Shown: positions 1-64,000 of the stretch, piece after piece
Layout: every line of letters begins with the position of its first letter
How positions within the stretch are numbered: position 1 is the first letter of the stretch
Origin: an uncultured Ectothiorhodospiraceae bacterium
Lineage (GTDB): Bacteria; Pseudomonadota; Gammaproteobacteria; UBA6429; Thiohalophilaceae
Length of the DNA: 64,000 bases
Reading direction: 5' to 3'
NCBI GenBank assembly: GCA_947259575.1
Contig: CAMYMU010000012.1
Span: forward strand, 62,001 to 126,000
Translations under genes and position numbers: made by a program
Notes under the pieces: generated by a model
The model's input: only the letters and a program-made list of their open reading frames with translations
The model's database searches: none
What the model was told of the DNA's origin: nothing

Positions 1-651
1 GCCGGTCGGCAAAAGATCTCATTTGATGAAGGTGGCTTTGCTGGCGACCTATTTACAAATGATCAATTTGGCTTCTCAATAGATAACCTTGGTGATATTG
101 ATAGCGACGGTGTAACAGATTTGATTGTCGGGGCACCAGGTGATGATGATGCTGGAACTGACTATATGAATAACAATGGCACGGTAAAAAGCGAGCGGAA
201 AATATCGCAAAGCTTTAGTGAGTTTGATGGCTCTATTGGTGACGGTGATGGATTTGGAAATGCAGTCAGCAATCTAGGTGATTATAATAATGATGGTGTA
301 ACCGACATCGGTGTGGCGGCAAAGCTCAGTGATGATGGTGGGGTTGATCGTGGTGCATTCTGGGTTATCTTTCTGAAGTCGAATGGTGAAGTGATTTCAT
401 CATCGAAAATATCTGACTTGCAGGGTGGTTTTGCCGGTGTTCTAGCAGATGGTGATCAATTCGCAACTGGGCTGGTGAGCCTCGGTGATCTCGATAATGA
501 TGGCATCAACGATATAGCAGTAACAGCCAGTGGTGATAGTGTGAATGGTGCCAATCGTGGGGCTATTTGGGTATTATTTATGAAACCGGTCGAGTTAGGC
601 GTCGAGGTTGATAAGGATACGGATCTGGCAACGTTATTTGGTGGTGGTTAA
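1..651 (+). CDS. FG-GAP repeat (integrin-alpha-like beta-propeller) protein, 3' part
   Basis: The reading frame is open from the first base, so the true start lies outside the window. The visible 216 residues hold about three FG-GAP blades. Each has a calcium-loop motif of the type DxDxDGxxD (DIDSDGVTD, DYNNDGVTD, DLDNDGIND) followed by a short hydrophobic strand, and blades are linked by 'RGAxWVxFxK' segments. Proteins of this kind are normally exported and act in surface adhesion or as shell domains of large secreted proteins. The product ends with a short tail after the last blade, with no sorting domain that I recognise. The TTG at 121 is internal and is not a credible start. Confidence 0.85.
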   Translation, partial: AGRQKISFDEGGFAGDLFTNDQFGFSIDNLGDIDSDGVTDLIVGAPGDDDAGTDYMNNNGTVKSERKISQSFSEFDGSIGDGDGFGNAVSNLGDYNNDGVTDIGVAAKLSDDGGVDRGAFWVIFLKSNGEVISSSKISDLQGGFAGVLADGDQFATGLVSLGDLDNDGINDIAVTASGDSVNGANRGAIWVLFMKPVELGVEVDKDTDLATLFGGG

Positions 652-680
652 TTCAAAAATAACTACTACGTGGACAGGCG

Positions 681-1775
681 TCAGGAACAGATTTTATGAT
701 CTTCTGAGGTATCAGGTACATCTTTATAGGTCTGACTGATCTCGATAATTTCAGGTATGGCCTTGATGAAATGGGCTACCAACTCAGGATCAAAGTGTGT
801 GCCCGCAGTTTTCTTGATTTCAGCTATGGCTTCATCGATTGACCAGGCGGGCTTATATGGTCGAACTGAAGTCAGCGCATCAAATACATCGGCGATCGCA
901 ACGATTCTTCCGACTAAAGGGATATCCTCACCAGACAAACTATTTGGATAGCCGCTTCCATCCCATTTTTCATGGTGACTCATAGCAATGATCTGTGCTG
1001 TTTCAGTGATCGGGGAACGGGCATTATCGAGTAAGCTTGCACCGATAGTGGTATGTGTCTTCATCACTGTGAATTCTTCTTTTGTTAGCTTACCCGGCTT
1101 TAACAAAATAGAGTCAGGAATACCTAATTTACCAATATCATGCATCGGGCTAGCATTCAGAATTAACTCACATTGGTGTGTAGGCAGACCAATATGTTCA
1201 GCCAGAATTTTTGAGTAATAACTCATGCGAATAATGTGTTGCCCCGTTTCGTTATCGCGGTATTCAGACGCAAGGCCAAGCCGTTGTACTATCTCAAGCT
1301 GACTGTCCCGTAACTCTTGAGTGCGTTCGCTAACTTTCTGTTCCAGTAGTTCATTTTGCTGCTGTAGACGTTTATGTGCAGTGCGAACCTCCAGCATGTT
1401 TCTGATGCGTGTCAGCACTTCAATCTTGCTAAAGGGTTTGTTGATAAAATCCTTTGCGCCTGCATCAAGTGCGCGTAGTCTTGATTCATCGTCTGTGTTT
1501 GCAGTGAGTACCATGACAGGCACATAAGATTTGGTTTCAATTCGGTGTAGGCATTCGAGAATCTGGAACCCATCCATCGTGGGCATGTTGAGATCGAGCA
1601 AAACCAGGTCTGGTTTGTATTGGCTGTATAATTCTACCGCAATGCCTGAATCCTGTGTGCTCAAGATGTTTTTGTAACCTGCTTGCTTAAGGTATTTCTC
1701 GAGTAATTTGATGTTCATGGGCTCGTCATCAATGATGAGGAGCTTTGAACTGAGTTGAAGTTCTTCTTTTGACAT
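681..1775 (-). CDS. Response regulator with HD-GYP c-di-GMP phosphodiesterase output
   Basis: The 364-residue protein has an N-terminal receiver (about residues 10-128) with the acidic pair at DDE near 16-18, phosphoacceptor D61 in LLDLNMP and K113 in the NKPF motif. A predicted helical linker (135-165) follows, then an HD-GYP domain. The HD pair is H212-D213 (MHDIGKLGIPD) and the GYP motif lies at 275-277 (WDGSGYP). HD-GYP proteins hydrolyse c-di-GMP to pGpG or GMP using a di-iron centre. Both halves look intact, so it is probably a phosphorylation-controlled phosphodiesterase. No histidine kinase lies next to it. The ATG at 1775 begins right before the receiver fold. An 8-bp stem (1808-1815 with 1827-1834) sits in its upstream region. 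Confidence 0.92.
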   Translation of the reverse strand: MSKEELQLSSKLLIIDDEPMNIKLLEKYLKQAGYKNILSTQDSGIAVELYSQYKPDLVLLDLNMPTMDGFQILECLHRIETKSYVPVMVLTANTDDESRLRALDAGAKDFINKPFSKIEVLTRIRNMLEVRTAHKRLQQQNELLEQKVSERTQELRDSQLEIVQRLGLASEYRDNETGQHIIRMSYYSKILAEHIGLPTHQCELILNASPMHDIGKLGIPDSILLKPGKLTKEEFTVMKTHTTIGASLLDNARSPITETAQIIAMSHHEKWDGSGYPNSLSGEDIPLVGRIVAIADVFDALTSVRPYKPAWSIDEAIAEIKKTAGTHFDPELVAHFIKAIPEIIEISQTYKDVPDTSEDHKICS

Positions 1776-2017
1776 CTATAATTGCCTGTCCCAATAAATA
1801 TGTCAGTTGCTAGATGGCTGCTACTTATCTAGCAGCAGTCCATTTGGTGAATATCTATGCTTTTTATCGGCAATTCTCGTCAATTCATTAGACAGATAGT
1901 CTATTTTGGGGAATATTTAGCTACTCACAGATTAATTTTTTCTAGAAAATCAGGAAGTTAGCATGTGACTAACAGACGGGTTTATTGTCTTTGAGGTAAG
2001 CTCTTGATTTTGAAAGA

Positions 2018-4528
2018 TTAGACAGAGTAGGTCTTGCTAACCCACTCTTGTAATGAATCAGAGTTCATAGGTGGACTGATATAAAAGCCTTGAATCGCGT
2101 CGCATCCTTTTGTTTCGAGGTGTTTTGATGTGGCAAGTGTTTCGACCCCTTCTGCAATGACTTGCAGGCCTAGTTCATGACTGAGTCCAAGGGTTGCATG
2201 GACAATCGCCTGGTCATTTAAATCACTATCCAGATCTATTATAAAGGAACGATCTATTTTTATTATCCGCACGGGTAATTTCTTCAAGTAGGCTAGCGAT
2301 GAGAAGCCAGTCCCGAAGTCATCGATAGCAATGGTGACGTTCATGGCCGCGAGCTTTTCAAGAATGTCGATGACCTGATGCGGATTCGACATCATCGCAC
2401 TTTCTGTTATTTCTAGAATCAATTGATTGTTATCTGGCATGTACTTCGCAAGATAGTTTTGAACTTTTTCTACTAAATGCTTATCCCTGAGGTTATGCAT
2501 CGACAAGTTGACCGAGACCATCAGAGGCATACCTGATGCGGCCCATTGATGTTGTTGTTGCATGGTTTTTTCTAATACATAGTAAGTAAGCTGTGTAATG
2601 ATTCCAGTTTGTTCAGCCAGATCAATAATAAGTTCAGGTGAAATATAGCCATGTTCTGGATGGTTCCAACGCAGGAGTGACTCCACACAGAACAGGGAAT
2701 GTTTAGCAACATTTACTATAGGTTGAAAGGCAAGCTCAAGCTTGTCTTCCTCTATGGCGGCCCGTAGTTCATTTACCAGGGCGAGTCGTTGAATACTATA
2801 TTGATCCTGATTAATATCATAAAACTCAAAACCGGACTGGTTCCGCTTAGCGATATACATTGCAACATCGGCATGCTGTAGTAATGCATGGGCGTTGTCG
2901 CCGTCAGCGGGATAAGTCGAGATGCCGATGCTCGCAGAGCATGGCAGTTCAAATTCGCCTATTTTGATTGGTTTTTTCAATGCCTTGAGAATTTTTTCGG
3001 CCACTTTTTTAGCCGCTGTCCGACCCATATCAGGGATTAAGATTGAAAATTCATCACCGCCGAGCCTTGCAACAGTATCGGATTCACGCAATTCAGAGGT
3101 GAACCGTGCTCCGACCTGAATTAAAAAATTGTCTCCAACATTGTGTCCTAAGGTGTCATTGACCTCTTTGAAGCGGTCGAGATCAATTACCATTAAGCTA
3201 AGTTCCTGACCGGCTCGGTTTGCAAGTTGAATATCATGTTCAATGTGATCAAAGAGCAGGGCTCGGTTTGGTAAAGATGTCAGTGCATCATGCATGGCGC
3301 GGTGCTCAAGCTCAGATTGGCGTAAATTAATGAGCCGGTGCATTTCATTAAATGCATCTATCAATTGGCGTGTTTCTTTAGTTTTTGCCATTGGTAATTC
3401 GTGCCCCAACTTGCCTAGTGCTTGTGCCTTCATTGCCAATGAAACAGTAGTAATAGGGCGAAATACAAAACGATGAGTGAGGAATACAAGTAGAATAACA
3501 AAGATAATGGCAAAAGCAGCTAACGTAAGTAAGCTCCATGAGCTTTGACGAGCGATTCCTGTAATCGTTTCAATGTCAGCTTCCAGTGAGACAACGAGTT
3601 TAGATTCGATTTCGTCAAGCTGATTAGTAATGTTTTCAAAGGCCGGTGTAATAGTTGATCGCATTACTACTGAGTCCATTCTCCAGCGATTTGATCGATT
3701 GATCAACTTGGCCTCAGTAAAACCGTTTTGCCATTCCTTGACCGCATTACGAAGTTCTAGAAGTGCGGTAAATGTTTCAAAGCCAAGCACTCCTTGTTCG
3801 TCAAGCGCGATGACGTCTTCGATTTTTTCATTGAGTTCAGATGAAAGTGTATCTATTCCATCTTCCTGAACAGATAATGACGCTTCGTTAAAACTACCGA
3901 CTCTATTTGCCAAATAAAGCCTGAAGTTTGATAGTGTTTGTGTCCACAGATGCCTTAACTGGACTAGCTTTTTGTAAACAGCTGGTTTTGTCTGGACAGT
4001 TTTTTCACTCTCAAGCTCATTAAAAATAATAATAAATGCGTTATTTGCTTTATTGCGGTTAGGCTGCATTTTGTCGTTAGCAACAGTCATCGAAGGATAC
4101 TGGCGTGTTGGGTCCGTCTTCACCTCTACCAAGCTTTTAAGGTCATTTTGTAATATCAGTAGCGTTTTACGGACGGCATAAAAATCTCCATGCTCATTTG
4201 AGTCTAAGGGAGAAGTTGTTTTTTTAACTACATTACAGAACTCAATGGCAGTGCTCAGGTTTGAAAATAAATTGTCGCGATAGTTTTGTCTTGAGGGGTC
4301 GAGTAAAAAAAGATTTAAAAATTTATAAGCGTCAACTAATTGCATATTTATCGCATGTGTTGTTTCAAGTAATTTTTGCCTACGTTCAAGATTGATTGTC
4401 GCTTGGTCATGTACTTTACCTAGTTGCCAGAAAGATGAGAAGGCAGCAGAAAATATCAGGGTCGACACGACAATTGCCATGAGAGCGAAACGAAACTGAA
4501 GGGAGTTAAACTGGCTGAATTTCTTCAT
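2018..4528 (-). CDS. Membrane-bound GGDEF-EAL protein with HAMP-like linker
   Basis: The 836-residue protein begins with a transmembrane segment (about 14-34), then a long helical periplasmic sensor region to about 330, a second transmembrane segment (about 333-355) and a HAMP-like linker. The GGDEF domain follows with an intact RLGGDEF signature near 488-494, so diguanylate cyclase activity is plausible. The C-terminal EAL domain has the signature changed to ESL (ESLLRW, near 612), but DDFGTGFSSLAYLKKLP and the KIDRSF motif are retained. It could be bifunctional. The inner-membrane location is inferred from the two hydrophobic segments. It lies 240 bp downstream of the HD-GYP regulator on the same strand. 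Confidence 0.92.
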   Translation of the reverse strand: MKKFSQFNSLQFRFALMAIVVSTLIFSAAFSSFWQLGKVHDQATINLERRQKLLETTHAINMQLVDAYKFLNLFLLDPSRQNYRDNLFSNLSTAIEFCNVVKKTTSPLDSNEHGDFYAVRKTLLILQNDLKSLVEVKTDPTRQYPSMTVANDKMQPNRNKANNAFIIIFNELESEKTVQTKPAVYKKLVQLRHLWTQTLSNFRLYLANRVGSFNEASLSVQEDGIDTLSSELNEKIEDVIALDEQGVLGFETFTALLELRNAVKEWQNGFTEAKLINRSNRWRMDSVVMRSTITPAFENITNQLDEIESKLVVSLEADIETITGIARQSSWSLLTLAAFAIIFVILLVFLTHRFVFRPITTVSLAMKAQALGKLGHELPMAKTKETRQLIDAFNEMHRLINLRQSELEHRAMHDALTSLPNRALLFDHIEHDIQLANRAGQELSLMVIDLDRFKEVNDTLGHNVGDNFLIQVGARFTSELRESDTVARLGGDEFSILIPDMGRTAAKKVAEKILKALKKPIKIGEFELPCSASIGISTYPADGDNAHALLQHADVAMYIAKRNQSGFEFYDINQDQYSIQRLALVNELRAAIEEDKLELAFQPIVNVAKHSLFCVESLLRWNHPEHGYISPELIIDLAEQTGIITQLTYYVLEKTMQQQHQWAASGMPLMVSVNLSMHNLRDKHLVEKVQNYLAKYMPDNNQLILEITESAMMSNPHQVIDILEKLAAMNVTIAIDDFGTGFSSLAYLKKLPVRIIKIDRSFIIDLDSDLNDQAIVHATLGLSHELGLQVIAEGVETLATSKHLETKGCDAIQGFYISPPMNSDSLQEWVSKTYSV

Positions 4529-4743
4529 TGGCGAGTGAGTATGGCATAATTGAATAAACTATGCGTCTAGGTCTTGTCCTCATGCAATCGCACATTAATG
4601 TTATATGTACAAGGATTTAACCTTCGGTCTAAAGTTTCAAATGCATTCCCAAAACTAAAATAGGCAGACTGTAATTTCATATTGGTATTTTAGTATTCTT
4701 TTGATGTTAATGCACTAGGTAGAATAAGAAAGTGAACCTGCTT

Positions 4744-5484
4744 TTAGTCTAATTTATATCGACTAATGAAGACAAAACTTGAAGCCAGAATCAGTGATAG
4801 TAGAATCATCATGATAATTGCATTGCGGGTTTCATAAAAGGATTGCAAGGCTTCGTCTGCATCAATATCTGCTGTTAAATCAAAGCCTAGTGCTTTATCC
4901 CATAACCATGTACCAAAGACCTGATCACCACGATAATCTCGGTATCCTGAGATATCATTGCCAGCAAGACCTGCTATAGCATCCTTTACCATCCGGGTGA
5001 GAGGATATAAAAACCACGGTCATCATTTAATGCCAATCTTGGGTCAAGGAAGTTCCATATCGTAGCGACAGTCTCGATTGTGTTACGTTTATTTCTTTTA
5101 TCAGTTAACAGCATTTCTCGATTACCAGAATGGGTAGACGCATTGGGTTTTGAAATTCCTTATAGAGTCGTAGAGTATCTTGGTTTGGAGGTGCATGACT
5201 ACAGACTCGCTTTTCTATCAGGTCATCGACTTTGCTTATTTTTGCATTGTTGCGATCTGCGACAAAACGGAAAACAAAGCCACCGGGAATTATCATGACC
5301 GGTATATGTTGTAAACGATTAACACGCCAACTGACAAAGTGAAGCCCATCAAACACCATGTCGTATTTACCCTTGCGCATATCTGTTGAGTAACTTAACA
5401 GTTACCTGGCTGGAGATATTCGATTTTTCGTTGTAAGACTTCAATAAGATAGTTTGCGATTGGGCCATAGGTCTTTAATCCCTT
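4744..5484 (-). pseudogene. Decayed chimera of a PhnD-like binding protein and a Cache-type membrane sensor
   Basis: Read on the minus strand, three frames carry recognisable pieces. The first (about 5484-5126) resembles a phosphonate/phosphate-type periplasmic binding protein, with KYDMVFDGLHFVSWR and a VCSHAPPNQDTLRL stretch typical of that family. It contains a frameshift near 5405. Around 5115 the frame changes again and the text becomes Cache-like (TIWNFLDPRLALNDDRGFYIL), then stops near 4994 and resumes in a third frame as GTWLWDKALGFDLTADID plus a transmembrane helix, ending at 4744 without any output domain. It looks like two sensor genes, or one two-domain sensor, joined by deletion and then decaying. 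No intact start or catalytic domain remains. Confidence 0.75.
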
Positions 5485-5826
5485 TTTTTATGGCGTAATT
5501 GTAGTTAAAGATGAATCTTATTGTTCAAATAGACACTGGCCACAGCTAATTGTTAACAATTAGTAACACTGAAGCAGAATATGCCGTCAGTAATACCGAG
5601 TCTAATTCTAATTTGATGCTTTGAGGGTAAAGGAAAAAGTGATAACTAAAATTGGTTTTGGTAACACTAGAAAGCTTAAGTCACCAATTAATATCAACAA
5701 TAAAAATAAGGAAAAATGTCTGGGATTGTTTAGCCAGAAGCCTCTTAATATATGTAACATTGATCACGTGTCATATACAAAATCATGGCCTATACTAATT
5801 GACTTGTTTGCTATGTTATTTTTTTG
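5485..5826. other. AT-rich spacer, no supported gene
   Basis: This stretch separates the decayed sensor remnant from the next sensor gene. A 68-codon frame starting with TTG at 5621 runs through it, but it has no good ribosome-binding site, low-complexity Asn/Lys composition and no recognisable similarity. It probably holds the promoter of the downstream gene; I could not pick a convincing -35/-10 pair. Confidence 0.5.
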
Positions 5827-8700
5827 ATGAAGTTTACTATAAAAAATCAGATTCTTATTTTCATAATCGTAATCCTGCCAACCTCAATCTCAGTAGCTCA
5901 GGCCGATGAGTTAAAAATTGCAGTAAGGGCGAATAAGGGGGCAGATATAGCATTGCAACGATGGCAGGCGACAGTAGATTATTTAAATACATCTATTCCT
6001 GAGCATAATTTCGTAATGATACCTTTCGAAAATAACAGCACATTGAACCAAGCTATTTCACGTGGTGATTTTTCGTTTTGTTTAACAAATCCAGCAGCGG
6101 CTGTCGAACACCGTATTCGTTATAAAAATCAGCCTTTAGCTACCTTGGTAAACAAACGACAAGGTAAAGGATATTCAAAATTTGGCTCAGTCATTTTTAC
6201 TCGTTTAGATCGTAGCGATATTAATATAGTGCAAGATCTAAAGGGAAAGGTATTCATTGGTGCGGATGAGTTGGGGTTTGGTGGCTGGCGAGTTGCCTGG
6301 CGGGAGATGTTAAAACAGGGCGTTAATCCATATAAGGACTTTTCTGAGTTAAGATTTGCTGGTGGCATACAACAGCGAGTCGTCTATTCAGTTCTGGAAG
6401 GCGAGGTTGATGCGGGTTCCGTTAGGACCGACATGCTAGAGAGGATGGCTGCAAAAGGGAATATTAATTTGGCTGATTTTAAGGTGATTAGTCAAAAGCA
6501 AACAGAGGGTTTTCCTTTTTTGCACAGTACGGATTTGTACCCTGAGTGGCTATTTTCAGCAAATAAGTTTGTTCCTAACGAGTTAAAAACAAAAGTAGCT
6601 ATTGCGCTCTTGTCAATCGAGAAACAACATGAAGCTGCGAAGAAGGGTAAATATGTTGGTTGGGTACCACCATTGGATTACACACCCGTGGATGAGTTGT
6701 TGAACGAGCTAAAAGTTGGTCCATACCATATTTCACAAAGCAGTGTGTTTGATGAGTTTATTAATCAGTATTTTTATGTCGTAACAACCATACTGGTTTT
6801 GCTAGTAGGACTGGTACTAGCTTTTTTCATCATGGTAAATATGAATAGACGGATCTCGCAAACTCAACTTAGTTTGCAAGGGGAAATTAAAAATCGGGAA
6901 CGTGCAGAACATGTACTGACTTCACTGGCACAACAAAGCCTTGTGTTTTCTAAAGATGAGTCTTTTTTTAACGATTGCCTTATAAACTTATCACACTTGT
7001 TCTCAGCTAAATTCGCCTTTGTGGGTTTATTCGAAAATCCTGAAAAAACACGGATCAAAACTTATGCAGTATGGGCAGGTGACAAATTTGTCGATAATTT
7101 TGAATATGAGCTGGAAGGTACTCCGTGTCAGGATGTCATTAATCTGGATGTTGAACTAATAGGAGACGGGGCAGCTGATAAGTATCCGGATGATCAGATG
7201 TTAGTTCAGATGGGTATAGATAGTTACTTTGGTGCCCCGCTTATTTCCCCAAATGGCTTAATGATGGGCTTGGTCTCTGTGATGGATACCAGGCCAATGA
7301 ATCCTGAAGAAGCGTTACGACCTATCCTGAGAATTTTTGCAAATCGCATTGCTCTGGAGATGCAGAGAAAACGTGAAGAAGAGGAATTACATGTCATGGC
7401 CAGGAGTCTGTCGTATCAGGCAACCCATGACTCCCTCACTGGTTTGGTGAATCGACGTGAATTCGAATTGAGAATGAAACAGGCATGGGACTCAGCAATA
7501 ACTCAACATGAAGAGCATGCATTGTGTTACCTCGATCTCGATCAATTTAAAGTTGTTAACGATACATGCGGTCATGGTGCAGGAGATCAATTACTAAAGC
7601 AGCTTGCTGTTACCTTAGGCGAGTTTGTTCGTGGCAGTGATACATTAGCGCGCCTGGGTGGTGATGAATTCGGTGTGTTGCTACTCGATTGTCCGCTAAA
7701 GCGTGCTGAAGATGTAGCAGAAAAGCTGCTTGATACTATTAAAAATTATCGTTTTAGTTGGGAAGATAATGTCTTTGAAATCGGAGTGAGTATAGGCGTT
7801 GTACCTATTAATCAGTATAGCCGTGATATTTATGAGCTGCTTCAGGCAGCAGATTCCGCTTGTTATGTCGCCAAAGATCTTGGCAGAAACAGGGTACATA
7901 TATACCAGGAGGATGATATTGCTGTCGCCGCGCATAAAGGTGAATTACTCTGGGTTACAGAGATAAATCGTGCATTAAAAGAAAATGATTTAGTACTCTA
8001 CCGGCAACCTATTCAGGCGTTGAATACTAGCTCTGAAGTCAAAGATCACTATGAAATACTATTACGGATGAAGAACGAACAGGGTGAGATATTACTACCT
8101 GGTGCCTTTATCGTTGCGGCTGAGCGATACAATTTAATGTATTCATTAGATAAATGGGTAGTCGAGAACAGTTTTCAGTTCATCAGTCGTCACTATTCCA
8201 AGCAAGATCGATTGAGAAGCAAAGATGTAATGTATGCGATTAATCTTTCTGGTCTGAGCCTAGGTAATGAGAGTCTCGCTGACTACATTGAACAAATGCT
8301 TAAAAGATATGATCTGTCGCCAGAAGTTATCTGTTTTGAGATTACTGAGACGTCTGCCATCACTAATTTCACTCAAGCAGTTAAGTTTATCGAGCAAATG
8401 AAACGCCTGGGTTTTTGTTTTGCGCTGGATGATTTTGGAACAGGGGTCTGCTCCTACGCCTATTTGAAAAAACTCCCTGTCAATTATCTCAAGATCGACG
8501 GACATTTTGTGAGTGGCCTGCTTGACGACCCAATGAACAGGGCCATTATTGAGTCAATCGTACACATCGCCAAAGTAATGCAAGTACATACTATTGCCGA
8601 GTGGGTTGAAGATGAAAAAATATTGAATGAATTAAAAACTCTTGGAGTAAATTACATTCAGGGATATCACGTTGGCAGCCCCAGTCCTATCCCTAACTAG
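5827..8700 (+). CDS. PhnD-like periplasmic sensor - GAF - GGDEF - EAL protein
   Basis: I start it at the ATG at 5827; the TTG just before gives no better site. A signal sequence (about residues 1-26, ending SVAQA) leads into a PhnD-type substrate-binding domain (about 28-290). A transmembrane helix (about 315-340), a GAF domain (about 360-510), GGDEF (signature GGDEF at 611-615) and EAL follow. The EAL signature is changed to EIL (743-745) and the DDFGTG loop continues as VCSYAYLKKLP, so phosphodiesterase activity is uncertain. Such a layout would let a periplasmic ligand control c-di-GMP production inside the cell. The pseudogene just upstream carries a related binding-protein domain, so the two may derive from a duplicated sensor family. 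Confidence 0.9.
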   Translation: MKFTIKNQILIFIIVILPTSISVAQADELKIAVRANKGADIALQRWQATVDYLNTSIPEHNFVMIPFENNSTLNQAISRGDFSFCLTNPAAAVEHRIRYKNQPLATLVNKRQGKGYSKFGSVIFTRLDRSDINIVQDLKGKVFIGADELGFGGWRVAWREMLKQGVNPYKDFSELRFAGGIQQRVVYSVLEGEVDAGSVRTDMLERMAAKGNINLADFKVISQKQTEGFPFLHSTDLYPEWLFSANKFVPNELKTKVAIALLSIEKQHEAAKKGKYVGWVPPLDYTPVDELLNELKVGPYHISQSSVFDEFINQYFYVVTTILVLLVGLVLAFFIMVNMNRRISQTQLSLQGEIKNRERAEHVLTSLAQQSLVFSKDESFFNDCLINLSHLFSAKFAFVGLFENPEKTRIKTYAVWAGDKFVDNFEYELEGTPCQDVINLDVELIGDGAADKYPDDQMLVQMGIDSYFGAPLISPNGLMMGLVSVMDTRPMNPEEALRPILRIFANRIALEMQRKREEEELHVMARSLSYQATHDSLTGLVNRREFELRMKQAWDSAITQHEEHALCYLDLDQFKVVNDTCGHGAGDQLLKQLAVTLGEFVRGSDTLARLGGDEFGVLLLDCPLKRAEDVAEKLLDTIKNYRFSWEDNVFEIGVSIGVVPINQYSRDIYELLQAADSACYVAKDLGRNRVHIYQEDDIAVAAHKGELLWVTEINRALKENDLVLYRQPIQALNTSSEVKDHYEILLRMKNEQGEILLPGAFIVAAERYNLMYSLDKWVVENSFQFISRHYSKQDRLRSKDVMYAINLSGLSLGNESLADYIEQMLKRYDLSPEVICFEITETSAITNFTQAVKFIEQMKRLGFCFALDDFGTGVCSYAYLKKLPVNYLKIDGHFVSGLLDDPMNRAIIESIVHIAKVMQVHTIAEWVEDEKILNELKTLGVNYIQGYHVGSPSPIPN

Positions 8701-8712
8701 TATATAAATTAA

Positions 8713-8749
8713 CAGAGTCAAACCTGGGTATTGTTCAGGTTTGACTCTG
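8713..8749. terminator. 14-bp perfect hairpin between convergent genes
   Basis: CAGAGTCAAACCTG (8713-8726) pairs perfectly with 8736-8749 across a 9-base loop. It sits between the ends of two convergent genes, the usual place for a bidirectional terminator. Neither side has a strong T-run; the minus-strand side is AT-rich. Confidence 0.6.
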
Positions 8750-8755
8750 CCGTAA

Positions 8756-9247
8756 CTAAGATGCTGTAAAGAATTCTTCCAGACACTCCAGACTTCCTTG
8801 CCATCCAGCTTGATGGGCCTCGCGCAATTCCTCAGTCGGAATTTTCTCATGTGTGAGTACTAAATCAGTACCATTGTCGCTCGCCGTGATGTCGACACTC
8901 AACAAGGTCTCACCCATGTCGGCACCGTTTTCAATCCAGTTAAAGGTCATCACGATTCTATTTGGTTCATCGATCTCTACAAACTGACCGGCACATACGG
9001 AGTCTTGAGCAGTATCACCGTGACAATCGGGGTCTTCGATTTCTCCGGTGGGGATCATCCGAATTTGGTACTGTCCCCCGGCCTTAAATTCAAATTTTTC
9101 CACCTTGCTGTTATGTGAGTGTGGTCCAAACCATTGATTAAGCGCCTCTGGTTGCGACCATGCAGCAAATACTTGCTCGGGGCTGGCCTTAAAGTGGTGC
9201 TTAAGTTGAAGTGTTTCACTTGCGGTTGCTGCGGCTGCTACGGTCAT
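8756..9247 (-). CDS. SRPBCC/AHSA1-family (activator of Hsp90 ATPase-like) protein
   Basis: The frame is open further upstream, but the ATG at 9247 has a clean AGGAG site seven bases before it and gives a normal 163-residue family member starting MTVAAAATASETLQLKHHF. The single START-like domain shows the usual opening (FKASPEQVFAAWSQPEALNQWFGP in two parts) and closes with a GWQGSLECLEEF-type helix. The first codons overlap the 3' end of the ArsR gene by about 32 bases, so the two are translated from one message. In this common pairing the regulator controls its AHSA1 partner; the ligand is generally unknown. Confidence 0.88.
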   Translation of the reverse strand: MTVAAAATASETLQLKHHFKASPEQVFAAWSQPEALNQWFGPHSHNSKVEKFEFKAGGQYQIRMIPTGEIEDPDCHGDTAQDSVCAGQFVEIDEPNRIVMTFNWIENGADMGETLLSVDITASDNGTDLVLTHEKIPTEELREAHQAGWQGSLECLEEFFTAS

Positions 9248-9590
9248 TTTGCTTCTCCTTTTGTGTTGTTTTTTCCAGGTAGGCTGCCAACGAATCCATC
9301 TGTTGCTCCCAGAAGTGTTGATAGGTTTCAATCCAGGACTTTGCGCTACCAATCGGTTTTGGATTGACAGTAAATCGGTGGATACGGCCATCTTTATGGC
9401 GAGTAATCAGCTTTGCTTTTTCAAGCACTTTTAGGTGCTTGGACACTGCAGGCAGTGAGATCCCAAACGGCTCTGCCAACTCAGTTACTTGTGCTTCACC
9501 TTGCGCAAGTCGGGCCAGAATGGCTCTGCGGGTCGGATCCGACAAGGCTGAGAATGTTGCGTCCAAATTGTTATCCTGATACTTAACCAT
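9216..9590 (-). CDS. ArsR-family winged-helix repressor
   Basis: The protein has the ArsR fold: FSALSDPTRRAILARL at the N-terminus, the recognition helix LPAVSKHLKVLEKAKLI, and a wing with HKDGRIHRF. It lacks the CxC metal site of arsenic or cadmium sensors, which places it with the SdpR/YdfF-like members that sit beside AHSA1 proteins. I prefer the ATG at 9590 (MVKYQDNN) over the upstream one at 9626, because 9590 lies inside the palindrome 9583-9598, the likely operator. It is the first gene of a two-gene operon with the AHSA1 protein. Confidence 0.88.
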   Translation of the reverse strand: MVKYQDNNLDATFSALSDPTRRAILARLAQGEAQVTELAEPFGISLPAVSKHLKVLEKAKLITRHKDGRIHRFTVNPKPIGSAKSWIETYQHFWEQQMDSLAAYLEKTTQKEKQNDRSSRSNRK

Positions 9591-9598
9591 GTGGTTAA
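9583..9598. promoter_or_regulatory. Probable ArsR autoregulatory operator overlapping its own start codon
   Basis: TTAACC-ATGT-GGTTAA is a 6-bp perfect inverted repeat with a 4-bp centre. It contains the ArsR start codon. Dimeric ArsR proteins bind such short palindromes; assignment to this regulator is inference from position. Confidence 0.5.
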
Positions 9599-9762
9599 AT
9601 ATAGTAGCGGTTTCTTGGAGTGTCAAGCAAAGGAGACAAGAAATTTTGGATCAAAACCCATCACTATGGAATTTGCGTTAGTAAGGTCGGTTGGAATCTG
9701 TTGTGGCTTCGTAGTATGGTCGATTCTATATAAGTAGAAAAAAGAAGAGGGGGAAATCAAAG

Positions 9763-10338
9763 ATGTTTTTTCAATCACTTATTGTACGCATCAAAAGTCT
9801 CGCGCATGCGCGTCAGATTATTGCCGGCCTGAATAAGGAATTCTGGATCGGACATTTTCTGATTATGGTTTCAACCGTACTGGGCGTTTACCTTGCAGCC
9901 CATTCAGGTTTGAAAACTGCTGTTCAGTTTGATGCAATAACTTCAGATAAGGATAACTATTACTTACGTGCCAACCTAAAGGATGAGATTGTTTACAATA
10001 TTGGAGTGACTGAGCGAATCATCAAACAAATAGAAAAGTATGGCACTTTCGATCGTAAGAATTATCCGAAGTTCCAGAGTTACGTAATGGATACCATGAA
10101 AGAACAATCGAACACGCTTAAAACACCGAATATTATCCTTAGTGGAACCTTACAATATTATGATCGGGTTGAGCGGTTGTTTGATCAACGTAAGCGCCAT
10201 CACTTCAATTACCCCGAGTTGGCTAAAAAGCTACGTAAAGAAATTGATGATTACAAGAAAAATATTCTAAGTGTTATCGATAAAGATCAGGAAGAACTCA
10301 AAGCTCGCCTTGCAGAAGCTGGCGTTACTTTATACTAG
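9763..10338 (+). CDS. Membrane-anchored protein of unknown function
   Basis: The 191-residue product is not one I recognise. It has a hydrophobic segment at about residues 28-50 (FLIMVSTVLGVYLAAHSGL) after a basic N-terminus, so it is probably anchored in the inner membrane with a mainly alpha-helical periplasmic part rich in Lys, Tyr and Glu (long helices from about 60 to 185). No enzyme motif is visible. A purine-rich site (AGAGGGGG) precedes the ATG at 9763. It converges on the DUF302 gene, leaving only 8 bases between them. Confidence 0.75.
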   Translation: MFFQSLIVRIKSLAHARQIIAGLNKEFWIGHFLIMVSTVLGVYLAAHSGLKTAVQFDAITSDKDNYYLRANLKDEIVYNIGVTERIIKQIEKYGTFDRKNYPKFQSYVMDTMKEQSNTLKTPNIILSGTLQYYDRVERLFDQRKRHHFNYPELAKKLRKEIDDYKKNILSVIDKDQEELKARLAEAGVTLY

Positions 10339-10346
10339 TGGCTAGA

Positions 10347-10808
10347 TTAGTCCTCGTCGATTTTGCGGACGTCATGAAAAATCGCTGTCATATCTTTTGA
10401 CCACTGCTTGAAGTGTTTTTGCAGTTCCTTGTCAGGAAACATCTCTGCGAACTTCAGTGGATCACCTGTGACCAGCAACGTCTCAGTATTCTCGGAAAAG
10501 ATAGCGATCTTTAATGGCAGGTATGCCGTCAACTCAGGGTATTTGTTTGTGAGCTTTTGTAACTCTTCATGCTTGCCGAAAAATACGACGCGGTATTTAT
10601 CGGTTTTGTATCCCATCTTGGTGAGACCGATATCGACACGCTGTACACGTGATACAACATAGCCGTGCTGTTTGATAATATTTTGCAGGTTCGACATTGT
10701 CTCCGGGAAAGGCTGAGTGGAACGTAGCATCATCAGATCTTCAGCATGCAGGAATGAACTCATTGCCAGCAAAACCAGCAGTAGAGTTATTTTAATTATG
10801 CGGTTCAT
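10347..10808 (-). CDS. Exported DUF302 protein
   Basis: A Sec signal peptide (about residues 1-22, ending SFLHA) precedes a DUF302 domain of about 125 residues. It shows the family layout: an 'F.ET..NL...I...GY.V' opening, a central YRVVFFG strand and the hydrophobic VTGDPLKFAEMFPDKELQ closing segment. The start overlaps the stop of the preceding cytochrome gene (ATGA type), so it is co-translated with it. That protein itself ends in a related DUF302 domain. DUF302 proteins are often found with sulfur and redox genes; their biochemical role is not established. Confidence 0.85.
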   Translation of the reverse strand: MNRIIKITLLLVLLAMSSFLHAEDLMMLRSTQPFPETMSNLQNIIKQHGYVVSRVQRVDIGLTKMGYKTDKYRVVFFGKHEELQKLTNKYPELTAYLPLKIAIFSENTETLLVTGDPLKFAEMFPDKELQKHFKQWSKDMTAIFHDVRKIDED

Positions 10809-11863
10809 AGCGTCGCCTCCTCGAGAATTTCAATATACAAATCGCGCATCTCGATGCAGGCCTTGTCCAACTCGTTATTGTTAAACAGGCGACTTAGGCG
10901 AAGCGGATTAATGGCCATTACAAGAACTTTACCTTTGCTCTCCACAACCGTGATCCGGCAGGGTAGGAACATACCCACTCGAGGATCGATGTTAAGGGCA
11001 CGATTCAAAAATTCGAAGTTACAAAAATAAATAATAGACTTGTTAGCCTGTTGTTTATCTTTGGCGACATAGCCGTCGTCAAATGTCTGTACGCGAATGA
11101 GTCGAAAGTTTTTACCAAGCACGGCACGCTTAATACTATCGATGGTCTCCTGTAGACCATAGGGTGATTCATAGGTCAGTGTGGGTGCGAGGTCTTCTGC
11201 TGTGAGTGTCTGCTCTTGTTGCTTAAACTGGCGGATATAGGCGACCACGTTGTCCAAATCCTTTTCGTTAAGCCCATTTTTCAAAAAGGAGGTCATCGGC
11301 GTGCCCTTTCGCCCTTTCATCAAAGTGTGTTTAATCATTTCATCCGATATGGCAGCCTGGAAACCAGAGTTGTTTAGCGCCGGAGCAATGATCGGTAGGT
11401 GACGTGGACGAGAGAAGGTCACGCCTGTGCCGCTTCCACCTTCACCATTTTGGCCGTGACAACTGGCACAATTCTGCTCATAGACTTTCTTGCCAAGCGT
11501 TGGGTTGCCCTTAATCGGCGTTCTGTTGTCTTTTGGATAGGCAACGTTGGAGAAGCCACGGATGTGCTTAACAATCGCAGCGATTTCTTGATCAGTGAAT
11601 GTCGCGAAGGCAGGCATAATGCGCCCAGGTCGACCTAGCTTGATGGTTTTCGCCAGATAGTTATCAGATACTGATGCCTGAAAATCAGTAAGTGCCAGGG
11701 GGATACCCACACCACCATCACCATCAGTACCGTGGCAGGCCGCACAGTGCTGAGTATATAACTGCTCGCCGACACTTTTGGCTGATTCAGCAGCGTGACC
11801 GCTGCTGAATGGGAGCAACAGTAGGAGAGCAAACAAGTGTGCAAATAATGACTTGGCTTTCAT
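10805..11863 (-). CDS. Dihaem cytochrome c with C-terminal DUF302 domain
   Basis: I place the start at ATG 11863 (MKAKSLFAHLF), which opens a clean signal peptide; the ATG at 11893 only adds a charged extension. Two class I cytochrome c domains follow, with haem motifs CAACH and CASCH and their distal methionine segments (RIMPAF; GTPMTSFL). The last 125 residues form a DUF302 domain that includes an 'IYFCNFEFLNRAL' stretch and conserved CRI motif. The protein should be periplasmic and pass electrons between a donor and a terminal acceptor. Fusion of the haem part to DUF302, with a separate DUF302 gene overlapping its end, suggests that the two DUF302 modules work together. Confidence 0.88.
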   Translation of the reverse strand: MKAKSLFAHLFALLLLLPFSSGHAAESAKSVGEQLYTQHCAACHGTDGDGGVGIPLALTDFQASVSDNYLAKTIKLGRPGRIMPAFATFTDQEIAAIVKHIRGFSNVAYPKDNRTPIKGNPTLGKKVYEQNCASCHGQNGEGGSGTGVTFSRPRHLPIIAPALNNSGFQAAISDEMIKHTLMKGRKGTPMTSFLKNGLNEKDLDNVVAYIRQFKQQEQTLTAEDLAPTLTYESPYGLQETIDSIKRAVLGKNFRLIRVQTFDDGYVAKDKQQANKSIIYFCNFEFLNRALNIDPRVGMFLPCRITVVESKGKVLVMAINPLRLSRLFNNNELDKACIEMRDLYIEILEEATL

Positions 11864-12000
11864 GGGTTGGCTTATCCATTTATGACTTGGCATCCATTAT
11901 AGTTAGTTAGCCGTGTTCTGTGTAAAGAATATTAGCAAAAGCTGATATAGGTCAATTATTGCGGCCACTTAGGAGGCTAATGGCGGTAGTCCCGCACTGC

Positions 12001-13065
12001 CTAAAGATTGAGTGGATTATTGGGATCAATACTCTCTTTGAAAGGTTTGTTTCTTTCTATATGCGTCAGTTGATAGACCTGACCGATCCAGTTATTGATG
12101 AGTGCCTCAGCGCTGTCATGCCAGGTGTTATCAATATCAGGTACGATGACTTGCTCGGGAAACTCGGGCAATGGCTGTTTGGCTGCAATAGCGGCTCGCA
12201 CCTGAGCCTGGTATTCATTAAGAATCGCTTGAGCTTGCTTGGTCAGGTAATTCTCCGGGAAAGGTGGATATGAATCCGTTTCCTGGTTAAAGAACAGCAT
12301 CACTTCACGTTTGTATTCTTTCAGTAGGCTAATTGCATCGTATTCAGGGTGCCCCTGGAAAAAGACCAGTCGAAATTGATCTTCACTCACGGCAAGATGC
12401 ACTCCTGCCTCCTCACTCTCGGCGAGGACATGTAGACCCGATTTTTCAAACTGTTGTTTATCTATCTGGTTGTAGCGTGAGTGGGGTACATCAAAGCGTG
12501 TGTTCACACCGGCGACTAAGGGATGATTGCGGTTAATCACTTTATGTGGATACACCCCCCAGCGCTTGAAACCCAGTGGCCGACGCTTTTGTTGATAGCG
12601 AAATTCTAGTACCGCATGGGTTGTCAGACATGAACATAAGGTCGAGGTGACATTATCATAAGCCCAATCGATAACTTCGATCAAGGGTTGCCAAAAGGGC
12701 TGACTAGCCAGGTCGGGGCCAGTGACATTTGCACCCGTAATGATTAAGGCATCAAGCCCGGCATCTTTGATCTGCTCAAAGCTTTCATAGTAGTTGTCGA
12801 TGTGCGCCTGTCCCTCGTCACTGCGTTGCAGGTTCGGAATGCTAAAGGGGTGAAGATAAAATTGCGCAATCTGATTGCTTTCACCGATCAGGCGAAAGAA
12901 CTGACGTTCGGTCGCTTCGAGTGCGGCATCCGGCATCATGTTTAACAGACCAATGTGAAGTTCGCGGATATCCTGCTGCAGGGCATCATTACCATCGAGC
13001 ACACTTTCACCTTCGGCACGAAGCCGGGCAAAGCTGGGTAATTTTGAATGAGCGACCAGGGGCAT
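12001..13065 (-). CDS. metA: Homoserine O-succinyltransferase (MetA family)
   Basis: The 354-residue protein matches the MetA glutamine-amidotransferase-like fold. It has LNMMPDAALEATERQF near the N-terminus, the nucleophile in STLCSCLTTHA (C146 aligns with the family nucleophile) and the FFQGHPEYD segment carrying the catalytic His and Glu. It activates homoserine with succinyl-CoA for methionine synthesis. Acyl-donor preference cannot be read safely from sequence alone, so acetyl-CoA remains possible. It follows the ATPase gene after 11 bases on the same strand, probably one operon. I saw no SAM riboswitch in the upstream region. Confidence 0.9.
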   Translation of the reverse strand: MPLVAHSKLPSFARLRAEGESVLDGNDALQQDIRELHIGLLNMMPDAALEATERQFFRLIGESNQIAQFYLHPFSIPNLQRSDEGQAHIDNYYESFEQIKDAGLDALIITGANVTGPDLASQPFWQPLIEVIDWAYDNVTSTLCSCLTTHAVLEFRYQQKRRPLGFKRWGVYPHKVINRNHPLVAGVNTRFDVPHSRYNQIDKQQFEKSGLHVLAESEEAGVHLAVSEDQFRLVFFQGHPEYDAISLLKEYKREVMLFFNQETDSYPPFPENYLTKQAQAILNEYQAQVRAAIAAKQPLPEFPEQVIVPDIDNTWHDSAEALINNWIGQVYQLTHIERNKPFKESIDPNNPLNL

Positions 13066-13076
13066 CTGTTTACTTC

Positions 13077-13910
13077 CTAGAGTGCTTTTTCAATAAGCTG
13101 TAGAAATTGCTGATCATTCTCTACTTTCCACAGGTCAGTGGTATGAATGGTGTAACCATATTGCTTGGCAATATTTTCATAACGTGGAATACGCGCCTTA
13201 AACAGCCGGGGAAAGACCCAACGTACAAAATCGTCCGGCTCGATCATTGCGACATAATCAAGATTCTTTTCTTTTAAATACACGTCAAGTTGCTCGTCGA
13301 GGAAAGCCTCTCGGTAGTAAAGAGGCTTAGGATCGGATTCGGCTCGGCGTATCAGTTCTTGCTCATCCTGTTTGGGGGCTTTGATATATACCAGCAGGGT
13401 ATGCTCCGCGAGTAATTCAAGGGTGGCGGGATCATCCAGCTCGCAGACACTACCACCGGCATCATTGATAAAGTGTTTATAGCCATAAATGCTTTGCGCT
13501 TTCTGAATGAACGCCGGAACGTCGCGCATTGCGGCTATTTCGGCCTCATGGTGCAATGCCTGGCGTCGTTTGAACTCATCCAGGGGCTGACCGTCGTGAT
13601 CCGGATTACCAAGCTTGCCGAGAAAACTGGAGACAGGTTGCAGGTTATCAACGGTAATGTTGTTTGATATATATATAGAGTCATTCCGCAGCAAATCGCG
13701 CAAAAAAGGAATCTGCATGACTTGTTGCTTGATGTTATCCAGGATCGGTTCATCCAGATAACGGGTACCAATACGATAGTCACCTGAGTAATGAAACCAG
13801 TTGTGCTGACGGAGCATTGCGGCCAGACGCGTTTTACCCACACCCGACATGCCTAGCAAGGTGATGGATTTATGCTCCCAATTTCGAAATTCGTTTACGC
13901 CAAGTTTCAT
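13077..13910 (-). CDS. P-loop ATPase upstream of metA
   Basis: The ATG at 13910 has an AGGAGT site and gives a 277-residue protein; an upstream ATG at 13961 has none. A Walker A motif LGMSGVGKTRLA lies at about residues 19-30 and a HFINDAGGSVCELDD segment may be the Walker B region. The N-terminal portion looks like a nucleoside-kinase or GTPase-type P-loop fold; the rest is unfamiliar. I recognise no enzyme family precisely. The tight spacing to metA suggests a linked role in methionine or one-carbon metabolism, but this is only context. Confidence 0.8.
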   Translation of the reverse strand: MKLGVNEFRNWEHKSITLLGMSGVGKTRLAAMLRQHNWFHYSGDYRIGTRYLDEPILDNIKQQVMQIPFLRDLLRNDSIYISNNITVDNLQPVSSFLGKLGNPDHDGQPLDEFKRRQALHHEAEIAAMRDVPAFIQKAQSIYGYKHFINDAGGSVCELDDPATLELLAEHTLLVYIKAPKQDEQELIRRAESDPKPLYYREAFLDEQLDVYLKEKNLDYVAMIEPDDFVRWVFPRLFKARIPRYENIAKQYGYTIHTTDLWKVENDQQFLQLIEKAL

Positions 13911-14088
13911 GTTGTACTCCTGATTCAGGCTATTGTATGTGTTTGTGCGGGTAAAAGACAAATAGGGTTATGGCTGTTTTCCCGCAGTTGAAGCCTCATT
14001 TGCTGCCAAGTTTATGCTACGATTCGTGGGTAAATGTAGTTGTCACCTAAGTTGCCCGGCAACGGCAAGCAAGGCATGAGAAAGAAAT

Positions 14089-15252
14089 ATGGCACGAGCG
14101 ATTGTTTTCTTAACAGGTTGGATAGGATTCATCCTACTGGTTACAGCCCTGATCCACTTCGGTAAAACCCTGCAAACTACTGGTAATGCTGAAGAGTATA
14201 AGACTGTCACGCTAGTCTATGAGAATGACACCTTTCAGGAAATTCAGAAAGCGTATCAGGACAAGGACTATCTAACAGCGTTGCAGCTTATTGATGAGCA
14301 TGAGGCAACCTTTGCCAACCTGCCTAAAGATAAAAACGAGCTTGGTTATCACTTCTATCATTTAAAAGGTCACGTTCACTCATCGCTGTGGCAGCATGTC
14401 GAAGCTGAGTCTAGCTGGTCTACGGCGATTGGACTTACCACTAACGTTAGGTACCGCGAGAAGCTCGCTCGCCTGATTAAAGCTAGTGGACTTATTATCG
14501 ATGATATAGGTGGTGAGCGTAGTCAGCGTTCATACTATCAGGCCAGTCCTTATGTTGGACCTGCAGCCACATTGAAAGGCAAAATTGCGGTGGCCTACGT
14601 TTTCCTAACCGATGGTGCATTACAAAGTTGGAGTATTCGTAAACGTAATTTTGTGATGAATAACTGGTCATTGGCTGAAAACTGGATGAAGGTTCATAGC
14701 AAAAATTATGCTGAAGAACCAACCTTTGTACAGCGCTTATTTTTAGTCGAAAAAAATCCACATATTAAACGCCTGAAGGTTGGCGATTACGATATGAATT
14801 TTACCAATGCGGACAAGGTTGCGCAGTTAGTAGCAGAACACTTTGGCTTTAGCAATATGCTGGCCTTTCTGAGAGAAATCAAAAAACAGGAAGATGCTGA
14901 TCAAGCTATCCTCATGTTACACCTGGCCAGAGATGGTCGTTCATTTGCCAGTCGCTGTATGTATAGTTGCCAGTCAGATGCTGAGTTTGTTTTTCTTATG
15001 GAAAAACCAAATTCGAAATTCTGGCAATCAATGAGCTATGCACAGGCACACGAGGCACTGCATCTGTTCGGTGCTGATGATCTTTATAATATTGATAAAG
15101 CTAAATACTATGCTGTACGTGACATTATGAATTATCCATCGAATGTTCTGGCGGCAAGTACCATGGATGATATTACTGCTTATGCAATTGGTCTGACCAA
15201 GACCAAACCAAAAACACCATTTAAAATTAGAAATTACTCAGCGGGGAGATAG
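14089..15252 (+). CDS. Membrane-anchored metzincin-like metalloprotease candidate
   Basis: An N-terminal transmembrane helix (about residues 5-25) precedes a region with a TPR-like helical hairpin (about 50-125), then a C-terminal domain. Residues 321-331 read HEALHLFGADD, which fits the metzincin zinc signature HExxHxxGxxD, and DIMNYPS at 345-351 looks like the Met-turn that follows it in this clan. A DDITAYAIGL helix after the Met-turn is similar to matrixin-type ends. I infer a zinc peptidase exposed on the periplasmic side; the overall family is not one I can name. It is followed after three bases by a DUF350 gene, so the pair is probably one operon. Confidence 0.75.
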   Translation: MARAIVFLTGWIGFILLVTALIHFGKTLQTTGNAEEYKTVTLVYENDTFQEIQKAYQDKDYLTALQLIDEHEATFANLPKDKNELGYHFYHLKGHVHSSLWQHVEAESSWSTAIGLTTNVRYREKLARLIKASGLIIDDIGGERSQRSYYQASPYVGPAATLKGKIAVAYVFLTDGALQSWSIRKRNFVMNNWSLAENWMKVHSKNYAEEPTFVQRLFLVEKNPHIKRLKVGDYDMNFTNADKVAQLVAEHFGFSNMLAFLREIKKQEDADQAILMLHLARDGRSFASRCMYSCQSDAEFVFLMEKPNSKFWQSMSYAQAHEALHLFGADDLYNIDKAKYYAVRDIMNYPSNVLAASTMDDITAYAIGLTKTKPKTPFKIRNYSAGR

Positions 15253-15255
15253 TCA

Positions 15256-15483
15256 ATGGAAGTCACCAGCTTATTTCAAACTATGTTAAATTTACTTGTT
15301 AGTTTGGGTTACGCGATCATTACGCTGCTTGTTAGTGTGACGACGCTTTATATGATCGATCACTTTTTTTATAAGCAAATCGATTTTATTGAAGAGATTA
15401 AAAAAGGGAATATTGCAGCAAGTATTTTTTACAGTGTGGTGCTGTTATTTGTTGCGATTATTGTCACGATATCAATTAACTAA
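15256..15483 (+). CDS. Small DUF350-like membrane protein
   Basis: The 75-residue product has two transmembrane helices (about 10-33 and 52-73) separated by the segment FIEEIKKGNIAASI, which matches the 'E(I/L)..GN.AAA' core of DUF350. Typical DUF350 proteins carry two such units of about 65 residues; this one has only one. It begins three bases after the stop of the metalloprotease-like gene with a GGGGAG site inside that gene. Single-unit DUF350 proteins may need to oligomerise; function is unknown. Confidence 0.75.
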   Translation: MEVTSLFQTMLNLLVSLGYAIITLLVSVTTLYMIDHFFYKQIDFIEEIKKGNIAASIFYSVVLLFVAIIVTISIN

Positions 15484-15485
15484 AT

Positions 15486-15517
15486 TGAAAAAGGGAGCAT
15501 TGCCGCAGCAATGCTCC
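15486..15517 (-). terminator. Rho-independent terminator of the SoxY-like gene
   Basis: A perfect 10-bp stem GGAGCATTGC / GCAATGCTCC (15494-15503 with 15508-15517) with loop CGCA is followed, in the minus direction, by CTTTTTC. It therefore ends minus-strand transcription. Confidence 0.85.
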
Positions 15518-15540
15518 AATGCTGGCGTCGCAAAAATCTT

Positions 15541-16020
15541 TTAATCCCCACACACTTTTTTGCTGCTACTGATCATGCCGGCACTACCACCGCCGCCACC
15601 ACAGCCACCAATCGTAACCTTGATAAAGCTTTTCCCCCCAAGTAACTGGCCATTATCAAGTTTCGCAACGGCATAGAGATTACTGCTTTCTCTTAACCGA
15701 ATTCGTGTTTTTAAATTAGTACTGAGCATTTGCTCAGATAGAAAAAATTTTGCGACAGGTTCTTCACGGAATTCATTATAGAAACTAACTTCCTGTACAA
15801 AACGACCTTTGGGTATAGATTTGATCTGATCGATACCGACACCCACAACAGCACCATTTTCAGCAATATCAGGTGCGATCATGTCAATGTCATTTGCTGC
15901 TATTGTTGCGCCCCCATAATGTTTGCTTACGCAAACAGGCAATTGATTTTGAGTTGCATAACTTAGTGAACTGAGCATCGATAGAATCACAACGCTTAAG
16001 ATGAACTTAATGTTTTTCAT
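15541..16020 (-). CDS. SoxY-like sulfur carrier protein with extended C-terminus
   Basis: ATG 16020 has an AAGGAGA site and gives a 159-residue protein with a Sec signal peptide (about 1-22, ending LSYA). The remainder follows the SoxY fold and ends with STNLKTRIRLRESSNLYAVA, a LDNGQLLGGKSF turn and KVTIGGCGG. The GGCGG arm is the SoxY site whose cysteine carries sulfur intermediates. Unlike normal SoxY, the arm is not terminal: about 18 more residues follow, rich in Gly and Ser and ending KKVCGD with a second Cys. It lacks the twin-arginine leader common in SoxY, and no soxZ, soxA, soxX or soxB lies in the window. It may carry sulfur for a different enzyme or have been recruited elsewhere. 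Confidence 0.8.
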   Translation of the reverse strand: MKNIKFILSVVILSMLSSLSYATQNQLPVCVSKHYGGATIAANDIDMIAPDIAENGAVVGVGIDQIKSIPKGRFVQEVSFYNEFREEPVAKFFLSEQMLSTNLKTRIRLRESSNLYAVAKLDNGQLLGGKSFIKVTIGGCGGGGGSAGMISSSKKVCGD

Positions 16021-16059
16021 GTCTGTCTCCTTTATTGTTGTTGACATACATGACATTGC

Positions 16060-16142
16060 ATTGGTCGTGCCAATTACGTAATGGATTGTTTTTCAATGAG
16101 TTGTTGTTCAGGTGTTTGTGTTTGAATATTAATTGGTCGTGC
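16060..16142. repeat. Direct repeat ATTGGTCGTGC upstream of the SoxY-like gene
   Basis: The 11-base sequence ATTGGTCGTGC occurs at 16060-16070 and 16132-16142, 72 bases apart, in the gap between the hydrolase-thioredoxin gene and the SoxY-like gene. It could be a pair of regulator sites; nothing in the sequence says which protein binds. Confidence 0.45.
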
Positions 16143-16183
16143 AGAATGCATGATGGTTTTGCAGCATGCAAATGAAGGGGTAT

Positions 16184-17485
16184 TTATTTTTTTTCTTGCA
16201 TTAAGGTTGTTAACTTTTTAATGACTTTTGGATCATCCCATGAAATAGCAGCGTTAATTCCGTAGTGAATTTTTCCATCAGGACCAATCACAAAGGTGGA
16301 AGGAAAAGCGATGACATTCCACTGTGCCGAGACAGTGCCTTGTCTATCTAATAAAACAGGAAACTCAACGTTGACCTGTTTTAAAAATTTTGTAATTAGC
16401 TTTTTCGATTCAGCATAATTAATTGAAATAAGCCTGAACGGTTTACCTTGCATTTTATTCTTTAAGCGATTGAGCGATGGAATTTCTTCAACACAGGGAG
16501 GGCACCAGGTAGCCCAGAAATTGACAACCGTGACTTTTCCCGTCAGCCCGTCTTCACTTAACAGGGATATATCCTGATCGTTAACATCTTTTAGGGTGAA
16601 GGGGATTGGCGTTGAGTCGCCTTTAAATTTCTTAAGCTCTATATCCATTCGTGCATCGTGAACCGTAGTGTCCTGTTTATACGCGATTGCTGGTTTCACT
16701 CTTTTAGTCTTGTGCAGAAGATTAAATATACCTGGTAGTTCATCGGGTAGTCTTTCTAACATGCTTGTGCTTGCCGGGTCATTGTCGTTGCTATAGAACA
16801 CCCCCGACACATCTTTCATTACTTTAAAATAGATATGATTATTGGTCTTAGTTAGCTTTTTCAGTAATCGTGGAAACTGCCAGGCTGAACCACGTCGTCC
16901 ACCCTGATAGATAAACAGGGGGATAGTCGATTGCTCTGTAATCGGCAGGTAGTCCGGCTCCATACCTAATTCGGGGATCGAGGCAAAAAAATCGGGTGAG
17001 AATAGGATCGCACCTGACAGATAGTCTTTATCGGGATTTTGATGCTGCCACAAAGTGGCACCCCGTAATACGGGAATAGCACCATAGGCACGGCTGAGTA
17101 GTATCACCTTCTTATTCGTTTGTTTGTGGGTTGCCTCGATAAGATCCACAATGTATTGAGCGTCCAGGTTACGCATAAAATTGGACGTCTTTGGTTGGAA
17201 GAGTAGTTCAGAAAAATCAACCTGCCATACTTCATAGTTACGATCAGCCAGGTCATGCAAGGTTTGGTGGAGTCGACTGGATGGTGAATAGCTGGAAACA
17301 ACCCAAATAAGCACAGTATCGCCATCTGCCGGGTAGTGGTTAGCAATAATCTCGGTCCCGTCTTTTGCTTCAAAAGAAATTTCAACTTCAGAGGCAATGC
17401 TTGTGTTCTTCGCAAAACTTAGTTGTGCAAAAGTAGATGTAGAAGCAATGAGCAGAATTTGTAGTAACAGGGAGAACTTGTGCAT
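16184..17485 (-). CDS. Alpha/beta-hydrolase-like domain fused to a TlpA-type thioredoxin
   Basis: A signal peptide (about residues 1-25) directs this 433-residue protein to the periplasm. Residues 35-265 look like an alpha/beta-hydrolase fold, but the usual nucleophile elbow GxSxG is replaced by LSRAYGA, so esterase activity is doubtful. The last 150 residues form a TlpA/ResA-like thioredoxin with WATWCPPC as the redox motif and a cis-proline segment (IAFPSTFVIG). It would reduce or oxidise a periplasmic partner. The SoxY-like gene lies next on the same strand after 163 bases, and a thioredoxin that keeps SoxY cysteine usable is a reasonable inference by analogy with SoxW. The PP2C gene precedes it by 14 bases. 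Confidence 0.85.
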   Translation of the reverse strand: MHKFSLLLQILLIASTSTFAQLSFAKNTSIASEVEISFEAKDGTEIIANHYPADGDTVLIWVVSSYSPSSRLHQTLHDLADRNYEVWQVDFSELLFQPKTSNFMRNLDAQYIVDLIEATHKQTNKKVILLSRAYGAIPVLRGATLWQHQNPDKDYLSGAILFSPDFFASIPELGMEPDYLPITEQSTIPLFIYQGGRRGSAWQFPRLLKKLTKTNNHIYFKVMKDVSGVFYSNDNDPASTSMLERLPDELPGIFNLLHKTKRVKPAIAYKQDTTVHDARMDIELKKFKGDSTPIPFTLKDVNDQDISLLSEDGLTGKVTVVNFWATWCPPCVEEIPSLNRLKNKMQGKPFRLISINYAESKKLITKFLKQVNVEFPVLLDRQGTVSAQWNVIAFPSTFVIGPDGKIHYGINAAISWDDPKVIKKLTTLMQEKK

Positions 17486-17499
17486 GCTTGGTTTAGGCT

Positions 17500-18297
17500 T
17501 TATGAACGTCTAAATAGTATAAACGTCAGATCATCGGGATGACAGGGCAAATCGTCGGTCTTTTGTTTCATTCGCTCCTGGGTTAGTTCGATTAAGGTCC
17601 TGGCGGCATCTTCTAGCTTACCTGTGCGGATAATATCGATTATTTCGGTTACATAAAGATTATCAAACAGGCCATCACTGGCGACGATGAGTGTATCGCG
17701 TAAAGACAATTTACGACGCGTACCAATTTCTATGCTCATCTCATCAGAGCCAACGACATTTGAGATGAGATGACGCTCTTCATGGTGGATGGCTTCATCT
17801 TCATCCAATAAACCTGCTTCAATAGCATAACCGACTGGGGAGTGGGCGACCGACTGAAGTTTGATTTTTCCACGCTGACCACAAAGCATGATCATAGAGT
17901 CACCGACATGGTATGGGCGTATGTAGTTGTTCTGAATATCAACGACCGCGAGAGTCGTCGCGGCACCGGATGATTGGTTTAATATTTGTCGGTTAGCCTT
18001 TTCTATGCCATCTAGTACAGCATCGCGTAAAGGGATATTTGATTTTGCTGCTTTGCTTACTGTGCTGGACAGGGCTTTAATCGCTGCTGTTGATGCTGTT
18101 TCGCCACTGGGTTGTCCACCTAAGCCGTCAGCGATAACCAGGACCCCGGCATCATCGCTATAGGGGATCAGTGCTGCACAGTCTTCGTTCACAGTACTTT
18201 TGTTGGGTGCGCGGTGTGTGTAGACGACAACTTGACCGTTAACCAATGATAGTCTTGTAGGTGAATCTAGATCAGTTTGGGTAAAGCTATTGATCAA
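17500..18297 (-). CDS. PP2C-family Ser/Thr protein phosphatase
   Basis: The 265-residue protein carries the PP2C metal and phosphate motifs in order: NEDCAAL (about 37-43), VIADGLGGQPSGE (about 54-66), YHVGDSMIML (about 129-138), VASDGLFDNL (about 206-215) and HPDDLTFILF at the end. The aspartates of the dinuclear manganese site are all present, so it should be active. It lies 40 bases downstream of the kinase-like gene and 14 bases upstream of the hydrolase-thioredoxin gene, which suggests a shared message. It would oppose the neighbouring kinase. Confidence 0.92.
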   Translation of the reverse strand: MINSFTQTDLDSPTRLSLVNGQVVVYTHRAPNKSTVNEDCAALIPYSDDAGVLVIADGLGGQPSGETASTAAIKALSSTVSKAAKSNIPLRDAVLDGIEKANRQILNQSSGAATTLAVVDIQNNYIRPYHVGDSMIMLCGQRGKIKLQSVAHSPVGYAIEAGLLDEDEAIHHEERHLISNVVGSDEMSIEIGTRRKLSLRDTLIVASDGLFDNLYVTEIIDIIRTGKLEDAARTLIELTQERMKQKTDDLPCHPDDLTFILFRRS

Positions 18298-18337
18298 ATC
18301 ATCGGACTCTTGTTAATAGATTTTTGTTTTATTCCGA

Positions 18338-19066
18338 TTACCATTGCATGTTTTCAATATATTCACGCAATTGAGACGCGCTTCGGAATTTTTTCAGGAT
18401 GAGTGTTCGCTTTAAGCCGTTGATAATATCTTTTACTGCTCTTGGTTGTTTTGCATAGTGCTTTTGGCCGCCAATACTTTCATGAAAAATTCGTACCATC
18501 TCAACCGTATCGTCTTGTATAGCAGTGCGTTTAGAAGAAGGTGATTGAAACAGGTCAACGAGTTTCATATCAAAGCCCAGACCATAGCGTTGCAGAATAA
18601 TATTGTCGGTATGCAGATCGCCGTGATATTCACCTATGCGATGCACACATTCCATGCCACAGGCGAGGGCGTGTAGGACATGTAAAGCTTGATAGGGTTG
18701 CAGCCGTTTACCCGGTTGGCGATCAATAAACTGACTTAGTAATTCTCCTTCGACGTATTCAGAGATAAGCAAAGTAACCGGAGCACCTTTTACCGTGATG
18801 TGGTCCTGGGCGCTATATTGAATAACGATGGGGCAGTGACGCAGTTTATGCAGTTTCTTGGCATAAAATTTAACCGCCTTGTCGCGCGGGTTGCGCTGTG
18901 GAAAAAAGATCTTTGCCGTACGTTCGATGCCGGTTGCAACTTCGCGCACCAGGTAGACTTCACCTTCCCAGCCGGCGCCTAATAAGGATATGACCTCATA
19001 CTTGCGGGCTAATATTCGACCAGGTGCCAGGTTGAAGTTATCAAGTTTCTTAATAGGATCTGCCAT
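18338..19066 (-). CDS. Atypical Ser/Thr protein kinase-like protein
   Basis: At 242 residues this holds a kinase fold only, with no transmembrane or sensory part. The glycine loop LLGAGWEGEVYL is near 28-39 and K52 (TAKIFF) fits the ATP-binding lysine. The catalytic loop is HGDLHTDN (148-155), with D150 and N155 retained, while the expected DFG motif is DLF (171-173). HGDLHxxN is seen in ABC1- and phosphotransferase-like kinases as well as in some bacterial Ser/Thr kinases. ATP binding is likely; protein phosphorylation is probable because a PP2C phosphatase follows and two FHA proteins lie within 4 kb. Confidence 0.82.
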   Translation of the reverse strand: MADPIKKLDNFNLAPGRILARKYEVISLLGAGWEGEVYLVREVATGIERTAKIFFPQRNPRDKAVKFYAKKLHKLRHCPIVIQYSAQDHITVKGAPVTLLISEYVEGELLSQFIDRQPGKRLQPYQALHVLHALACGMECVHRIGEYHGDLHTDNIILQRYGLGFDMKLVDLFQSPSSKRTAIQDDTVEMVRIFHESIGGQKHYAKQPRAVKDIINGLKRTLILKKFRSASQLREYIENMQW

Positions 19067-19194
19067 GGTTTGATTTTATGCTGCTATCTGTATTTACGCC
19101 AGCAGCATGTTATAAATCGAAAAATACAATAAGGCATGAAACTGAAAACTATGCTATCTATATAACCCATCAGATTTACTTTAAGGAGCCGGTC

Positions 19195-19978
19195 ATGAAA
19201 CAGATTATTTGGTTATTGGGATTATTTATTTTTTCGGCTACTGCGCAGTCCAAGGTAATTACACAAGAAGTCAAATACCAACAGGGTGGGACGAACCTGG
19301 TCGGCTTCATTGCTTATGATGACGCAATCAAAGGTAAGCGCCCTGGTATTTTGGTTGTACATGAGTGGTGGGGACATAATGACTATGCCCGTGATCGCGC
19401 ACGTCAACTTGCCGAAATGGGCTATGTTGCATTTTCACTGGATATGTATGGTGATGGTAAAACGGCGGATCACCCCAAGGATGCAGGGCGGTTTGCGGGC
19501 CAGGTAAAAAATAATATGGATACTGCTGAAGCGCGTTTTAATGCTGCCAGGCAACAATTAGTTGCTAGTCCCTATACGGATTCAAATAAACTGGCTGCAA
19601 TTGGTTATTGTTTTGGTGGCGGCATCGTCCTGGAAATGGCGCGGCGTGGTAGTGACAAAAGGGGTTGTAAGTTTTCATGGCAGTTTAGGTACTAGTTCGC
19701 CTGCACAGAAGGGCAAAGTTAAATCAAAGGTTTTAGTCTTCAATGGCGCAGCCGATCCTTTTGTTAAACCTGAAGCAATATCGAGTTTCAAGCAGGAGAT
19801 GAAGAAAGCCGGTGTCGACTCCACCTTTGTCACTATGCCGGGTGCAAAACACTCTTTCACCAATCCGGGTGCGACCGCAAATGGCAAAAAATTCAATTTG
19901 CCACTGGAATACAATGCTGACGCCGACAAGCGTTCCTGGCAGCAAATGACAGAGTTTTTCCAAAAGCTGTTCAAGTAA
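19195..19978 (+). pseudogene. Dienelactone-hydrolase family gene interrupted by one extra base
   Basis: The first frame starts at ATG 19195 (AAGGAG site), with a signal peptide and the family motifs VVHEWWGHNDYARDRARQ and GYCFGGG, where the Cys is the usual nucleophile. At AAAAGGGG (19657-19664) one additional base throws translation out of frame, ending soon after at 19695. Reading the +1 frame from there restores KGVVSFHGSLGT, the catalytic Asp region (NGAADPFV) and His (PGAKHSFTNPG) to a stop at 19978. Without the extra base the whole is a normal 260-residue dienelactone hydrolase. It is either a recent mutation or a homopolymer error in the assembly. Confidence 0.85.
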
Positions 19979-20158
19979 AGCTGTCTAAGTGATGAATCCG
20001 TGCCTTTGAGCTGAAGCATATAAGTAACTGGCTATATTCTGATAGATAGAAAAATGTGACGTATTTCACTATTTTACAAATCAAATCTGATCTATCCTCT
20101 CAAGCTAGTGCCCTAAGAGATATGCCCCCCTACAAAACTTAGGGTAAAGAGAGGAAGA

Positions 20159-20578
20159 ATGGCCGCGTTAATACAGTTTGCCAGCGGAGCACCTGGCATT
20201 AAATACAGTCTCGAGAAACGACATCTCACCATTGGACGTGTAAGTGCAGGAAATGACATCTGCTTACCTTGTTCGTTCGTCAGCAAACATCATGCTCGTA
20301 TTGAAGTGATTAGCAGTATCACTACTGCGGGCTCATTCGATGTTTATGTTGAAGACTTAGGCAGCACCAACCATACCTACGTTAATGAAGAACCTATTAG
20401 CCGTTGCAAACTCGAGCAAGGCGATTTACTTCGTATAGGTCGAAATACCATGAAATTTGATGATTCTGAAGGCTTTCCGAACCTGGATCCGGTCGAACTG
20501 GACCTGGAATTGCCAACCCAGGGTCAGTCTCAAACCTGGAATTTCAGCCGTCGCCTCAGTGTCATAGATACTGAGTAA
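20159..20578 (+). CDS. Small FHA-domain protein (first of two)
   Basis: The 139-residue product has one FHA domain at about residues 20-105. It shows LTIGRVSAGNDI, the phosphothreonine-binding VSKHHARIE segment and the LGSTNHTYVNEEPI loop, all intact. A short acidic linker and a tail without domains follow. It should read phosphothreonine marks on a partner. It starts with ATG after a GAGGAAG site. Its 3' end overlaps that of the convergent LysR gene by 17 bases. A similar FHA protein lies 1.8 kb away. Confidence 0.9.
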   Translation: MAALIQFASGAPGIKYSLEKRHLTIGRVSAGNDICLPCSFVSKHHARIEVISSITTAGSFDVYVEDLGSTNHTYVNEEPISRCKLEQGDLLRIGRNTMKFDDSEGFPNLDPVELDLELPTQGQSQTWNFSRRLSVIDTE

Positions 20579-21446
20579 AGTATCTAGTCAGCAACTTAGC
20601 AAGCGCCTGCCTGGCTGGCCCAGCCGGCTTTTGCTCGCCATATTGGAGAAAGACGGGAAGTTGATAGTGCTCTCCCTGCTCTAATTCCAGACGTTTAAGC
20701 CTGCCCATGGCTAATTCGTTACCAATACTCTGTTCAGGCAACCAGCCATAGGCCTGTCCCATTAAGACCGCCTCGATCGACTGATGATAATCCGCAACAA
20801 GCCAGACTGATTGGTTTTGGTTGTCTACTATCTCTTGGGCGGTCTCGATACTCACCAGTCGGTGCTTTTTGAGTACCGCCTGGCTGATCGGGGGAGTACA
20901 GCCCAGAATGGGATGATTGGGGTGGGCAACAGCGACCAGGGTCAATTCGCCAAGATTGGTGAGGCTGGTCATCCCAATGGGGCGGGTGGTAATGGCTAAA
21001 TCAGCTGCTGGCTGCTCTATTTGCTGCGAGTCCTTACTCTGACAAGCTAGCCCCTGGGAAATCGAGACCTCTGTCTGAGGGTAATGGCTTTGAAACTCCC
21101 CCAAAGCAGGTTTAAGCGCCTGCACTGGGCATAATCCATCCACCCAAACAGATATGGCCTGTTCATGGCCTTTTTGCAGTTCACTGGCCAGCTCGAGCAT
21201 GTCGTCATACTCGGACAGCAAATCACGGCTACGGGCGAGCAACTGGGCGCCATTTGGGGTCAAGACGGCTCGGCGGCCCTGCATGGTGAGAAGTTCAAGG
21301 CCGAGCTGCTCCTCGAGTTTATTGACGCTGTAGCTTATCGCGGACTGGCTACGCTGCAGTTGGTTTGCCGCCTGGGTAAATCCTCCCGCATCAATCACCG
21401 TCCGCAAGACATGCCATGCGTCTAAATTGGCCTTAGTTTGCGACAT
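20562..21446 (-). CDS. LysR-family transcriptional regulator
   Basis: The 294-residue protein has the LysR winged helix at its N-terminus (AGGFTQAANQLQRSQSAISY, then LEEQLGLELL) and a substrate-binding domain from about residue 90. It is divergent from the DoxX gene, and a classical ATC-N9-GAT box lies between them, so it probably controls DoxX and itself. The effector is not evident from sequence. Confidence 0.92.
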   Translation of the reverse strand: MSQTKANLDAWHVLRTVIDAGGFTQAANQLQRSQSAISYSVNKLEEQLGLELLTMQGRRAVLTPNGAQLLARSRDLLSEYDDMLELASELQKGHEQAISVWVDGLCPVQALKPALGEFQSHYPQTEVSISQGLACQSKDSQQIEQPAADLAITTRPIGMTSLTNLGELTLVAVAHPNHPILGCTPPISQAVLKKHRLVSIETAQEIVDNQNQSVWLVADYHQSIEAVLMGQAYGWLPEQSIGNELAMGRLKRLELEQGEHYQLPVFLQYGEQKPAGPARQALAKLLTRYFTQYL

Positions 21447-21453
21447 AGAGTAA

Positions 21454-21476
21454 ATATATCAAAAAATTAGATATAT
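21454..21476. promoter_or_regulatory. LysR-type box between divergent genes
   Basis: ATATATC-N9-GATATAT is a perfect 7-bp inverted repeat whose core is ATC-N9-GAT, the arrangement known for LysR regulators such as NodD. It lies just upstream of the LysR start and about 80 bases before the DoxX start. Confidence 0.6.
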
Positions 21477-21558
21477 ACACCTTATTAATCGGCTTTTTTA
21501 TCTAATAAATAGGGTGCATAATAGCGCCTGGTTCATCATTCAAATGTGAGGAGTCACC

Positions 21559-22071
21559 ATGGAAAATATTTTGCAGCACACTAGTAAATGGCTTGCGACC
21601 GCCCAGCACTCGCTGCAGCGCATCTTGCACAGCACGCTGATGCCTCTGGTCACAAGACTCGGTGGAATAGAAGAAATATGTCTCATGAGCGCACGCGGGA
21701 TGATGGGGCTGTTTTTCATCTATTTCGGCTTGGATAAGTTTGTGCATTACGCTGACACCTCTATCTATATGTCGGCATTCAGTGTCCCCGAGCTGTTTCT
21801 GCCGGTGGTCATCCTGCTCGAAGTCGGCGGTGGCATCGCCTTACTGATTGGCTGGCGCCTGAAAATGATCGCTGGGTTGTTGGCTGCATTTACTGTTCTG
21901 ACAGCACTGGTGTTTCACTCAGACTTTAGCGAACAAGTGCAAACGATCCTGTTCATGAAAAATATAGCGATAGCGGCGGGTTTGTTATTGTTTGTCGTGC
22001 TCGGTGCAGGGCGGTTAAGCCTCGATGCGCAGAAACCCAAAAAAGCGAGTAAACCGAAAAAGGCAAAATAA
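21559..22071 (+). CDS. DoxX-family inner-membrane protein
   Basis: The 170-residue protein has four hydrophobic helices from about residue 45 (ARGMMGLFFIYFGLDKFVHY, then VVILLEVGGGIALLIGW) as in DoxX/SURF4-like proteins, and a Lys-rich tail. Such proteins are associated with quinone or oxidative-stress functions. It is divergent from the LysR gene, whose box lies in the shared promoter. A strong terminator follows it. The exact role is unknown. Confidence 0.88.
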   Translation: MENILQHTSKWLATAQHSLQRILHSTLMPLVTRLGGIEEICLMSARGMMGLFFIYFGLDKFVHYADTSIYMSAFSVPELFLPVVILLEVGGGIALLIGWRLKMIAGLLAAFTVLTALVFHSDFSEQVQTILFMKNIAIAAGLLLFVVLGAGRLSLDAQKPKKASKPKKAK

Positions 22072-22094
22072 CGTTTTAGTGAATGTCAAAGAAG

Positions 22095-22120
22095 GGCCAG
22101 CTAGATGCTGGCCTTTTTTT
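22095..22120 (+). terminator. Rho-independent terminator after the DoxX gene
   Basis: GGCCAGC (22095-22101) and GCTGGCC (22107-22113) form a 7-bp GC-rich stem with loop TAGAT, followed by seven T residues. Confidence 0.92.
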
Positions 22121-22310
22121 GCACATGGATGTGCTTATGCCGCGGACGAGCATAGCGAAGTGCGAGGTAGACTGCGTCTGGAACAAGCAGTCGTGGGCAG
22201 GGCAAGGATTGTTCCTGACAATCCTTTTGCATTCCCGCCATCCTTGGCGGTCACGCCCGAGAGCGGCGAGTTGACCGATAAGGCATGTAATACTCGTCAG
22301 CATATAGCAT
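22121..22310. repeat. GC-rich intergenic segment with several hairpins, possible repeat unit
   Basis: This gap is markedly richer in GC than its surroundings. It holds GCACAT/ATGTGC (22121-22134), GGATTGT/ACAATCC (22206-22212 with 22218-22224, followed by TTTT) and a CGCCATCCTTGGCG stem. It has no plausible gene. It may be a copy of a dispersed repeat, but a second copy is not in this window. Confidence 0.4.
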
Positions 22311-22353
22311 ATTCAATATACTTATCAGTTCTATCGTAGCTAGCTGGTGCTAA

Positions 22354-22779
22354 ATGGCTTTATTAATACTTCTGCAAGATGACTCTTCTGGTGTGCGTTT
22401 CCATATCGACAAACCAAAGATGACAATTGGTCGTGGCAAGGACAATGATATTTGTCTGGAGGATGAACTCGTGAGCAAGTTTCATGCTGCGGTAGAGGCG
22501 GTGGTCAAGGAAGATGAAGAGATGAAAGTGGAATATTACCTGCACGATCAGGATAGCACGAACTTTAGTTTCGTGAATGATGAGCGGGTAAAGATAAGAA
22601 GACTCAGTCAGGACGACGTTATTCGAATCGGGAAAAACAATTTCAAATTTGTCGATGATCAGGAAAGCGACTTGGAAGCCACAACCCAATTACACAAGAC
22701 CTGGTTCCCGGGAATTTATGTAACCAAGAAAGGTCAGCCTAAATCCAGGCAAAAAACCCCCAAACCTAAAAAGTCTTAA
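22354..22779 (+). CDS. Small FHA-domain protein (second of two)
   Basis: The 141-residue protein carries an FHA domain at about residues 20-105. MTIGRGKDNDICLED, the LVSKFHAAVE binding segment and QDSTNFSFVNDERV are visible. Histidine of the usual SKxHA core is kept. A basic tail (about 125-141, Lys/Pro-rich) ends it. It resembles the FHA protein at 20159, so the two may have arisen by duplication. It could recognise targets of the kinase-like protein at 18.3 kb, though nothing in the sequence proves the link. Confidence 0.9.
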   Translation: MALLILLQDDSSGVRFHIDKPKMTIGRGKDNDICLEDELVSKFHAAVEAVVKEDEEMKVEYYLHDQDSTNFSFVNDERVKIRRLSQDDVIRIGKNNFKFVDDQESDLEATTQLHKTWFPGIYVTKKGQPKSRQKTPKPKKS

Positions 22780-22782
22780 CCA

Positions 22783-23481
22783 CTACTCTGTTGGTTGCGG
22801 AGCGTTTTCGTACTGGATATGATCGGGCGCCACGGCACCACCTGAAATGATAAACGTCATCGCTTCATCCATACTCCAGTCAGTGGAGACCAGATTTTCT
22901 AACGGTACGATCTCTAGATAACCCGATGTCGGGTTAGGTGTTGTTGGCACATAGACAGCAGCAAGCTGCCTGCCAGTATTTGCATCAGTGAAAACGCGTG
23001 TTACGAAACCGACAGTTTTCATGTGTTCAGATGGGAATTCGATAAGTACAACACGTTGAACTTCATCCGGTTTAGTTTGTAAAACGGAGAGAAACTTTTT
23101 AATCGCGCTATAAACTGACTGTACGATCGGAATACGGTGTATGAAGTACTCGAATATCTTGATCAGTCTCTGACCGACCACAACCGTAGTAATCCAGCCG
23201 AGAAAATACAAGGCTAGTATCGTTAGTATAACGGCGAGGGTATTTAGCAACCAGGGAGCCTGGATCATTTCGGCCAGGTTGGGAGAGTGTTTTTCAATTT
23301 CCCTTGCCAATGCTCTGGCAGAGGGTAAGCCTACCTGTGATAACTGCTTTACAATAAATTCAAAGACTGTCCAGGTAAACCAAATAGGAATGACGGTAAG
23401 TATACCGGCGAAAATGTTCCGTTGTGCGCGACTAATAAAACGAGACTTAGTAGGTTTGTCTTTTCTTGTTTTGCTGCTCAC
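22783..23481 (-). CDS. DUF502 family membrane protein
   Basis: The 232-residue protein has two transmembrane regions (about 23-48 and 75-103) and the DUF502 core: GILTVIPIWFTWTVF, then RIPIVQSVYSAIKKF, followed by a beta-rich cytoplasmic part with LIEFPSEHMKTVGFV and a VYVPTTPNPTSGYL motif. It is widely conserved in Proteobacteria with no known biochemical function. It runs convergent to the FHA gene with a gap of three bases. Confidence 0.9.
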   Translation of the reverse strand: MSSKTRKDKPTKSRFISRAQRNIFAGILTVIPIWFTWTVFEFIVKQLSQVGLPSARALAREIEKHSPNLAEMIQAPWLLNTLAVILTILALYFLGWITTVVVGQRLIKIFEYFIHRIPIVQSVYSAIKKFLSVLQTKPDEVQRVVLIEFPSEHMKTVGFVTRVFTDANTGRQLAAVYVPTTPNPTSGYLEIVPLENLVSTDWSMDEAMTFIISGGAVAPDHIQYENAPQPTE

Positions 23482-23540
23482 GATTTCATGCCCGGTGTGT
23501 TGTTTCGATTCAACGTATCACTTGCACGATTGTACCGCAA

Positions 23541-24260
23541 TCAATTATCAGGAATTTGTTTACGTAGCTGATCGCGATCATACCACCACTGATCATTTGC
23601 AATAATGTCCAGCACCTTGGCAAGCTTGGGTAAAAATATCGCTGGGTCTTTTAGTTCCATCCGTTCAATCCAGAACTCAAGCATCTCCTGGTCATCGACC
23701 TGGCTATGTCGTTTGGCGACGGCAGCAATCATTTGCGTCGCCAGGAATTTCAGACTTTCGGATTTCTCACCTTCGGCGCGGATATCGGCAATGTAGTGAG
23801 CCGTGATCGCCGCCACTGCCGCACCGTCAGAATTATCGGGAGTTTCATCAATCACGTGTTGTAACATGGCGATCGTGGTGCCCGGATTAATTGGGAAGGT
23901 CACTGCCAACCAAAGTCCATTTGCCAGGGCTACAATTGAGTCATCGCTTTCACACTGAAACATAACATCACAGGCCTCGACGGCTTTTTGCCATTCAGAG
24001 TGTGCGACAAAAAAATCAAAGCAGGCCCTTGCCTCATTCCAGGCTTCAGTTTTTTTCTCAAGGGCGAGTTGTGCCGAGGCGATGTCGAGTCTTATGTTAT
24101 AACGCTCAAGCTCAGGGGCACTGTCCGCTAGATTAGCTAATGCTGCCTGGTGGGATCGCAATAAGGCTTCGGTGTCCTGGTTTTCAATAACGTTGAACGT
24201 CTCTTCGATTGCAATACCGCCAGGGGCTTTATTTTTAGCATCTTTGTCTTGATCAGTCAT
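23541..24260 (-). CDS. Conserved cytoplasmic protein with helical repeats, function unknown
   Basis: The 239-residue product has no signal sequence and is made of helices rich in Ala and Glu, resembling a TPR-like solenoid (about residues 30-200). It ends with the distinctive AKVLDIIANDQWWYDRD segment, which may be the conserved signature. I do not recognise the family. It lies upstream of the DUF502 gene on the same strand with a 59-base gap and may share its message. Confidence 0.72.
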   Translation of the reverse strand: MTDQDKDAKNKAPGGIAIEETFNVIENQDTEALLRSHQAALANLADSAPELERYNIRLDIASAQLALEKKTEAWNEARACFDFFVAHSEWQKAVEACDVMFQCESDDSIVALANGLWLAVTFPINPGTTIAMLQHVIDETPDNSDGAAVAAITAHYIADIRAEGEKSESLKFLATQMIAAVAKRHSQVDDQEMLEFWIERMELKDPAIFLPKLAKVLDIIANDQWWYDRDQLRKQIPDN

Positions 24261-24377
24261 ATCTACTTCAATTTGGTCGGTTTTAGACAGGCGGGCATTT
24301 TAAAGGGTTGAAGTTGGACTTCACAAGCGTCCTTTCATGGTATTTTGGGATTTATTGTATATGCTTAGCTGAAGACG

Positions 24378-25277
24378 ATGAGAATGATAAAACACACAAT
24401 CACCTACATTTTACTAGCCTTTGGTGTCGTCAGTATCTCGGCGAGTGCGGTAGAGACGCCACCCCCCTTTGCGGATGTCCACCTACATTTTAACTGGGAT
24501 CAGGAAGAACTGTTGTCTGCGAATGAGGCATTAAGTGTCTTAGAAAAAAACAATGTGCAGTTTGCAGTCGTATTCAGTACCCCCTCAGCCAATGCCTTCA
24601 AACTAAGTGACATAAGCAATGGGCGGGTTATTCCATTTTTCTCACCCTATATCACCGGACATAGTCGCGGTAACTGGTTTCACGACAAACATGTTTTGCC
24701 CCTCGCTCGTAAGGGCCTCGAGGAAGGACGTTATAAAGGTATTGGTGAGCTGCATGTGATTTCTGGTTTAGGCCCGCGCCGAGATAACAAGGTGCTACAA
24801 GGCTTGCTTGAACTGGCCGCTGAATTTGATGTGCCTTTTAATATTCACACCGAGACCTCGGACTATCGTTTTTTACAACCAATATGTGAACAGCATAGTA
24901 AAGTGCGTTTTCTCTGGGCACATGCTGGCGGTGTGTTAGGTCCAGAGCATTCTGAAGGAATTCTCAAGGCCTGCTCCAATGTCTGGATCGAGTTATCGGC
25001 ACGGGATCCTAACCACTACGGTGGGCTCCTGGACGACGATGGAAAGTTAAGAGCTGGTTGGAAAAACGTGATTACTAATTACCCGGACCGCTTTATGGTC
25101 GGGACCGATCCCGTCTGGAATGCCCATCAGGTTAACCGTTGGTACGAAGCAGATGAAGGCTGGCTGCATTATCATAAGTTTATTTCCTTCCACCGCAAGT
25201 GGTTGAAAGAATTACCCAAGGACGTCGAGAAAAAAGTGCGTCTGGATAATGCTCTGCGCTTTTTTAAGAAGAGTTAA
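24378..25277 (+). CDS. Exported amidohydrolase (TIM-barrel metal-dependent hydrolase)
   Basis: A signal peptide (about residues 1-24) precedes a 275-residue barrel with the DVHLHF motif near the N-terminus, which supplies the first two metal ligands. Further family residues are in FNIHTE, LWAHAGG and the VGTDPVWN segment. This pattern fits amidohydrolase-2 (PF04909-like) proteins. Its substrate is not deducible. An alternative ATG six bases downstream is possible. It has no evident operon partner. Confidence 0.85.
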   Translation: MRMIKHTITYILLAFGVVSISASAVETPPPFADVHLHFNWDQEELLSANEALSVLEKNNVQFAVVFSTPSANAFKLSDISNGRVIPFFSPYITGHSRGNWFHDKHVLPLARKGLEEGRYKGIGELHVISGLGPRRDNKVLQGLLELAAEFDVPFNIHTETSDYRFLQPICEQHSKVRFLWAHAGGVLGPEHSEGILKACSNVWIELSARDPNHYGGLLDDDGKLRAGWKNVITNYPDRFMVGTDPVWNAHQVNRWYEADEGWLHYHKFISFHRKWLKELPKDVEKKVRLDNALRFFKKS

Positions 25278-25334
25278 TTTAATAAGAGTTTCTACCTGGC
25301 TTGTGACCGTTGCAATGTCGAGCAACCATTTATC

Positions 25335-25514
25335 CTATTTGGGTTTTGCAAGAGTAACCACATAGTCCCGAGCGAACGAAAAGTTACGCATTTCCTATCC
25401 TTCATAAACACCAGCAACGGTGTTAAAGATGACCTCGATGTGCGACTTAATCTGGTTGGAGTCGGGGCTTGATTCATTACAATTGTAATAGTTTTTGACT
25501 GGAACTTTAAACAT
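25335..25514 (-). pseudogene. Possible small gene broken by an in-frame TAG
   Basis: A minus-strand frame begins MFKVPVKNYYNCNE and continues to VIFNTVAGVYEG, meets TAG at 25395-25397, then reads on as EMRNFSFARDYVVTLAKPK to a stop at 25335. The protein-like composition on both sides of the TAG suggests a decayed gene or a gene fragment. I cannot name it, and it has no good ribosome-binding site. It fills most of the 299-base gap before the next gene. Confidence 0.3.
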
Positions 25515-25576
25515 TGCTGTGGTCAGATAAATAGCCTGCTGCATTGATGGCGAGATAATCACGGAAGGAATGAGCT

Positions 25577-27082
25577 ATGGCTGAATCAGGTTTCTCTGGT
25601 TGGATGTTAACCGGGTTGGAAGTGATGTCCACCCTGTTTATCTTTGTGGTTGGCACGGTGTTGTTAGTGGTGGTGATCATTTTCATTTTTGATATCGCCC
25701 AATCCAAACATGCTATTCGAAAAAATTTCCCCGTCATTGGTCATTTTCGTTACGGTTTTGAAAAACTAGGTGAATTCTTTCGTCAATATTTTTTCGCGAT
25801 GGACCGTGAAGAGTTACCTTTTAACCGGGCGCAACGTAGCTGGGCTTATCGTGCCGCGAAAGGTATTTCTAATACAGCTGCATTTGGTTCTACCCGTGAT
25901 CTGCGACCGACCGGTACCGTGTTATTTGTAAATTGCCCGTTTCCCACATTAGAAGCGGATGCGACGTCGACGCATTCTGTCGAGATTGGTCCATACTGTC
26001 AGCAACCCTATACGACAGATAAGTTTTTTCATATCTCAGCCATGAGTTACGGAGCGATATCACGACCCGCCGTGCTATCACTATCGCAAGGTGCATATAA
26101 AGCAGGGTGCTGGATGAATACCGGTGAAGGTGGATTGTCGCCTTATCACCTGGAAGGCGGCGCTGATCTTGTTTACCAAATAGGGACTGCAAAATATGGC
26201 GTACGTAACCAGACTGGGGAGTTAGATGATGACAAGTTAAAAGAAGTCGCAGCACATGTTCAGGTGCGCATGTTTGAACTCAAGTTAAGTCAGGGGGCTA
26301 AGCCTGGCAAGGGCGGTATATTACCGGCAGCTAAAGTCACGGAAGAGGTAGCAAAGATAAGGGGGATCAAACCTTATACGGCCTCTATAAGTCCTAACCG
26401 CCATCCTGATATTGACTCGGTTGATGATTTGCTGGACATGATAGAACGCATAAGGCGTGTCACCGGAAAACCGGTTGGCTTTAAAGCCGTGATTGGTGCC
26501 TATGGGTGGTTGGATTCTTTGTGTGAGGCCATCAATAATCGTGGAGAAAAAGTAGCACCGGATTTTATTACCATCGATAGTGCAGACGGCGGCACGGGCG
26601 CAGCACCGATGTCGTTGATGGATGATGTTGGTTTGCCACTAAAAGAAAGTTTGCCGCGAGTCATCGATGCATTAACGCGACATGGTCTTCGTCAACGCAT
26701 CAAGGTAGTCTGTTCAGGAAAGTTGATTACGCCGACTGAGGTTGCCTGGGCCTTATGCATGGGGGCCGACTTCATAACCTCTGCACGTGGATTTATGTTT
26801 TCACTTGGTTGTATACAGGCGATGCAGTGTAATAAAGATACTTGTCCCACCGGCATCACGACACACAATACACGACTACAAAAAGGTCTCAACCCTGCAC
26901 ACAAATCGGTACGCGTATGCAACTATCAAAATAATATAGAAAATGAAGTAGGGATCATTGCTCACTCGTGTGGTGTGCATGAACCCCGGCAGCTAAGACG
27001 GTTTCATGCACGTATCGTTTTGGAGAATGGTCTTTCTGTCGGACTTGATGAGTTGTATCCAGATGCAGAGTTTTCAAACTGA
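25577..27082 (+). CDS. FMN-binding glutamate-synthase-family protein with N-terminal membrane helix
   Basis: The 501-residue product has a transmembrane helix (about 15-40) and then the FMN-binding barrel of the glutamate synthase large subunit (GltB2-like). MSYGAISRPA, NTGEGGLSPYH, KPGKGG and the SADGGTGAAPMSL phosphate-binding stretch are visible, and CNKDTCPTG fits the 3Fe-4S cluster site. The amidotransferase domain of true GltB is missing. These stand-alone proteins are common and their substrate is unknown. A GGAAGGAA site precedes the ATG at 25577. A 12-bp palindrome (25477-25488) lies upstream. Confidence 0.9.
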   Translation: MAESGFSGWMLTGLEVMSTLFIFVVGTVLLVVVIIFIFDIAQSKHAIRKNFPVIGHFRYGFEKLGEFFRQYFFAMDREELPFNRAQRSWAYRAAKGISNTAAFGSTRDLRPTGTVLFVNCPFPTLEADATSTHSVEIGPYCQQPYTTDKFFHISAMSYGAISRPAVLSLSQGAYKAGCWMNTGEGGLSPYHLEGGADLVYQIGTAKYGVRNQTGELDDDKLKEVAAHVQVRMFELKLSQGAKPGKGGILPAAKVTEEVAKIRGIKPYTASISPNRHPDIDSVDDLLDMIERIRRVTGKPVGFKAVIGAYGWLDSLCEAINNRGEKVAPDFITIDSADGGTGAAPMSLMDDVGLPLKESLPRVIDALTRHGLRQRIKVVCSGKLITPTEVAWALCMGADFITSARGFMFSLGCIQAMQCNKDTCPTGITTHNTRLQKGLNPAHKSVRVCNYQNNIENEVGIIAHSCGVHEPRQLRRFHARIVLENGLSVGLDELYPDAEFSN

Positions 27083-27114
27083 AAACTTAACGAGGACCTC
27101 TGTCTGGTTAATGG

Positions 27115-27789
27115 TTAGACCATATAATGTTGAGCTAACACCTCGGCCGTGAAGGCGGTCCTGAGATAAAATCCACGGGGCAGTGTTTGTACTCGCTCAC
27201 CTTGTTCATTTGTCGTTTCTCTAAGTGCATGACTATTTGCTGCTTTGGGACGCACTTGCAGGTAGGTCCCATGGTGGGCACTTATTTCGTCGACGCGCCC
27301 GGTTGCGATCAACTCCATATGCTCTTCCCAGTCCTGTTTCAGGATCTGATCCTGTTGTTCGGTCAGATGACAGAGCAGACCGCTACCAATATGCCGCTCT
27401 CCTATGGGGATATTGGGGTCAGCCTCGATGGGTAACCATAGTACGTGATTCAGTTTTCGTCTTACCCAGGAGTTTTCCCATTCGAGGGTCATCTCGCCGC
27501 TTAAAGGCACGGTACAGACGTAGGTGGTTTCCTTGGGTTGGCCTGCTGCCGTTAGTGGGATGGTTTTCAGTTCAATCCCGAGTTCGGGGAAGTCGGGTTC
27601 GGCCCTGGAGCCTGCACTGGCACCGAGACAGTTTTCGATAAGTTGGCCAGCCCAGCCCTTGGCATGCTGGAGGTTTGCTGGGACTGTCAGGTTTTGCTGC
27701 TCAGAGAGTTCAGTAAGCGTGGACCCGGCTATATTGTGGATGCGCTGTAACAGTTCTTCCTGTGTTTTTGGAGCCGACACGTTATTCAT
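27115..27789 (-). CDS. mutH: DNA mismatch repair endonuclease MutH
   Basis: The 224-residue protein has the MutH catalytic residues in DFPELGIELKTIPL: D66, E73 and K75 match D70, E77 and K79 of the well-studied enzyme. The WAGQLIENCLGA segment carries the preceding Glu. MutH nicks the unmethylated strand at hemimethylated GATC, so the organism is expected to have Dam methylation and a MutS/MutL pair elsewhere. It is restricted largely to Gammaproteobacteria. No partner gene lies beside it. Confidence 0.95.
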   Translation of the reverse strand: MNNVSAPKTQEELLQRIHNIAGSTLTELSEQQNLTVPANLQHAKGWAGQLIENCLGASAGSRAEPDFPELGIELKTIPLTAAGQPKETTYVCTVPLSGEMTLEWENSWVRRKLNHVLWLPIEADPNIPIGERHIGSGLLCHLTEQQDQILKQDWEEHMELIATGRVDEISAHHGTYLQVRPKAANSHALRETTNEQGERVQTLPRGFYLRTAFTAEVLAQHYMV

Positions 27790-27957
27790 GCTTGAATTCT
27801 AGAGCAGTTGAAATTGTTAATAAATGCGAAATGTGACGCTCTCCAGAACAAATTTTGTTCTATATTGTTAATGTTACAATCAATACAGTGAAATGACGTC
27901 AGAGTTATAACCAGGATTGTAACGACAACCGCGTTTATCTGTAAGCAGTTAGATGAA

Positions 27958-28230
27958 ATGGAAAACACTATTATGGAACAATTTATAAGTTTACCTGTGT
28001 TACTGGCAATAGCCTTGTTCATTGGCATCGCTATGCTGGTCAAGATTTTGCTCTCGCCAGAATCCAGCCTTGAACGGCGTTCTCGTATGGACCGTCGCAA
28101 GGGCGGGATGATGCCTGCCACGCCTTTTCAGGATGCAAATAATCAGCTGGTAACGATCGATCGACGTGGTAGTAATACCGATCGGCGAAAACGCGCCTTC
28201 ATTATTAGTTCTGAGCACAGACGGGCGTAA
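27958..28230 (+). CDS. Short membrane-anchored Arg-rich protein
   Basis: The 90-residue product has one transmembrane helix (about 10-30), then a basic cytoplasmic part with repeated DRRK-type motifs (ERRSRMDRRK, IDRRGSNTDRRKR). The two arginine clusters are separated by a 25-residue linker. I do not recognise the family. Basic clusters like these could bind nucleic acid or acidic lipid head groups; this is speculation. It converges on moaC. Confidence 0.65.
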   Translation: MENTIMEQFISLPVLLAIALFIGIAMLVKILLSPESSLERRSRMDRRKGGMMPATPFQDANNQLVTIDRRGSNTDRRKRAFIISSEHRRA

Positions 28231-28257
28231 TCGAAAGGGCTAATTCAGGTCCGGGCG

Positions 28258-28752
28258 CTAGTCGGTCCGTTGCCAGTGGCCTGATTTTCCCCCCAGCTTC
28301 TCTTGCAGCCGGATATCGGTTATCACCATACCGCGGTCTACCGCTTTACACATGTCATATATAGTCAGTAAGGCGACCTGCACGGCGGTGAGTGCTTCCA
28401 TCTCTACCCCCGTTTTGCCATCAGTCTCAACCGTGGCCCGGCAGTCAATGCTGGCCATACCATCCCCCTGTTTAGCCTCATTAGTCTCGAAATCCACCTG
28501 GACATGGGTCAACATCAGTGGATGGCAAAGCGGAATAAGATCAGAGGTTTTTTTCGCAGCCATGATTCCGGCAATACGGGCGATTCCCAACACGTCGCCT
28601 TTTTTATGTTCGCCGGCTTGAATCATTTGCAGCGTCGATGCCTGCATTTGGATCTGGCCAACGACGATGGCGCGACGGTGGCTGATGTCTTTAGCGGCCA
28701 CGTCCACCATGTGGGCATTACCGTCTTGATTGAAGTGAGTGAGTTTGCTCAT
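28258..28752 (-). CDS. moaC: Cyclic pyranopterin monophosphate synthase MoaC
   Basis: ATG 28752 starts the family sequence [18 protein letters not shown]; the longer upstream frame is not needed. The protein has the MoaC core [20 protein letters not shown] and LIPLCHPL, and the [12 protein letters not shown] motif. With MoaA it makes cPMP, the first molybdenum-cofactor intermediate. moaA is not in the window. It is transcribed away from moaD and moaE, with a 137-base divergent promoter region. Confidence 0.95.
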
Positions 28753-28889
28753 AGCCGCTCTTTTAAGTGTTGGTAGCAAAGCCTGAGAATACCCTGGTAT
28801 CCACACCAGGTTGGCTAGGTTAAAATAATACTAACACAGTTGAAAATCCTGCCGTACAGGCCAACGAGATAATTAGAGACGTATTTTGC

Positions 28890-29126
28890 ATGAGCATACA
28901 GGTTAAATTCTTTGCCAGCATGAGAGAACAAGTCGGCAAGCCGGAGGCTCTGGTTGATGCTAAAGATGCTGGCCTAACTGCGCTAAAAGTATGGCAACAA
29001 GCAACCGGCCAGGAGAAACTCGATAGCAATGTGTTGATTGCCGTGAATATGGAATACGTCAATAAAGATCAGCTGGTCAGTGATGGCGATGAGGTTGCCT
29101 TCTTTCCTCCCGTGACAGGTGGCTAA
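28890..29126 (+). CDS. moaD: Molybdopterin synthase small subunit MoaD
   Basis: The 78-residue ubiquitin-like protein ends in the required GG (FFPPVTGG), whose last glycine is thiocarboxylated to supply sulfur. It starts MSIQVKFFASMRE. The moaE start lies two bases after its stop, so the two are co-translated. Together they convert cPMP to molybdopterin. Confidence 0.95.
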   Translation: MSIQVKFFASMREQVGKPEALVDAKDAGLTALKVWQQATGQEKLDSNVLIAVNMEYVNKDQLVSDGDEVAFFPPVTGG

Positions 29127-29127
29127 G

Positions 29128-29580
29128 ATGCATATCGAAGTGACCGATAAAACTATCGATGCCTGGACCGTGATCAAAGAGTACGAGAACAGCCATCCCG
29201 AGCTTGCCGGTGCGCATGGCGCCAACGTCGTTTTTCTCGGTCGGATGCGTGATTTCAATGAATCGGAATCAGTATCTGAAATGGAGCTGGAACACTATCC
29301 CGGTATGACGGAAAAATTTTTAGACGGCATTGCTAAGAAGGCGATGCAGCAGTGGGATATTCTTGATGTCCTGGTCGTGCATCGGGTCGGGCGGATTAAA
29401 CTAGCAGATACCATTGTCCTGGTAACGGTGTGGGCTGCACATCGTGCGCATGCCTACGAGGCAAATCAATTCATCATGGAAGCGCTTAAGTCGAAGGCAC
29501 CGTTCTGGAAAAAAGAAACCCTGACAGATGGCAAAACCCGTTGGGTTGAAAAAAATACACCGGGTAAAGTTCAAGGTTGA
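29128..29580 (+). CDS. moaE: Molybdopterin synthase large subunit MoaE
   Basis: I use ATG 29128, preceded by AGGTGG within the moaD end; a GTG nine bases upstream is an alternative. The 150-residue protein has GANVVFLGRMRD, HYPGMTEK, VVHRVGRI and the KSKAPFWKKE segment with the catalytic lysines. It completes the heterotetramer with MoaD. Confidence 0.95.
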   Translation: MHIEVTDKTIDAWTVIKEYENSHPELAGAHGANVVFLGRMRDFNESESVSEMELEHYPGMTEKFLDGIAKKAMQQWDILDVLVVHRVGRIKLADTIVLVTVWAAHRAHAYEANQFIMEALKSKAPFWKKETLTDGKTRWVEKNTPGKVQG

Positions 29581-29583
29581 AAC

Positions 29584-30123
29584 TCATAGCTTAAGCGATC
29601 TAAAAAACCTGTCGCGTGATTCTATGTCCATGACGGACGTGCTGCTTGTATAAATCACCGAGAGTAACTGGTTGCCACTTTTAATAGTTCGGCACCATGC
29701 TTCACCACCACTATCATTGCTCGCTTTATATTCTATACCCTGATGTGACTGCTGAACGAAGGCCTGTTTATGGCTTATTGTCGACAGGCTTGTGTCATTA
29801 ATCGCATGAATAGCCGGTTCAAGTGCTTGAATATTTTTTTGCTGAATATCTTTTTCAATGCTGGATACGGCAAGCACAATAAACAGGTGTTTGTCATAGA
29901 CGGCCTGGTATGTTGTAAATTCGATCTTGCCTAACGAGCTAATGTTTCTTTGGAAGGTCTTGGAGACTGGTCGCTGAGGGAACTGTACTGTTGCTAACGG
30001 TATCGTATTTGGTGTTGCAATAGAGATCGTTTGCCAGCCGCTCGAAACTCCTGAGTGCTGTTTTACATAGAAATAGATACTGCCAACGATAATGGCAATA
30101 ATTAGAAGTCTCGTTATCCGCAT
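29584..30123 (-). CDS. Membrane-anchored or exported protein of unknown function
   Basis: An N-terminal hydrophobic stretch (about residues 5-20, then YVKQ) anchors or exports this 179-residue protein. The rest is beta-rich, with one Cys (EAWCRTIK) and no catalytic motif I can identify. It lies convergent to moaE with a gap of three bases. The family is unknown to me. Confidence 0.65.
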   Translation of the reverse strand: MRITRLLIIAIIVGSIYFYVKQHSGVSSGWQTISIATPNTIPLATVQFPQRPVSKTFQRNISSLGKIEFTTYQAVYDKHLFIVLAVSSIEKDIQQKNIQALEPAIHAINDTSLSTISHKQAFVQQSHQGIEYKASNDSGGEAWCRTIKSGNQLLSVIYTSSTSVMDIESRDRFFRSLKL

Positions 30124-30205
30124 AACCTGCCTGAATCTGAAAACGGGTTTGTATCTAGAGTGTAATCCTGGCCTGTATGATGCACAAGCTAGAGCCGCCG
30201 GTTAG

Positions 30206-30763
30206 TTACTTATGCGGCGTGACTGGATCGGTATTGTTAATAACAGGATGTTCGGTAGGTACGCTGTGAATCTCGAATTCCATTTTCTCGAGATCACCAA
30301 TGACGTAGGTTGGCGGCTTACCAATACCACCCACGGTACCTGGATTGACCAGCGTAGTCTCGGTGTCTTTAATCGTTTTAATTTGCTCAACTAGAAAACG
30401 ATGGTCATGGCCGCAACAGACCAGGTCGTAGTCACCTGTGAGTGCCATAGCACTGGCATAGTGCGGGTAGTGAACCAGGAAAATGCGACGCCCCGCCATT
30501 TCCAGTACCGCATCCTGGCCGTGGTAATGAATAGTGTCAGGGAAGGTCTTCATCAACGCGTGCATGTTCACCAGATCGCCGGTGTTATTACCGTGAATAA
30601 CATGGACTGGTAGACCAATCGGAGGCAAACCACGCAGTGTGGTGGGGGCTATCACATCACCACAGTGCAGAACCACTTCTGCACCTCTGGATTTTGCATC
30701 GTGCACGGCTGTCGCAAGCAGTGCACGATTGTCGTGACTATCCGAAACGATGCAGACTTTCAT
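30206..30763 (-). CDS. YfcE/MJ0936-type metallophosphoesterase
   Basis: The 185-residue protein shows the compact phosphoesterase motifs in order: SDSHDN (residues 7-12), HCGDV, HGNNTGD, a central HYPHY and CCGHDHR, ending with LVNPGTVGG. These supply the two-metal site. Members cleave small phosphodiesters in vitro. Its ATG sits three bases after the stop of ppa on the same strand, so the two form an operon. Confidence 0.9.
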   Translation of the reverse strand: MKVCIVSDSHDNRALLATAVHDAKSRGAEVVLHCGDVIAPTTLRGLPPIGLPVHVIHGNNTGDLVNMHALMKTFPDTIHYHGQDAVLEMAGRRIFLVHYPHYASAMALTGDYDLVCCGHDHRFLVEQIKTIKDTETTLVNPGTVGGIGKPPTYVIGDLEKMEFEIHSVPTEHPVINNTDPVTPHK

Positions 30764-30766
30764 GAA

Positions 30767-31315
30767 TCAGAAGAAGGGTTTTTCAGGTGCGTCATTGAAG
30801 CGCGTGATTGCGCCATTGATTTCTGCTTCTGCATCGCTGACGTCACCCCAACCTTCAATCGTGACCCATTTGCCTTCCTCGAGATCTTTGTAGTGTTCGA
30901 AGAAGTGTTGGATTTGTGAGAGCAGTTGCTGTGGCATATCTTCCGGCTTTTTTGCCTCGCGGTACAGGACACAGAGTTTGTCGATGGGCACAGCCAGTAA
31001 TTTCGCATCAGGACCGGCTTCATCAGTCATTTTTAAGATACCTACAGCGCGGCAGCGGATAACGGAACCACTGATAAGCGGTACGGGGGTAACAACCAGT
31101 ACATCAACCGGATCACCATCTTCTGAAAGCGTATGTGGGATGTAACCGTAGTTACAGGGGTAATGCATTGCTGTGTTCATAAAGCGGTCCACAAACATGG
31201 CACCGGTTTCTTTATCAACCTCGTATTTCACGGGGTCTGCATGTGATGGAATTTCAATGATGACGTTGAAATCGTTGGGTATGTCTTTGCCGGGGCCGAC
31301 GCGATCGAGATTCAT
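30767..31315 (-). CDS. ppa: Soluble inorganic pyrophosphatase
   Basis: The 182-residue protein is a family I pyrophosphatase. It has [20 protein letters not shown] in two adjacent parts and [11 protein letters not shown], which holds the metal-binding aspartates, and ends in the usual helix. It hydrolyses pyrophosphate from biosynthesis. Length is normal. It heads an operon with the phosphoesterase. Confidence 0.95.
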
Positions 31316-31484
31316 AGCTGATTAACCTTTATGCTTCCGGGTGGGTGGTTGAAAAGGCGCGTATTCTAACAGTCATAGGTGACTTGTAAATGGATTTCGT
31401 TGATTTTTTCACCACAATATCACCTTGTGGCTAGTCCAGCCCCTCCCAGACAGTTTCTAAGATAATAATATATAGTCATTTTCC

Positions 31485-31611
31485 CAGAAATGGCCCAATT
31501 CACTGCCTCGGTCCCTTGTGGACTTGGGTGTACAAAGCCAGGGCTAGCCAAATGTGGTTTGCTTGGTTCAGCCGGAGCTGTAAGGAGACAAATTGGGCCA
31601 CTGTATTTCTG
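31485..31611. other. Inverted-repeat-bounded structured segment, possible ncRNA or small mobile remnant
   Basis: CAGAAATGGCCCAATT (31485-31500) is the reverse complement of AATTGGGCCA...TTTCTG (31591-31611) with a five-base insertion. About 90 bases between the arms contain smaller GC-rich stems. The segment lies in the 659-base gap between ppa and adk and is more GC-rich than its flanks. I match it to no known RNA family. A 113-codon frame across it on the minus strand does not look like a real protein. Confidence 0.45.
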
Positions 31612-31840
31612 TAAAGCGGAGAGCCAGGGTCTCATATCCGGATGCGAGGTTCTCAAGCTGTATTGATCTAGTGAGTTGTTGCCGCTAGAGGTTTGATACA
31701 CGTCACAAATTGAGATCATGCAATCTATATTAGAAAAATATGTTGTGAAAATTTGCAACATGTATTTTTTTTGATACTAATTTTTTCGCACTTTCAAGGT
31801 GCAATTATGAAATTGATAACTAATTAGTCGATGCACAGCA

Positions 31841-31869
31841 TTGACTTGTTTTACATGAGGGACTAGTTT
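31841..31869 (+). promoter_or_regulatory. Candidate sigma-70 promoter for adk
   Basis: TTGACT (31841-31846), a 17-base spacer and TAGTTT (31864-31869) lie about 105 bases before the adk ATG. The -10 match is only partial. Confidence 0.4.
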
Positions 31870-31974
31870 TACGCTTCTGCGTTGTGACATCGTGAATGTT
31901 GTGCGATCAAGTCGCACCGATAAATAAAGAATGTCAAAGACATCAGCAATAACCGGAATGGAGTGATAATTAAA

Positions 31975-33234
31975 ATGAGAATCGTATTAATTGGTGCCCC
32001 GGGTGGGGGCAAAGGCACGCAAGCCAAATTGCTCATCGAGAAGTATGGCATTCCCCAGATTTCTACCGGTGACTTACTGCGCGAAGCTGTTGCTGCAGGT
32101 TCTGCTCTAGGTATGCGTGCTAAGGCCGCAATGGATGCAGGAGAACTGGTGTCCGATGATATCGTCTTAGGTATGATTCAGGAACGTCTGTCACGCCCTG
32201 ATGCACAAAAAGGTTTTATCCTCGATGGTTTTCCGCGCAATATCCCTCAGGCAGAAGATCTGGATATCTTACTACACAGCATGGATAAGCCGCTGCAAAC
32301 CGCGCTTTTAATCGATGTTGATTTTGATATTTTAATGCAACGTTTGACCGGTCGTCGTACCTGCGGATCATGTGGTCAAATGTTCAATGTCCACACCAAT
32401 CCACCACGTGTGGATGGTGTCTGTGACAAATGTGGCGGTCAAGTAACACAACGCTCGGATGACAACGAGGCGACGATTAGTAATCGCTTACGCGTCTATG
32501 AGGCGCAGACTGCACCACTAGTCGATTATTACCGTGGGCAGGGTAAATTGCGTTCGGTACAGGGCGTTGGCGATATTGATTCTATTTTTGCCAGCGTTTG
32601 TCAGGTTTTGGATAGTCTTCCTTCAGAAGATACTGAAGCTGCGCCTGCTGCAGAGAAAAAACCAGCCAAGAAGCCTACGAAGAAGAAAGCGACCAAGAAG
32701 AAAGCAGCTAAGAAGAAAACTACAAAGAAGAAGGCTACTAAAAAGAAAGCGACCAAGAAGAAAACAATTAAGAAAAAAGTAACCAAGAAGAAGACGAAGA
32801 AGAAGGCCGCGAAGAAAAAAGCCAAGAAGAAGGTGACTAAGAAGAAGGCGAAGAAAAAAGCCAAGAAGAAGGTGACCAAGAAGAAGGCGAAGAAAAAAGC
32901 CAAGAAGAAGGTGACCAAGAAGAAGGCGAAGAAAAAAGCCAAGAAGAAGGTGACTAAGAAGAAGGCGAAGAAAAAAGCCAAGAAGAAGGTGACTAAGAAG
33001 AAGGCGAAGAAAAAAGCCAAGAAGAAGGCGAAGAAAAAGGCCAAGAAGAAAGTAACTAAGAAGAAGGCGAAGAAAAAGGCCAAGAAGAAAGTAACTAAGA
33101 AGAAGGCGAAGAAAAAAGCCAAGAAGAAGGTGACCAAGAAGAAGGCAAAGAAAAAAGCCAAGAAAAAAGCCAAGAAAAAAGCCAAGAAAAAAGCCAAGAA
33201 AAAAGCCAAGAAGAAGGCGCGTCGTCGCCGTTAA
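31975..33234 (+). CDS. adk: Adenylate kinase with about 190-residue Lys/Ala-rich C-terminal tail
   Basis: The start is ATG 31975 (MRIVLIGAPGGGKGTQA); a GTG at 31963 is in frame but not needed. Residues 1-215 form a complete long-type adenylate kinase: P-loop GAPGGGKGT (7-15), FPRN, and a lid with four cysteines (C130, C133, C150, C153) that should bind zinc. From about 228 to the end at 419 the protein is almost only Lys, Ala, Val and Thr in units such as KKKVTKKKAKKKA, ending RRRR. Such tails resemble histone-H1-like or nucleoid proteins and would bind nucleic acid or polyphosphate. It interconverts AMP, ADP and ATP. The tail is in frame with the kinase without a stop between them. Confidence 0.93.
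   Translation: MRIVLIGAPGGGKGTQAKLLIEKYGIPQISTGDLLREAVAAGSALGMRAKAAMDAGELVSDDIVLGMIQERLSRPDAQKGFILDGFPRNIPQAEDLDILLHSMDKPLQTALLIDVDFDILMQRLTGRRTCGSCGQMFNVHTNPPRVDGVCDKCGGQVTQRSDDNEATISNRLRVYEAQTAPLVDYYRGQGKLRSVQGVGDIDSIFASVCQVLDSLPSEDTEAAPAAEKKPAKKPTKKKATKKKAAKKKTTKKKATKKKATKKKTIKKKVTKKKTKKKAAKKKAKKKVTKKKAKKKAKKKVTKKKAKKKAKKKVTKKKAKKKAKKKVTKKKAKKKAKKKVTKKKAKKKAKKKAKKKAKKKVTKKKAKKKAKKKVTKKKAKKKAKKKVTKKKAKKKAKKKAKKKAKKKAKKKAKKKARRRR
32833..33168 (+). repeat. 39-bp in-frame tandem repeat encoding VTKKKAKKKAKKK
   Basis: Units beginning GTGAC/GTAAC start at 32833, 32872, 32911, 32950, 32989, 33052, 33091 and 33130. The period is 39 bases except for one 63-base unit that carries two extra AKKK codon groups. 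Each unit encodes 13 residues. Near-identity at DNA level suggests expansion by slippage or unequal crossing-over, so copy number may vary. Confidence 0.92.
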
Positions 33235-33264
33235 GATTGGCGGTAGCCTTTAAAGCAATAAGAG

Positions 33265-33297
33265 AACGGGTTAGTTGAGATACTAACCCGTTTTTTA
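33265..33297 (+). terminator. Rho-independent terminator of adk
   Basis: AACGGGTTAG (33265-33274) pairs perfectly with CTAACCCGTT (33283-33292) across an 8-base loop and runs into TTTTTT. Confidence 0.92.
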
Positions 33298-33298
33298 T

Positions 33299-34456
33299 TT
33301 AGCGAGATTTGTTCTTTATACGAGTGGAAAAAAATACCAGCCACTGGATAAATCTTACAATATAACTCGACCACCACTCTGAAACACGTTGTAGCACAGG
33401 GCGTGTTTGCCATTGTCCCAGTTTGATCTGGTTACTTGCTGCAAAATCAGTTACAAACATGTTGTTGGCCTGCTGCAATAGGGCCTCAGCCCTTACAGTT
33501 TGATTTGCATCTAGATTCCAAAATTGATTCCAGCGATCCAGATTACTTGAACCAATTGATACCCAGTCATCACAGAGTATTAACTTGGCATGTATAAACC
33601 TGGGTTGATATTCGAATATTTTCACATCGTTTTTTAATAAGCGCATGTAATAACGACGTGCGGCCTTTGAGATCCAGGGGTGATCGCTTATCGCACCCGG
33701 TAGTAACAAGCGTACGTCTACGCCGCGTTTGCTTGCCTTGATTAGTGCATGTCGCAGCTTGCGTGTTGTCAGAAAATAGGGGGTTGCTATCCAGACTTTG
33801 TTTTGGCTTTTGTTTATTGTTCTTATCGCTGAGCGGATGATCTGATTTCTACCTGGCCCTTGTGCAAGTACAACTCGGCCATGCTGATTAAACGTATTAT
33901 AAGTTTCTTTTTCTATGACCGGTAGAGACTGTTTACTGATGGTTATCCAGATATTCTCAAAACTTAAATACCAGTCATAGACGACCTCACCGCTAATCTT
34001 AATAATGATGTCGTGCCAACTCATGGTATTAGGTTGTTTAAATTGATAATCATCGCTTAAGCAGGCGCCGCCGACAAAGGCGGTGCGACCATCGATAAGT
34101 AATAATTTTTGGTGGTTTCTTCGCATACTTTTATATAGATGCGACCAGCGGAAAGGATTGTAGTGTGCGAGGTAGATATTTTTTCGGCTTAACTTCTGGA
34201 TATCCTCATTTACTACACCTTTTGCACCGTAATCATCAAACAAGATATAGACTTTTACTCCACGCTCTGCTGCCATAGTCAGAGAGCTGATAAACATATC
34301 AAAAACGGTACCTGACTTGATCAGGTACTGTTCGAGTAAAATATAAGACTCAGACTGATCAATGGCATGTAGCATTTCCGGGATAAAACTGTCGCTATCA
34401 ACCAACAATTTAAAATCGTTGTGATTGCGCCAGGGAAATGAAAGCTTGGCTGTCAT
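33299..34456 (-). CDS. Phospholipase-D superfamily protein, cardiolipin-synthase-like
   Basis: I start at ATG 34456 (MTAKLSFPWRNHNDF), eight bases after the rnd stop; the longer frame begins inside rnd. The 385-residue protein has both HKD motifs: HQKLLLIDGRTAFVGG and HAKLILCDDWVSIGSSNLD. Two HKD motifs are needed to make cardiolipin or to exchange phosphatidyl groups. It lacks the N-terminal transmembrane segments of the main ClsA, so it fits the ClsB/ClsC-like soluble or peripheral forms. It is co-transcribed after rnd. Confidence 0.88.
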   Translation of the reverse strand: MTAKLSFPWRNHNDFKLLVDSDSFIPEMLHAIDQSESYILLEQYLIKSGTVFDMFISSLTMAAERGVKVYILFDDYGAKGVVNEDIQKLSRKNIYLAHYNPFRWSHLYKSMRRNHQKLLLIDGRTAFVGGACLSDDYQFKQPNTMSWHDIIIKISGEVVYDWYLSFENIWITISKQSLPVIEKETYNTFNQHGRVVLAQGPGRNQIIRSAIRTINKSQNKVWIATPYFLTTRKLRHALIKASKRGVDVRLLLPGAISDHPWISKAARRYYMRLLKNDVKIFEYQPRFIHAKLILCDDWVSIGSSNLDRWNQFWNLDANQTVRAEALLQQANNMFVTDFAASNQIKLGQWQTRPVLQRVSEWWSSYIVRFIQWLVFFSTRIKNKSR

Positions 34457-34463
34457 ATGCGTC

Positions 34464-35636
34464 TTAAGTGATAGTAAGCTCGCTGTTGATATAGGATAAG
34501 GATACTTTATTTTCGAGAAAATGCACCAGAGATTCACCTACCAGGCTATAGCGCCAGCCAGTCTGGATTGATAAACCGGTTTCACCAAGAACAAGTTTTT
34601 CAAGCTCATTTTTATTGACCAATGCCCCGACACTAATGCTGTGTTCGTTGGCTTTTAATTTTGCAATGGCCATCAGTGCGTCAATCGTGGCTTCATGATT
34701 TTTAGTTAATTGTCTGCGCTTTTTGGGCGTTGGCCATTCATCCTCTGGCTTATTTAACGCTTTTTTTACAGCATTAATAATCGCCGTGCCTTGTTTATCG
34801 ATAATGGCACTATTCAATCCGCGAATGCTGGCAAGCTTATCTTTCGAGCTTGGCATTTGTGTGGCGATGGCGATTAGGTTGTTATCAGCTAAAATCCACT
34901 TACGTGGTTTGTCTTTATCCATCGCGGTTTGTTCACGCCAGATACAGAGTTCCTGCAACACGGCCAATTGTTTGCGCCGTAGCTTTTGATTGCCAGAAAC
35001 ACGTTGCCACTGCGCCGATAGTTCAACCTGATATAGAGCAGGGTCGGTTAATGCCTCAAAGTCTTTGTTTAGCCAATCACGACGGCCACGCTTTTCTAAA
35101 TCTCCAATGATGCCTGGATACATCTGTACTAAATAGCGAACATCATCGGCTGCATAATCCAACTGGGCTTTGCTCAACGGTCTTTTTTCCCAATCGGCAC
35201 GTGCATGTTGTTTGGTCAGGTTAATATCCAGGCAAGCTTTCACCAGATTGCCATAGCCGATTTGTTCGCCCAGTCCCAGTAAGGTTGCTGCGACTTGTGT
35301 ATCAAAAATTGGATCCGGCATTACTCCGACATCTGCATATAATATTTCCAGATCCTGTCGTGCGGCATGAAAAATTTTAACCTGTGTCGGGTTTGCCAGT
35401 ATCGGTTTGAGTGCTGATAAATCAGTTAAGGCAATAGGATCGATACATGAAATTGCAGTTGGGCTGGCTATTTGAATCAGGCAAAGCTTTGGGTAATAGG
35501 TTTTGTCGCGAACAAATTCTGTATCAACTGCAATATACTCGGCGTCTGCAATTTTCTGACAAAATTCCTGCAAATCTTTCTGAGTATCGATGTACTGGTT
35601 ATCAGATAATGCTGCTGAGTCTTGATCTTGTGACAT
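34464..35636 (-). CDS. rnd: Ribonuclease D
   Basis: The 390-residue exoribonuclease begins with the DEDD motif VDTEFVRDKTYYPKL; further metal ligands are in HAARQDLEIL, FDTQVAA and the YAADDVRYL segment. A HRDC domain (about 215-295) follows. RNase D trims the 3' ends of tRNA precursors. Length and order are normal. It lies upstream of the phospholipase-D gene. Confidence 0.93.
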   Translation of the reverse strand: MSQDQDSAALSDNQYIDTQKDLQEFCQKIADAEYIAVDTEFVRDKTYYPKLCLIQIASPTAISCIDPIALTDLSALKPILANPTQVKIFHAARQDLEILYADVGVMPDPIFDTQVAATLLGLGEQIGYGNLVKACLDINLTKQHARADWEKRPLSKAQLDYAADDVRYLVQMYPGIIGDLEKRGRRDWLNKDFEALTDPALYQVELSAQWQRVSGNQKLRRKQLAVLQELCIWREQTAMDKDKPRKWILADNNLIAIATQMPSSKDKLASIRGLNSAIIDKQGTAIINAVKKALNKPEDEWPTPKKRRQLTKNHEATIDALMAIAKLKANEHSISVGALVNKNELEKLVLGETGLSIQTGWRYSLVGESLVHFLENKVSLSYINSELTIT

Positions 35637-35734
35637 GGCATGTAAATTTAATTGAATATTGGCTGGATGCTCATACCATGATGACGTAATTGCTTATATA
35701 ATTGCAAGATATTTTACTGCTGGGTTGTTGTTTC

Positions 35735-36277
35735 ATGTCGGAGCTTGTACGGTTATTTATCTCGATTGCACTTTTTAGAAAAGGTCCGCAAGATGTCCCA
35801 TACTCCGTATTTTTGCTAGCAGTTCTTATTGCGGCTACCTTTACGATTGATTTACTTACCTACCTACTACCGAGTTCACGAGAAGAACCACTAGCAGTCA
35901 GCATCATTATTCGATATTTACTGACCGTTAATGTTGCGTCATTTTTGATGGTCTACCTGATATTTTTTATGCATCGACATCAAAATCGATTTGTACAATC
36001 CATCACGACAATGTATGGCATCGATCTAATGATATCGGTACTCTCTATTCCGGTTCATTTACTACTGATATTTGCTTCTAACTACGAAATATCTGGACTG
36101 GCCATCATAGGTATACTGTTTATTATGTTTCTCATTTTTTGGAACTTAAGCGTTTATATGCATATCTTCCGGTTTGGTCTGGGAATTTCATTTTTGCATG
36201 CGGGCATGCTATCTCTGGTGTTATTTGTGTTGAGTATTTCTATCTCCAACTTGTTGATTCCAGCAGGCACGACATAA
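35735..36277 (+). CDS. Integral membrane protein of unknown function, upstream of mpl
   Basis: I choose ATG 35735 over a TTG at 35702. The 180-residue product has about five transmembrane helices and few charged residues. I do not recognise the family. Its stop codon TAA overlaps the mpl start (TAATG), so the two genes are translationally coupled. The ribosome-binding site at the start is weak. Confidence 0.75.
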   Translation: MSELVRLFISIALFRKGPQDVPYSVFLLAVLIAATFTIDLLTYLLPSSREEPLAVSIIIRYLLTVNVASFLMVYLIFFMHRHQNRFVQSITTMYGIDLMISVLSIPVHLLLIFASNYEISGLAIIGILFIMFLIFWNLSVYMHIFRFGLGISFLHAGMLSLVLFVLSISISNLLIPAGTT

Positions 36278-37647
36278 TGCATTTACACATTCTTGGTATT
36301 TGCGGAACCTTCATGGGGGGTATTGCTCAACTTGCCGCAGCACAAGGTCATCGTGTCACGGGTTGTGATGAGAATGTTTATCCGCCAATGAGCACACAAC
36401 TTGAGTCAGCAGGCATAAAGTTATTTGAAGGCTATGATGTTTCCCAGTTTGATGATGTTCCAGACATAGTTGTCATAGGTAATGCGATGTCGCGCGGCAA
36501 TCCCGCGGTCGAGTATGTGTTAGAAAAAGGTTTGCCTTATACATCAGGACCGCAGTGGTTAGCCGAACATGTGTTACAAGACCGATGGGTGTTGGCCGCA
36601 TCAGGGACACATGGCAAGACGAGTACGGCAAGCATGCTGGCCTGGATGCTTGAATATAATAAGATGGCACCTGGATTCTTAATCGGTGGTGTACCTGCCA
36701 ATTTTGGACAGAGTGCCCGTCTGGGTGAAACACCGTTTTTTGTTGTCGAGGCAGATGAGTATGACACGGCTTTTTTTGATAAGCGTTCCAAGTTTGTTCA
36801 CTATCATCCGCGTACTCTTATTATGAACAATCTTGAGTTTGATCATGCAGACATCTTTACTGACCTCAAGGCTATTCAAACTCAGTTTCACCATCTCATT
36901 AGAACTGTGCCGGGAAATGGGCTGCTGATTTATCCCGAGAACGAAACAGCGATAAAGGAAGTACTTGCACAAGGTTTTTGGTCTGGCCAGCAGACTATTG
37001 GTGGGCAAACCACCGGGGACCAAGCCGATTGGTCTGTCGAATTAATTAATTCTGATGGTAGCGAGTTTAACGTCAGATTTAGGAATGAAACCCCTGTAAA
37101 AGTAAACTGGCACCTGTTAGGTGATCACAACGTGAGTAATGCAGTAGCAGCGATTGCGGCGGCGCATCATGTTGGTGTCTCGATTGAATATGCTGCAGAG
37201 AGTTTACAAGACTTTACGGGGATTAAGCGTCGTATGGAAATACGCGGCGTACCGAAGGGGATCACCGTCTATGATGATTTTGCTCATCACCCAACAGCGA
37301 TTAAAACAACATTGCAAGGACTACGTGAGCATGTAGGGGGTGCGCGCATTATTGCGGTACTAGAACCAAGATCAAATACCATGCGCATGGGAGTACATGC
37401 CACCGCTCTGGCAGATTCACTGGTGGCGGCTGATAAAGTCTTTGTCTTTGAACCGGCGCAGTTAGACTGGTCGATGCAAGAAGTCCTAAAGCTTATCGAG
37501 AAGAAACTAAGTGTTAGTAACCAAACATCAGCTATGATTAAACAGCTTCAAGCAGAATCTCAACAAGGTGATCATATTGTTATTATGAGTAATGGTGGTT
37601 TTGAGAATTTTCATCAACGCCTGGTCGATGCCATTGAGGCCAGCTAA
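36277..37647 (+). CDS. mpl: UDP-MurNAc:L-Ala-gamma-D-Glu-meso-DAP ligase (Mpl)
   Basis: ATG 36277 opens [14 protein letters not shown], the usual Mpl N-terminus; the upstream frame overlaps another gene. The 456-residue protein has the MurC/Mpl P-loop [28 protein letters not shown] and the [10 protein letters not shown] motif. It returns murein tripeptide to UDP-MurNAc in peptidoglycan recycling. It is coupled to the preceding membrane protein gene and is followed after eight bases by ubiX. Confidence 0.94.
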
Positions 37648-37655
37648 AACGAATT

Positions 37656-38276
37656 ATGAGTATTAATCAGAAACATATGATTCTTGCCTTTACCGGTGCA
37701 TCCGGTGCACTTTATGGTCTTCGCCTGCTCGAATGTCTGTTAGCCGCGGACAATAAAGTCGACCTGATATTTTCCAAGGCAGCTCAGATGGTATTTGCTA
37801 TGGAGACCGATCTTAAACTCCCTACACGTCCTTCCGAGTTAGCTCAGTTTTTTATTGAACGCTATCAAGCAAAACAAGATCAGGTAAGGGTATTTGGGCG
37901 TGAAGACTGGATGGCACCAATGGCCAGCGGCTCGCATACGGCAAAGAGCATGGTGGTATGCCCTTGCACCATGGGTACTCTGGCCGCGATTGCCCATGGC
38001 ATGAGTGATAACCTAATCGAACGCGCAGCCGATGTGATGATTAAAGAGGGTAGGCAGTTGGTACTGGTCCCAAGAGAAACGCCTTTTTCAGCTATTCACC
38101 TGGAAAACATGCAGAAACTGGCACAAATAGGCGTCACAATGTTGGCGGCCAACCCCGGTTTCTATTACAAACCAGAATCAGTTGATGATTTAGTTGATTT
38201 TGTTGTGGCGAGAATCTTGGATCAACTTCAAGTAGAACATGAACTTATGCCTCGCTGGGGCGAAGAGAAAGACTAA
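37656..38276 (+). CDS. ubiX: Flavin prenyltransferase UbiX
   Basis: The 206-residue protein has the family opening [16 protein letters not shown] and [34 protein letters not shown] and the [19 protein letters not shown] ending. It makes prenylated FMN for UbiD, serving ubiquinone synthesis. ubiD is not in the window. Confidence 0.95.
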
Positions 38277-38449
38277 GGTCAGTTTTATATACCTTATTAC
38301 CTTGATCGGTTCGCAATCAGGGTCTAAAACTAAACTTACCTATTGAAAAAATGGCCCGTTGCGGGAAGATAGCATTTTAGCCCCATGCACGGAATTGTTT
38401 GGCCAGTTTGGTCGTATTAACTAGGTAGAATTTTTAGCAGCAGAAAATC

Positions 38450-39034
38450 ATGTCATTGCGCGTACCATTATTTCCCCTCAACACGGTCATGTTCCCGGGT
38501 GGTGTGTTGCCGCTTCGTATATTCGAACCACGTTATTTAGACATGGTCTCTGACTGTTTACAACATGATACAGAGATAGGCGTAATCCTGATCGAAGATG
38601 GAAATGAAATTGGTCAAGCTGCGCACACTTATCAAATCGGAACGCTCAGCACTATTTCATACTGGAATCGACGTAGCGATGGCCTGCTGGGCATCACCCT
38701 GCGAGGCTCAAGACGTTTTGAAATAGTCGACACCGAAGTACTAGCTGATCAGCTGATAATGGCCACCGTCGATATCCTGCCAGAGACCCCACGTTTAGAG
38801 ATACAACAGCAATACCAGGGTATGGCCAGCTTACTCAGAAAAATCTTCAGCCAACTTGAACCACCTTACACCACCATGCCTGCCCATTATGACGACCTCG
38901 AATGGATCAGCGCACGACTAGTTGAACTCCTGCCCATGCCATTGGATTTCAAACAAGAGTTATTAGAGCATGGAGATGTGTTCTTAAGACTTGAGCAGTT
39001 GAGTTCGTTGGTGCGGCAATCGGAAGTTGGTTAG
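38450..39034 (+). CDS. LON-protease substrate-binding-domain protein
   Basis: The 194-residue product contains only the LON N-terminal (PUA-like) domain: VPLFPLNTVMFPGGVLPLRIFEPRYLDM, read here in two pieces, then GVILIEDG and LRGSRRFEIV. The ATPase and protease domains of Lon are absent. Stand-alone versions are common in Gammaproteobacteria; role unknown. It lies just before the repeat element. Confidence 0.9.
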   Translation: MSLRVPLFPLNTVMFPGGVLPLRIFEPRYLDMVSDCLQHDTEIGVILIEDGNEIGQAAHTYQIGTLSTISYWNRRSDGLLGITLRGSRRFEIVDTEVLADQLIMATVDILPETPRLEIQQQYQGMASLLRKIFSQLEPPYTTMPAHYDDLEWISARLVELLPMPLDFKQELLEHGDVFLRLEQLSSLVRQSEVG

Positions 39035-39081
39035 TTTTATTGTTATCCCCTTGTTCAAGGGAATTCATTCTTTATGATTTT

Positions 39082-39636
39082 ATTCTTATTTCGTCCCACT
39101 AGGACGAGTCCCTTTCTTTTTGCTTGTCCAAAAAGAAAGAGACGAAAGAAAAAAGACACTCCGTCGCTGACTTTTCACTCGAATAAATTGGCAGTACTCA
39201 GTAAGGCTGCGCGATTCGGCTTCCTGCCTCAACGCGCAGGCTCGCCTTCCCTGGCTCGCCCCTGACGGGCCTTACTTGCGTTACAGCCAATTTCTTCTCG
39301 TAGCCAGCGCATGGAGGTCTTTGCTCACAACAAAGGTAGAGACAATTTCCTGGTTACTCACACTGTGCTTGCTCAGTGAAAAAACCCCTTGCGCTGCCGT
39401 GAGAGGCGTTTGGCTAAGCGCAAGTGAAACCCAACGGGGCGAGGCAGGACGCCGAGCCTTTGTGATGAGCCAGGGAGGGCGAATCATAAAGTTTCACTGA
39501 GTAAGCCAATAAGACTCGAATGATTGGCGAGTGCAGGGGAAGAGCTTCTTTGCCTACTTTCTTGTCGATACAAGAAAGTAGGTCGCCTCAGTGAGGCGAA
39601 AAAACTCAAATCCAGCGGGACGAAATAGAAATAAAT
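39082..39636. mobile_element. MITE-like repeat element with inverted ends and several hairpins
   Basis: The ends form an inverted repeat: TTATTTCGTCCC (39086-39097) and GGGACGAAATA (39617-39627). Just inside are an 11-bp stem (39112-39122 with 39129-39139), a 12-bp stem (39554-39565 with 39570-39581) and an 8-bp stem (39583-39590 with 39592-39599). Internal blocks recur in inverted form: CCTGCCTC near 39220 against GAGGCAGG near 39440, and CCCTGGCTCG near 39250 against GAGCCAGGGA near 39470. No transposase is encoded. The whole gap between the LON gene and hemL is this element. Confidence 0.6.
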
Positions 39637-39664
39637 AGCAAAGCGAAAAAGAAGCATAAAAAAT

Positions 39665-40945
39665 TTATAAAGTAGCAAAAACCTTCGCCGCTGCCGCTAT
39701 CGTATCTTCAATATCTTCATCAGTGTGCATGCTGGAGACAAAACCTGCCTCGTATGCAGAGGGTGCCATGTAAATGCCGTTATCTAACATGCCGTGGTAG
39801 AAGTTTTTGAATCGTTCAAGATTGCATTCACTGACTTGTGCGAAGTTTGTGATCTTTTCTTCTTCACTAAAGAACACGCCAAACATGCCACCGACCGTGT
39901 TGGTTGTCAGGGGGATGCCGGCTTTGTCTGCTTTTTCTTTTAGGCCTTGGGTCAGTTGTTGGGTTTTATCCGATAGTCGGCTATAGAAGTGGGGTTCACT
40001 TATGAGTTCAAGTGTTTTTAGTCCTGCGGCCATGGCGACGGGATTACCTGACAGTGTACCTGCTTGATAGATTGGACCGGTGGGGGCAATCTTTTCCATT
40101 ATTTCCAGTTTGCCGCCAAAGGCGCCGACGGGCATGCCGCCTCCGATAACCTTGCCGAGGGTGGTTAAGTCTGGTTTCACATCATAGAGTTGTTGTGCTC
40201 CGCCGAGGGCAACACGAAAGCCTGTCATGACTTCGTCAAAGATTAAGACGCTGCCATGTTGGTCGCAGACTTCTCGCAGTGCTTCAAGAAATCCTGGTAC
40301 GGGTGGTACACAGTTCATGTTACCTGCAATGGGCTCGACGATGATGCAGGCTATCTGATCGCCAATGCTCGCAAAGGTCTCACGTAACATGTCGATATCG
40401 TTGTATTGCAACGTTAAGGTATGTTGTGCTAAATCGGCGGGGACGCCTGGTGAAGTAGGTACACCTAACGTTAATGCACCGGACCCAGCTTTGACTAACA
40501 ATGAATCAGCATGTCCGTGATAGCAGCCTTCAAACTTGACGATCTTGTCACGTCCGGTATGGCCACGGGCAAGACGAATCGCACTCATGGTGGCTTCGGT
40601 ACCGGAGCTGACCATGCGCACTTGATCCATTGATGGCACAATCTCGCATACTTTCTCGGCCATTTTTATTTCAAGTTCAGTCGGTGCACCAAAGCTTAGA
40701 CCATTTTGCATGACGTTTTTGACAGCAGTGATTACCTCTGGGTGAACATGGCCAACAATGAGTGGGCCCCAGGATGCAACGTAGTCAATATACTGTTTAT
40801 CGTCTTCATCATATAAATAGGCACCTTGGCCACGTTTGAAGAATATGGGATCACCACCGACGCCTTTGAAGGCTCGAACCGGTGAGTTAACTCCACCAGG
40901 GATTTTAATTTTGGCTTGTTGAAATAATTCTTCTGATCGGCTCAT
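39665..40945 (-). CDS. hemL: Glutamate-1-semialdehyde 2,1-aminomutase
   Basis: The 426-residue protein is a complete GSA aminomutase: [17 protein letters not shown] at the start, [30 protein letters not shown] and the PLP-lysine segment [17 protein letters not shown]. It makes 5-aminolevulinate for haem by the C5 route. It lies after thiD and thiE on the same strand, an arrangement common in Gammaproteobacteria. The repeat element begins right after its stop. Confidence 0.96.
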
Positions 40946-41088
40946 AGTGCGTACCTGACTTTTCCTATTTACTAAGTGTCTGTGTTGTAGCTTGGTTGTG
41001 TCTTGCTAAGGCGGTGATCATAAACCATCTTGGCGCGTAATGGCGACTCTCTTCTGAGGCCGAATTGTTTAATAGGCCGGCAATGGTT

Positions 41089-41727
41089 TCAGTTTTCGAA
41101 TAACTTAGTGTAAGCCTTGGCGGCCTGTGTGACATTCCAGGTACCAAATACACCGTTGATAACCGCTAACATATGTGCCCCATTTTCGATGAGCTTGGGA
41201 GCATTCTCAGGAGTAATACCACCAATCGCACAAACCGGGATTGAGAGTTTATTGACCGCGTGTTGTAAAGTGTCCAGCGAGGCAGGGGGGGCAGATGGCT
41301 TGGAGCTTGAACCAAAGAATCGTCCCAGGGCGACGTAGTTGGCGCCGGCCTGTTCGGCTTCACGGGCCAGTTCAATATCGTTATGACAGGTTATGCCGAT
41401 AATTTTATCGTTACCAAGGCGTGCACGGGCCTCTTGAATATCCATATCTTCCTGACCAAGATGTACGCCATCGGCATTTACTTCAATGGCAATATCAACG
41501 TCGTCGTTAATTAATAACAGTGCATCAAGTTGCTTGCAGAGCCTGGCTAAGATCTCCGCCTCATACAGTCGCACCGCATGAGGGGATTGTTTGTTACGGT
41601 ATTGAATAATCCGTGCCCCCCCTGTTATTGCAAGCGCGACAAGCTTGTCGACTGACATAGAACGCTCAAGGCACATTGGGCGATCCGTAATGACATACAG
41701 ACCTTTCAGGTGATCAGTCTTGTTCAT
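41089..41727 (-). CDS. thiE: Thiamine-phosphate synthase
   Basis: I start at ATG 41727, one of two adjacent ATG codons; the longer frame runs back through thiD. The 212-residue barrel has LYVITDRPMC, IIQYRNKQ, LLINDDVDIAIEVNADGVHLGQ (in two parts) and the VCAIGGITPEN phosphate-binding loop. It joins HMP-PP and thiazole phosphate. The start overlaps the thiD stop by about 14 bases, so the two are co-translated. Confidence 0.93.
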   Translation of the reverse strand: MNKTDHLKGLYVITDRPMCLERSMSVDKLVALAITGGARIIQYRNKQSPHAVRLYEAEILARLCKQLDALLLINDDVDIAIEVNADGVHLGQEDMDIQEARARLGNDKIIGITCHNDIELAREAEQAGANYVALGRFFGSSSKPSAPPASLDTLQHAVNKLSIPVCAIGGITPENAPKLIENGAHMLAVINGVFGTWNVTQAAKAYTKLFEN

Positions 41728-42514
41728 CATCACGTGCCCAGAAAAAACGGTTAGGCATCCACTGTCCCTTGCCGAGTGGATAAGCTGCTTCCAGTGATTG
41801 CCAGGTGTAGTTTTGCGCCTCATTGATAGCAGTGAATGGCTCAAGCCCATGCGCAAGCAGACCAGCAATACTGGCTGCCAGGGTACAACCCGAGCCATGA
41901 TATTCATGTTCGAGACGTTCCCAGTGAAACGTCTCCATTACGCGGTGATTATTGTAAAGGGTGTTAATGACATCTTCGTCTTTTTCATGTGTGCCTGTAA
42001 TCAGTACAAACTCACAACCATCATCTTGTAAGGCACTTGCGCAGGCTGCCAGGGTATCGGCTGTTGGTGCAAGCTTGCGCGCCTCAATACTGTTTGGCGT
42101 AAGGATTGTAGTGAGAGGTAAGATCAGACTGTGCATGGCTTGAATGCTATCCTCATCAGCCAGCTCGTTGCCGCCACCTGCTGCCAGCACTGGGTCAAAC
42201 AGCACGGGGCAATCCGGGTAGTCGTTCAGAATACTGTGTACGGCCTCAATAACACTGGTATCACCGAGCATGCCTAGTTTAAATGCGCTCACTTCCATGT
42301 CTTCCAGAACAGCGCGTGCCTGTTCAACCAAAAGCATGGGATCGGTACACTCAAAACGAATAATATCCTGGGTGTTCTGTACAGTTTGTGCGGTTACGAT
42401 CGGAACAGGATGAGCGCCCATGCTTGAAATGGCTTCAATGTCGGCCTGGATGCCGGCACCACCGGTGGGGTCCAGTCCGGAAAAGCACATTACTACAGGA
42501 AGGGTCTGCGTCAT
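41714..42514 (-). CDS. thiD: Hydroxymethylpyrimidine/phosphomethylpyrimidine kinase
   Basis: The 266-residue ribokinase-like protein has SGLDPTGGAGIQADIEA at the start, DPVLAAGGG and the HGSGCTLAASIAGLLA anion hole with catalytic Asp position. It phosphorylates HMP to HMP-PP for thiamine. I searched the upstream 90 bases and saw no TPP riboswitch core. It leads a thiD-thiE-hemL set. Confidence 0.93.
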   Translation of the reverse strand: MTQTLPVVMCFSGLDPTGGAGIQADIEAISSMGAHPVPIVTAQTVQNTQDIIRFECTDPMLLVEQARAVLEDMEVSAFKLGMLGDTSVIEAVHSILNDYPDCPVLFDPVLAAGGGNELADEDSIQAMHSLILPLTTILTPNSIEARKLAPTADTLAACASALQDDGCEFVLITGTHEKDEDVINTLYNNHRVMETFHWERLEHEYHGSGCTLAASIAGLLAHGLEPFTAINEAQNYTWQSLEAAYPLGKGQWMPNRFFWARDDEQD

Positions 42515-42602
42515 TATTTAACTACTCTGATAAAAGCATTTTATTCAAGGAATGATAAAATCAAAAAGATATATCTAAAATTATAGACCACGCTACTCAC
42601 AC

Positions 42603-43019
42603 TTATGCTAAGTAATGGGCGGTTTCTTCGTTACTCATAATGCGCTGTTGTGTTAAACGCCAGATACCACCATCTTCTAACTCAAGCAGGCATTCAACAC
42701 CCTGCTGTTTTTTTGTGCCATCAGTGGCGATAATCGTTTCATGGGTGATAAACATAATACGTGAGTCAGTTGCGGCACGGATCTTAACTCCCTGATACTG
42801 AATATCGCTTATCAATTCAATTTCAAATTCATGCTTACACTGGTTTGACCAATCATCAAAGCCAATACTATCAAACCCCGGCACGCCGACCAGGTTAACT
42901 TTTTTCGAGATCAGATCCATATGCGCACTATGATCGCGTTCACTGGCGGTATCGACGATGGCAGTCAGCCAGTTTTTGATAATGGACTCAGCCTGGGCGG
43001 TTTCGGGTAACTCGGACAT
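42603..43019 (-). CDS. NTF2/SnoaL-like protein
   Basis: The 138-residue product fits a cone-shaped NTF2 fold: an N-terminal helix (AESIIKNWLTAIVD), then DHSAHMDLISKKVNLVGVPG and a beta-sheet that ends GGIWRLTQQRIM. It has no signal peptide. Function is unknown; SnoaL-like proteins range from isomerases to scaffold proteins. It is transcribed opposite to GDPD. Confidence 0.75.
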   Translation of the reverse strand: MSELPETAQAESIIKNWLTAIVDTASERDHSAHMDLISKKVNLVGVPGFDSIGFDDWSNQCKHEFEIELISDIQYQGVKIRAATDSRIMFITHETIIATDGTKKQQGVECLLELEDGGIWRLTQQRIMSNEETAHYLA

Positions 43020-43142
43020 AATGTCTCTCTTTGCGATGTGATAGTTAATGGGCTAATTTTACTTTTCTTTTACTCTTTAGCCACTAGACTTTATAGATAT
43101 TTATAATATTCAATTTTTAATTTTTAAAACTACAAGATAGTT

Positions 43143-43904
43143 ATGCCTTTATCGATTCCGCAACTGGTAGCCCATCGGGGCTATGCCCATAAATATCCTG
43201 AGAATACCTTGCTGGCTGTCCAGGCGGCGGTTGAGGCGGGTGCCCGCTTTATTGAATTCGATGTGTTGATGACCGCTGATCAAGTACCGGTATTATTTCA
43301 TGATCGGGATATGCAACGCATGTGTGGCGTGCCGGGTACTATTCATGAGCAAAGCTTAGCTCAGTTGCAGGCATTGCCAGTCTCTGAGCCAGAAAAGTTT
43401 GGGGACGCCTTTGCAGATATTAGCATTACGAGCCTGGAACAGGTGGTGTCATATTTAAAAACTGTACCGGAAGTAACAGTGTTTGTTGAACTCAAGCGCC
43501 AGGGCCTGGATGTGCATGGAATAGATCTATTCTTAGACAAAGTCTTATTGGCATTGAGCCCGATCAAGAAGCAAGTAGTGATAATTTCTTATTCATTGGA
43601 GGCATTGCTAGCAATCAAACAACGATCTGACTATCAATTGGGTGCTGTGTTTGATCGATGGGATGAAAGAAATAGTCCGCTCATTAAACAACTAAAACCC
43701 CATTATCTGTTTACGGACATAGATGACTTACCGGCAACGGGGCGGCTTGTTTGTCCGGAAAATCCAGATTGCCAACTGGCGGTGTATGAGTGTATCGATC
43801 CTGTAAAAGCGATCCAGGTACATCAGCAAGGTGTTGCGCTTGTAGAGACATTCCAGATAAAAGAAATGTTAACAGCACTGAATTACTTAAAGGATAAACC
43901 ATGA
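43143..43904 (+). CDS. Glycerophosphodiester phosphodiesterase (GDPD)
   Basis: The 253-residue cytoplasmic protein has the GDPD core: AHRGYAHKYPENTLLA with catalytic His, then EFDVLMTADQVPVLFHD with the metal-binding Glu and Asp and the second His, and VFVELK. It hydrolyses glycerophosphodiesters to glycerol 3-phosphate and an alcohol. Absence of a signal sequence fits the UgpQ type. Its stop overlaps the next start (ATGA), so it is coupled to the GlpD-like gene. Confidence 0.92.
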   Translation: MPLSIPQLVAHRGYAHKYPENTLLAVQAAVEAGARFIEFDVLMTADQVPVLFHDRDMQRMCGVPGTIHEQSLAQLQALPVSEPEKFGDAFADISITSLEQVVSYLKTVPEVTVFVELKRQGLDVHGIDLFLDKVLLALSPIKKQVVIISYSLEALLAIKQRSDYQLGAVFDRWDERNSPLIKQLKPHYLFTDIDDLPATGRLVCPENPDCQLAVYECIDPVKAIQVHQQGVALVETFQIKEMLTALNYLKDKP

Positions 43905-45094
43905 CAACACAGGTTGACATATGTGTCATCGGTGGCGGTATCCAGGGTGTAGGGGTAGCGCAAGCCGCTGCGGCTGCCGGTTATTCTGTTGTGTTGCTGG
44001 AAAAGTCAGGACTGGCCAATGCTACCTCAAGTCGTTCCTCCAAACTTATTCATGGTGGTCTACGTTATCTTGAATCGGCGCAATTTAGTTTGGTCGCGGA
44101 GTCGCTCTATGAGCGTGAGTTGCTGATTAAAAATGCCCCTGAGCTGGTCAAGCGAGTGCCTTTTTATATACCAATATATAAAGACACTAGCCGAAAATCC
44201 TGGAAGGTGTTCATCGGTCTGAGCCTATATGCCTTACTCGGGCGCCTAAAAGCCACGGCATGTTTTCGGCATATTGCTGAACAGGACTGGTCTTTATTGG
44301 ATGGTTTGTCTACTACAAAACTCAAAAGTGTTTATCAGTACACCGATGCTCAAACCGATGATGTCAAATTAACCCGTGCAGTGATGCACTCTGCGATGGA
44401 ATTGGGCGCTGAGTTAATTTGCCCAGCCAGTTTTGTCAGTGCTACCTATGATAACAAACGCTATAAAGTTGCCTATGAAATAGATAATCAAGTATTGGAA
44501 TTAAATTGTTCAGTTTTAGTGAATGCTAGTGGTCCCTGGATTAATACCGTTCAGAAAAATATCAGACCTAAAGGTACCAACGTCAATGTCAAAGAAATGC
44601 CGATTGAGTTAGTACAAGGTGCTCACCTGGTCATTAAGCAACCTGCACCAAAAGGCATTTATTACGTCGAGTCACCAAGCGATCGACGTGCGGTGTTTAT
44701 CATGCCCTGGTATGAACACACCCTGGTAGGTACTACAGAGACTCACTATGAGGGTGACCCTGATCAGATTACTCCAACTGAACATGAGATTGATTACCTG
44801 CAAAATATCGTTCGCTATTATTTCCCACGTTATGACACTGAAATACTGCATTCGTTTGCCGGCGCGCGCGTCCTGCCAAAAGGCGATGAGAGCATGTTTA
44901 ATCGGCCAAGGGATACCGTGTATTTCACCGACCCTCAATTACCGGGTTATGTCGCACTTATGGGTGGTAAGCTAACTGGTTATCGTGCAACTGCGCAAAA
45001 GGCGATGGAAAAAGTAAAACCCTATCTGTCAGAGAAAACACCTGTTGCCGATACACGTGAGCTTCGATTGAAGCCAGTCGACGAAACAGGCTAA
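43901..45094 (+). CDS. Short GlpD-like FAD-dependent glycerol-3-phosphate dehydrogenase
   Basis: The 397-residue protein has the FAD-binding GGGIQGVGVAQAAAAAGYSV at its N-terminus, the SSRSSKLIHGGLRYLE segment and the substrate region FAGARVLPKGDES. Classical GlpD is about 500 residues; this one stops soon after the FAD domain, lacking the C-terminal helical domain. It may be a naturally short form, since nothing frameshifted follows it. It is coupled to the GDPD gene that produces its likely substrate. Confidence 0.88.
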   Translation: MTTQVDICVIGGGIQGVGVAQAAAAAGYSVVLLEKSGLANATSSRSSKLIHGGLRYLESAQFSLVAESLYERELLIKNAPELVKRVPFYIPIYKDTSRKSWKVFIGLSLYALLGRLKATACFRHIAEQDWSLLDGLSTTKLKSVYQYTDAQTDDVKLTRAVMHSAMELGAELICPASFVSATYDNKRYKVAYEIDNQVLELNCSVLVNASGPWINTVQKNIRPKGTNVNVKEMPIELVQGAHLVIKQPAPKGIYYVESPSDRRAVFIMPWYEHTLVGTTETHYEGDPDQITPTEHEIDYLQNIVRYYFPRYDTEILHSFAGARVLPKGDESMFNRPRDTVYFTDPQLPGYVALMGGKLTGYRATAQKAMEKVKPYLSEKTPVADTRELRLKPVDETG

Positions 45095-45208
45095 AGTGTT
45101 TTAATTCCCCGTCTAATTAGTAGTCAGACTCTAAAGTTTGATGCTACATTGTAAGCTCTGAGTTTAATTGCGACCATCTTATTTTGTACTTTGTATGTGG
45201 AGAAGTCA

Positions 45209-45685
45209 GTGAATTATATTAAACAGACGTTGATGTTGGTTTTGTTTCTCGTTACTTTTAGTGTCTCAGCTGAAACGAAATTAACAACTGAGTCGGTGAC
45301 TCAAATGATAAATGAGATTCAAAAAACAGTCCTTGCACAAGATGCGGAAAAATTTGCTGCTTATTTTACGGATGACGCAAAAATAAATATAGAAATGCCT
45401 GCCAATATGGGAGGTGTTATGAATCTGGATAAACCGAAGTATATTAAGATGCTGAAACTGGGTTGGGCGATAAAAGATGTTGAATACACTTACGAAGTTA
45501 AAAATATCGAAATAAAAATATCAGCAAATGGAAAAAGCGCGACCGTTAAAGATTTAACATTGGAAACGATTAAAATGGGCGGGAAAATTATAGCCTCATC
45601 AAAATCTGAGGAAACCCTGAAGGTTATTGTTTCAGAAGGGGTACCAAAAGTTAAAAATTTATACGGCAAAGTTACTTTTTTATAA
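45209..45685 (+). CDS. Exported SnoaL/DUF4440-like protein
   Basis: I start at GTG 45209, preceded by GGAGA, in place of an upstream TTG. A signal peptide (about residues 1-22, ending VSAE) precedes an NTF2-like domain with TQMINEIQKTVLAQDAEKF and YFTDDAKINIEMPA. Such small exported proteins are of unknown role. It is the first gene after the glycerol-phosphate pair. Confidence 0.75.
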   Translation: MNYIKQTLMLVLFLVTFSVSAETKLTTESVTQMINEIQKTVLAQDAEKFAAYFTDDAKINIEMPANMGGVMNLDKPKYIKMLKLGWAIKDVEYTYEVKNIEIKISANGKSATVKDLTLETIKMGGKIIASSKSEETLKVIVSEGVPKVKNLYGKVTFL

Positions 45686-45807
45686 GCAAGCCAATGTTTT
45701 TTTTCAAGAATACACAGATGAAAAATTTATACTGGATTTTGTCGTTGTTGGTATAGTGCCACGGCCATGGTTAAAAACGAATTAAATATCGTTTCAGGAT
45801 GCTTTCT

Positions 45808-46239
45808 ATGAAAATTTATTATTTATTTATTGCTATGTTTTTATTGGTGGGCTGTTCTCAGTCCATTGATGTGCCGAAAGATAAATATGGCCTGCTTTTG
45901 AAAATGGGGAGAATTGAAAAAACTGTGTCAGGTCCAGCGACTATTGAGAAGGGCTTTATTTTTGAACAGGTTAAATTTATCAATAAAAAAGATACGCTAG
46001 AGTTGGCGCGAGGAAAGTTTGTTGTCCATTATTCAGTTACGGAACCAGAAAAGTATTACCAAAAGATTGGCAGTAGCTGTCAGTTTTATCGTCTAGTTGA
46101 AAAAGAACTGGCAAGATATGCTCTGGATGGCAAAGTCGCCAATACTCATGTGTTATTGTTTGAAATGATTGAAGGTATGGGACTGCCCATCGTGTTAGAT
46201 AAAGTTACCGATGTAGATGTTGAAATAATGGAACTCTAA
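45808..46239 (+). CDS. Lipoprotein with SPFH/Band-7-like segment
   Basis: ATG 45808 starts a lipoprotein signal with the lipobox LLVGC (Cys at residue 16), so the mature protein is lipid-anchored. The body KYGLLLKMGRIEKTVSGPAT and the KKDTLELARGKFVVHYSV strand resemble the first half of SPFH (prohibitin-like) domains, but the long helical part of HflC is missing. The match is moderate and the function unknown. It is followed by three more membrane or membrane-linked genes on the same strand. Confidence 0.65.
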   Translation: MKIYYLFIAMFLLVGCSQSIDVPKDKYGLLLKMGRIEKTVSGPATIEKGFIFEQVKFINKKDTLELARGKFVVHYSVTEPEKYYQKIGSSCQFYRLVEKELARYALDGKVANTHVLLFEMIEGMGLPIVLDKVTDVDVEIMEL

Positions 46240-46253
46240 TAAGGGGAAGCTTA

Positions 46254-46514
46254 ATGAGCGAAATCAAAGTCAATGCATATGGCATAATTAATTTCACCAA
46301 ACGGCAGTACCTGATTACGCAAGCCATTGTTTTTATCTTGCTTATGGCCGTGGTTCTGGTGTCGTACGTAAATGATTATCCTTCCTCGGATAACATTTTA
46401 TTGAAGTATTTAGCGTTAGGCAGCCTTATCATTATGGCGCTGGAAATTATTGAAACCTTATTCATGCTAAAAAAGTTCAAGGACAAGGCACGCGCGCAAG
46501 CAGAAGCTGAATAG
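46254..46514 (+). CDS. Two-helix membrane protein, unknown
   Basis: The 86-residue product has transmembrane helices at about 22-42 and 50-70 and a Lys/Ala-rich tail. An AAGGGGAAG site precedes the ATG by about six bases. It has no recognisable domain and lies 14 bases after the lipoprotein gene, so both are likely in one operon. Confidence 0.7.
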   Translation: MSEIKVNAYGIINFTKRQYLITQAIVFILLMAVVLVSYVNDYPSSDNILLKYLALGSLIIMALEIIETLFMLKKFKDKARAQAEAE

Positions 46515-46535
46515 ATGGCTGATTAGGTTAATGAA

Positions 46536-47348
46536 ATGAAACAAGAAGTGCAGGCAGTCTGGGATAAGTTAAGCACTTATCAATTTGATGCGCCACAATC
46601 AGAATTGAGCTTCTCTAAACGTCTGCAGCGTGAAAATAGTTGGGACGAACACTACACTCAACGCGTGCTTGATGAATATCTACGTTTTATGTTTTTGACA
46701 CGCTATGCCGGTCATTCGGTGACGCCATCTGACCAGGTCGATCAGGCCTGGCACTTACATCTGCTTTATTCAGATGAGTACTTTAATGATTTCTGCCCTA
46801 ATTTTCTTGGTGATGTTGTGCACCACGGTCCGACCCGAGGTGGCACCAAAGAAAATAATAAATACAAAAACTGGTACAGTAAGACTCTGTTTACCTATAA
46901 ACAAATTTTTGGTGAAAGCCCACCCAGTGATATCTGGCCAGGTTCTTCGGAGCGCTTTAAAGATGCTGCGGCCTTTCGGCGTGTGAATACAGCAGAGATG
47001 ATACAACTCAAGCGGCGACGCTTTGATGTTATGATCACGGTGTTGATTGTATTGGTTGCTTATGCGGTTACCATTTTAAGTTTTGATTATGGTGGTACTG
47101 ATGAACCGCCGGTTATTTTTAGCCTGGTTCTGTATTCCGTATTGGGCATGTTAGGTTTACTGGGTTATCGTGCATACCGTGATCGTAAGGGGTATACGCA
47201 CAGTGGTTGCGGCAACGCCGGTGGCGGTGGCTGTGGAGGTTGTGGATTTCGAGAGACTAACTCAGGTGGTATATTTAAAGGATCGAGCGATACAGATGGC
47301 TCATCAGGCTGTGGTTCAGGATGCGGTGGGGGTTGTGGTGGAAGTTAG
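46536..47348 (+). CDS. GRDP/DUF1399-like membrane protein with Gly/Cys-rich tail
   Basis: The first 150 residues match the glycine-rich-domain-protein (DUF1399-like) fold: VLDEYLRFMFLTRYAGHSV, then the VDQAWHLHLLYSDEYF motif with the characteristic WHxH. Two transmembrane helices (about 167-187 and 194-213) follow, and the last 45 residues are Gly- and Cys-rich (SGCGSGCGGGCGGS). The tail resembles that of TIGR04222-type membrane proteins, in which the role is unknown. Cysteines could bind metal. It sits in a membrane-gene run. Confidence 0.78.
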   Translation: MKQEVQAVWDKLSTYQFDAPQSELSFSKRLQRENSWDEHYTQRVLDEYLRFMFLTRYAGHSVTPSDQVDQAWHLHLLYSDEYFNDFCPNFLGDVVHHGPTRGGTKENNKYKNWYSKTLFTYKQIFGESPPSDIWPGSSERFKDAAAFRRVNTAEMIQLKRRRFDVMITVLIVLVAYAVTILSFDYGGTDEPPVIFSLVLYSVLGMLGLLGYRAYRDRKGYTHSGCGNAGGGGCGGCGFRETNSGGIFKGSSDTDGSSGCGSGCGGGCGGS

Positions 47349-47387
47349 TGAACCGCTTCTCGATGAAGTACATTTGGATTTGATGTA

Positions 47388-48050
47388 ATGCTGCCCAAGC
47401 AAATACCTCCTCAGTTAATTTTCCTTGGCTTATTTCTTGCCATTGTTATTATTTTTATCCAGATAGAAGTCTTTTCTCTGGTGCTCTCTAAATTAGGTTT
47501 GTCCCCTGCTAGCGCTAGCCTGTTGCTGATTGCGACATTTGTTGGTAGTGCTCTAAATTTACCGGTAGTAAAAATAAGCTCAGGTTTTCATTATGATGAA
47601 GACAACCCCTTACACCAAAATTTGTTACGGTATAAATTTAAAGAAGGATACACCCAAATAGCAATTAACGTCGGCGGGGCATTGATTCCTGTCTTGTTCT
47701 CGAGTTATTTGATCCTGACATCGGGCATTCCAATTATTATCACTTTCCTGGCGGTCGGAATAGTGAGTACCATCAGTTACTTGTTTAGTCGCCCGATCTC
47801 TAATCTGGGAATTGGTATGCCTTTGTTTGTCGCGCCGGTTAGTGCTGCCTTTACCGCCATGGTGCTGTCACAGGAGCATGCACCAGCACTGGCTTATATT
47901 TGCGGTAGTCTCGGCGTTGTGATCGGTGCGGATCTACTACGGATTAAAGATATAAAGGCATTGAATACCCCGATTGCTTCGATAGGCGGAGCGGGGACTT
48001 TTGATGGGATTTTTATGACTGGGCTTATTGCGGTGCTGTTAACTTTCTAG
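47388..48050 (+). CDS. DUF1614 family integral membrane protein
   Basis: The 220-residue protein has about six transmembrane helices and the family motifs INVGGALIPVLFSSYL, GIGMPLFVAPVSAAF and the ending SIGGAGTFDGIFMTGL. DUF1614 proteins are widespread and uncharacterised. The start ATG lies in the end region of the preceding gene context with a poor ribosome-binding site. It ends the run that started at 45.2 kb and converges on the GGDEF-EAL gene. Confidence 0.85.
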   Translation: MLPKQIPPQLIFLGLFLAIVIIFIQIEVFSLVLSKLGLSPASASLLLIATFVGSALNLPVVKISSGFHYDEDNPLHQNLLRYKFKEGYTQIAINVGGALIPVLFSSYLILTSGIPIIITFLAVGIVSTISYLFSRPISNLGIGMPLFVAPVSAAFTAMVLSQEHAPALAYICGSLGVVIGADLLRIKDIKALNTPIASIGGAGTFDGIFMTGLIAVLLTF

Positions 48051-48063
48051 TGGTGCTAAAAAA

Positions 48064-50088
48064 CTAGGATCGTTTTTTCGTAATAGAAACGCAGTTGCTA
48101 GTTTGTGTTTGTTCTGAGGCAAACTTATATGAGAGTAACTCCTGACCATGCTCTAGCATTGGAAGCAGTTCATTGGCGGGCAAAGGTCTACTAAAGAAAA
48201 AGCCCTGTGTTTCATCACACTGCTGCTCACGGAGAAACTGTACTTGCTCGGCGGTTTCGCTACCCTCTGCAATGACATTGAGTTTTAAAGTGTGGGCCAT
48301 GGCAATGATGGTTTGCACAACCGCGGCATCATTGCTGTCAGTCGTAATATCTTTAACGAATGAACGATCGATCTTGAGAGTACCAATCGGCATGCGTTTT
48401 AAATAGGCGAGTGACGAATAACCCGTACCGAAGTCGTCGATTGACAGGTGCACGCCCATATCATAAAGCTGTTGCAGAATTTTAATCGTTGCAGTGGTAT
48501 CTTCCATGATCATGCTTTCTGTGATTTCAAGTTCAAGTCTTTCTGCGTCGAGGTCGGTGTCATCTAGTACATTGGCTACCAATTCAGAGAGATTTTCATC
48601 CTTAAATTGTCTAGCTGATAGGTTGACTGCCATCTTTGCATCATCCGGGAGAAAACGCTGCCACTCTTTTACTTGCTTACACGCGGTGCGTAATACCCAT
48701 TCACCTACAGGTACGATCAGGCCAGTGCTTTCGAGGATCGGAATAAACTTGGCCGGCGATACCATTTCTGATTCAGATGGACACCAGCGTAACAGTGCCT
48801 CAAACCCAGACAATGTGCCAGTGGTTAAATTGACTTTGGGTTGATAAAACAGTTTAAACTCTTTTCTATCCAAAGCGCGTCGTAGCTTTGATTCCAGCTG
48901 TAGCTGCTCCATCGATTCGCTATTGATATTATGTTCGTAGTATTGGTAATTATTACCACCTTGATCCTTGGCCTTGTACATTGTTGATTCGGCATTTTTA
49001 ATTAATTGCTCTGCCGAATCGGCATCGCTAGGATAGATCGTAATGCCAATACTGGTGGTTACAAACACCTCGAGTCCATCCAGTTCGAAGGGTTGAGCGA
49101 ACTCCTTGATAATCTTGTTTGCAACTCTTGCTGCATCGCGTGCGTCTTTCATATGACTCAATGCAATGGCAAAGGTGTCGCCGCTATATCGTGCGAGGGT
49201 GTCATTTTCACGTATGATCTTACTAATGCGAGCGGACACATCAATAAGTAGTTTATCGCCGGTGTGGTGACCAAAGGTGTCATTAATTTTATTAAATCGA
49301 TCCAGACCGACAAACATCACACAGCTCATCATTTCTCTGCGTTTTGAATCATTAACCGATTGTTGAACGCGGTCATAGAATAGATCGCGATTAGGTAAAT
49401 TTGTAAGGGTGTCATGATAGGTGAGCTCATGTAGCCGACGTTTTGTTTTGCTATCTAGCCGGATCGCATTGATTCTGGATTCCCAAAACTCCCGGTTGAT
49501 GTAACGGCTTTGAAAAATACAGTAAATAAGGAAAGTGACAAAATAGGCAGCCATTCCGTAACCACCGACGATTACACTCGCAATAATGTTGGGTACCAAT
49601 ATCACAATAACGTGTATGCGTGACAAAGATGACGTCATGGCCAGACTCAGCAGCCCCCCTGCACAGATGGCTGCGGTGGCTGCAGTTGCTAATAGTGGTG
49701 TCCATGAAGTTTGGTAAAAATAAAGGGCCAGGCTACTCACTACACCCCACACGACAGAGGTTAAGGCGATGGCACCAATTTTTAGGGCATACCATAGGCG
49801 CGGATTTTTATCATAGATGGCATCAAATTTTACCAGCAACAAGACCCGCATCAGCAGACCCACCACGAAAATGGCGAGTGAGGGAAGTAAGATATAGGGG
49901 TGATCGGTGACGTAAGGGGAGCCGAATGCTAAAACCACAACAGCTACAAAATACGCCGCCGCCGCCGGGGTGCTACGTTTAGCCATCTCATAAGCAGACG
50001 CTCGATGGATTTGTTTTATTTGTCCGTCGCTGAGATCTTCAGCGCCTTGATAAGCCAGTTTCCACATATAGCGCGTATCGGCATTCAT
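48064..50088 (-). CDS. Membrane GGDEF-EAL protein with degenerate GGDEF
   Basis: The 674-residue protein begins with about six transmembrane helices (residues 40-210) forming a MASE-like sensor. The cyclase domain has SGDTF at 302-306 in place of GGDEF, so synthesis of c-di-GMP is improbable; it may bind GTP as a regulator. The EAL domain is intact: EALLRW, a DDFGTGYSSLAYLKRMP loop and KIDRSF. It is therefore probably a phosphodiesterase. It has no neighbouring two-component genes. Confidence 0.92.
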   Translation of the reverse strand: MNADTRYMWKLAYQGAEDLSDGQIKQIHRASAYEMAKRSTPAAAAYFVAVVVLAFGSPYVTDHPYILLPSLAIFVVGLLMRVLLLVKFDAIYDKNPRLWYALKIGAIALTSVVWGVVSSLALYFYQTSWTPLLATAATAAICAGGLLSLAMTSSLSRIHVIVILVPNIIASVIVGGYGMAAYFVTFLIYCIFQSRYINREFWESRINAIRLDSKTKRRLHELTYHDTLTNLPNRDLFYDRVQQSVNDSKRREMMSCVMFVGLDRFNKINDTFGHHTGDKLLIDVSARISKIIRENDTLARYSGDTFAIALSHMKDARDAARVANKIIKEFAQPFELDGLEVFVTTSIGITIYPSDADSAEQLIKNAESTMYKAKDQGGNNYQYYEHNINSESMEQLQLESKLRRALDRKEFKLFYQPKVNLTTGTLSGFEALLRWCPSESEMVSPAKFIPILESTGLIVPVGEWVLRTACKQVKEWQRFLPDDAKMAVNLSARQFKDENLSELVANVLDDTDLDAERLELEITESMIMEDTTATIKILQQLYDMGVHLSIDDFGTGYSSLAYLKRMPIGTLKIDRSFVKDITTDSNDAAVVQTIIAMAHTLKLNVIAEGSETAEQVQFLREQQCDETQGFFFSRPLPANELLPMLEHGQELLSYKFASEQTQTSNCVSITKKRS

Positions 50089-50220
50089 ACTGTGGCGAGT
50101 ACCCGCATTTTGTGATCCAGGTACTAATTTTAATGTTGCTAGGTGATTTTTATCTCTATGAGCTGGTTATTTCCATCCAATATGCTAAATATGGGGAAAA
50201 AAGAGCTGGGGACCGGCCTG

Positions 50221-51672
50221 TTAATCACTCTCTTCTGGATGACGCATGCGTTGAAGCATCGCTTGTTCCCAGAGCAGGAAGCGGGTGTCGAGCACGTTAT
50301 TTTTAATGGGTTGAAACCAGACTCCATGCTCATTTTCAGGCCAGTGTGTAGGCTTCTCAGCTATTAGGTAGGCTGTTCCACGGGCAGTGGCTTCGCACTC
50401 TACAGGGCGGTAAATCGGTAGTCGGGTGAGGTCCGCCAGGCGCTGACAGAGCCCATTGAGCTTGGCCAGGCCACCGGTGATCTGTAGCTGTTCGGGCGGC
50501 GAGGCAAACTTCATCATCTCTTGCACATTTGCGTGAATCAGGAACACGATACTCTCAATTACAGCAACATAGTTGGCGGCGGGCTCAGCTTGCTGATCGA
50601 GCTCAGTTTCAAACTCAGGCAACCAATAAGGTGAGGCCAGGCCCGAGATGCCATTCATAAACAGGGGTGGATTTGAAATTTCATCCAGCCACTTGGGTAG
50701 TTGCTCCCAGAGGTCGTCCACCGGCATTTGTGACTGCAACCACTCAATCGCACTGCCAGCACCGTTGACGGTGCCTTCGATCACGTACTGACTATCGTCC
50801 TCATTTGAATGAATAATGCTGGTCAATAAACGTCGGGCATACATTAGCGCATATCCGGACGGACGTGAAACAAAGGCACCAGTGCCGATATTCACATAAG
50901 CCGTGTCATATTGCAGGTTGCCATAGGCATACATGGCTGCTGATTGGTCGCCAGTTACCAGGCTGAGCGGGATCGTGTGGCCACTAATTTTTAACTCACC
51001 AAAGCCATACTGGCTTGGCACACACTCGGGTAACACCTCACGGGGGATACCGAAGGTATCTAATAGATACTGATCCCAGTCTTTACGATGCAGGTGCCAG
51101 AGTAAGGTTCGCGAGGCGCTGACGGGGTCAGCCAGATTGGGTCGACTATCGATCAGGTGATGTACGATAAAGCTACTCATCGGTCCGCAACACAGTCTGC
51201 CTTCCCTGTGGGCCTGCTTTACCGCCTCGATGTTATCAAGACACCAGCGAATCTTACTGGCCCCGTAATGAGCAGATGGAAATAGCCCGGTATTTTTATG
51301 GATGTCTTCCCGGTCGAGGGCAAGCTGGTTCATCAGCTCAATACCACGGGTATCTTGCCAACTGATCACAGGACTCAAGGCCTCGCCACTATGCTTGTCC
51401 CAGCAGACTATATTTGAGCGTTGCGTGGCTAGTCCGGCAGACTCGATATAGCTGGCCCGCTCCCCCAACTCCTCGATCACCCTGGTCAGCGCGGTCTGGA
51501 CTGAGTCAATCAGGGCCTGAGCGTCATGCTCGACAAAGTGCGGATGTGGGTGGTGTGTGGTTATGGGTACTTGATGGCTGGCGACTATATCGCCCTGCAT
51601 ATCGTAGACGACCGCGCGACTAGCGTGGCCACCCTGGTCGATGCTAAGAAAAAGACTTTTGCTGCTGTGCAC
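50221..51672 (-). CDS. FGGY-family carbohydrate kinase, glycerol-kinase-like
   Basis: The 483-residue protein has the FGGY opening SIDQGGHASRAVVYD, the ATQRSNIVCWDK segment, VTGDQSAAMYAYG and IGTGAF, and the C-terminal QITGGLAKLNGLCQ motif. It resembles glycerol kinase most, but the conserved GlpK residues cannot all be confirmed by eye, so a different polyol or sugar substrate is possible. It could supply glycerol 3-phosphate to the GlpD-like protein at 43.9 kb; they are not in the same operon. Confidence 0.85.
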   Translation of the reverse strand: MHSSKSLFLSIDQGGHASRAVVYDMQGDIVASHQVPITTHHPHPHFVEHDAQALIDSVQTALTRVIEELGERASYIESAGLATQRSNIVCWDKHSGEALSPVISWQDTRGIELMNQLALDREDIHKNTGLFPSAHYGASKIRWCLDNIEAVKQAHREGRLCCGPMSSFIVHHLIDSRPNLADPVSASRTLLWHLHRKDWDQYLLDTFGIPREVLPECVPSQYGFGELKISGHTIPLSLVTGDQSAAMYAYGNLQYDTAYVNIGTGAFVSRPSGYALMYARRLLTSIIHSNEDDSQYVIEGTVNGAGSAIEWLQSQMPVDDLWEQLPKWLDEISNPPLFMNGISGLASPYWLPEFETELDQQAEPAANYVAVIESIVFLIHANVQEMMKFASPPEQLQITGGLAKLNGLCQRLADLTRLPIYRPVECEATARGTAYLIAEKPTHWPENEHGVWFQPIKNNVLDTRFLLWEQAMLQRMRHPEESD

Positions 51673-51761
51673 GATCCGTCGTTGCCTGTTTTATGAAATT
51701 AGAATATTAGGTCTTCCCTTATATATCGGTAAAAAGCGCTTTGCCTTTAGAGACAGGCTGT

Positions 51762-53108
51762 TTAGACCAGGTTTCTGGCGATTAGGGCTTTTTCATAATC
51801 TGCTCTGGGTAATGGGATGCGTACATGGTGGCCACTGCCGGGGGCGACATCCATCGGCTCACCCTTGAGTGATTCCATGTGTTCGACCAGGATCTCCTGG
51901 TTGCCTGATGGTGCAATGACTTCCAGCTTGTCACCGATCTGGAATCTATTTTTCACATCGATCTCGGCCATACCCTTTGCCGTATCAAAACCGGTGATTT
52001 CACCGACAAACTGTTGTTGCGTATGAATGGAATTGTTTTCCAGGTAATTCTGGTAATCCTGATCGGGGTGGCGTTGGTAAAATCCTTCGGTGTAGCCGCG
52101 GTTGGCCAGGTTGTCGAGCTTGCTGTACAGGTCGGGATTAAACTCCTTGCCGGCGATGGCGTCGTTAATCGCCTGACGATACAGTTGTGCGGTTCGGGCA
52201 ACATAGTAGTGTGACTTTGTGCGACCCTCGATCTTCAGAGAGTCGATACCTATCTTGGCGAGTCGCTCGACATGCTGAATGGCGCGCAGGTCTTTCGAGT
52301 TCATTATATAAGTACCATGCTCATCTTCGATGATAGGCATATATTCACCAGGGCGGTTACCTTCTTCGATCAGGTAAACGTTGTCGGCGAGTGGGTGGCG
52401 AGGTTGAGCCTCGGGGAATAACTCGTGGTCTTTCATCGCCTTCATGGCATCGAAATCAATTTTCTGGATATCGCCGGACTCATTTTCCTGGGCATCGTGC
52501 ATCTTATAATCCCAGCGACAGGCATTGGTGCAGGTCCCCTGATTTGGATCACGATGGTTAAAGTAACCTGACAATAGACAACGCCCGGAGTAAGCAATGC
52601 AAAGCGCGCCATGCACAAATACCTCGAGTTCCATGTCTGGACACTGTTGGCGTATCTCCTCGATCTCGTCCAGTGACAGTTCCCGGGAGAGAATGACGCG
52701 CTCCAGGCCTATCGATTTCCAGAATTTCACTCCGGCATAATTCACCGTGTTGGCCTGTACCGAGAGGTGGATGGGGACCTCGGGCCATTTCTCCCGGACC
52801 ATCATGATTAGGCCAGGATCAGCCATAATCAGGGCATCCGGTTTAAGTGCGATGACCGGCTCCATGTCCTTGAGGTAAGTCTTCACTTTCGCGTTATGTG
52901 GCAGAATATTGCTGGCGACAAAGAATTTCTTGCCCAGGCGGTGGGCCTCTGCGATACCCTTATCCAGATTCTCAAGTTTAAAATCATTATTCCTGACGCG
53001 CAGGGAATAACGTGGCTGACCGGCATAGACCGCATCTGCCCCATAGGCAAAGGCATAGTGCATGTTCTTGAGGGTGCCTGCAGGAAGCAGGAGTTCAGGT
53101 GCTTTCAT
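51762..53108 (-). CDS. yegQ: U32-family tRNA-hydroxylation protein (YegQ/TrhP)
   Basis: The 448-residue protein has the U32 barrel start PELLLPAGTLKNMHYAFAYG and the Cys cluster CIAYSGRCLLSG...CTNACRW, which holds the four cysteines. The later SLKIEGRTKSHYYV motif is also present. YegQ (TrhP) with its prephenate partner makes the 5-hydroxyuridine of tRNA. It is not a peptidase despite the family name. Length is normal for the family. Confidence 0.92.
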   Translation of the reverse strand: MKAPELLLPAGTLKNMHYAFAYGADAVYAGQPRYSLRVRNNDFKLENLDKGIAEAHRLGKKFFVASNILPHNAKVKTYLKDMEPVIALKPDALIMADPGLIMMVREKWPEVPIHLSVQANTVNYAGVKFWKSIGLERVILSRELSLDEIEEIRQQCPDMELEVFVHGALCIAYSGRCLLSGYFNHRDPNQGTCTNACRWDYKMHDAQENESGDIQKIDFDAMKAMKDHELFPEAQPRHPLADNVYLIEEGNRPGEYMPIIEDEHGTYIMNSKDLRAIQHVERLAKIGIDSLKIEGRTKSHYYVARTAQLYRQAINDAIAGKEFNPDLYSKLDNLANRGYTEGFYQRHPDQDYQNYLENNSIHTQQQFVGEITGFDTAKGMAEIDVKNRFQIGDKLEVIAPSGNQEILVEHMESLKGEPMDVAPGSGHHVRIPLPRADYEKALIARNLV

Positions 53109-53245
53109 ACTTTCATTAATACTCGTAGCGCAGTTAAGGGGCTAATTCTAGCAAGTCACGGTCTTTTCGGCCTCTCTCCTTATAGGTGTACACCCCGCCC
53201 AGGGCCGTAATCCCTTAAAAAAAGTGTCACAAACGGAGAATAGGG

Positions 53246-53275
53246 TTGACAACATACTGTAATAATCAGGATAGT
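53246..53275 (+). promoter_or_regulatory. Candidate promoter of rsd
   Basis: TTGACA (53246-53251), an 18-base spacer and GATAGT (53270-53275) precede the rsd ATG by about 40 bases. The -35 is perfect, the -10 partial. Confidence 0.4.
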
Positions 53276-53315
53276 AGGGGTAGAACAAATCGAAGAGACA
53301 TTTAGGAGGTTAGGG

Positions 53316-53765
53316 ATGCAATCAAGTCAGGCATCCGCGGAGCGTCGCTACGCTGCGCAGACTAAACACGATACATTGCTGGAGTCACGTACAGCAACGC
53401 TTTCTCTTTACAGTCAGCTCGCAGCCTTAAGACCTTTTAAGCCTGACCAGGGCGTACAGCTCGTTATTCAGGAGTTTTGTGAAGCTTTGGTGGATTACAC
53501 CGCAAGCGCCCATTTTCAGCTCTACCGCTTCATCGACGAAGGCACAGAACGTCGTCAGAATGTCCTACAACTTTCCAAGGAAGTCTATCCAAACATTGCT
53601 GAGACGACCCAGCAGATTCTCGACTTCAACGAAAAATACGATTGTGAAGATCACTGTGACAATCTGAGTAATCTGGATGCAGATTTGTCAAAATTAGGTG
53701 AGATCCTGGCAGACAGAATTTTGTATGAAGACCAGGTAATTGCAGCCCTGACCGTCGATCGCTAA
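53316..53765 (+). CDS. rsd: Rsd/AlgQ-family anti-sigma-70 protein
   Basis: The 149-residue protein has the Rsd helical fold with FCEALVDYTASAHFQLY, LSKEVYPNIAETTQQI and the ending LGEILADRILYEDQVI. Rsd binds sigma-70 in slow growth and shifts polymerase towards other sigma factors. An AGGAGG site precedes its ATG. A perfect TTGACA box lies upstream. Confidence 0.85.
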   Translation: MQSSQASAERRYAAQTKHDTLLESRTATLSLYSQLAALRPFKPDQGVQLVIQEFCEALVDYTASAHFQLYRFIDEGTERRQNVLQLSKEVYPNIAETTQQILDFNEKYDCEDHCDNLSNLDADLSKLGEILADRILYEDQVIAALTVDR

Positions 53766-53892
53766 GCCCAGCTTGAAGGCCTAGCTAGCTAAATAGTGGG
53801 TTGCCCACCGTCCATGAGTAGGCAGGGGAGGTAAAACTAACCACTCTGCCGATATTACACAGAGCATTTAACACGTTATTATTGATTGATTA

Positions 53893-54033
53893 TTAAGCAG
53901 CCAGGCACTCAACGATTCTGGCAGATGACTTGCTGTAGTCCGTTTTATTCTTCTCTTCTTCCGTAGCCAGCAACAAGACGGCTTCTTCAAGGCTAATTTC
54001 TTTGACCTCATAGTTAGGTAATGTCTCGTCCAT
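53893..54033 (-). CDS. Small acidic protein, 46 residues
   Basis: A short frame runs from ATG 54033 to TAA 53893, with a GGAG site eight bases before the start. The product starts MDETLPNYEVKEISLEEAVL and is rich in Glu, with no membrane segment. Ribosome-binding site and protein-like composition support it; I know no family. It lies in the 517-base gap between rsd and the next gene, which otherwise holds only AT-rich sequence. Confidence 0.5.
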   Translation of the reverse strand: MDETLPNYEVKEISLEEAVLLLATEEEKNKTDYSKSSARIVECLAA

Positions 54034-54282
54034 ACGGTTCTCCAGTGTGATCTCTATAGTATTTAGATAGTTATATAGCCTTTCTTAGATCAAATATCAA
54101 GAAAAACGTATAACTTATTGATTTATAATAGCAAGGGTGATCTTTTCTCACAGGGATCTTGGCACTGGAGGGCAAAAGGTTATATATTCTGTTGTCCCTG
54201 AAATACTATAAAAATAGCTGCAGCCCAAATCCGTGGCGGATTTACACAATTATTAGGGTTATGCACGAGGGAGGAGGAATCG

Positions 54283-54609
54283 TTGGCGTACGCAATTGTG
54301 ATCAATCTTGATTACGAAAATCATCCACCTGAGATTTGCTCAGAGCTGTGGAATGTCATCAAGCTTGGCATGCTACAGGCGGGCTTCAAGTGCGATGGCC
54401 GTCGTTTTACGATCAACCTTCCTGAGCACCAGGCCTGTGTAAAGGCCCGTCAAGTGATCGACGATATTGAAGATCACCTGGAATACCACCGCAAACACTT
54501 GTATCGCTTCATGAAGGATTTTTATGCCTATGACACTGAAGCCACAACCAATCTGTTGGTGCCCTCAAGCCACCTGGATCTGGGCGTTAAAGTAGGTGTA
54601 TTGAGCTAG
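54283..54609 (+). CDS. Small cytoplasmic protein, TTG start
   Basis: The start is TTG 54283, because GGAGGA sits seven bases before it and no ATG offers an equally good site. The 108-residue product (AYAIVINLDYENHPPE near the start) has no signal or membrane segment; the fold looks mixed alpha-beta with a helical centre (about 55-85, VIDDIEDHLEYHRKHL). The family is not one I recognise. A TTG start often accompanies low expression. Confidence 0.72.
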   Translation: MAYAIVINLDYENHPPEICSELWNVIKLGMLQAGFKCDGRRFTINLPEHQACVKARQVIDDIEDHLEYHRKHLYRFMKDFYAYDTEATTNLLVPSSHLDLGVKVGVLS

Positions 54610-54687
54610 GACGATGATGTCGACATAGTTCACAGACTCTTTCCCTGTATTCCCACACGTTTGTATTTATCCGATAAGCTAATAACT

Positions 54688-56745
54688 ATGAAGACACTCA
54701 TCCCTGTCATTATTTGCAGTTTGCTTTTCTCGACAAGCACTTTTGGCGAGGTTTACCGCTGGGTCGATGACCAGGGCAGGACACACTACGGTGATAAGCC
54801 GCCTGAAGATAAAGGCAAAGGGAACAATAAACGCACTCCAGCATATGACCGGGTGGATGTTGATGGATCGAAAATATTTTCCTCGGTCGATCAGAAAAGA
54901 CCGATTCGTTATAGCGGCAAAGAGAAATCACGGCTGATTCTGTTTGAGCAACTGCACATCAAGTTAAAACGTTCTGAACACAAAGATCTTGAAATCGGTA
55001 GCTACACCAAAGCCAAGGGAAGTTTGTGCAGCCAACCTGAACGCCTGGTCTGGGTTGCCGGTTTCAAAGATATTTCCGAGAGTGGTTTAATGAGTGACGT
55101 GATAGTGGCATTCAAAAAAGAAAACTACCGGATGATTACTGGCAATATGTTTAGTGTCTCGAATGCTTCAAGTCGTTTGATTCTGACCGCAAACGTGACC
55201 AGGCTCAGACTCGATTATTGTGAGGCGATAAAGCGCTACTCAAAAGCCAAAGGCTACGAGAAAGCTGCGGCCTATGTAAAGATTAAATGGACTCTCTCCG
55301 ATCGTGTGACGAAAAAGATCTTATACAAAGGCACGAGCGCAGGCGCGGTTAATGCATTTGATCGCTTCAGAAAAAATGGCATGCAAGATGCGGTGTCTCA
55401 AGCGATAGCGATGGCGGCGAAGAATCTGTTAGCCGATCAATATTTTGTTGAGCACATGACACCAAGTGCGGAAGATAAAAAACTCCAGCAACAGGTTACG
55501 ATCTATTCTGAAATAAAACTGGCGCTTAAATATGGTGATTCGAGATCAAGTTTTAAAAAAGAAGTAGTAAAGTTGAAAAGAGCTGCTGTAACTATTCGTG
55601 TTGGGGATGGCCATGGTAGTGGCGTGATACTGGACAAGAAGGGATATGTGCTGACTAATGCACATGTTGTAGGTGACAACAAAGAAGTTATTGTGATTGT
55701 TAATAATCTTGAATTACCCGGAAAAGTTATGCGTGCCGACAGACGCAGAGATGTTGCGCTGATCCAGCTGAATGATTTAAGTTCGGCTGAAAATGCGGTG
55801 ATCAGTAAAGCAAAACTGACTGAAGGAGATACGATCTATGTCATTGGTACACCGCTTGATGAATCGTTAAGTAACACGATTACCAAAGGTATCTATTCAG
55901 CTCACCGCGAACATGATGGCTTGTCCTTTTACCAGACCGATGCAGCGATTAACCCAGGAAACTCAGGTGGCCCTGTGTTTAATGATCATGGCGAACTAGT
56001 TGCAATTAGTGTTGCTGGTGTTTTTACTCGCTCCGGTGCGAGTCTTAATGTGAATTATTTGATACCGATTGACTCCGCATTAGATTCGCTAAACCTGAAA
56101 AAAGAGCGCGATGTTTCTCACATCATCGATGCTGCCAAAAATGCTACTGACGCTGAGACGCCAAGGAGGACAACAGCCAGTGTGGTAGGTACGAATAAAA
56201 AGGCAACAGATTTTTATCTGCAGGGGCTTGAGCAAAAAAGGCTGGAGAACTTTGGGCAGGCGAGAGCTAAACTGCAACTAGCTCTACAGCAAACCAATAA
56301 AAGTGAAAACGAATACCAGATTATTCAGGATGAACTAAATATCGAGCTGCCATTGGATGAGGCGAGGTATTATCTGCAAGCGCATGATGAAGTTAAAGTT
56401 ACCACAATTGTTCAGCCGGTTATTGGCTATCTTAAAAATCATCCCAAAAGACTGGTTTACATGAAGCAGGTAGAACAGATCCTGAATTCAGTTAAGTATC
56501 TAAAAAAATCCAAGGGCATTGCCTCACAACAAAATGCTGAAAGTCTGAAGCGGATTATGAAACAGTATTATGCAAGGCGCGGAGAATTTCCGAAAACAGA
56601 AAAAGAACTGGTTGATTTGATCGATCAGTTTCAGGAATTTAAAGGTGTATTTGATGTTCGCAGTTATAGTTCCAACGGGGAAAAATATAATCTGGTAATC
56701 TACGATAGAAAGTTTAAGAAGAAACACATCCTGGAAGATGGCTAG
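54688..56745 (+). CDS. DUF4124 - trypsin-like serine protease
   Basis: ATG 54688 starts a signal peptide (about 1-20, ending TFGE), then a DUF4124 domain (VYRWVDDQGRTHYGD, about 21-60). A region of unknown fold (80-290) precedes a trypsin-like domain with H326 (TNAHVV), D355 (RRDVAL) and S426 (NPGNSGGP) as the triad. There is no PDZ domain as in DegP. The C-terminal 220 residues look helical and unfamiliar. It is a probable periplasmic protease. Target and regulator are unknown. Confidence 0.88.
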   Translation: MKTLIPVIICSLLFSTSTFGEVYRWVDDQGRTHYGDKPPEDKGKGNNKRTPAYDRVDVDGSKIFSSVDQKRPIRYSGKEKSRLILFEQLHIKLKRSEHKDLEIGSYTKAKGSLCSQPERLVWVAGFKDISESGLMSDVIVAFKKENYRMITGNMFSVSNASSRLILTANVTRLRLDYCEAIKRYSKAKGYEKAAAYVKIKWTLSDRVTKKILYKGTSAGAVNAFDRFRKNGMQDAVSQAIAMAAKNLLADQYFVEHMTPSAEDKKLQQQVTIYSEIKLALKYGDSRSSFKKEVVKLKRAAVTIRVGDGHGSGVILDKKGYVLTNAHVVGDNKEVIVIVNNLELPGKVMRADRRRDVALIQLNDLSSAENAVISKAKLTEGDTIYVIGTPLDESLSNTITKGIYSAHREHDGLSFYQTDAAINPGNSGGPVFNDHGELVAISVAGVFTRSGASLNVNYLIPIDSALDSLNLKKERDVSHIIDAAKNATDAETPRRTTASVVGTNKKATDFYLQGLEQKRLENFGQARAKLQLALQQTNKSENEYQIIQDELNIELPLDEARYYLQAHDEVKVTTIVQPVIGYLKNHPKRLVYMKQVEQILNSVKYLKKSKGIASQQNAESLKRIMKQYYARRGEFPKTEKELVDLIDQFQEFKGVFDVRSYSSNGEKYNLVIYDRKFKKKHILEDG

Positions 56746-56770
56746 GATATAACATCACTGGGCAATAACC

Positions 56771-57565
56771 TCACGCCAACATTTGTACCAGCAACTCCTT
56801 AACTGTGCCCGGTTCAAATGGCTTATCACAAATAGCTGAAACTCCCGCCTGTTGTACTGCCGCCAGTCGATTATCATCAGACTCACTTGAAACCATAAGT
56901 ACTGGAATTGTTTTTTGTGTACTGTTGTTGCGTATATGTTCAACCAGTTGCTTACCATCCATCTCGGGCATGTTATAGTCTGTTACAATTAGATCAAACG
57001 ATTTATCTTTTATTATCTCTACTGCTTCGAGACCATTCTCAGCCTCTGATAATTTTTCAATTCCCATATTACTCAACACGCGTTTGATATGTTTGCGTGC
57101 AGTGAAGCTATCATCAACCACGAGCACTTCAAGTTTTTCAGGACATATCTCGTTTGCATTAAGGCTGCTAGGATCCAGGTAATGCACTGTAGAAAATAGT
57201 GCGCGTTTTAGTTGACCGATCTCGTACGGTTTTGGTAACAAGGCAATCACGCCGGCCTGACGAATCGGTTCTAAATAACGAAAGTCAGTCTCACTAGAGA
57301 TCAACATGAATGGGATGTCTGATGTATTAGAGTCCATGCGCATGTTTTGCACTAGCTCGGTGCCGGTCATGTCTTCAAGATGCATAGCACTGATCACAAG
57401 ATCATGTTTATCTTTATTCATAGTGTTCAGGCCATCGGTGCCAGTAGTTACACGATCGATAGACATTACACCAAAACCATTTAGATGGTTAATGATAATA
57501 CGTTGCTGTGTGGATGAAGGTTCGACCAGCAGCACGGATAATTGATCCAGTGTAATCTTTTCCAT
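56771..57565 (-). CDS. Double-receiver response regulator, first receiver degenerate
   Basis: The 264-residue protein has two receiver domains and no output domain. The first (about 8-125) has ISAMHLEDM where the phosphoacceptor should be, so the Asp is replaced by Ala. The second (about 143-262) is intact: VVDDS, VTDYNMPEMDG with its Asp, and CDKPF with its Lys. The first probably serves as a regulatory or binding domain. Candidate partners are the c-di-GMP enzymes in the window, but no histidine kinase is near. Confidence 0.9.
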   Translation of the reverse strand: MEKITLDQLSVLLVEPSSTQQRIIINHLNGFGVMSIDRVTTGTDGLNTMNKDKHDLVISAMHLEDMTGTELVQNMRMDSNTSDIPFMLISSETDFRYLEPIRQAGVIALLPKPYEIGQLKRALFSTVHYLDPSSLNANEICPEKLEVLVVDDSFTARKHIKRVLSNMGIEKLSEAENGLEAVEIIKDKSFDLIVTDYNMPEMDGKQLVEHIRNNSTQKTIPVLMVSSESDDNRLAAVQQAGVSAICDKPFEPGTVKELLVQMLA

Positions 57566-57791
57566 TACTAGATTTCCCAGGCATTATTTTCTCAGAGAGT
57601 GATTTTGCAGATGTTAATCAGAAATAGAAAAACCACTGTCGGAAATACATTAAGTATTAATCTGGGAAAAGGTCCTAATGTTATGAATATACTGCTGTTA
57701 TCGTCTCGATAATATATTTCTTGAGACAGAATGCTTAGTTCGGTCACTCTCAGAGGGAGAGGGTTTGTTGCTGCGTGGCAGTTTATAACAC

Positions 57792-57944
57792 TTAGTTATT
57801 TTGAATGCGCGATGTGACGTTGGCTTCACGTGCGCGTTGCATGTCTTCACGAATATGCGCAGTACGTCCGAACTGATTTCCGAGGTAGTAACCAAAGCCG
57901 AACAGGCCTGCAAAGATAACTGCTAAAGTAAGTAATTCTGTCAT
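57792..57944 (-). CDS. Small membrane protein, 50 residues
   Basis: A frame from ATG 57944 to TAA 57792 encodes MTELLTLAVIFAGLFGFGYY and continues as a soluble, basic tail. One transmembrane helix covers about residues 4-22. AGG lies eight bases before the start. It sits in the gap between the double receiver and slt, on the same strand. Function unknown; small membrane proteins of this kind often regulate larger partners. Confidence 0.6.
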   Translation of the reverse strand: MTELLTLAVIFAGLFGFGYYLGNQFGRTAHIREDMQRAREANVTSRIQNN

Positions 57945-58104
57945 ATCAATACCTGTAACTAACAACTAATAACTAGATACATTATGTATCGGTGGTCCGC
58001 ACCACTAGCTTGATATATATGCGCTAAAAGAGGGGGTTTAAACTATGAGCGTGATCACGCTTTCAACTAACACCTGCGATCTGATGCGCATAGTGTGAAC
58101 TCGG

Positions 58105-60105
58105 TCAGACGCCACTTTTTTTAGACTTAGTCTTAGTCTCTGAGGAGAGTACAGTGACACCGGATGAGACAGGCAACATTCTTTCCAGTAATGGTGTGGG
58201 TCGCTTGCCCAGACGTTGCTCATAGATCACAGTGTAGGTCATAACACGTTTGAGATAATCACGTGTCTCGGTGAAGGGCACACTTTCGATCCAAATATCA
58301 GCGGGCACGATACCGTCTTGAGGTAGCCATCGGCGCACGCGGTTGTGGCCAGCATTGTAGGCAGCGGTGGCAAGTACATTATTACCCTTAAACTTATCTT
58401 TAACTAACTTTAGATAGTTAATACCAAGACGAACATTCGTGTTTGCATTTAATAAATCATTGCGACGGAATCTAATTCTCAACGAACGAGCAACTTGTCG
58501 TGCTGTGCGAGGTAGTAATTGCATGAGTCCCATCGCACCTGCGTGTGAACGTGCATCACGGGTGAAGGCGCTTTCCTGGCGGATAATCGCAAAGGCCCAG
58601 GCCGGATTAATGCTTTGTTGTTTCGAATGATTAACAACGACTTCCTGGTGTGCAAGTGGGAAACGTTTTTCTAAATCATCCCAATACTTCGCCTGCGCAA
58701 AAGTAACGATGGCACGATCATGCCAGTCCCATTGGTGTGCAAGTTGTGCCGCCACCATCTTTTGCGATTTATCCAGTTGCTGGAGCGCATGGTTCCACTC
58801 ACGTCTTGCATCAACTACTCGCTTTAATGCATAGAGTTCGCGTGCACGTTCAATCGAAGGCATCTTTTCAATATTAGAAAGATCTTTTGCGGAGTAATTA
58901 ACGGGGCGATGTGCAAACTGGTAGCTTATACCTGCGCGGTCGGCTGAGAGAAATCCATAATAGCCGCGTGAGTCGGCGTTAAGTAAAAATACTGAACGCG
59001 CTTCTTCTAAGCGTCCCATGGCTTCGAGGGCACGCGCACGCCAGTAACGCCAGCGTTCAGTATGTTGTTTTTCCTGGGTTAAACGATCCATCCAGTCCAG
59101 GGCAATCTCCCAGTCCTGATCTTGAATGGCGTTAAGAATATAAAGCTCCTGAACACGTTGATCATCCTCGCCCAATTTCAGTTGTGTTAACCAGACCTTA
59201 CTGTTAATTGGATCTTCTTTGACTAAGGCGAGAGTTAAGCGTCGCTCAATGCGGCCTATCTCGGTATTACTGAAATTAAATTGTCCCTTCCACTCGTTCC
59301 ATAGCTGTGCGGCAGAAGCGGCATCTTTTCTGGCCATGCGACTGAGTCCATCACTAATGACCCAACGTAGCGGTTGAGAGTCTTTACCTTTAAAGCGATC
59401 GTAAATATTCATTACGAAGTCTGGATCACGACGTACTTTTGCCCAGATACGAACCCAGAATTGATCTTCTTTGGCCAGGTATTTACTTATGTAAAGTGCA
59501 AGACGGGCGTGACGGGATTGCATCGCAAGTCGAATACGTTCCCAAACCAGTTCCTGGGTGAGACCACCAGCAGCATGCCATTTCTTAATGGGTATATCGC
59601 AGTTTTTGGGTAAGGAAGAGCCTGTTGGCCAGGCACCTTCTATCACTGCAAAGGCACGCTTTTGTTGTTTGTGAATCAGTAGTGCACGGGCAAAGTCACA
59701 CTGGAGCGCCTTGTCAGTGGTGTAATAGTAATTATCGATTAGAGTTTGCCATTGGCGTTTTCTGGCAAGTGATTTTAACCAGCTATATTGCAGACGTGTG
59801 GCCAGTGGTGTGCCGGGTTGCTCCTGCAAGAAACGGTGAATATTTTTATAGTTGGCTGTTCCCAGGTTTCGTTTGATTTCGTAATACTTTAGATAGGAGT
59901 GCAGCGGGTAATCACGAAGTTTTTGTTCGAGTTGACGGTAAGTTTTCAGGCGGCCTTTCTTTAACGCATGCTCCGCATCCTCAAACATTTGTCTTTGCAG
60001 CATGGTACGCCGGTCCACATTCGCTGCAGCGGGCCAGGCCACTATAGCAAGGACACTTACGGTAAAAATCCTTTTAACTAATTTTTTCACACCACCATCT
60101 AACAT
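58105..60105 (-). CDS. slt: Soluble lytic murein transglycosylase
   Basis: ATG 60105 has a GGAGA site and opens a 666-residue protein with a signal peptide (about 10-28, ending AWPAAA). A long helical superhelix (about 30-470) precedes the SLT domain, which has the catalytic Glu in IIRQESAF, then GAMGLMQLLP and AAYNAGHNRVRRWLP. It cleaves murein glycan to 1,6-anhydro products for recycling, which mpl at 36 kb could use further on. A 17-bp palindrome lies just upstream. Confidence 0.94.
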   Translation of the reverse strand: MLDGGVKKLVKRIFTVSVLAIVAWPAAANVDRRTMLQRQMFEDAEHALKKGRLKTYRQLEQKLRDYPLHSYLKYYEIKRNLGTANYKNIHRFLQEQPGTPLATRLQYSWLKSLARKRQWQTLIDNYYYTTDKALQCDFARALLIHKQQKRAFAVIEGAWPTGSSLPKNCDIPIKKWHAAGGLTQELVWERIRLAMQSRHARLALYISKYLAKEDQFWVRIWAKVRRDPDFVMNIYDRFKGKDSQPLRWVISDGLSRMARKDAASAAQLWNEWKGQFNFSNTEIGRIERRLTLALVKEDPINSKVWLTQLKLGEDDQRVQELYILNAIQDQDWEIALDWMDRLTQEKQHTERWRYWRARALEAMGRLEEARSVFLLNADSRGYYGFLSADRAGISYQFAHRPVNYSAKDLSNIEKMPSIERARELYALKRVVDARREWNHALQQLDKSQKMVAAQLAHQWDWHDRAIVTFAQAKYWDDLEKRFPLAHQEVVVNHSKQQSINPAWAFAIIRQESAFTRDARSHAGAMGLMQLLPRTARQVARSLRIRFRRNDLLNANTNVRLGINYLKLVKDKFKGNNVLATAAYNAGHNRVRRWLPQDGIVPADIWIESVPFTETRDYLKRVMTYTVIYEQRLGKRPTPLLERMLPVSSGVTVLSSETKTKSKKSGV

Positions 60106-60121
60106 GGGACGGTCTCCTTGA

Positions 60122-60138
60122 CCCTAGTATTACTAGGG
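60122..60138. promoter_or_regulatory. Palindrome upstream of slt
   Basis: CCCTAGTA-T-TACTAGGG is a perfect 8-bp inverted repeat about 17 bases upstream of the slt start. It could be an operator; no regulator gene is adjacent. The rest of the 351-base gap to ilvD is AT-rich promoter sequence. Confidence 0.4.
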
Positions 60139-60456
60139 AAAACTGGACTGAACGCATCCCTCATCCTTCTCTCATATTTGAAACTATACAACGGAAGTCT
60201 GAACTGCGCTAGCTAAGCCTTTGTATTTGCATAGAATGTGCCAAACACTAGGCATTTTATGTCTCCACTACACTGTATCGGCTAATCAGAGCGGCTTTTG
60301 ATAAAAATTGGGGTAAATTTGACCTACACACGTTTATACAGCCCCACTTTGGCCACCACTTTTGTGGCGCAAAAATGTATACTCTCCGTCTTTTTTACGA
60401 GGCATGGTAAGAATCGTTACCGAGCCTAATGTTACCGCCGCAGGAGAGTTAGCAGC

Positions 60457-62139
60457 ATGTCAGAGAAGAAGCTCAACAAATACAGCTCACGAATCACCGA
60501 ACCCAAGTCACAAGGGGCCTCTCAGGCCATGTTGTATGGAACCGGTCTAACCGCCGAGCAAATGACTCAACCTGAGGTGGGGATTTCCAGCGTTTGGTGG
60601 GAAGGTAATACTTGTAATATGCATCTGAATGACCTGGCCGCGATCGTGAAAAAAGGCGTGGCAAAGGCCGGTATGGTTGGTATGCGTTTTAATACCATTG
60701 GTGTCTCCGATGGTATCTCGATGGGTACCTACGGCATGAGCTATTCTCTCCAATCTCGCGACATCATTGCCGATTCAGTTGAGACCGTGATGAACGCACA
60801 GTGGTACGACGCCAATATTTCTATCCCGGGTTGTGACAAAAATATGCCGGGTGTTCTTATCGCCATGGGGCGAATTAATCGACCTTCACTGATGATTTAC
60901 GGTGGCACAATCAAACCCGGTCATCTGGGTGACAAGGTGCTGGATGTGGTCTCAGCTTTCCAGAGTTATGGCGAATACCTGGCTGGGGCCATTGATGACC
61001 AGGAGAGGCAGGAGATTGTCGAAAATTCCTGTCCCGGTGCCGGTGCCTGTGGCGGCATGTACACCGCAAACACCATGGCATCAGCCATTGAAGCGATGGG
61101 TATGAGTCTGCCCTATAGTTCATCCACCCCAGCCGTTGACCAGGGCAAGCTGGATGAATGTATGCGTGCCGGTGAGGCGATTAAGCACCTGCTCGAAAAT
61201 GATATTAAACCTCGCGATATCATGACCCGTGAGGCCTTTGAAAATGCCATGGTCATTATCATGGCGCTGGGTGGCTCGACCAATTCGGTCCTGCACCTGA
61301 TCGCCATGGCGCGTGCGGTAGACGTAAATCTGACTGTCGACGATTTTCAGGCCGCTTCGAGCCGGATTCCCTTCCTGGCCGACTTGAAACCCAGCGGTCG
61401 CTACGTGATGGAAGACCTGCACAATGTTGGCGGTATCCCGGCGGTTATGAAGTACTTACTTAGCAAGGGTCTCATCAATGGAGACTGTATGACCGTGACG
61501 GGTAAGACCATCGCAGAGAACCTGGCTGATTTGCCTGAGTTGCAAGCGGGCCAGAATATATTCATGCCGCTGGACAAGCCCATCAAGGCGAGTGGTCACA
61601 TCCAGATCCTGAAAGGCAATCTTGCCCCAGGTGGCTCGGTAGCCAAGATTACCGGTAAGGAAGGTCTGAGATTCGTCGGACCGGCGCGGGTATATGATTG
61701 TGAAGAAGACATGCTGGCTGGATTGGAAAACAATGAAATTCAAAAAGGTGAGGTCGTGGTGATCCGCTACGAAGGCCCCAAAGGTGGCCCCGGTATGCCG
61801 GAGATGTTGACCCCGACCTCAGCCATCATGGGTGCGGGCCTGGGTAAGGATGTTGCATTGATAACCGATGGCCGCTTTTCTGGTGGATCGCATGGCTTCA
61901 TCATCGGTCACGTTGTTCCTGAAGCACAGGAAGGCGGGCCAATTGGTCTGATCCAGACAGGTGATGTGATTACTATCGATGCCGATACCCTGGAACTTTC
62001 AGTTGATGTTTCCGATGCAGAGATGACTGCTCGTCGGGAGAACTGGGTAATGCCTGCTTATAAAGCGACACGAGGAACACTTTACAAATACATCAAAAAT
62101 GTCAAAGATGCCTCTCAAGGTTGCGTCACAGACGAGTGA
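60457..62139 (+). CDS. ilvD: Dihydroxy-acid dehydratase
   Basis: The 560-residue protein has the cluster-binding cysteines in [17 protein letters not shown] and [17 protein letters not shown]. It also has [18 protein letters not shown] near the C-terminus. It dehydrates dihydroxy acids in branched-chain amino acid synthesis. GGAGAG precedes the ATG. It stands alone, with a hairpin after its stop. Confidence 0.95.
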
Positions 62140-62155
62140 TAAACCAATGATCTAA

Positions 62156-62190
62156 AGAGAGATCTTAAGAGCCGGTCTTAAGATATCTCT
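62156..62190 (+). terminator. Hairpin after ilvD
   Basis: AGAGAGATCTTAAGA (62156-62170) pairs with TCTTAAGATATCTCT (62176-62190) with one mismatch. There is no strong T-run, so it may be a weak terminator or an mRNA stabiliser. Confidence 0.5.
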
Positions 62191-62328
62191 GTAACTCTTT
62201 GTTAAATAATATAAGAAATTTAATATTAACAATGTGACACGTTTGTATCGCCTGGCTCCCCGAGGTTTGATAAAATGACCCCATAATTAACAATATCATT
62301 TTTTATACGGTGATCTGGGGAGGTCATT

Positions 62329-62547
62329 ATGTTGAGTAACAATATTCCTGTGGTTGGGAATTGGTATGTCAACCGCACAGGGCAATTGATTAAAGTGAAG
62401 CTACTGGAAATGCTACAAGGCGTTCCGGTCAAGGCGATGATTGAGTACCTCGATGGCACCACCAAGGTGATCGATATGCAGGCCTGGTCATGCCTTGAGC
62501 TGAATCGTCACATCAGTCGTGGTGGTACGGTACGCTTTAATCAGTAA
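62329..62547 (+). CDS. Small conserved protein, unknown
   Basis: The 72-residue protein begins MLSNNIPVVGNWYVN, has no membrane or signal segment and looks like a small beta-barrel, with YLDGTTKVIDMQAW in its centre. The start has a GGGGAGG site six bases upstream. I do not recognise the family by name. A strong terminator follows it. Confidence 0.75.
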   Translation: MLSNNIPVVGNWYVNRTGQLIKVKLLEMLQGVPVKAMIEYLDGTTKVIDMQAWSCLELNRHISRGGTVRFNQ

Positions 62548-62591
62548 CAAATAAAATAGGCCTTATAAGGTCTTGCGCCAGGGGAAGGAAA

Positions 62592-62627
62592 AACCTGGAA
62601 GGATAGGTGTCCTTTCGGGTTTTTTTA
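62592..62627 (+). terminator. Rho-independent terminator
   Basis: AACCTGGAAGGA (62592-62603) pairs with TCCTTTCGGGTT (62610-62621), using two G-U pairs, and runs into TTTTTT. It ends the 72-residue gene. Confidence 0.88.
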
Positions 62628-62691
62628 TGTCCAGAGATTTATAATACCTGTCTAGTGAAAAAAATTTGGGCAGAATAAGGAGTACCCAACC

Positions 62692-63069
62692 GTGCCTCAG
62701 ATAAAAGAATCAGAGACCTATCTCCAGGATTTACAATCTCGCCTACGCCAATTTGCCATTGATCGTGACTGGGAACAGTTCCATGCACCGAAAAATCTGG
62801 CGATGGCGCTTGCCGTCGAGGCTGGTGAGCTCATGGAGCACTACCAGTGGTTAAGTGAAGAGCAGAGTGAGAATCTTGATCAACAGCAATTGCAGACGGT
62901 TGGTTTTGAAGTTGCCGATGTCTTTCTTTTCACAGTGCGACTAGCAGACCGGATGGGGATTGACCTGGCTGATCTGGTCGAGAAAAAGATAAAAATAAAT
63001 GAAGAAAAATATCCTGTAGATAAGGTGCGAGGAAGTGCAAAGAAATATACGGAATATGCTTCAGACTAA
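62692..63069 (+). CDS. MazG-like nucleotide pyrophosphohydrolase
   Basis: A GTG start (62692) follows AAGGAG. The 125-residue protein has the MazG-like motif LAVEAGELMEHYQW with metal-binding Glu residues, then VGFEVADVFLFTVRLADR, and ends KVRGSAKKYTEYA. This matches the short dCTPase/RS21-C6-type group that removes aberrant nucleoside triphosphates. Substrate is not proven. Confidence 0.9.
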   Translation: MPQIKESETYLQDLQSRLRQFAIDRDWEQFHAPKNLAMALAVEAGELMEHYQWLSEEQSENLDQQQLQTVGFEVADVFLFTVRLADRMGIDLADLVEKKIKINEEKYPVDKVRGSAKKYTEYASD

Positions 63070-63085
63070 ACGTAGATTAACTTGT

Positions 63086-64000
63086 TTACTTTTGCTCGTT
63101 TAGGATTTTACTAATCGCATCAACCGACAAGGGGGCGTAATAATAGTTACCCTGAATCTCATGGCAATTATGCTTTTGTAAAAAGGCCAATTGCTCTTTT
63201 GACTCCACCCCTTCGGCTACTACATTCAGATTCAGAGTTTTTGCCATAACTATGATGGCAGTAGTAATCGCTGCATCATCTTTATCTTCTAACACATCGC
63301 GAATAAAGGAACGGTCAATCTTTAAGGTCGCGATGGGGAAACGTCTCAGGTAATTCAATGATGAATAGCCTGTACCGAAGTCATCAACCGCAATCTGGAC
63401 TCCCAGGTGATTTAATGAATTCAGTGCGCTAATCGTTTTACTCGCATTCCGCATTAACATGCTTTCAGTGAGTTCTAGTTCAAGCTTATTAGTTTCAATA
63501 CCCGTTTCCTTTATGATTTCATTAAAGGACTGGATAAAGTCGGGATCATTAAACTGGCGACTCGATAAGTTTACACACATCTTGACTGAGTCGTAGCCTT
63601 GTTCTCGCCATTCAACCGCCTGTCGGCAAGCGGTTCTTAACACCCAGTCTCCAACACTTACGATCAGTCCAGTTTCCTCAAGAATGGGCACGAAGTCTGT
63701 CGGTGATACGACGCCAAGGTCTGGGTGTTGCCAGCGCAACAGGGCTTCTACGCTGGTTATTTTACCCGTGCGAGAATCAATTTGCGGCTGGTATTGTAGG
63801 AAGAACTCACCACGTTGTAGTGCATGACGGAGTGAGTTTTCCAGGGTCAAGCGTTCGAAGGCTCGCGCACTCATTTCGTTTGAGAAGAACTGATAATTGT
63901 TTTTGCCGAGGTGTTTAGCACGATACATGGCAACATCGGCATTGCGTAGTAAGGTCTCTGAATCATCGCCATCGGTAGGATAAATACTGACACCGATACT
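63086..64000 (-). CDS. GGDEF-EAL protein, C-terminal part
   Basis: The frame is open to the window edge, so the N-terminal and most of GGDEF lie beyond 64000. The last part of GGDEF (IGVSIYPTDGDD, then NADVAMYRAKHLGKNNYQFF) and a complete EAL domain are visible. EALLRW, the DDFGTGYSSLNYLRRFP loop and KIDRSF are intact, so phosphodiesterase activity is likely. It is the fifth c-di-GMP enzyme gene of the window. Confidence 0.92.
   Translation of the reverse strand, partial: SIGVSIYPTDGDDSETLLRNADVAMYRAKHLGKNNYQFFSNEMSARAFERLTLENSLRHALQRGEFFLQYQPQIDSRTGKITSVEALLRWQHPDLGVVSPTDFVPILEETGLIVSVGDWVLRTACRQAVEWREQGYDSVKMCVNLSSRQFNDPDFIQSFNEIIKETGIETNKLELELTESMLMRNASKTISALNSLNHLGVQIAVDDFGTGYSSLNYLRRFPIATLKIDRSFIRDVLEDKDDAAITTAIIVMAKTLNLNVVAEGVESKEQLAFLQKHNCHEIQGNYYYAPLSVDAISKILNEQK

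Follow-up and report, generated by a model that had tools for sequence, protein, structure and literature searches.

A two-gene unit in the window (the whole stretch of 64,000 nucleotides that was analysed) encodes a membrane-anchored protein whose predicted structure supports a divergent metzincin with a putative zinc site, followed by a very small DUF350 protein (DUF350-s). The two probably constitute a two-part inner-membrane peptidase in which DUF350-s would position or gate an exchangeable periplasmic head. We rate two aspects as new, namely the metzincin family together with its two-gene arrangement and, unexpectedly, the linkage of its small partner, in other genomes, to an unrelated peptidase type. 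The features of the pair and the loci of the second peptidase type are collected in Table 1.

Table 1. Features of the peptidase/DUF350-s pair (window coordinates) and loci in which DUF350-s adjoins a transglutaminase-like protein (locus coordinates)
Feature	Position	Strand	Basis
Membrane-anchored metzincin-like peptidase, 387 aa	14089..15252	+	Translation, homologues, AlphaFold2 model, Foldseek
Single N-terminal TM helix, residues 4-22	14098..14154	+	Hydropathy and charges; model helix 2-30
TPR-like region, six helices, residues about 34-141	14188..14511	+	Model, pLDDT mostly >90
Metzincin-fold domain, residues 148-382	14530..15234	+	Model and Foldseek; distant relative modelled too
Zinc-site motif HEALHLFGADD: H321, E322, H325, third-ligand candidate D331	15049..15081	+	Translation, homologues
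Met-turn DIMNYPS	15121..15141	+	Translation, homologues
Single-unit DUF350 protein (DUF350-s), 75 aa, two TM helices	15256..15483	+	
DUF350-s loop between helices, DHFFYKQIDFIEEIKKGN, conserved, predicted cytoplasmic	15358..15411	+	
DUF350-s with membrane-anchored transglutaminase-like protein	L071:1480-2575, L072:1501-2612, L079:703-1771		
DUF350-s with membrane-anchored transglutaminase-like protein	L080:1462-2571, L081:1441-2545, L134, L135		

A preliminary description of this DNA had read HEALHLFGADD and DIMNYPS as the zinc site and Met-turn of a metzincin, lying behind a transmembrane (TM) helix and a TPR-like region. Translation places the two motifs at residues 321-331 and 345-351, as described, and the layout was also recovered, with one TM helix by hydropathy and a TPR-like region ahead of the catalytic domain in the structural model. 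No Pfam or NCBIfam family was matched above its cut-off, and neither a cleaved signal peptide nor a pro-segment was recognised; weak, sub-threshold matches to the YbeY and YneA profiles were set aside, the Pfam YbeY match spanning the HxxxH stretch. One homologue (L078) gave weak TPR profile matches, and the myxobacterial members are without the TPR-like region. In six of the latter (L015, L016, L018, L019, L098, and L099), its place is taken by an N-terminus that is rich in Pro, Gln, and Tyr and presumably cytoplasmic, and in which a YVGPxWAAPGPYR-like motif recurs directly ahead of the TM helix.

The AlphaFold2 model of the window peptidase, built from a 16-sequence alignment (pLDDT 87, pTM 0.81), runs from the TM helix through the six-helix TPR-like region into a strand-helix-strand-helix-strands-active-site helix-Met-turn succession. 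The expected metzincin N-subdomain (a 4-5-stranded sheet, a backing helix, and an active-site helix) and C-terminal helix are present, with strands at residues 165-173, 212-220, 272-279, 286-289, and 299-304, the backing helix at 183-205, the active-site helix at 312-325, and a short C-terminal helix at 361-366. When the model was compared with the PDB by Foldseek, metzincins made up 50 of the 50 matches listed (probability 0.97-1.00), led by ADAMTS-5 and fragilysin and including ADAM-8 and snake-venom metalloproteinases, with TM-scores to the target of up to 0.58. The core of a myxobacterial protein with 23-24% identity to the window peptidase was modelled independently (pLDDT 80); this second model had an identical order of elements and matched fragilysin, ADAM8, TACE/ADAM17, and ADAMTS. 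Both predicted structures thus retrieved almost only metzincins from the PDB, in support of the metzincin reading. Searches of the PDB by sequence, with a protein or a profile query, yielded no metzincin, so that the fold assignment depends on the predicted structure, and a viral structure library gave no significant match. Across the PDB matches, TM-scores to the target were moderate (about 0.25-0.6, lower for longer targets) and rmsd was high, which marks the domain as a divergent metzincin outside the known families. None of the curated profiles for known metzincin families (adamalysin, pappalysin, matrixin, archaemetzincin, and others) was matched above its cut-off, and reprolysin profiles scored 13-17 bits in relatives, below cut-offs of 22-27.

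The window peptidase is most like the adamalysin/reprolysin-type metzincins (M12B-like: ADAM, ADAMTS, snake-venom metalloproteinases) and fragilysin, with which it shares the predicted fold, HExxHxxGxx(H/D), and a Met-turn. These are its best structural matches, yet they have only 10-17% identity to it, and it differs from them in the Asp as third-ligand candidate, the bacterial inner-membrane anchor, and the absence of any profile above cut-off.

Conservation of the zinc site was assessed in a homologue set of 24 distinct peptidase members. Five homologues from the same order, with only 45-53% identity to the window peptidase, keep the zinc motif, in which only the third and fourth positions vary, and the RDIMNYP Met-turn; two cysteines, C290 and C294, are likewise invariant within the order. 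Among the readable members, His321, His325, Gly328, Asp331, and the Met are invariant even at 17-25% identity, a pattern for which chance does not account. Residue 330 varies (D/A/Y, giving GADD in the window peptidase, GAAD in Aliikangiella relatives, and GAYD in two myxobacteria) and Asp331 is constant in every member that can be read at the third-ligand place (unreadable in L056), as expected from the metzincin motif HExxHxx(G/N)xx(H/D) (PMC11674741). Met347 follows the first His at a spacing of 26 residues in 22 of 24 members (an insertion extends it to 33 in one, and another cannot be read), and the Met-turn occurs as DIM, DVM, EVM, or ELM. The HExxH on which the preliminary description had relied is kept among the orthologues, the sole exception being a distant planctomycete relative (HAVLH). 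Such a member without the Glu would suit a metzincin fold kept as a non-peptidase binding module; we consider this very improbable, since H, E, H, G, D, and Met occur in all other readable members across 17-53% identity and every readable member linked to DUF350-s has the full set. The planctomycete protein itself (L020:5704-6780, HAVLHLFGADDLY), with Ala for the catalytic Glu and no DUF350-s nearby, is possibly an inactive member.

The partner gene follows three bases behind the peptidase gene (last stop-codon base at 15252, ATG from 15256) and its product is half-length, both as previously described: Pfam DUF350 (PF03994) was matched with 31.3 bits (cut-off 26) over profile positions 69-132 of 133. 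By hydropathy and profile, DUF350-s consists of one unit of two TM helices, without the repeated 4TM/8TM arrangement, and it is the sole DUF350 match in the 3.45-Mb genome. With its relatives, it forms a separate, tight sequence group (at least 80 bits, versus at most 45 for ordinary DUF350), and D35, E47, G51, N52, and A54, the last just past the loop between the helices, are invariant in 14 members. A weak DUF350 match in genome G026 was rejected as an ordinary DUF350 of 283 aa. Peptidase relatives were absent from the viral contigs and plasmids searched and DUF350-s relatives from the plasmids searched, and a mobile-element reading was dropped, as was a defence reading, with no PADLOC match.

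Within the window, the gene upstream of the pair is divergent from it and the downstream gene is convergent, so that the peptidase and DUF350-s genes form a unit of their own. The preliminary description had asked whether homologues always neighbour DUF350. Linkage held for 21 of the 24 members, which adjoin DUF350-s, but not for all: L020 and L021, the most distant members, have none nearby, and L018 is cut by the contig start. The linked members span two phyla, with the partner behind, in front, or convergent. In the same order, the peptidase was found in 5 of 40 genomes and DUF350-s in those same five; neither protein occurred alone in the 40, and no further genome gave a strong DUF350-s match. 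These five loci represent one lineage, as they have flanking genes in common, and part of the linkage within the order goes back to common descent at a single syntenic site. The metzincin is present in 8 of 40 Aliikangiella-family genomes, each time with DUF350-s directly behind it. Myxobacterial loci have DUF350-s in front of the peptidase (L015, L016, and L019), convergent beside it (L098 and L099), or about 500 bp off on the other strand (L017). A Myxococcota-wide search with a full-length alignment found nothing beyond the centre genome; candidates seemed to be inflated by low-complexity N-termini, and later searches used a core alignment. The outer flanks differ by lineage (TetR-like; TpiA-SecG; nitrilase-TldD/PmbA; glutaredoxin-sucCD; and others, names read from translations), and the linkage is therefore specific to the peptidase/DUF350-s pair.

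Two Aliikangiella-family genomes contain DUF350-s and no metzincin. Each has, as the gene next to DUF350-s, one for another kind of membrane-anchored protein, whose site reads RGDCEDHA...GHAWVV; both proteins pass the Pfam CEP76 peptidase-like cut-off and one also that of Transglut_core. Searches with DUF350-s as sole bait covered 398 genomes from the phylum, 318 from the myxobacterial class, and 366 from the window's own class. All eight new strong matches (80-102 bits) adjoin a membrane-anchored peptidase, which is a metzincin in three (G951, G1342, and G1343) and a transglutaminase-like protein behind DUF350-s in five (G841, G845, G1052, G293, and G388), while ordinary DUF350 loci in 42 further genomes (at most 45 bits) have neither peptidase type within about 1.5 kb. 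The bait alignment included two transglutaminase-linked sequences, so that recovery of this subgroup is unsurprising, and the informative point is that no strong match was without a peptidase partner. In total, seven DUF350-s genes are followed by one for a transglutaminase-like protein; each of the seven proteins exceeds the CEP76 peptidase-like cut-off of Pfam, and six exceed that of Transglut_core as well. From their sequences, these proteins are predicted to be cysteine peptidases. They are like BTLCP/LapG (Pfam C93) and CEP76 peptidase-like proteins in the (R/H)GDCEDHA..GHAWV site, here with a TM anchor, but fall below the C93 cut-off except for L080 (27.2 versus 27) and far below LapG, and the window itself contains no such partner. 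Of the undescribed membrane peptidase system proposed earlier, the pairing is therefore real, but its constant part is DUF350-s with a membrane-anchored peptidase and not the metzincin itself, since the single-unit DUF350 is also paired with an unrelated transglutaminase-like peptidase. Additionally, a short DUF350 of 113 aa in a planctomycete (G414, L076:3241-3582) lies between DUF4178-like and spermidine-synthase-like genes (names read from translations), the polyamine-type setting already known for DUF350; it is thus membership of the DUF350-s group, and not the single unit alone, that implies a peptidase partner.

DUF350-s is above the Pfam DUF350 cut-off, like YjfL/DUF350 (UPF0719), from which it differs in being one two-helix unit with a peptidase neighbour instead of PspA/polyamine genes. 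YjfL-type DUF350 proteins have 4TM and 8TM forms that are found in operons with PspA, glutathionylspermidine-synthetase-like ATP-grasp, and spermine-synthase genes (PMC11237479), and for YjfL, the longer relative, a hexameric channel model and a link to heat tolerance have been published (PMC12492005). Within the literature covered, the relevant paper (PMC11237479) mentions no peptidase partner of these forms. The longer forms, and the amide cleavage common to transglutaminase-like enzymes and metallopeptidases, would allow DUF350-s to be a small channel or transporter of a YjfL-type polyamine/envelope-stress system, with the peptidases hydrolysing peptides or amide-linked small molecules that it produces or transports. 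This is improbable, however, given that DUF350-s is a sequence group of its own and that no PspA, ATP-grasp/polyamine, DUF4178, or DUF1190 neighbour was recognised in the window or related loci, whose flanks were read and in some cases profile-scanned.

In the peptidase, basic residues (MARA-, MKR-) stand ahead of the single TM helix and the catalytic domain follows it, which by the positive-inside rule places the N-terminus inside and the catalytic domain in the periplasm; the invariant C290 and C294 would suit such an oxidising compartment. Gammaproteobacterial DUF350-s members have no basic residue at the N-terminus and 3-5 in the interhelix loop, so that the loop is predicted to be cytoplasmic, an assignment by the positive-inside rule alone, as acidic residues equal basic ones in number there. 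About 10 DUF350-s residues are predicted to lie outside the membrane on the periplasmic side. This leaves little to cleave if DUF350-s were instead a substrate of the peptidase, or protected from it, in a toxin/immunity-like or regulated-proteolysis pair; the constant pairing and the retention of the small protein when the peptidase is exchanged would be in keeping with that, but the substrate would need to be shared by two unrelated peptidase types and no defence profile was matched, making it the kind of explanation to which we give almost no credence. DUF350-s might also be no more than a biogenesis factor, stabiliser, or safety partner that helps insertion or silences the peptidase until assembled, with no sensing. 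The tight coupling, the tiny size of DUF350-s, and the common layout of two unrelated catalytic types, each a periplasmic domain on a TM anchor, agree with a general anchoring factor of this sort; we nevertheless regard it as rather unlikely, because the strongly conserved charged cytoplasmic loop (D35, E47, GNxA) suggests more than passive insertion and most TM-anchored peptidases of bacteria are not known to depend on a factor of this kind.

In the preferred reading as a two-part peptidase, the larger protein would be a metzincin tethered by one N-terminal helix with its predicted zinc site towards the periplasm, His321, His325, and Asp331 being the putative zinc ligands and Glu322 the putative general base. 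DUF350-s, with its two membrane helices, short periplasmic ends, and conserved charged cytoplasmic loop, would be a dedicated partner that probably oligomerises and may bind the membrane anchor or juxtamembrane part of the peptidase, and this binding would place the peptidase or switch it on. The metzincin and transglutaminase-like partners share only the anchor-plus-periplasmic-domain architecture, and DUF350-s thus most likely acts at the anchor or juxtamembrane part, whereas the TPR-like region, missing in myxobacteria, is not a general docking site. DUF350-s would be the part that stays constant and the peptidase the module that is exchanged, other genomes using a transglutaminase-like cysteine-peptidase homologue. 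The most likely purpose would be turnover of envelope proteins upon a membrane or cytoplasmic cue, and an envelope-stress role for the pair can reasonably be inferred by analogy. It is conceivable, if not quite probable, that single-unit DUF350-s proteins are a general partner class that recruits and gates membrane-anchored periplasmic peptidases of unrelated catalytic types; if true, interchangeable proteolytic heads would be under the control of a single conserved two-helix device.

The proposed arrangement would work much like ADAM17/iRhom2, in which a membrane-anchored metzincin is likewise joined by a polytopic membrane partner; structure 8snm of this sheddase is among the matches of the myxobacterial-relative model. 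As a difference, iRhom, a large rhomboid pseudoprotease, has no relation to DUF350. The pair contributes a metzincin family that neither Pfam nor NCBIfam covers, gives the smallest DUF350 form a concrete, testable role as partner or gate of envelope proteolysis, and is unusual in that a single membrane partner is linked to peptidases with two unrelated folds.

The upstream gene (13077-13910, minus strand) encodes a P-loop NTPase with no Pfam family above cut-off; it lies beside a metA-like gene, and this arrangement, divergent from the pair, is kept in relatives of the order. The downstream gene (15541-16056, minus strand) encodes a SoxY-like secreted protein (74.7 bits), and the product of 16184-17485 (minus strand) reads as a fusion of an alpha/beta-hydrolase-like part with a TlpA/thioredoxin-like C-terminal part. 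Further on, a dienelactone-hydrolase-like gene (19078-19978, plus strand) is apparently split over two overlapping frames, which appears to reflect a frameshift or sequencing error around 19.6-19.7 kb.
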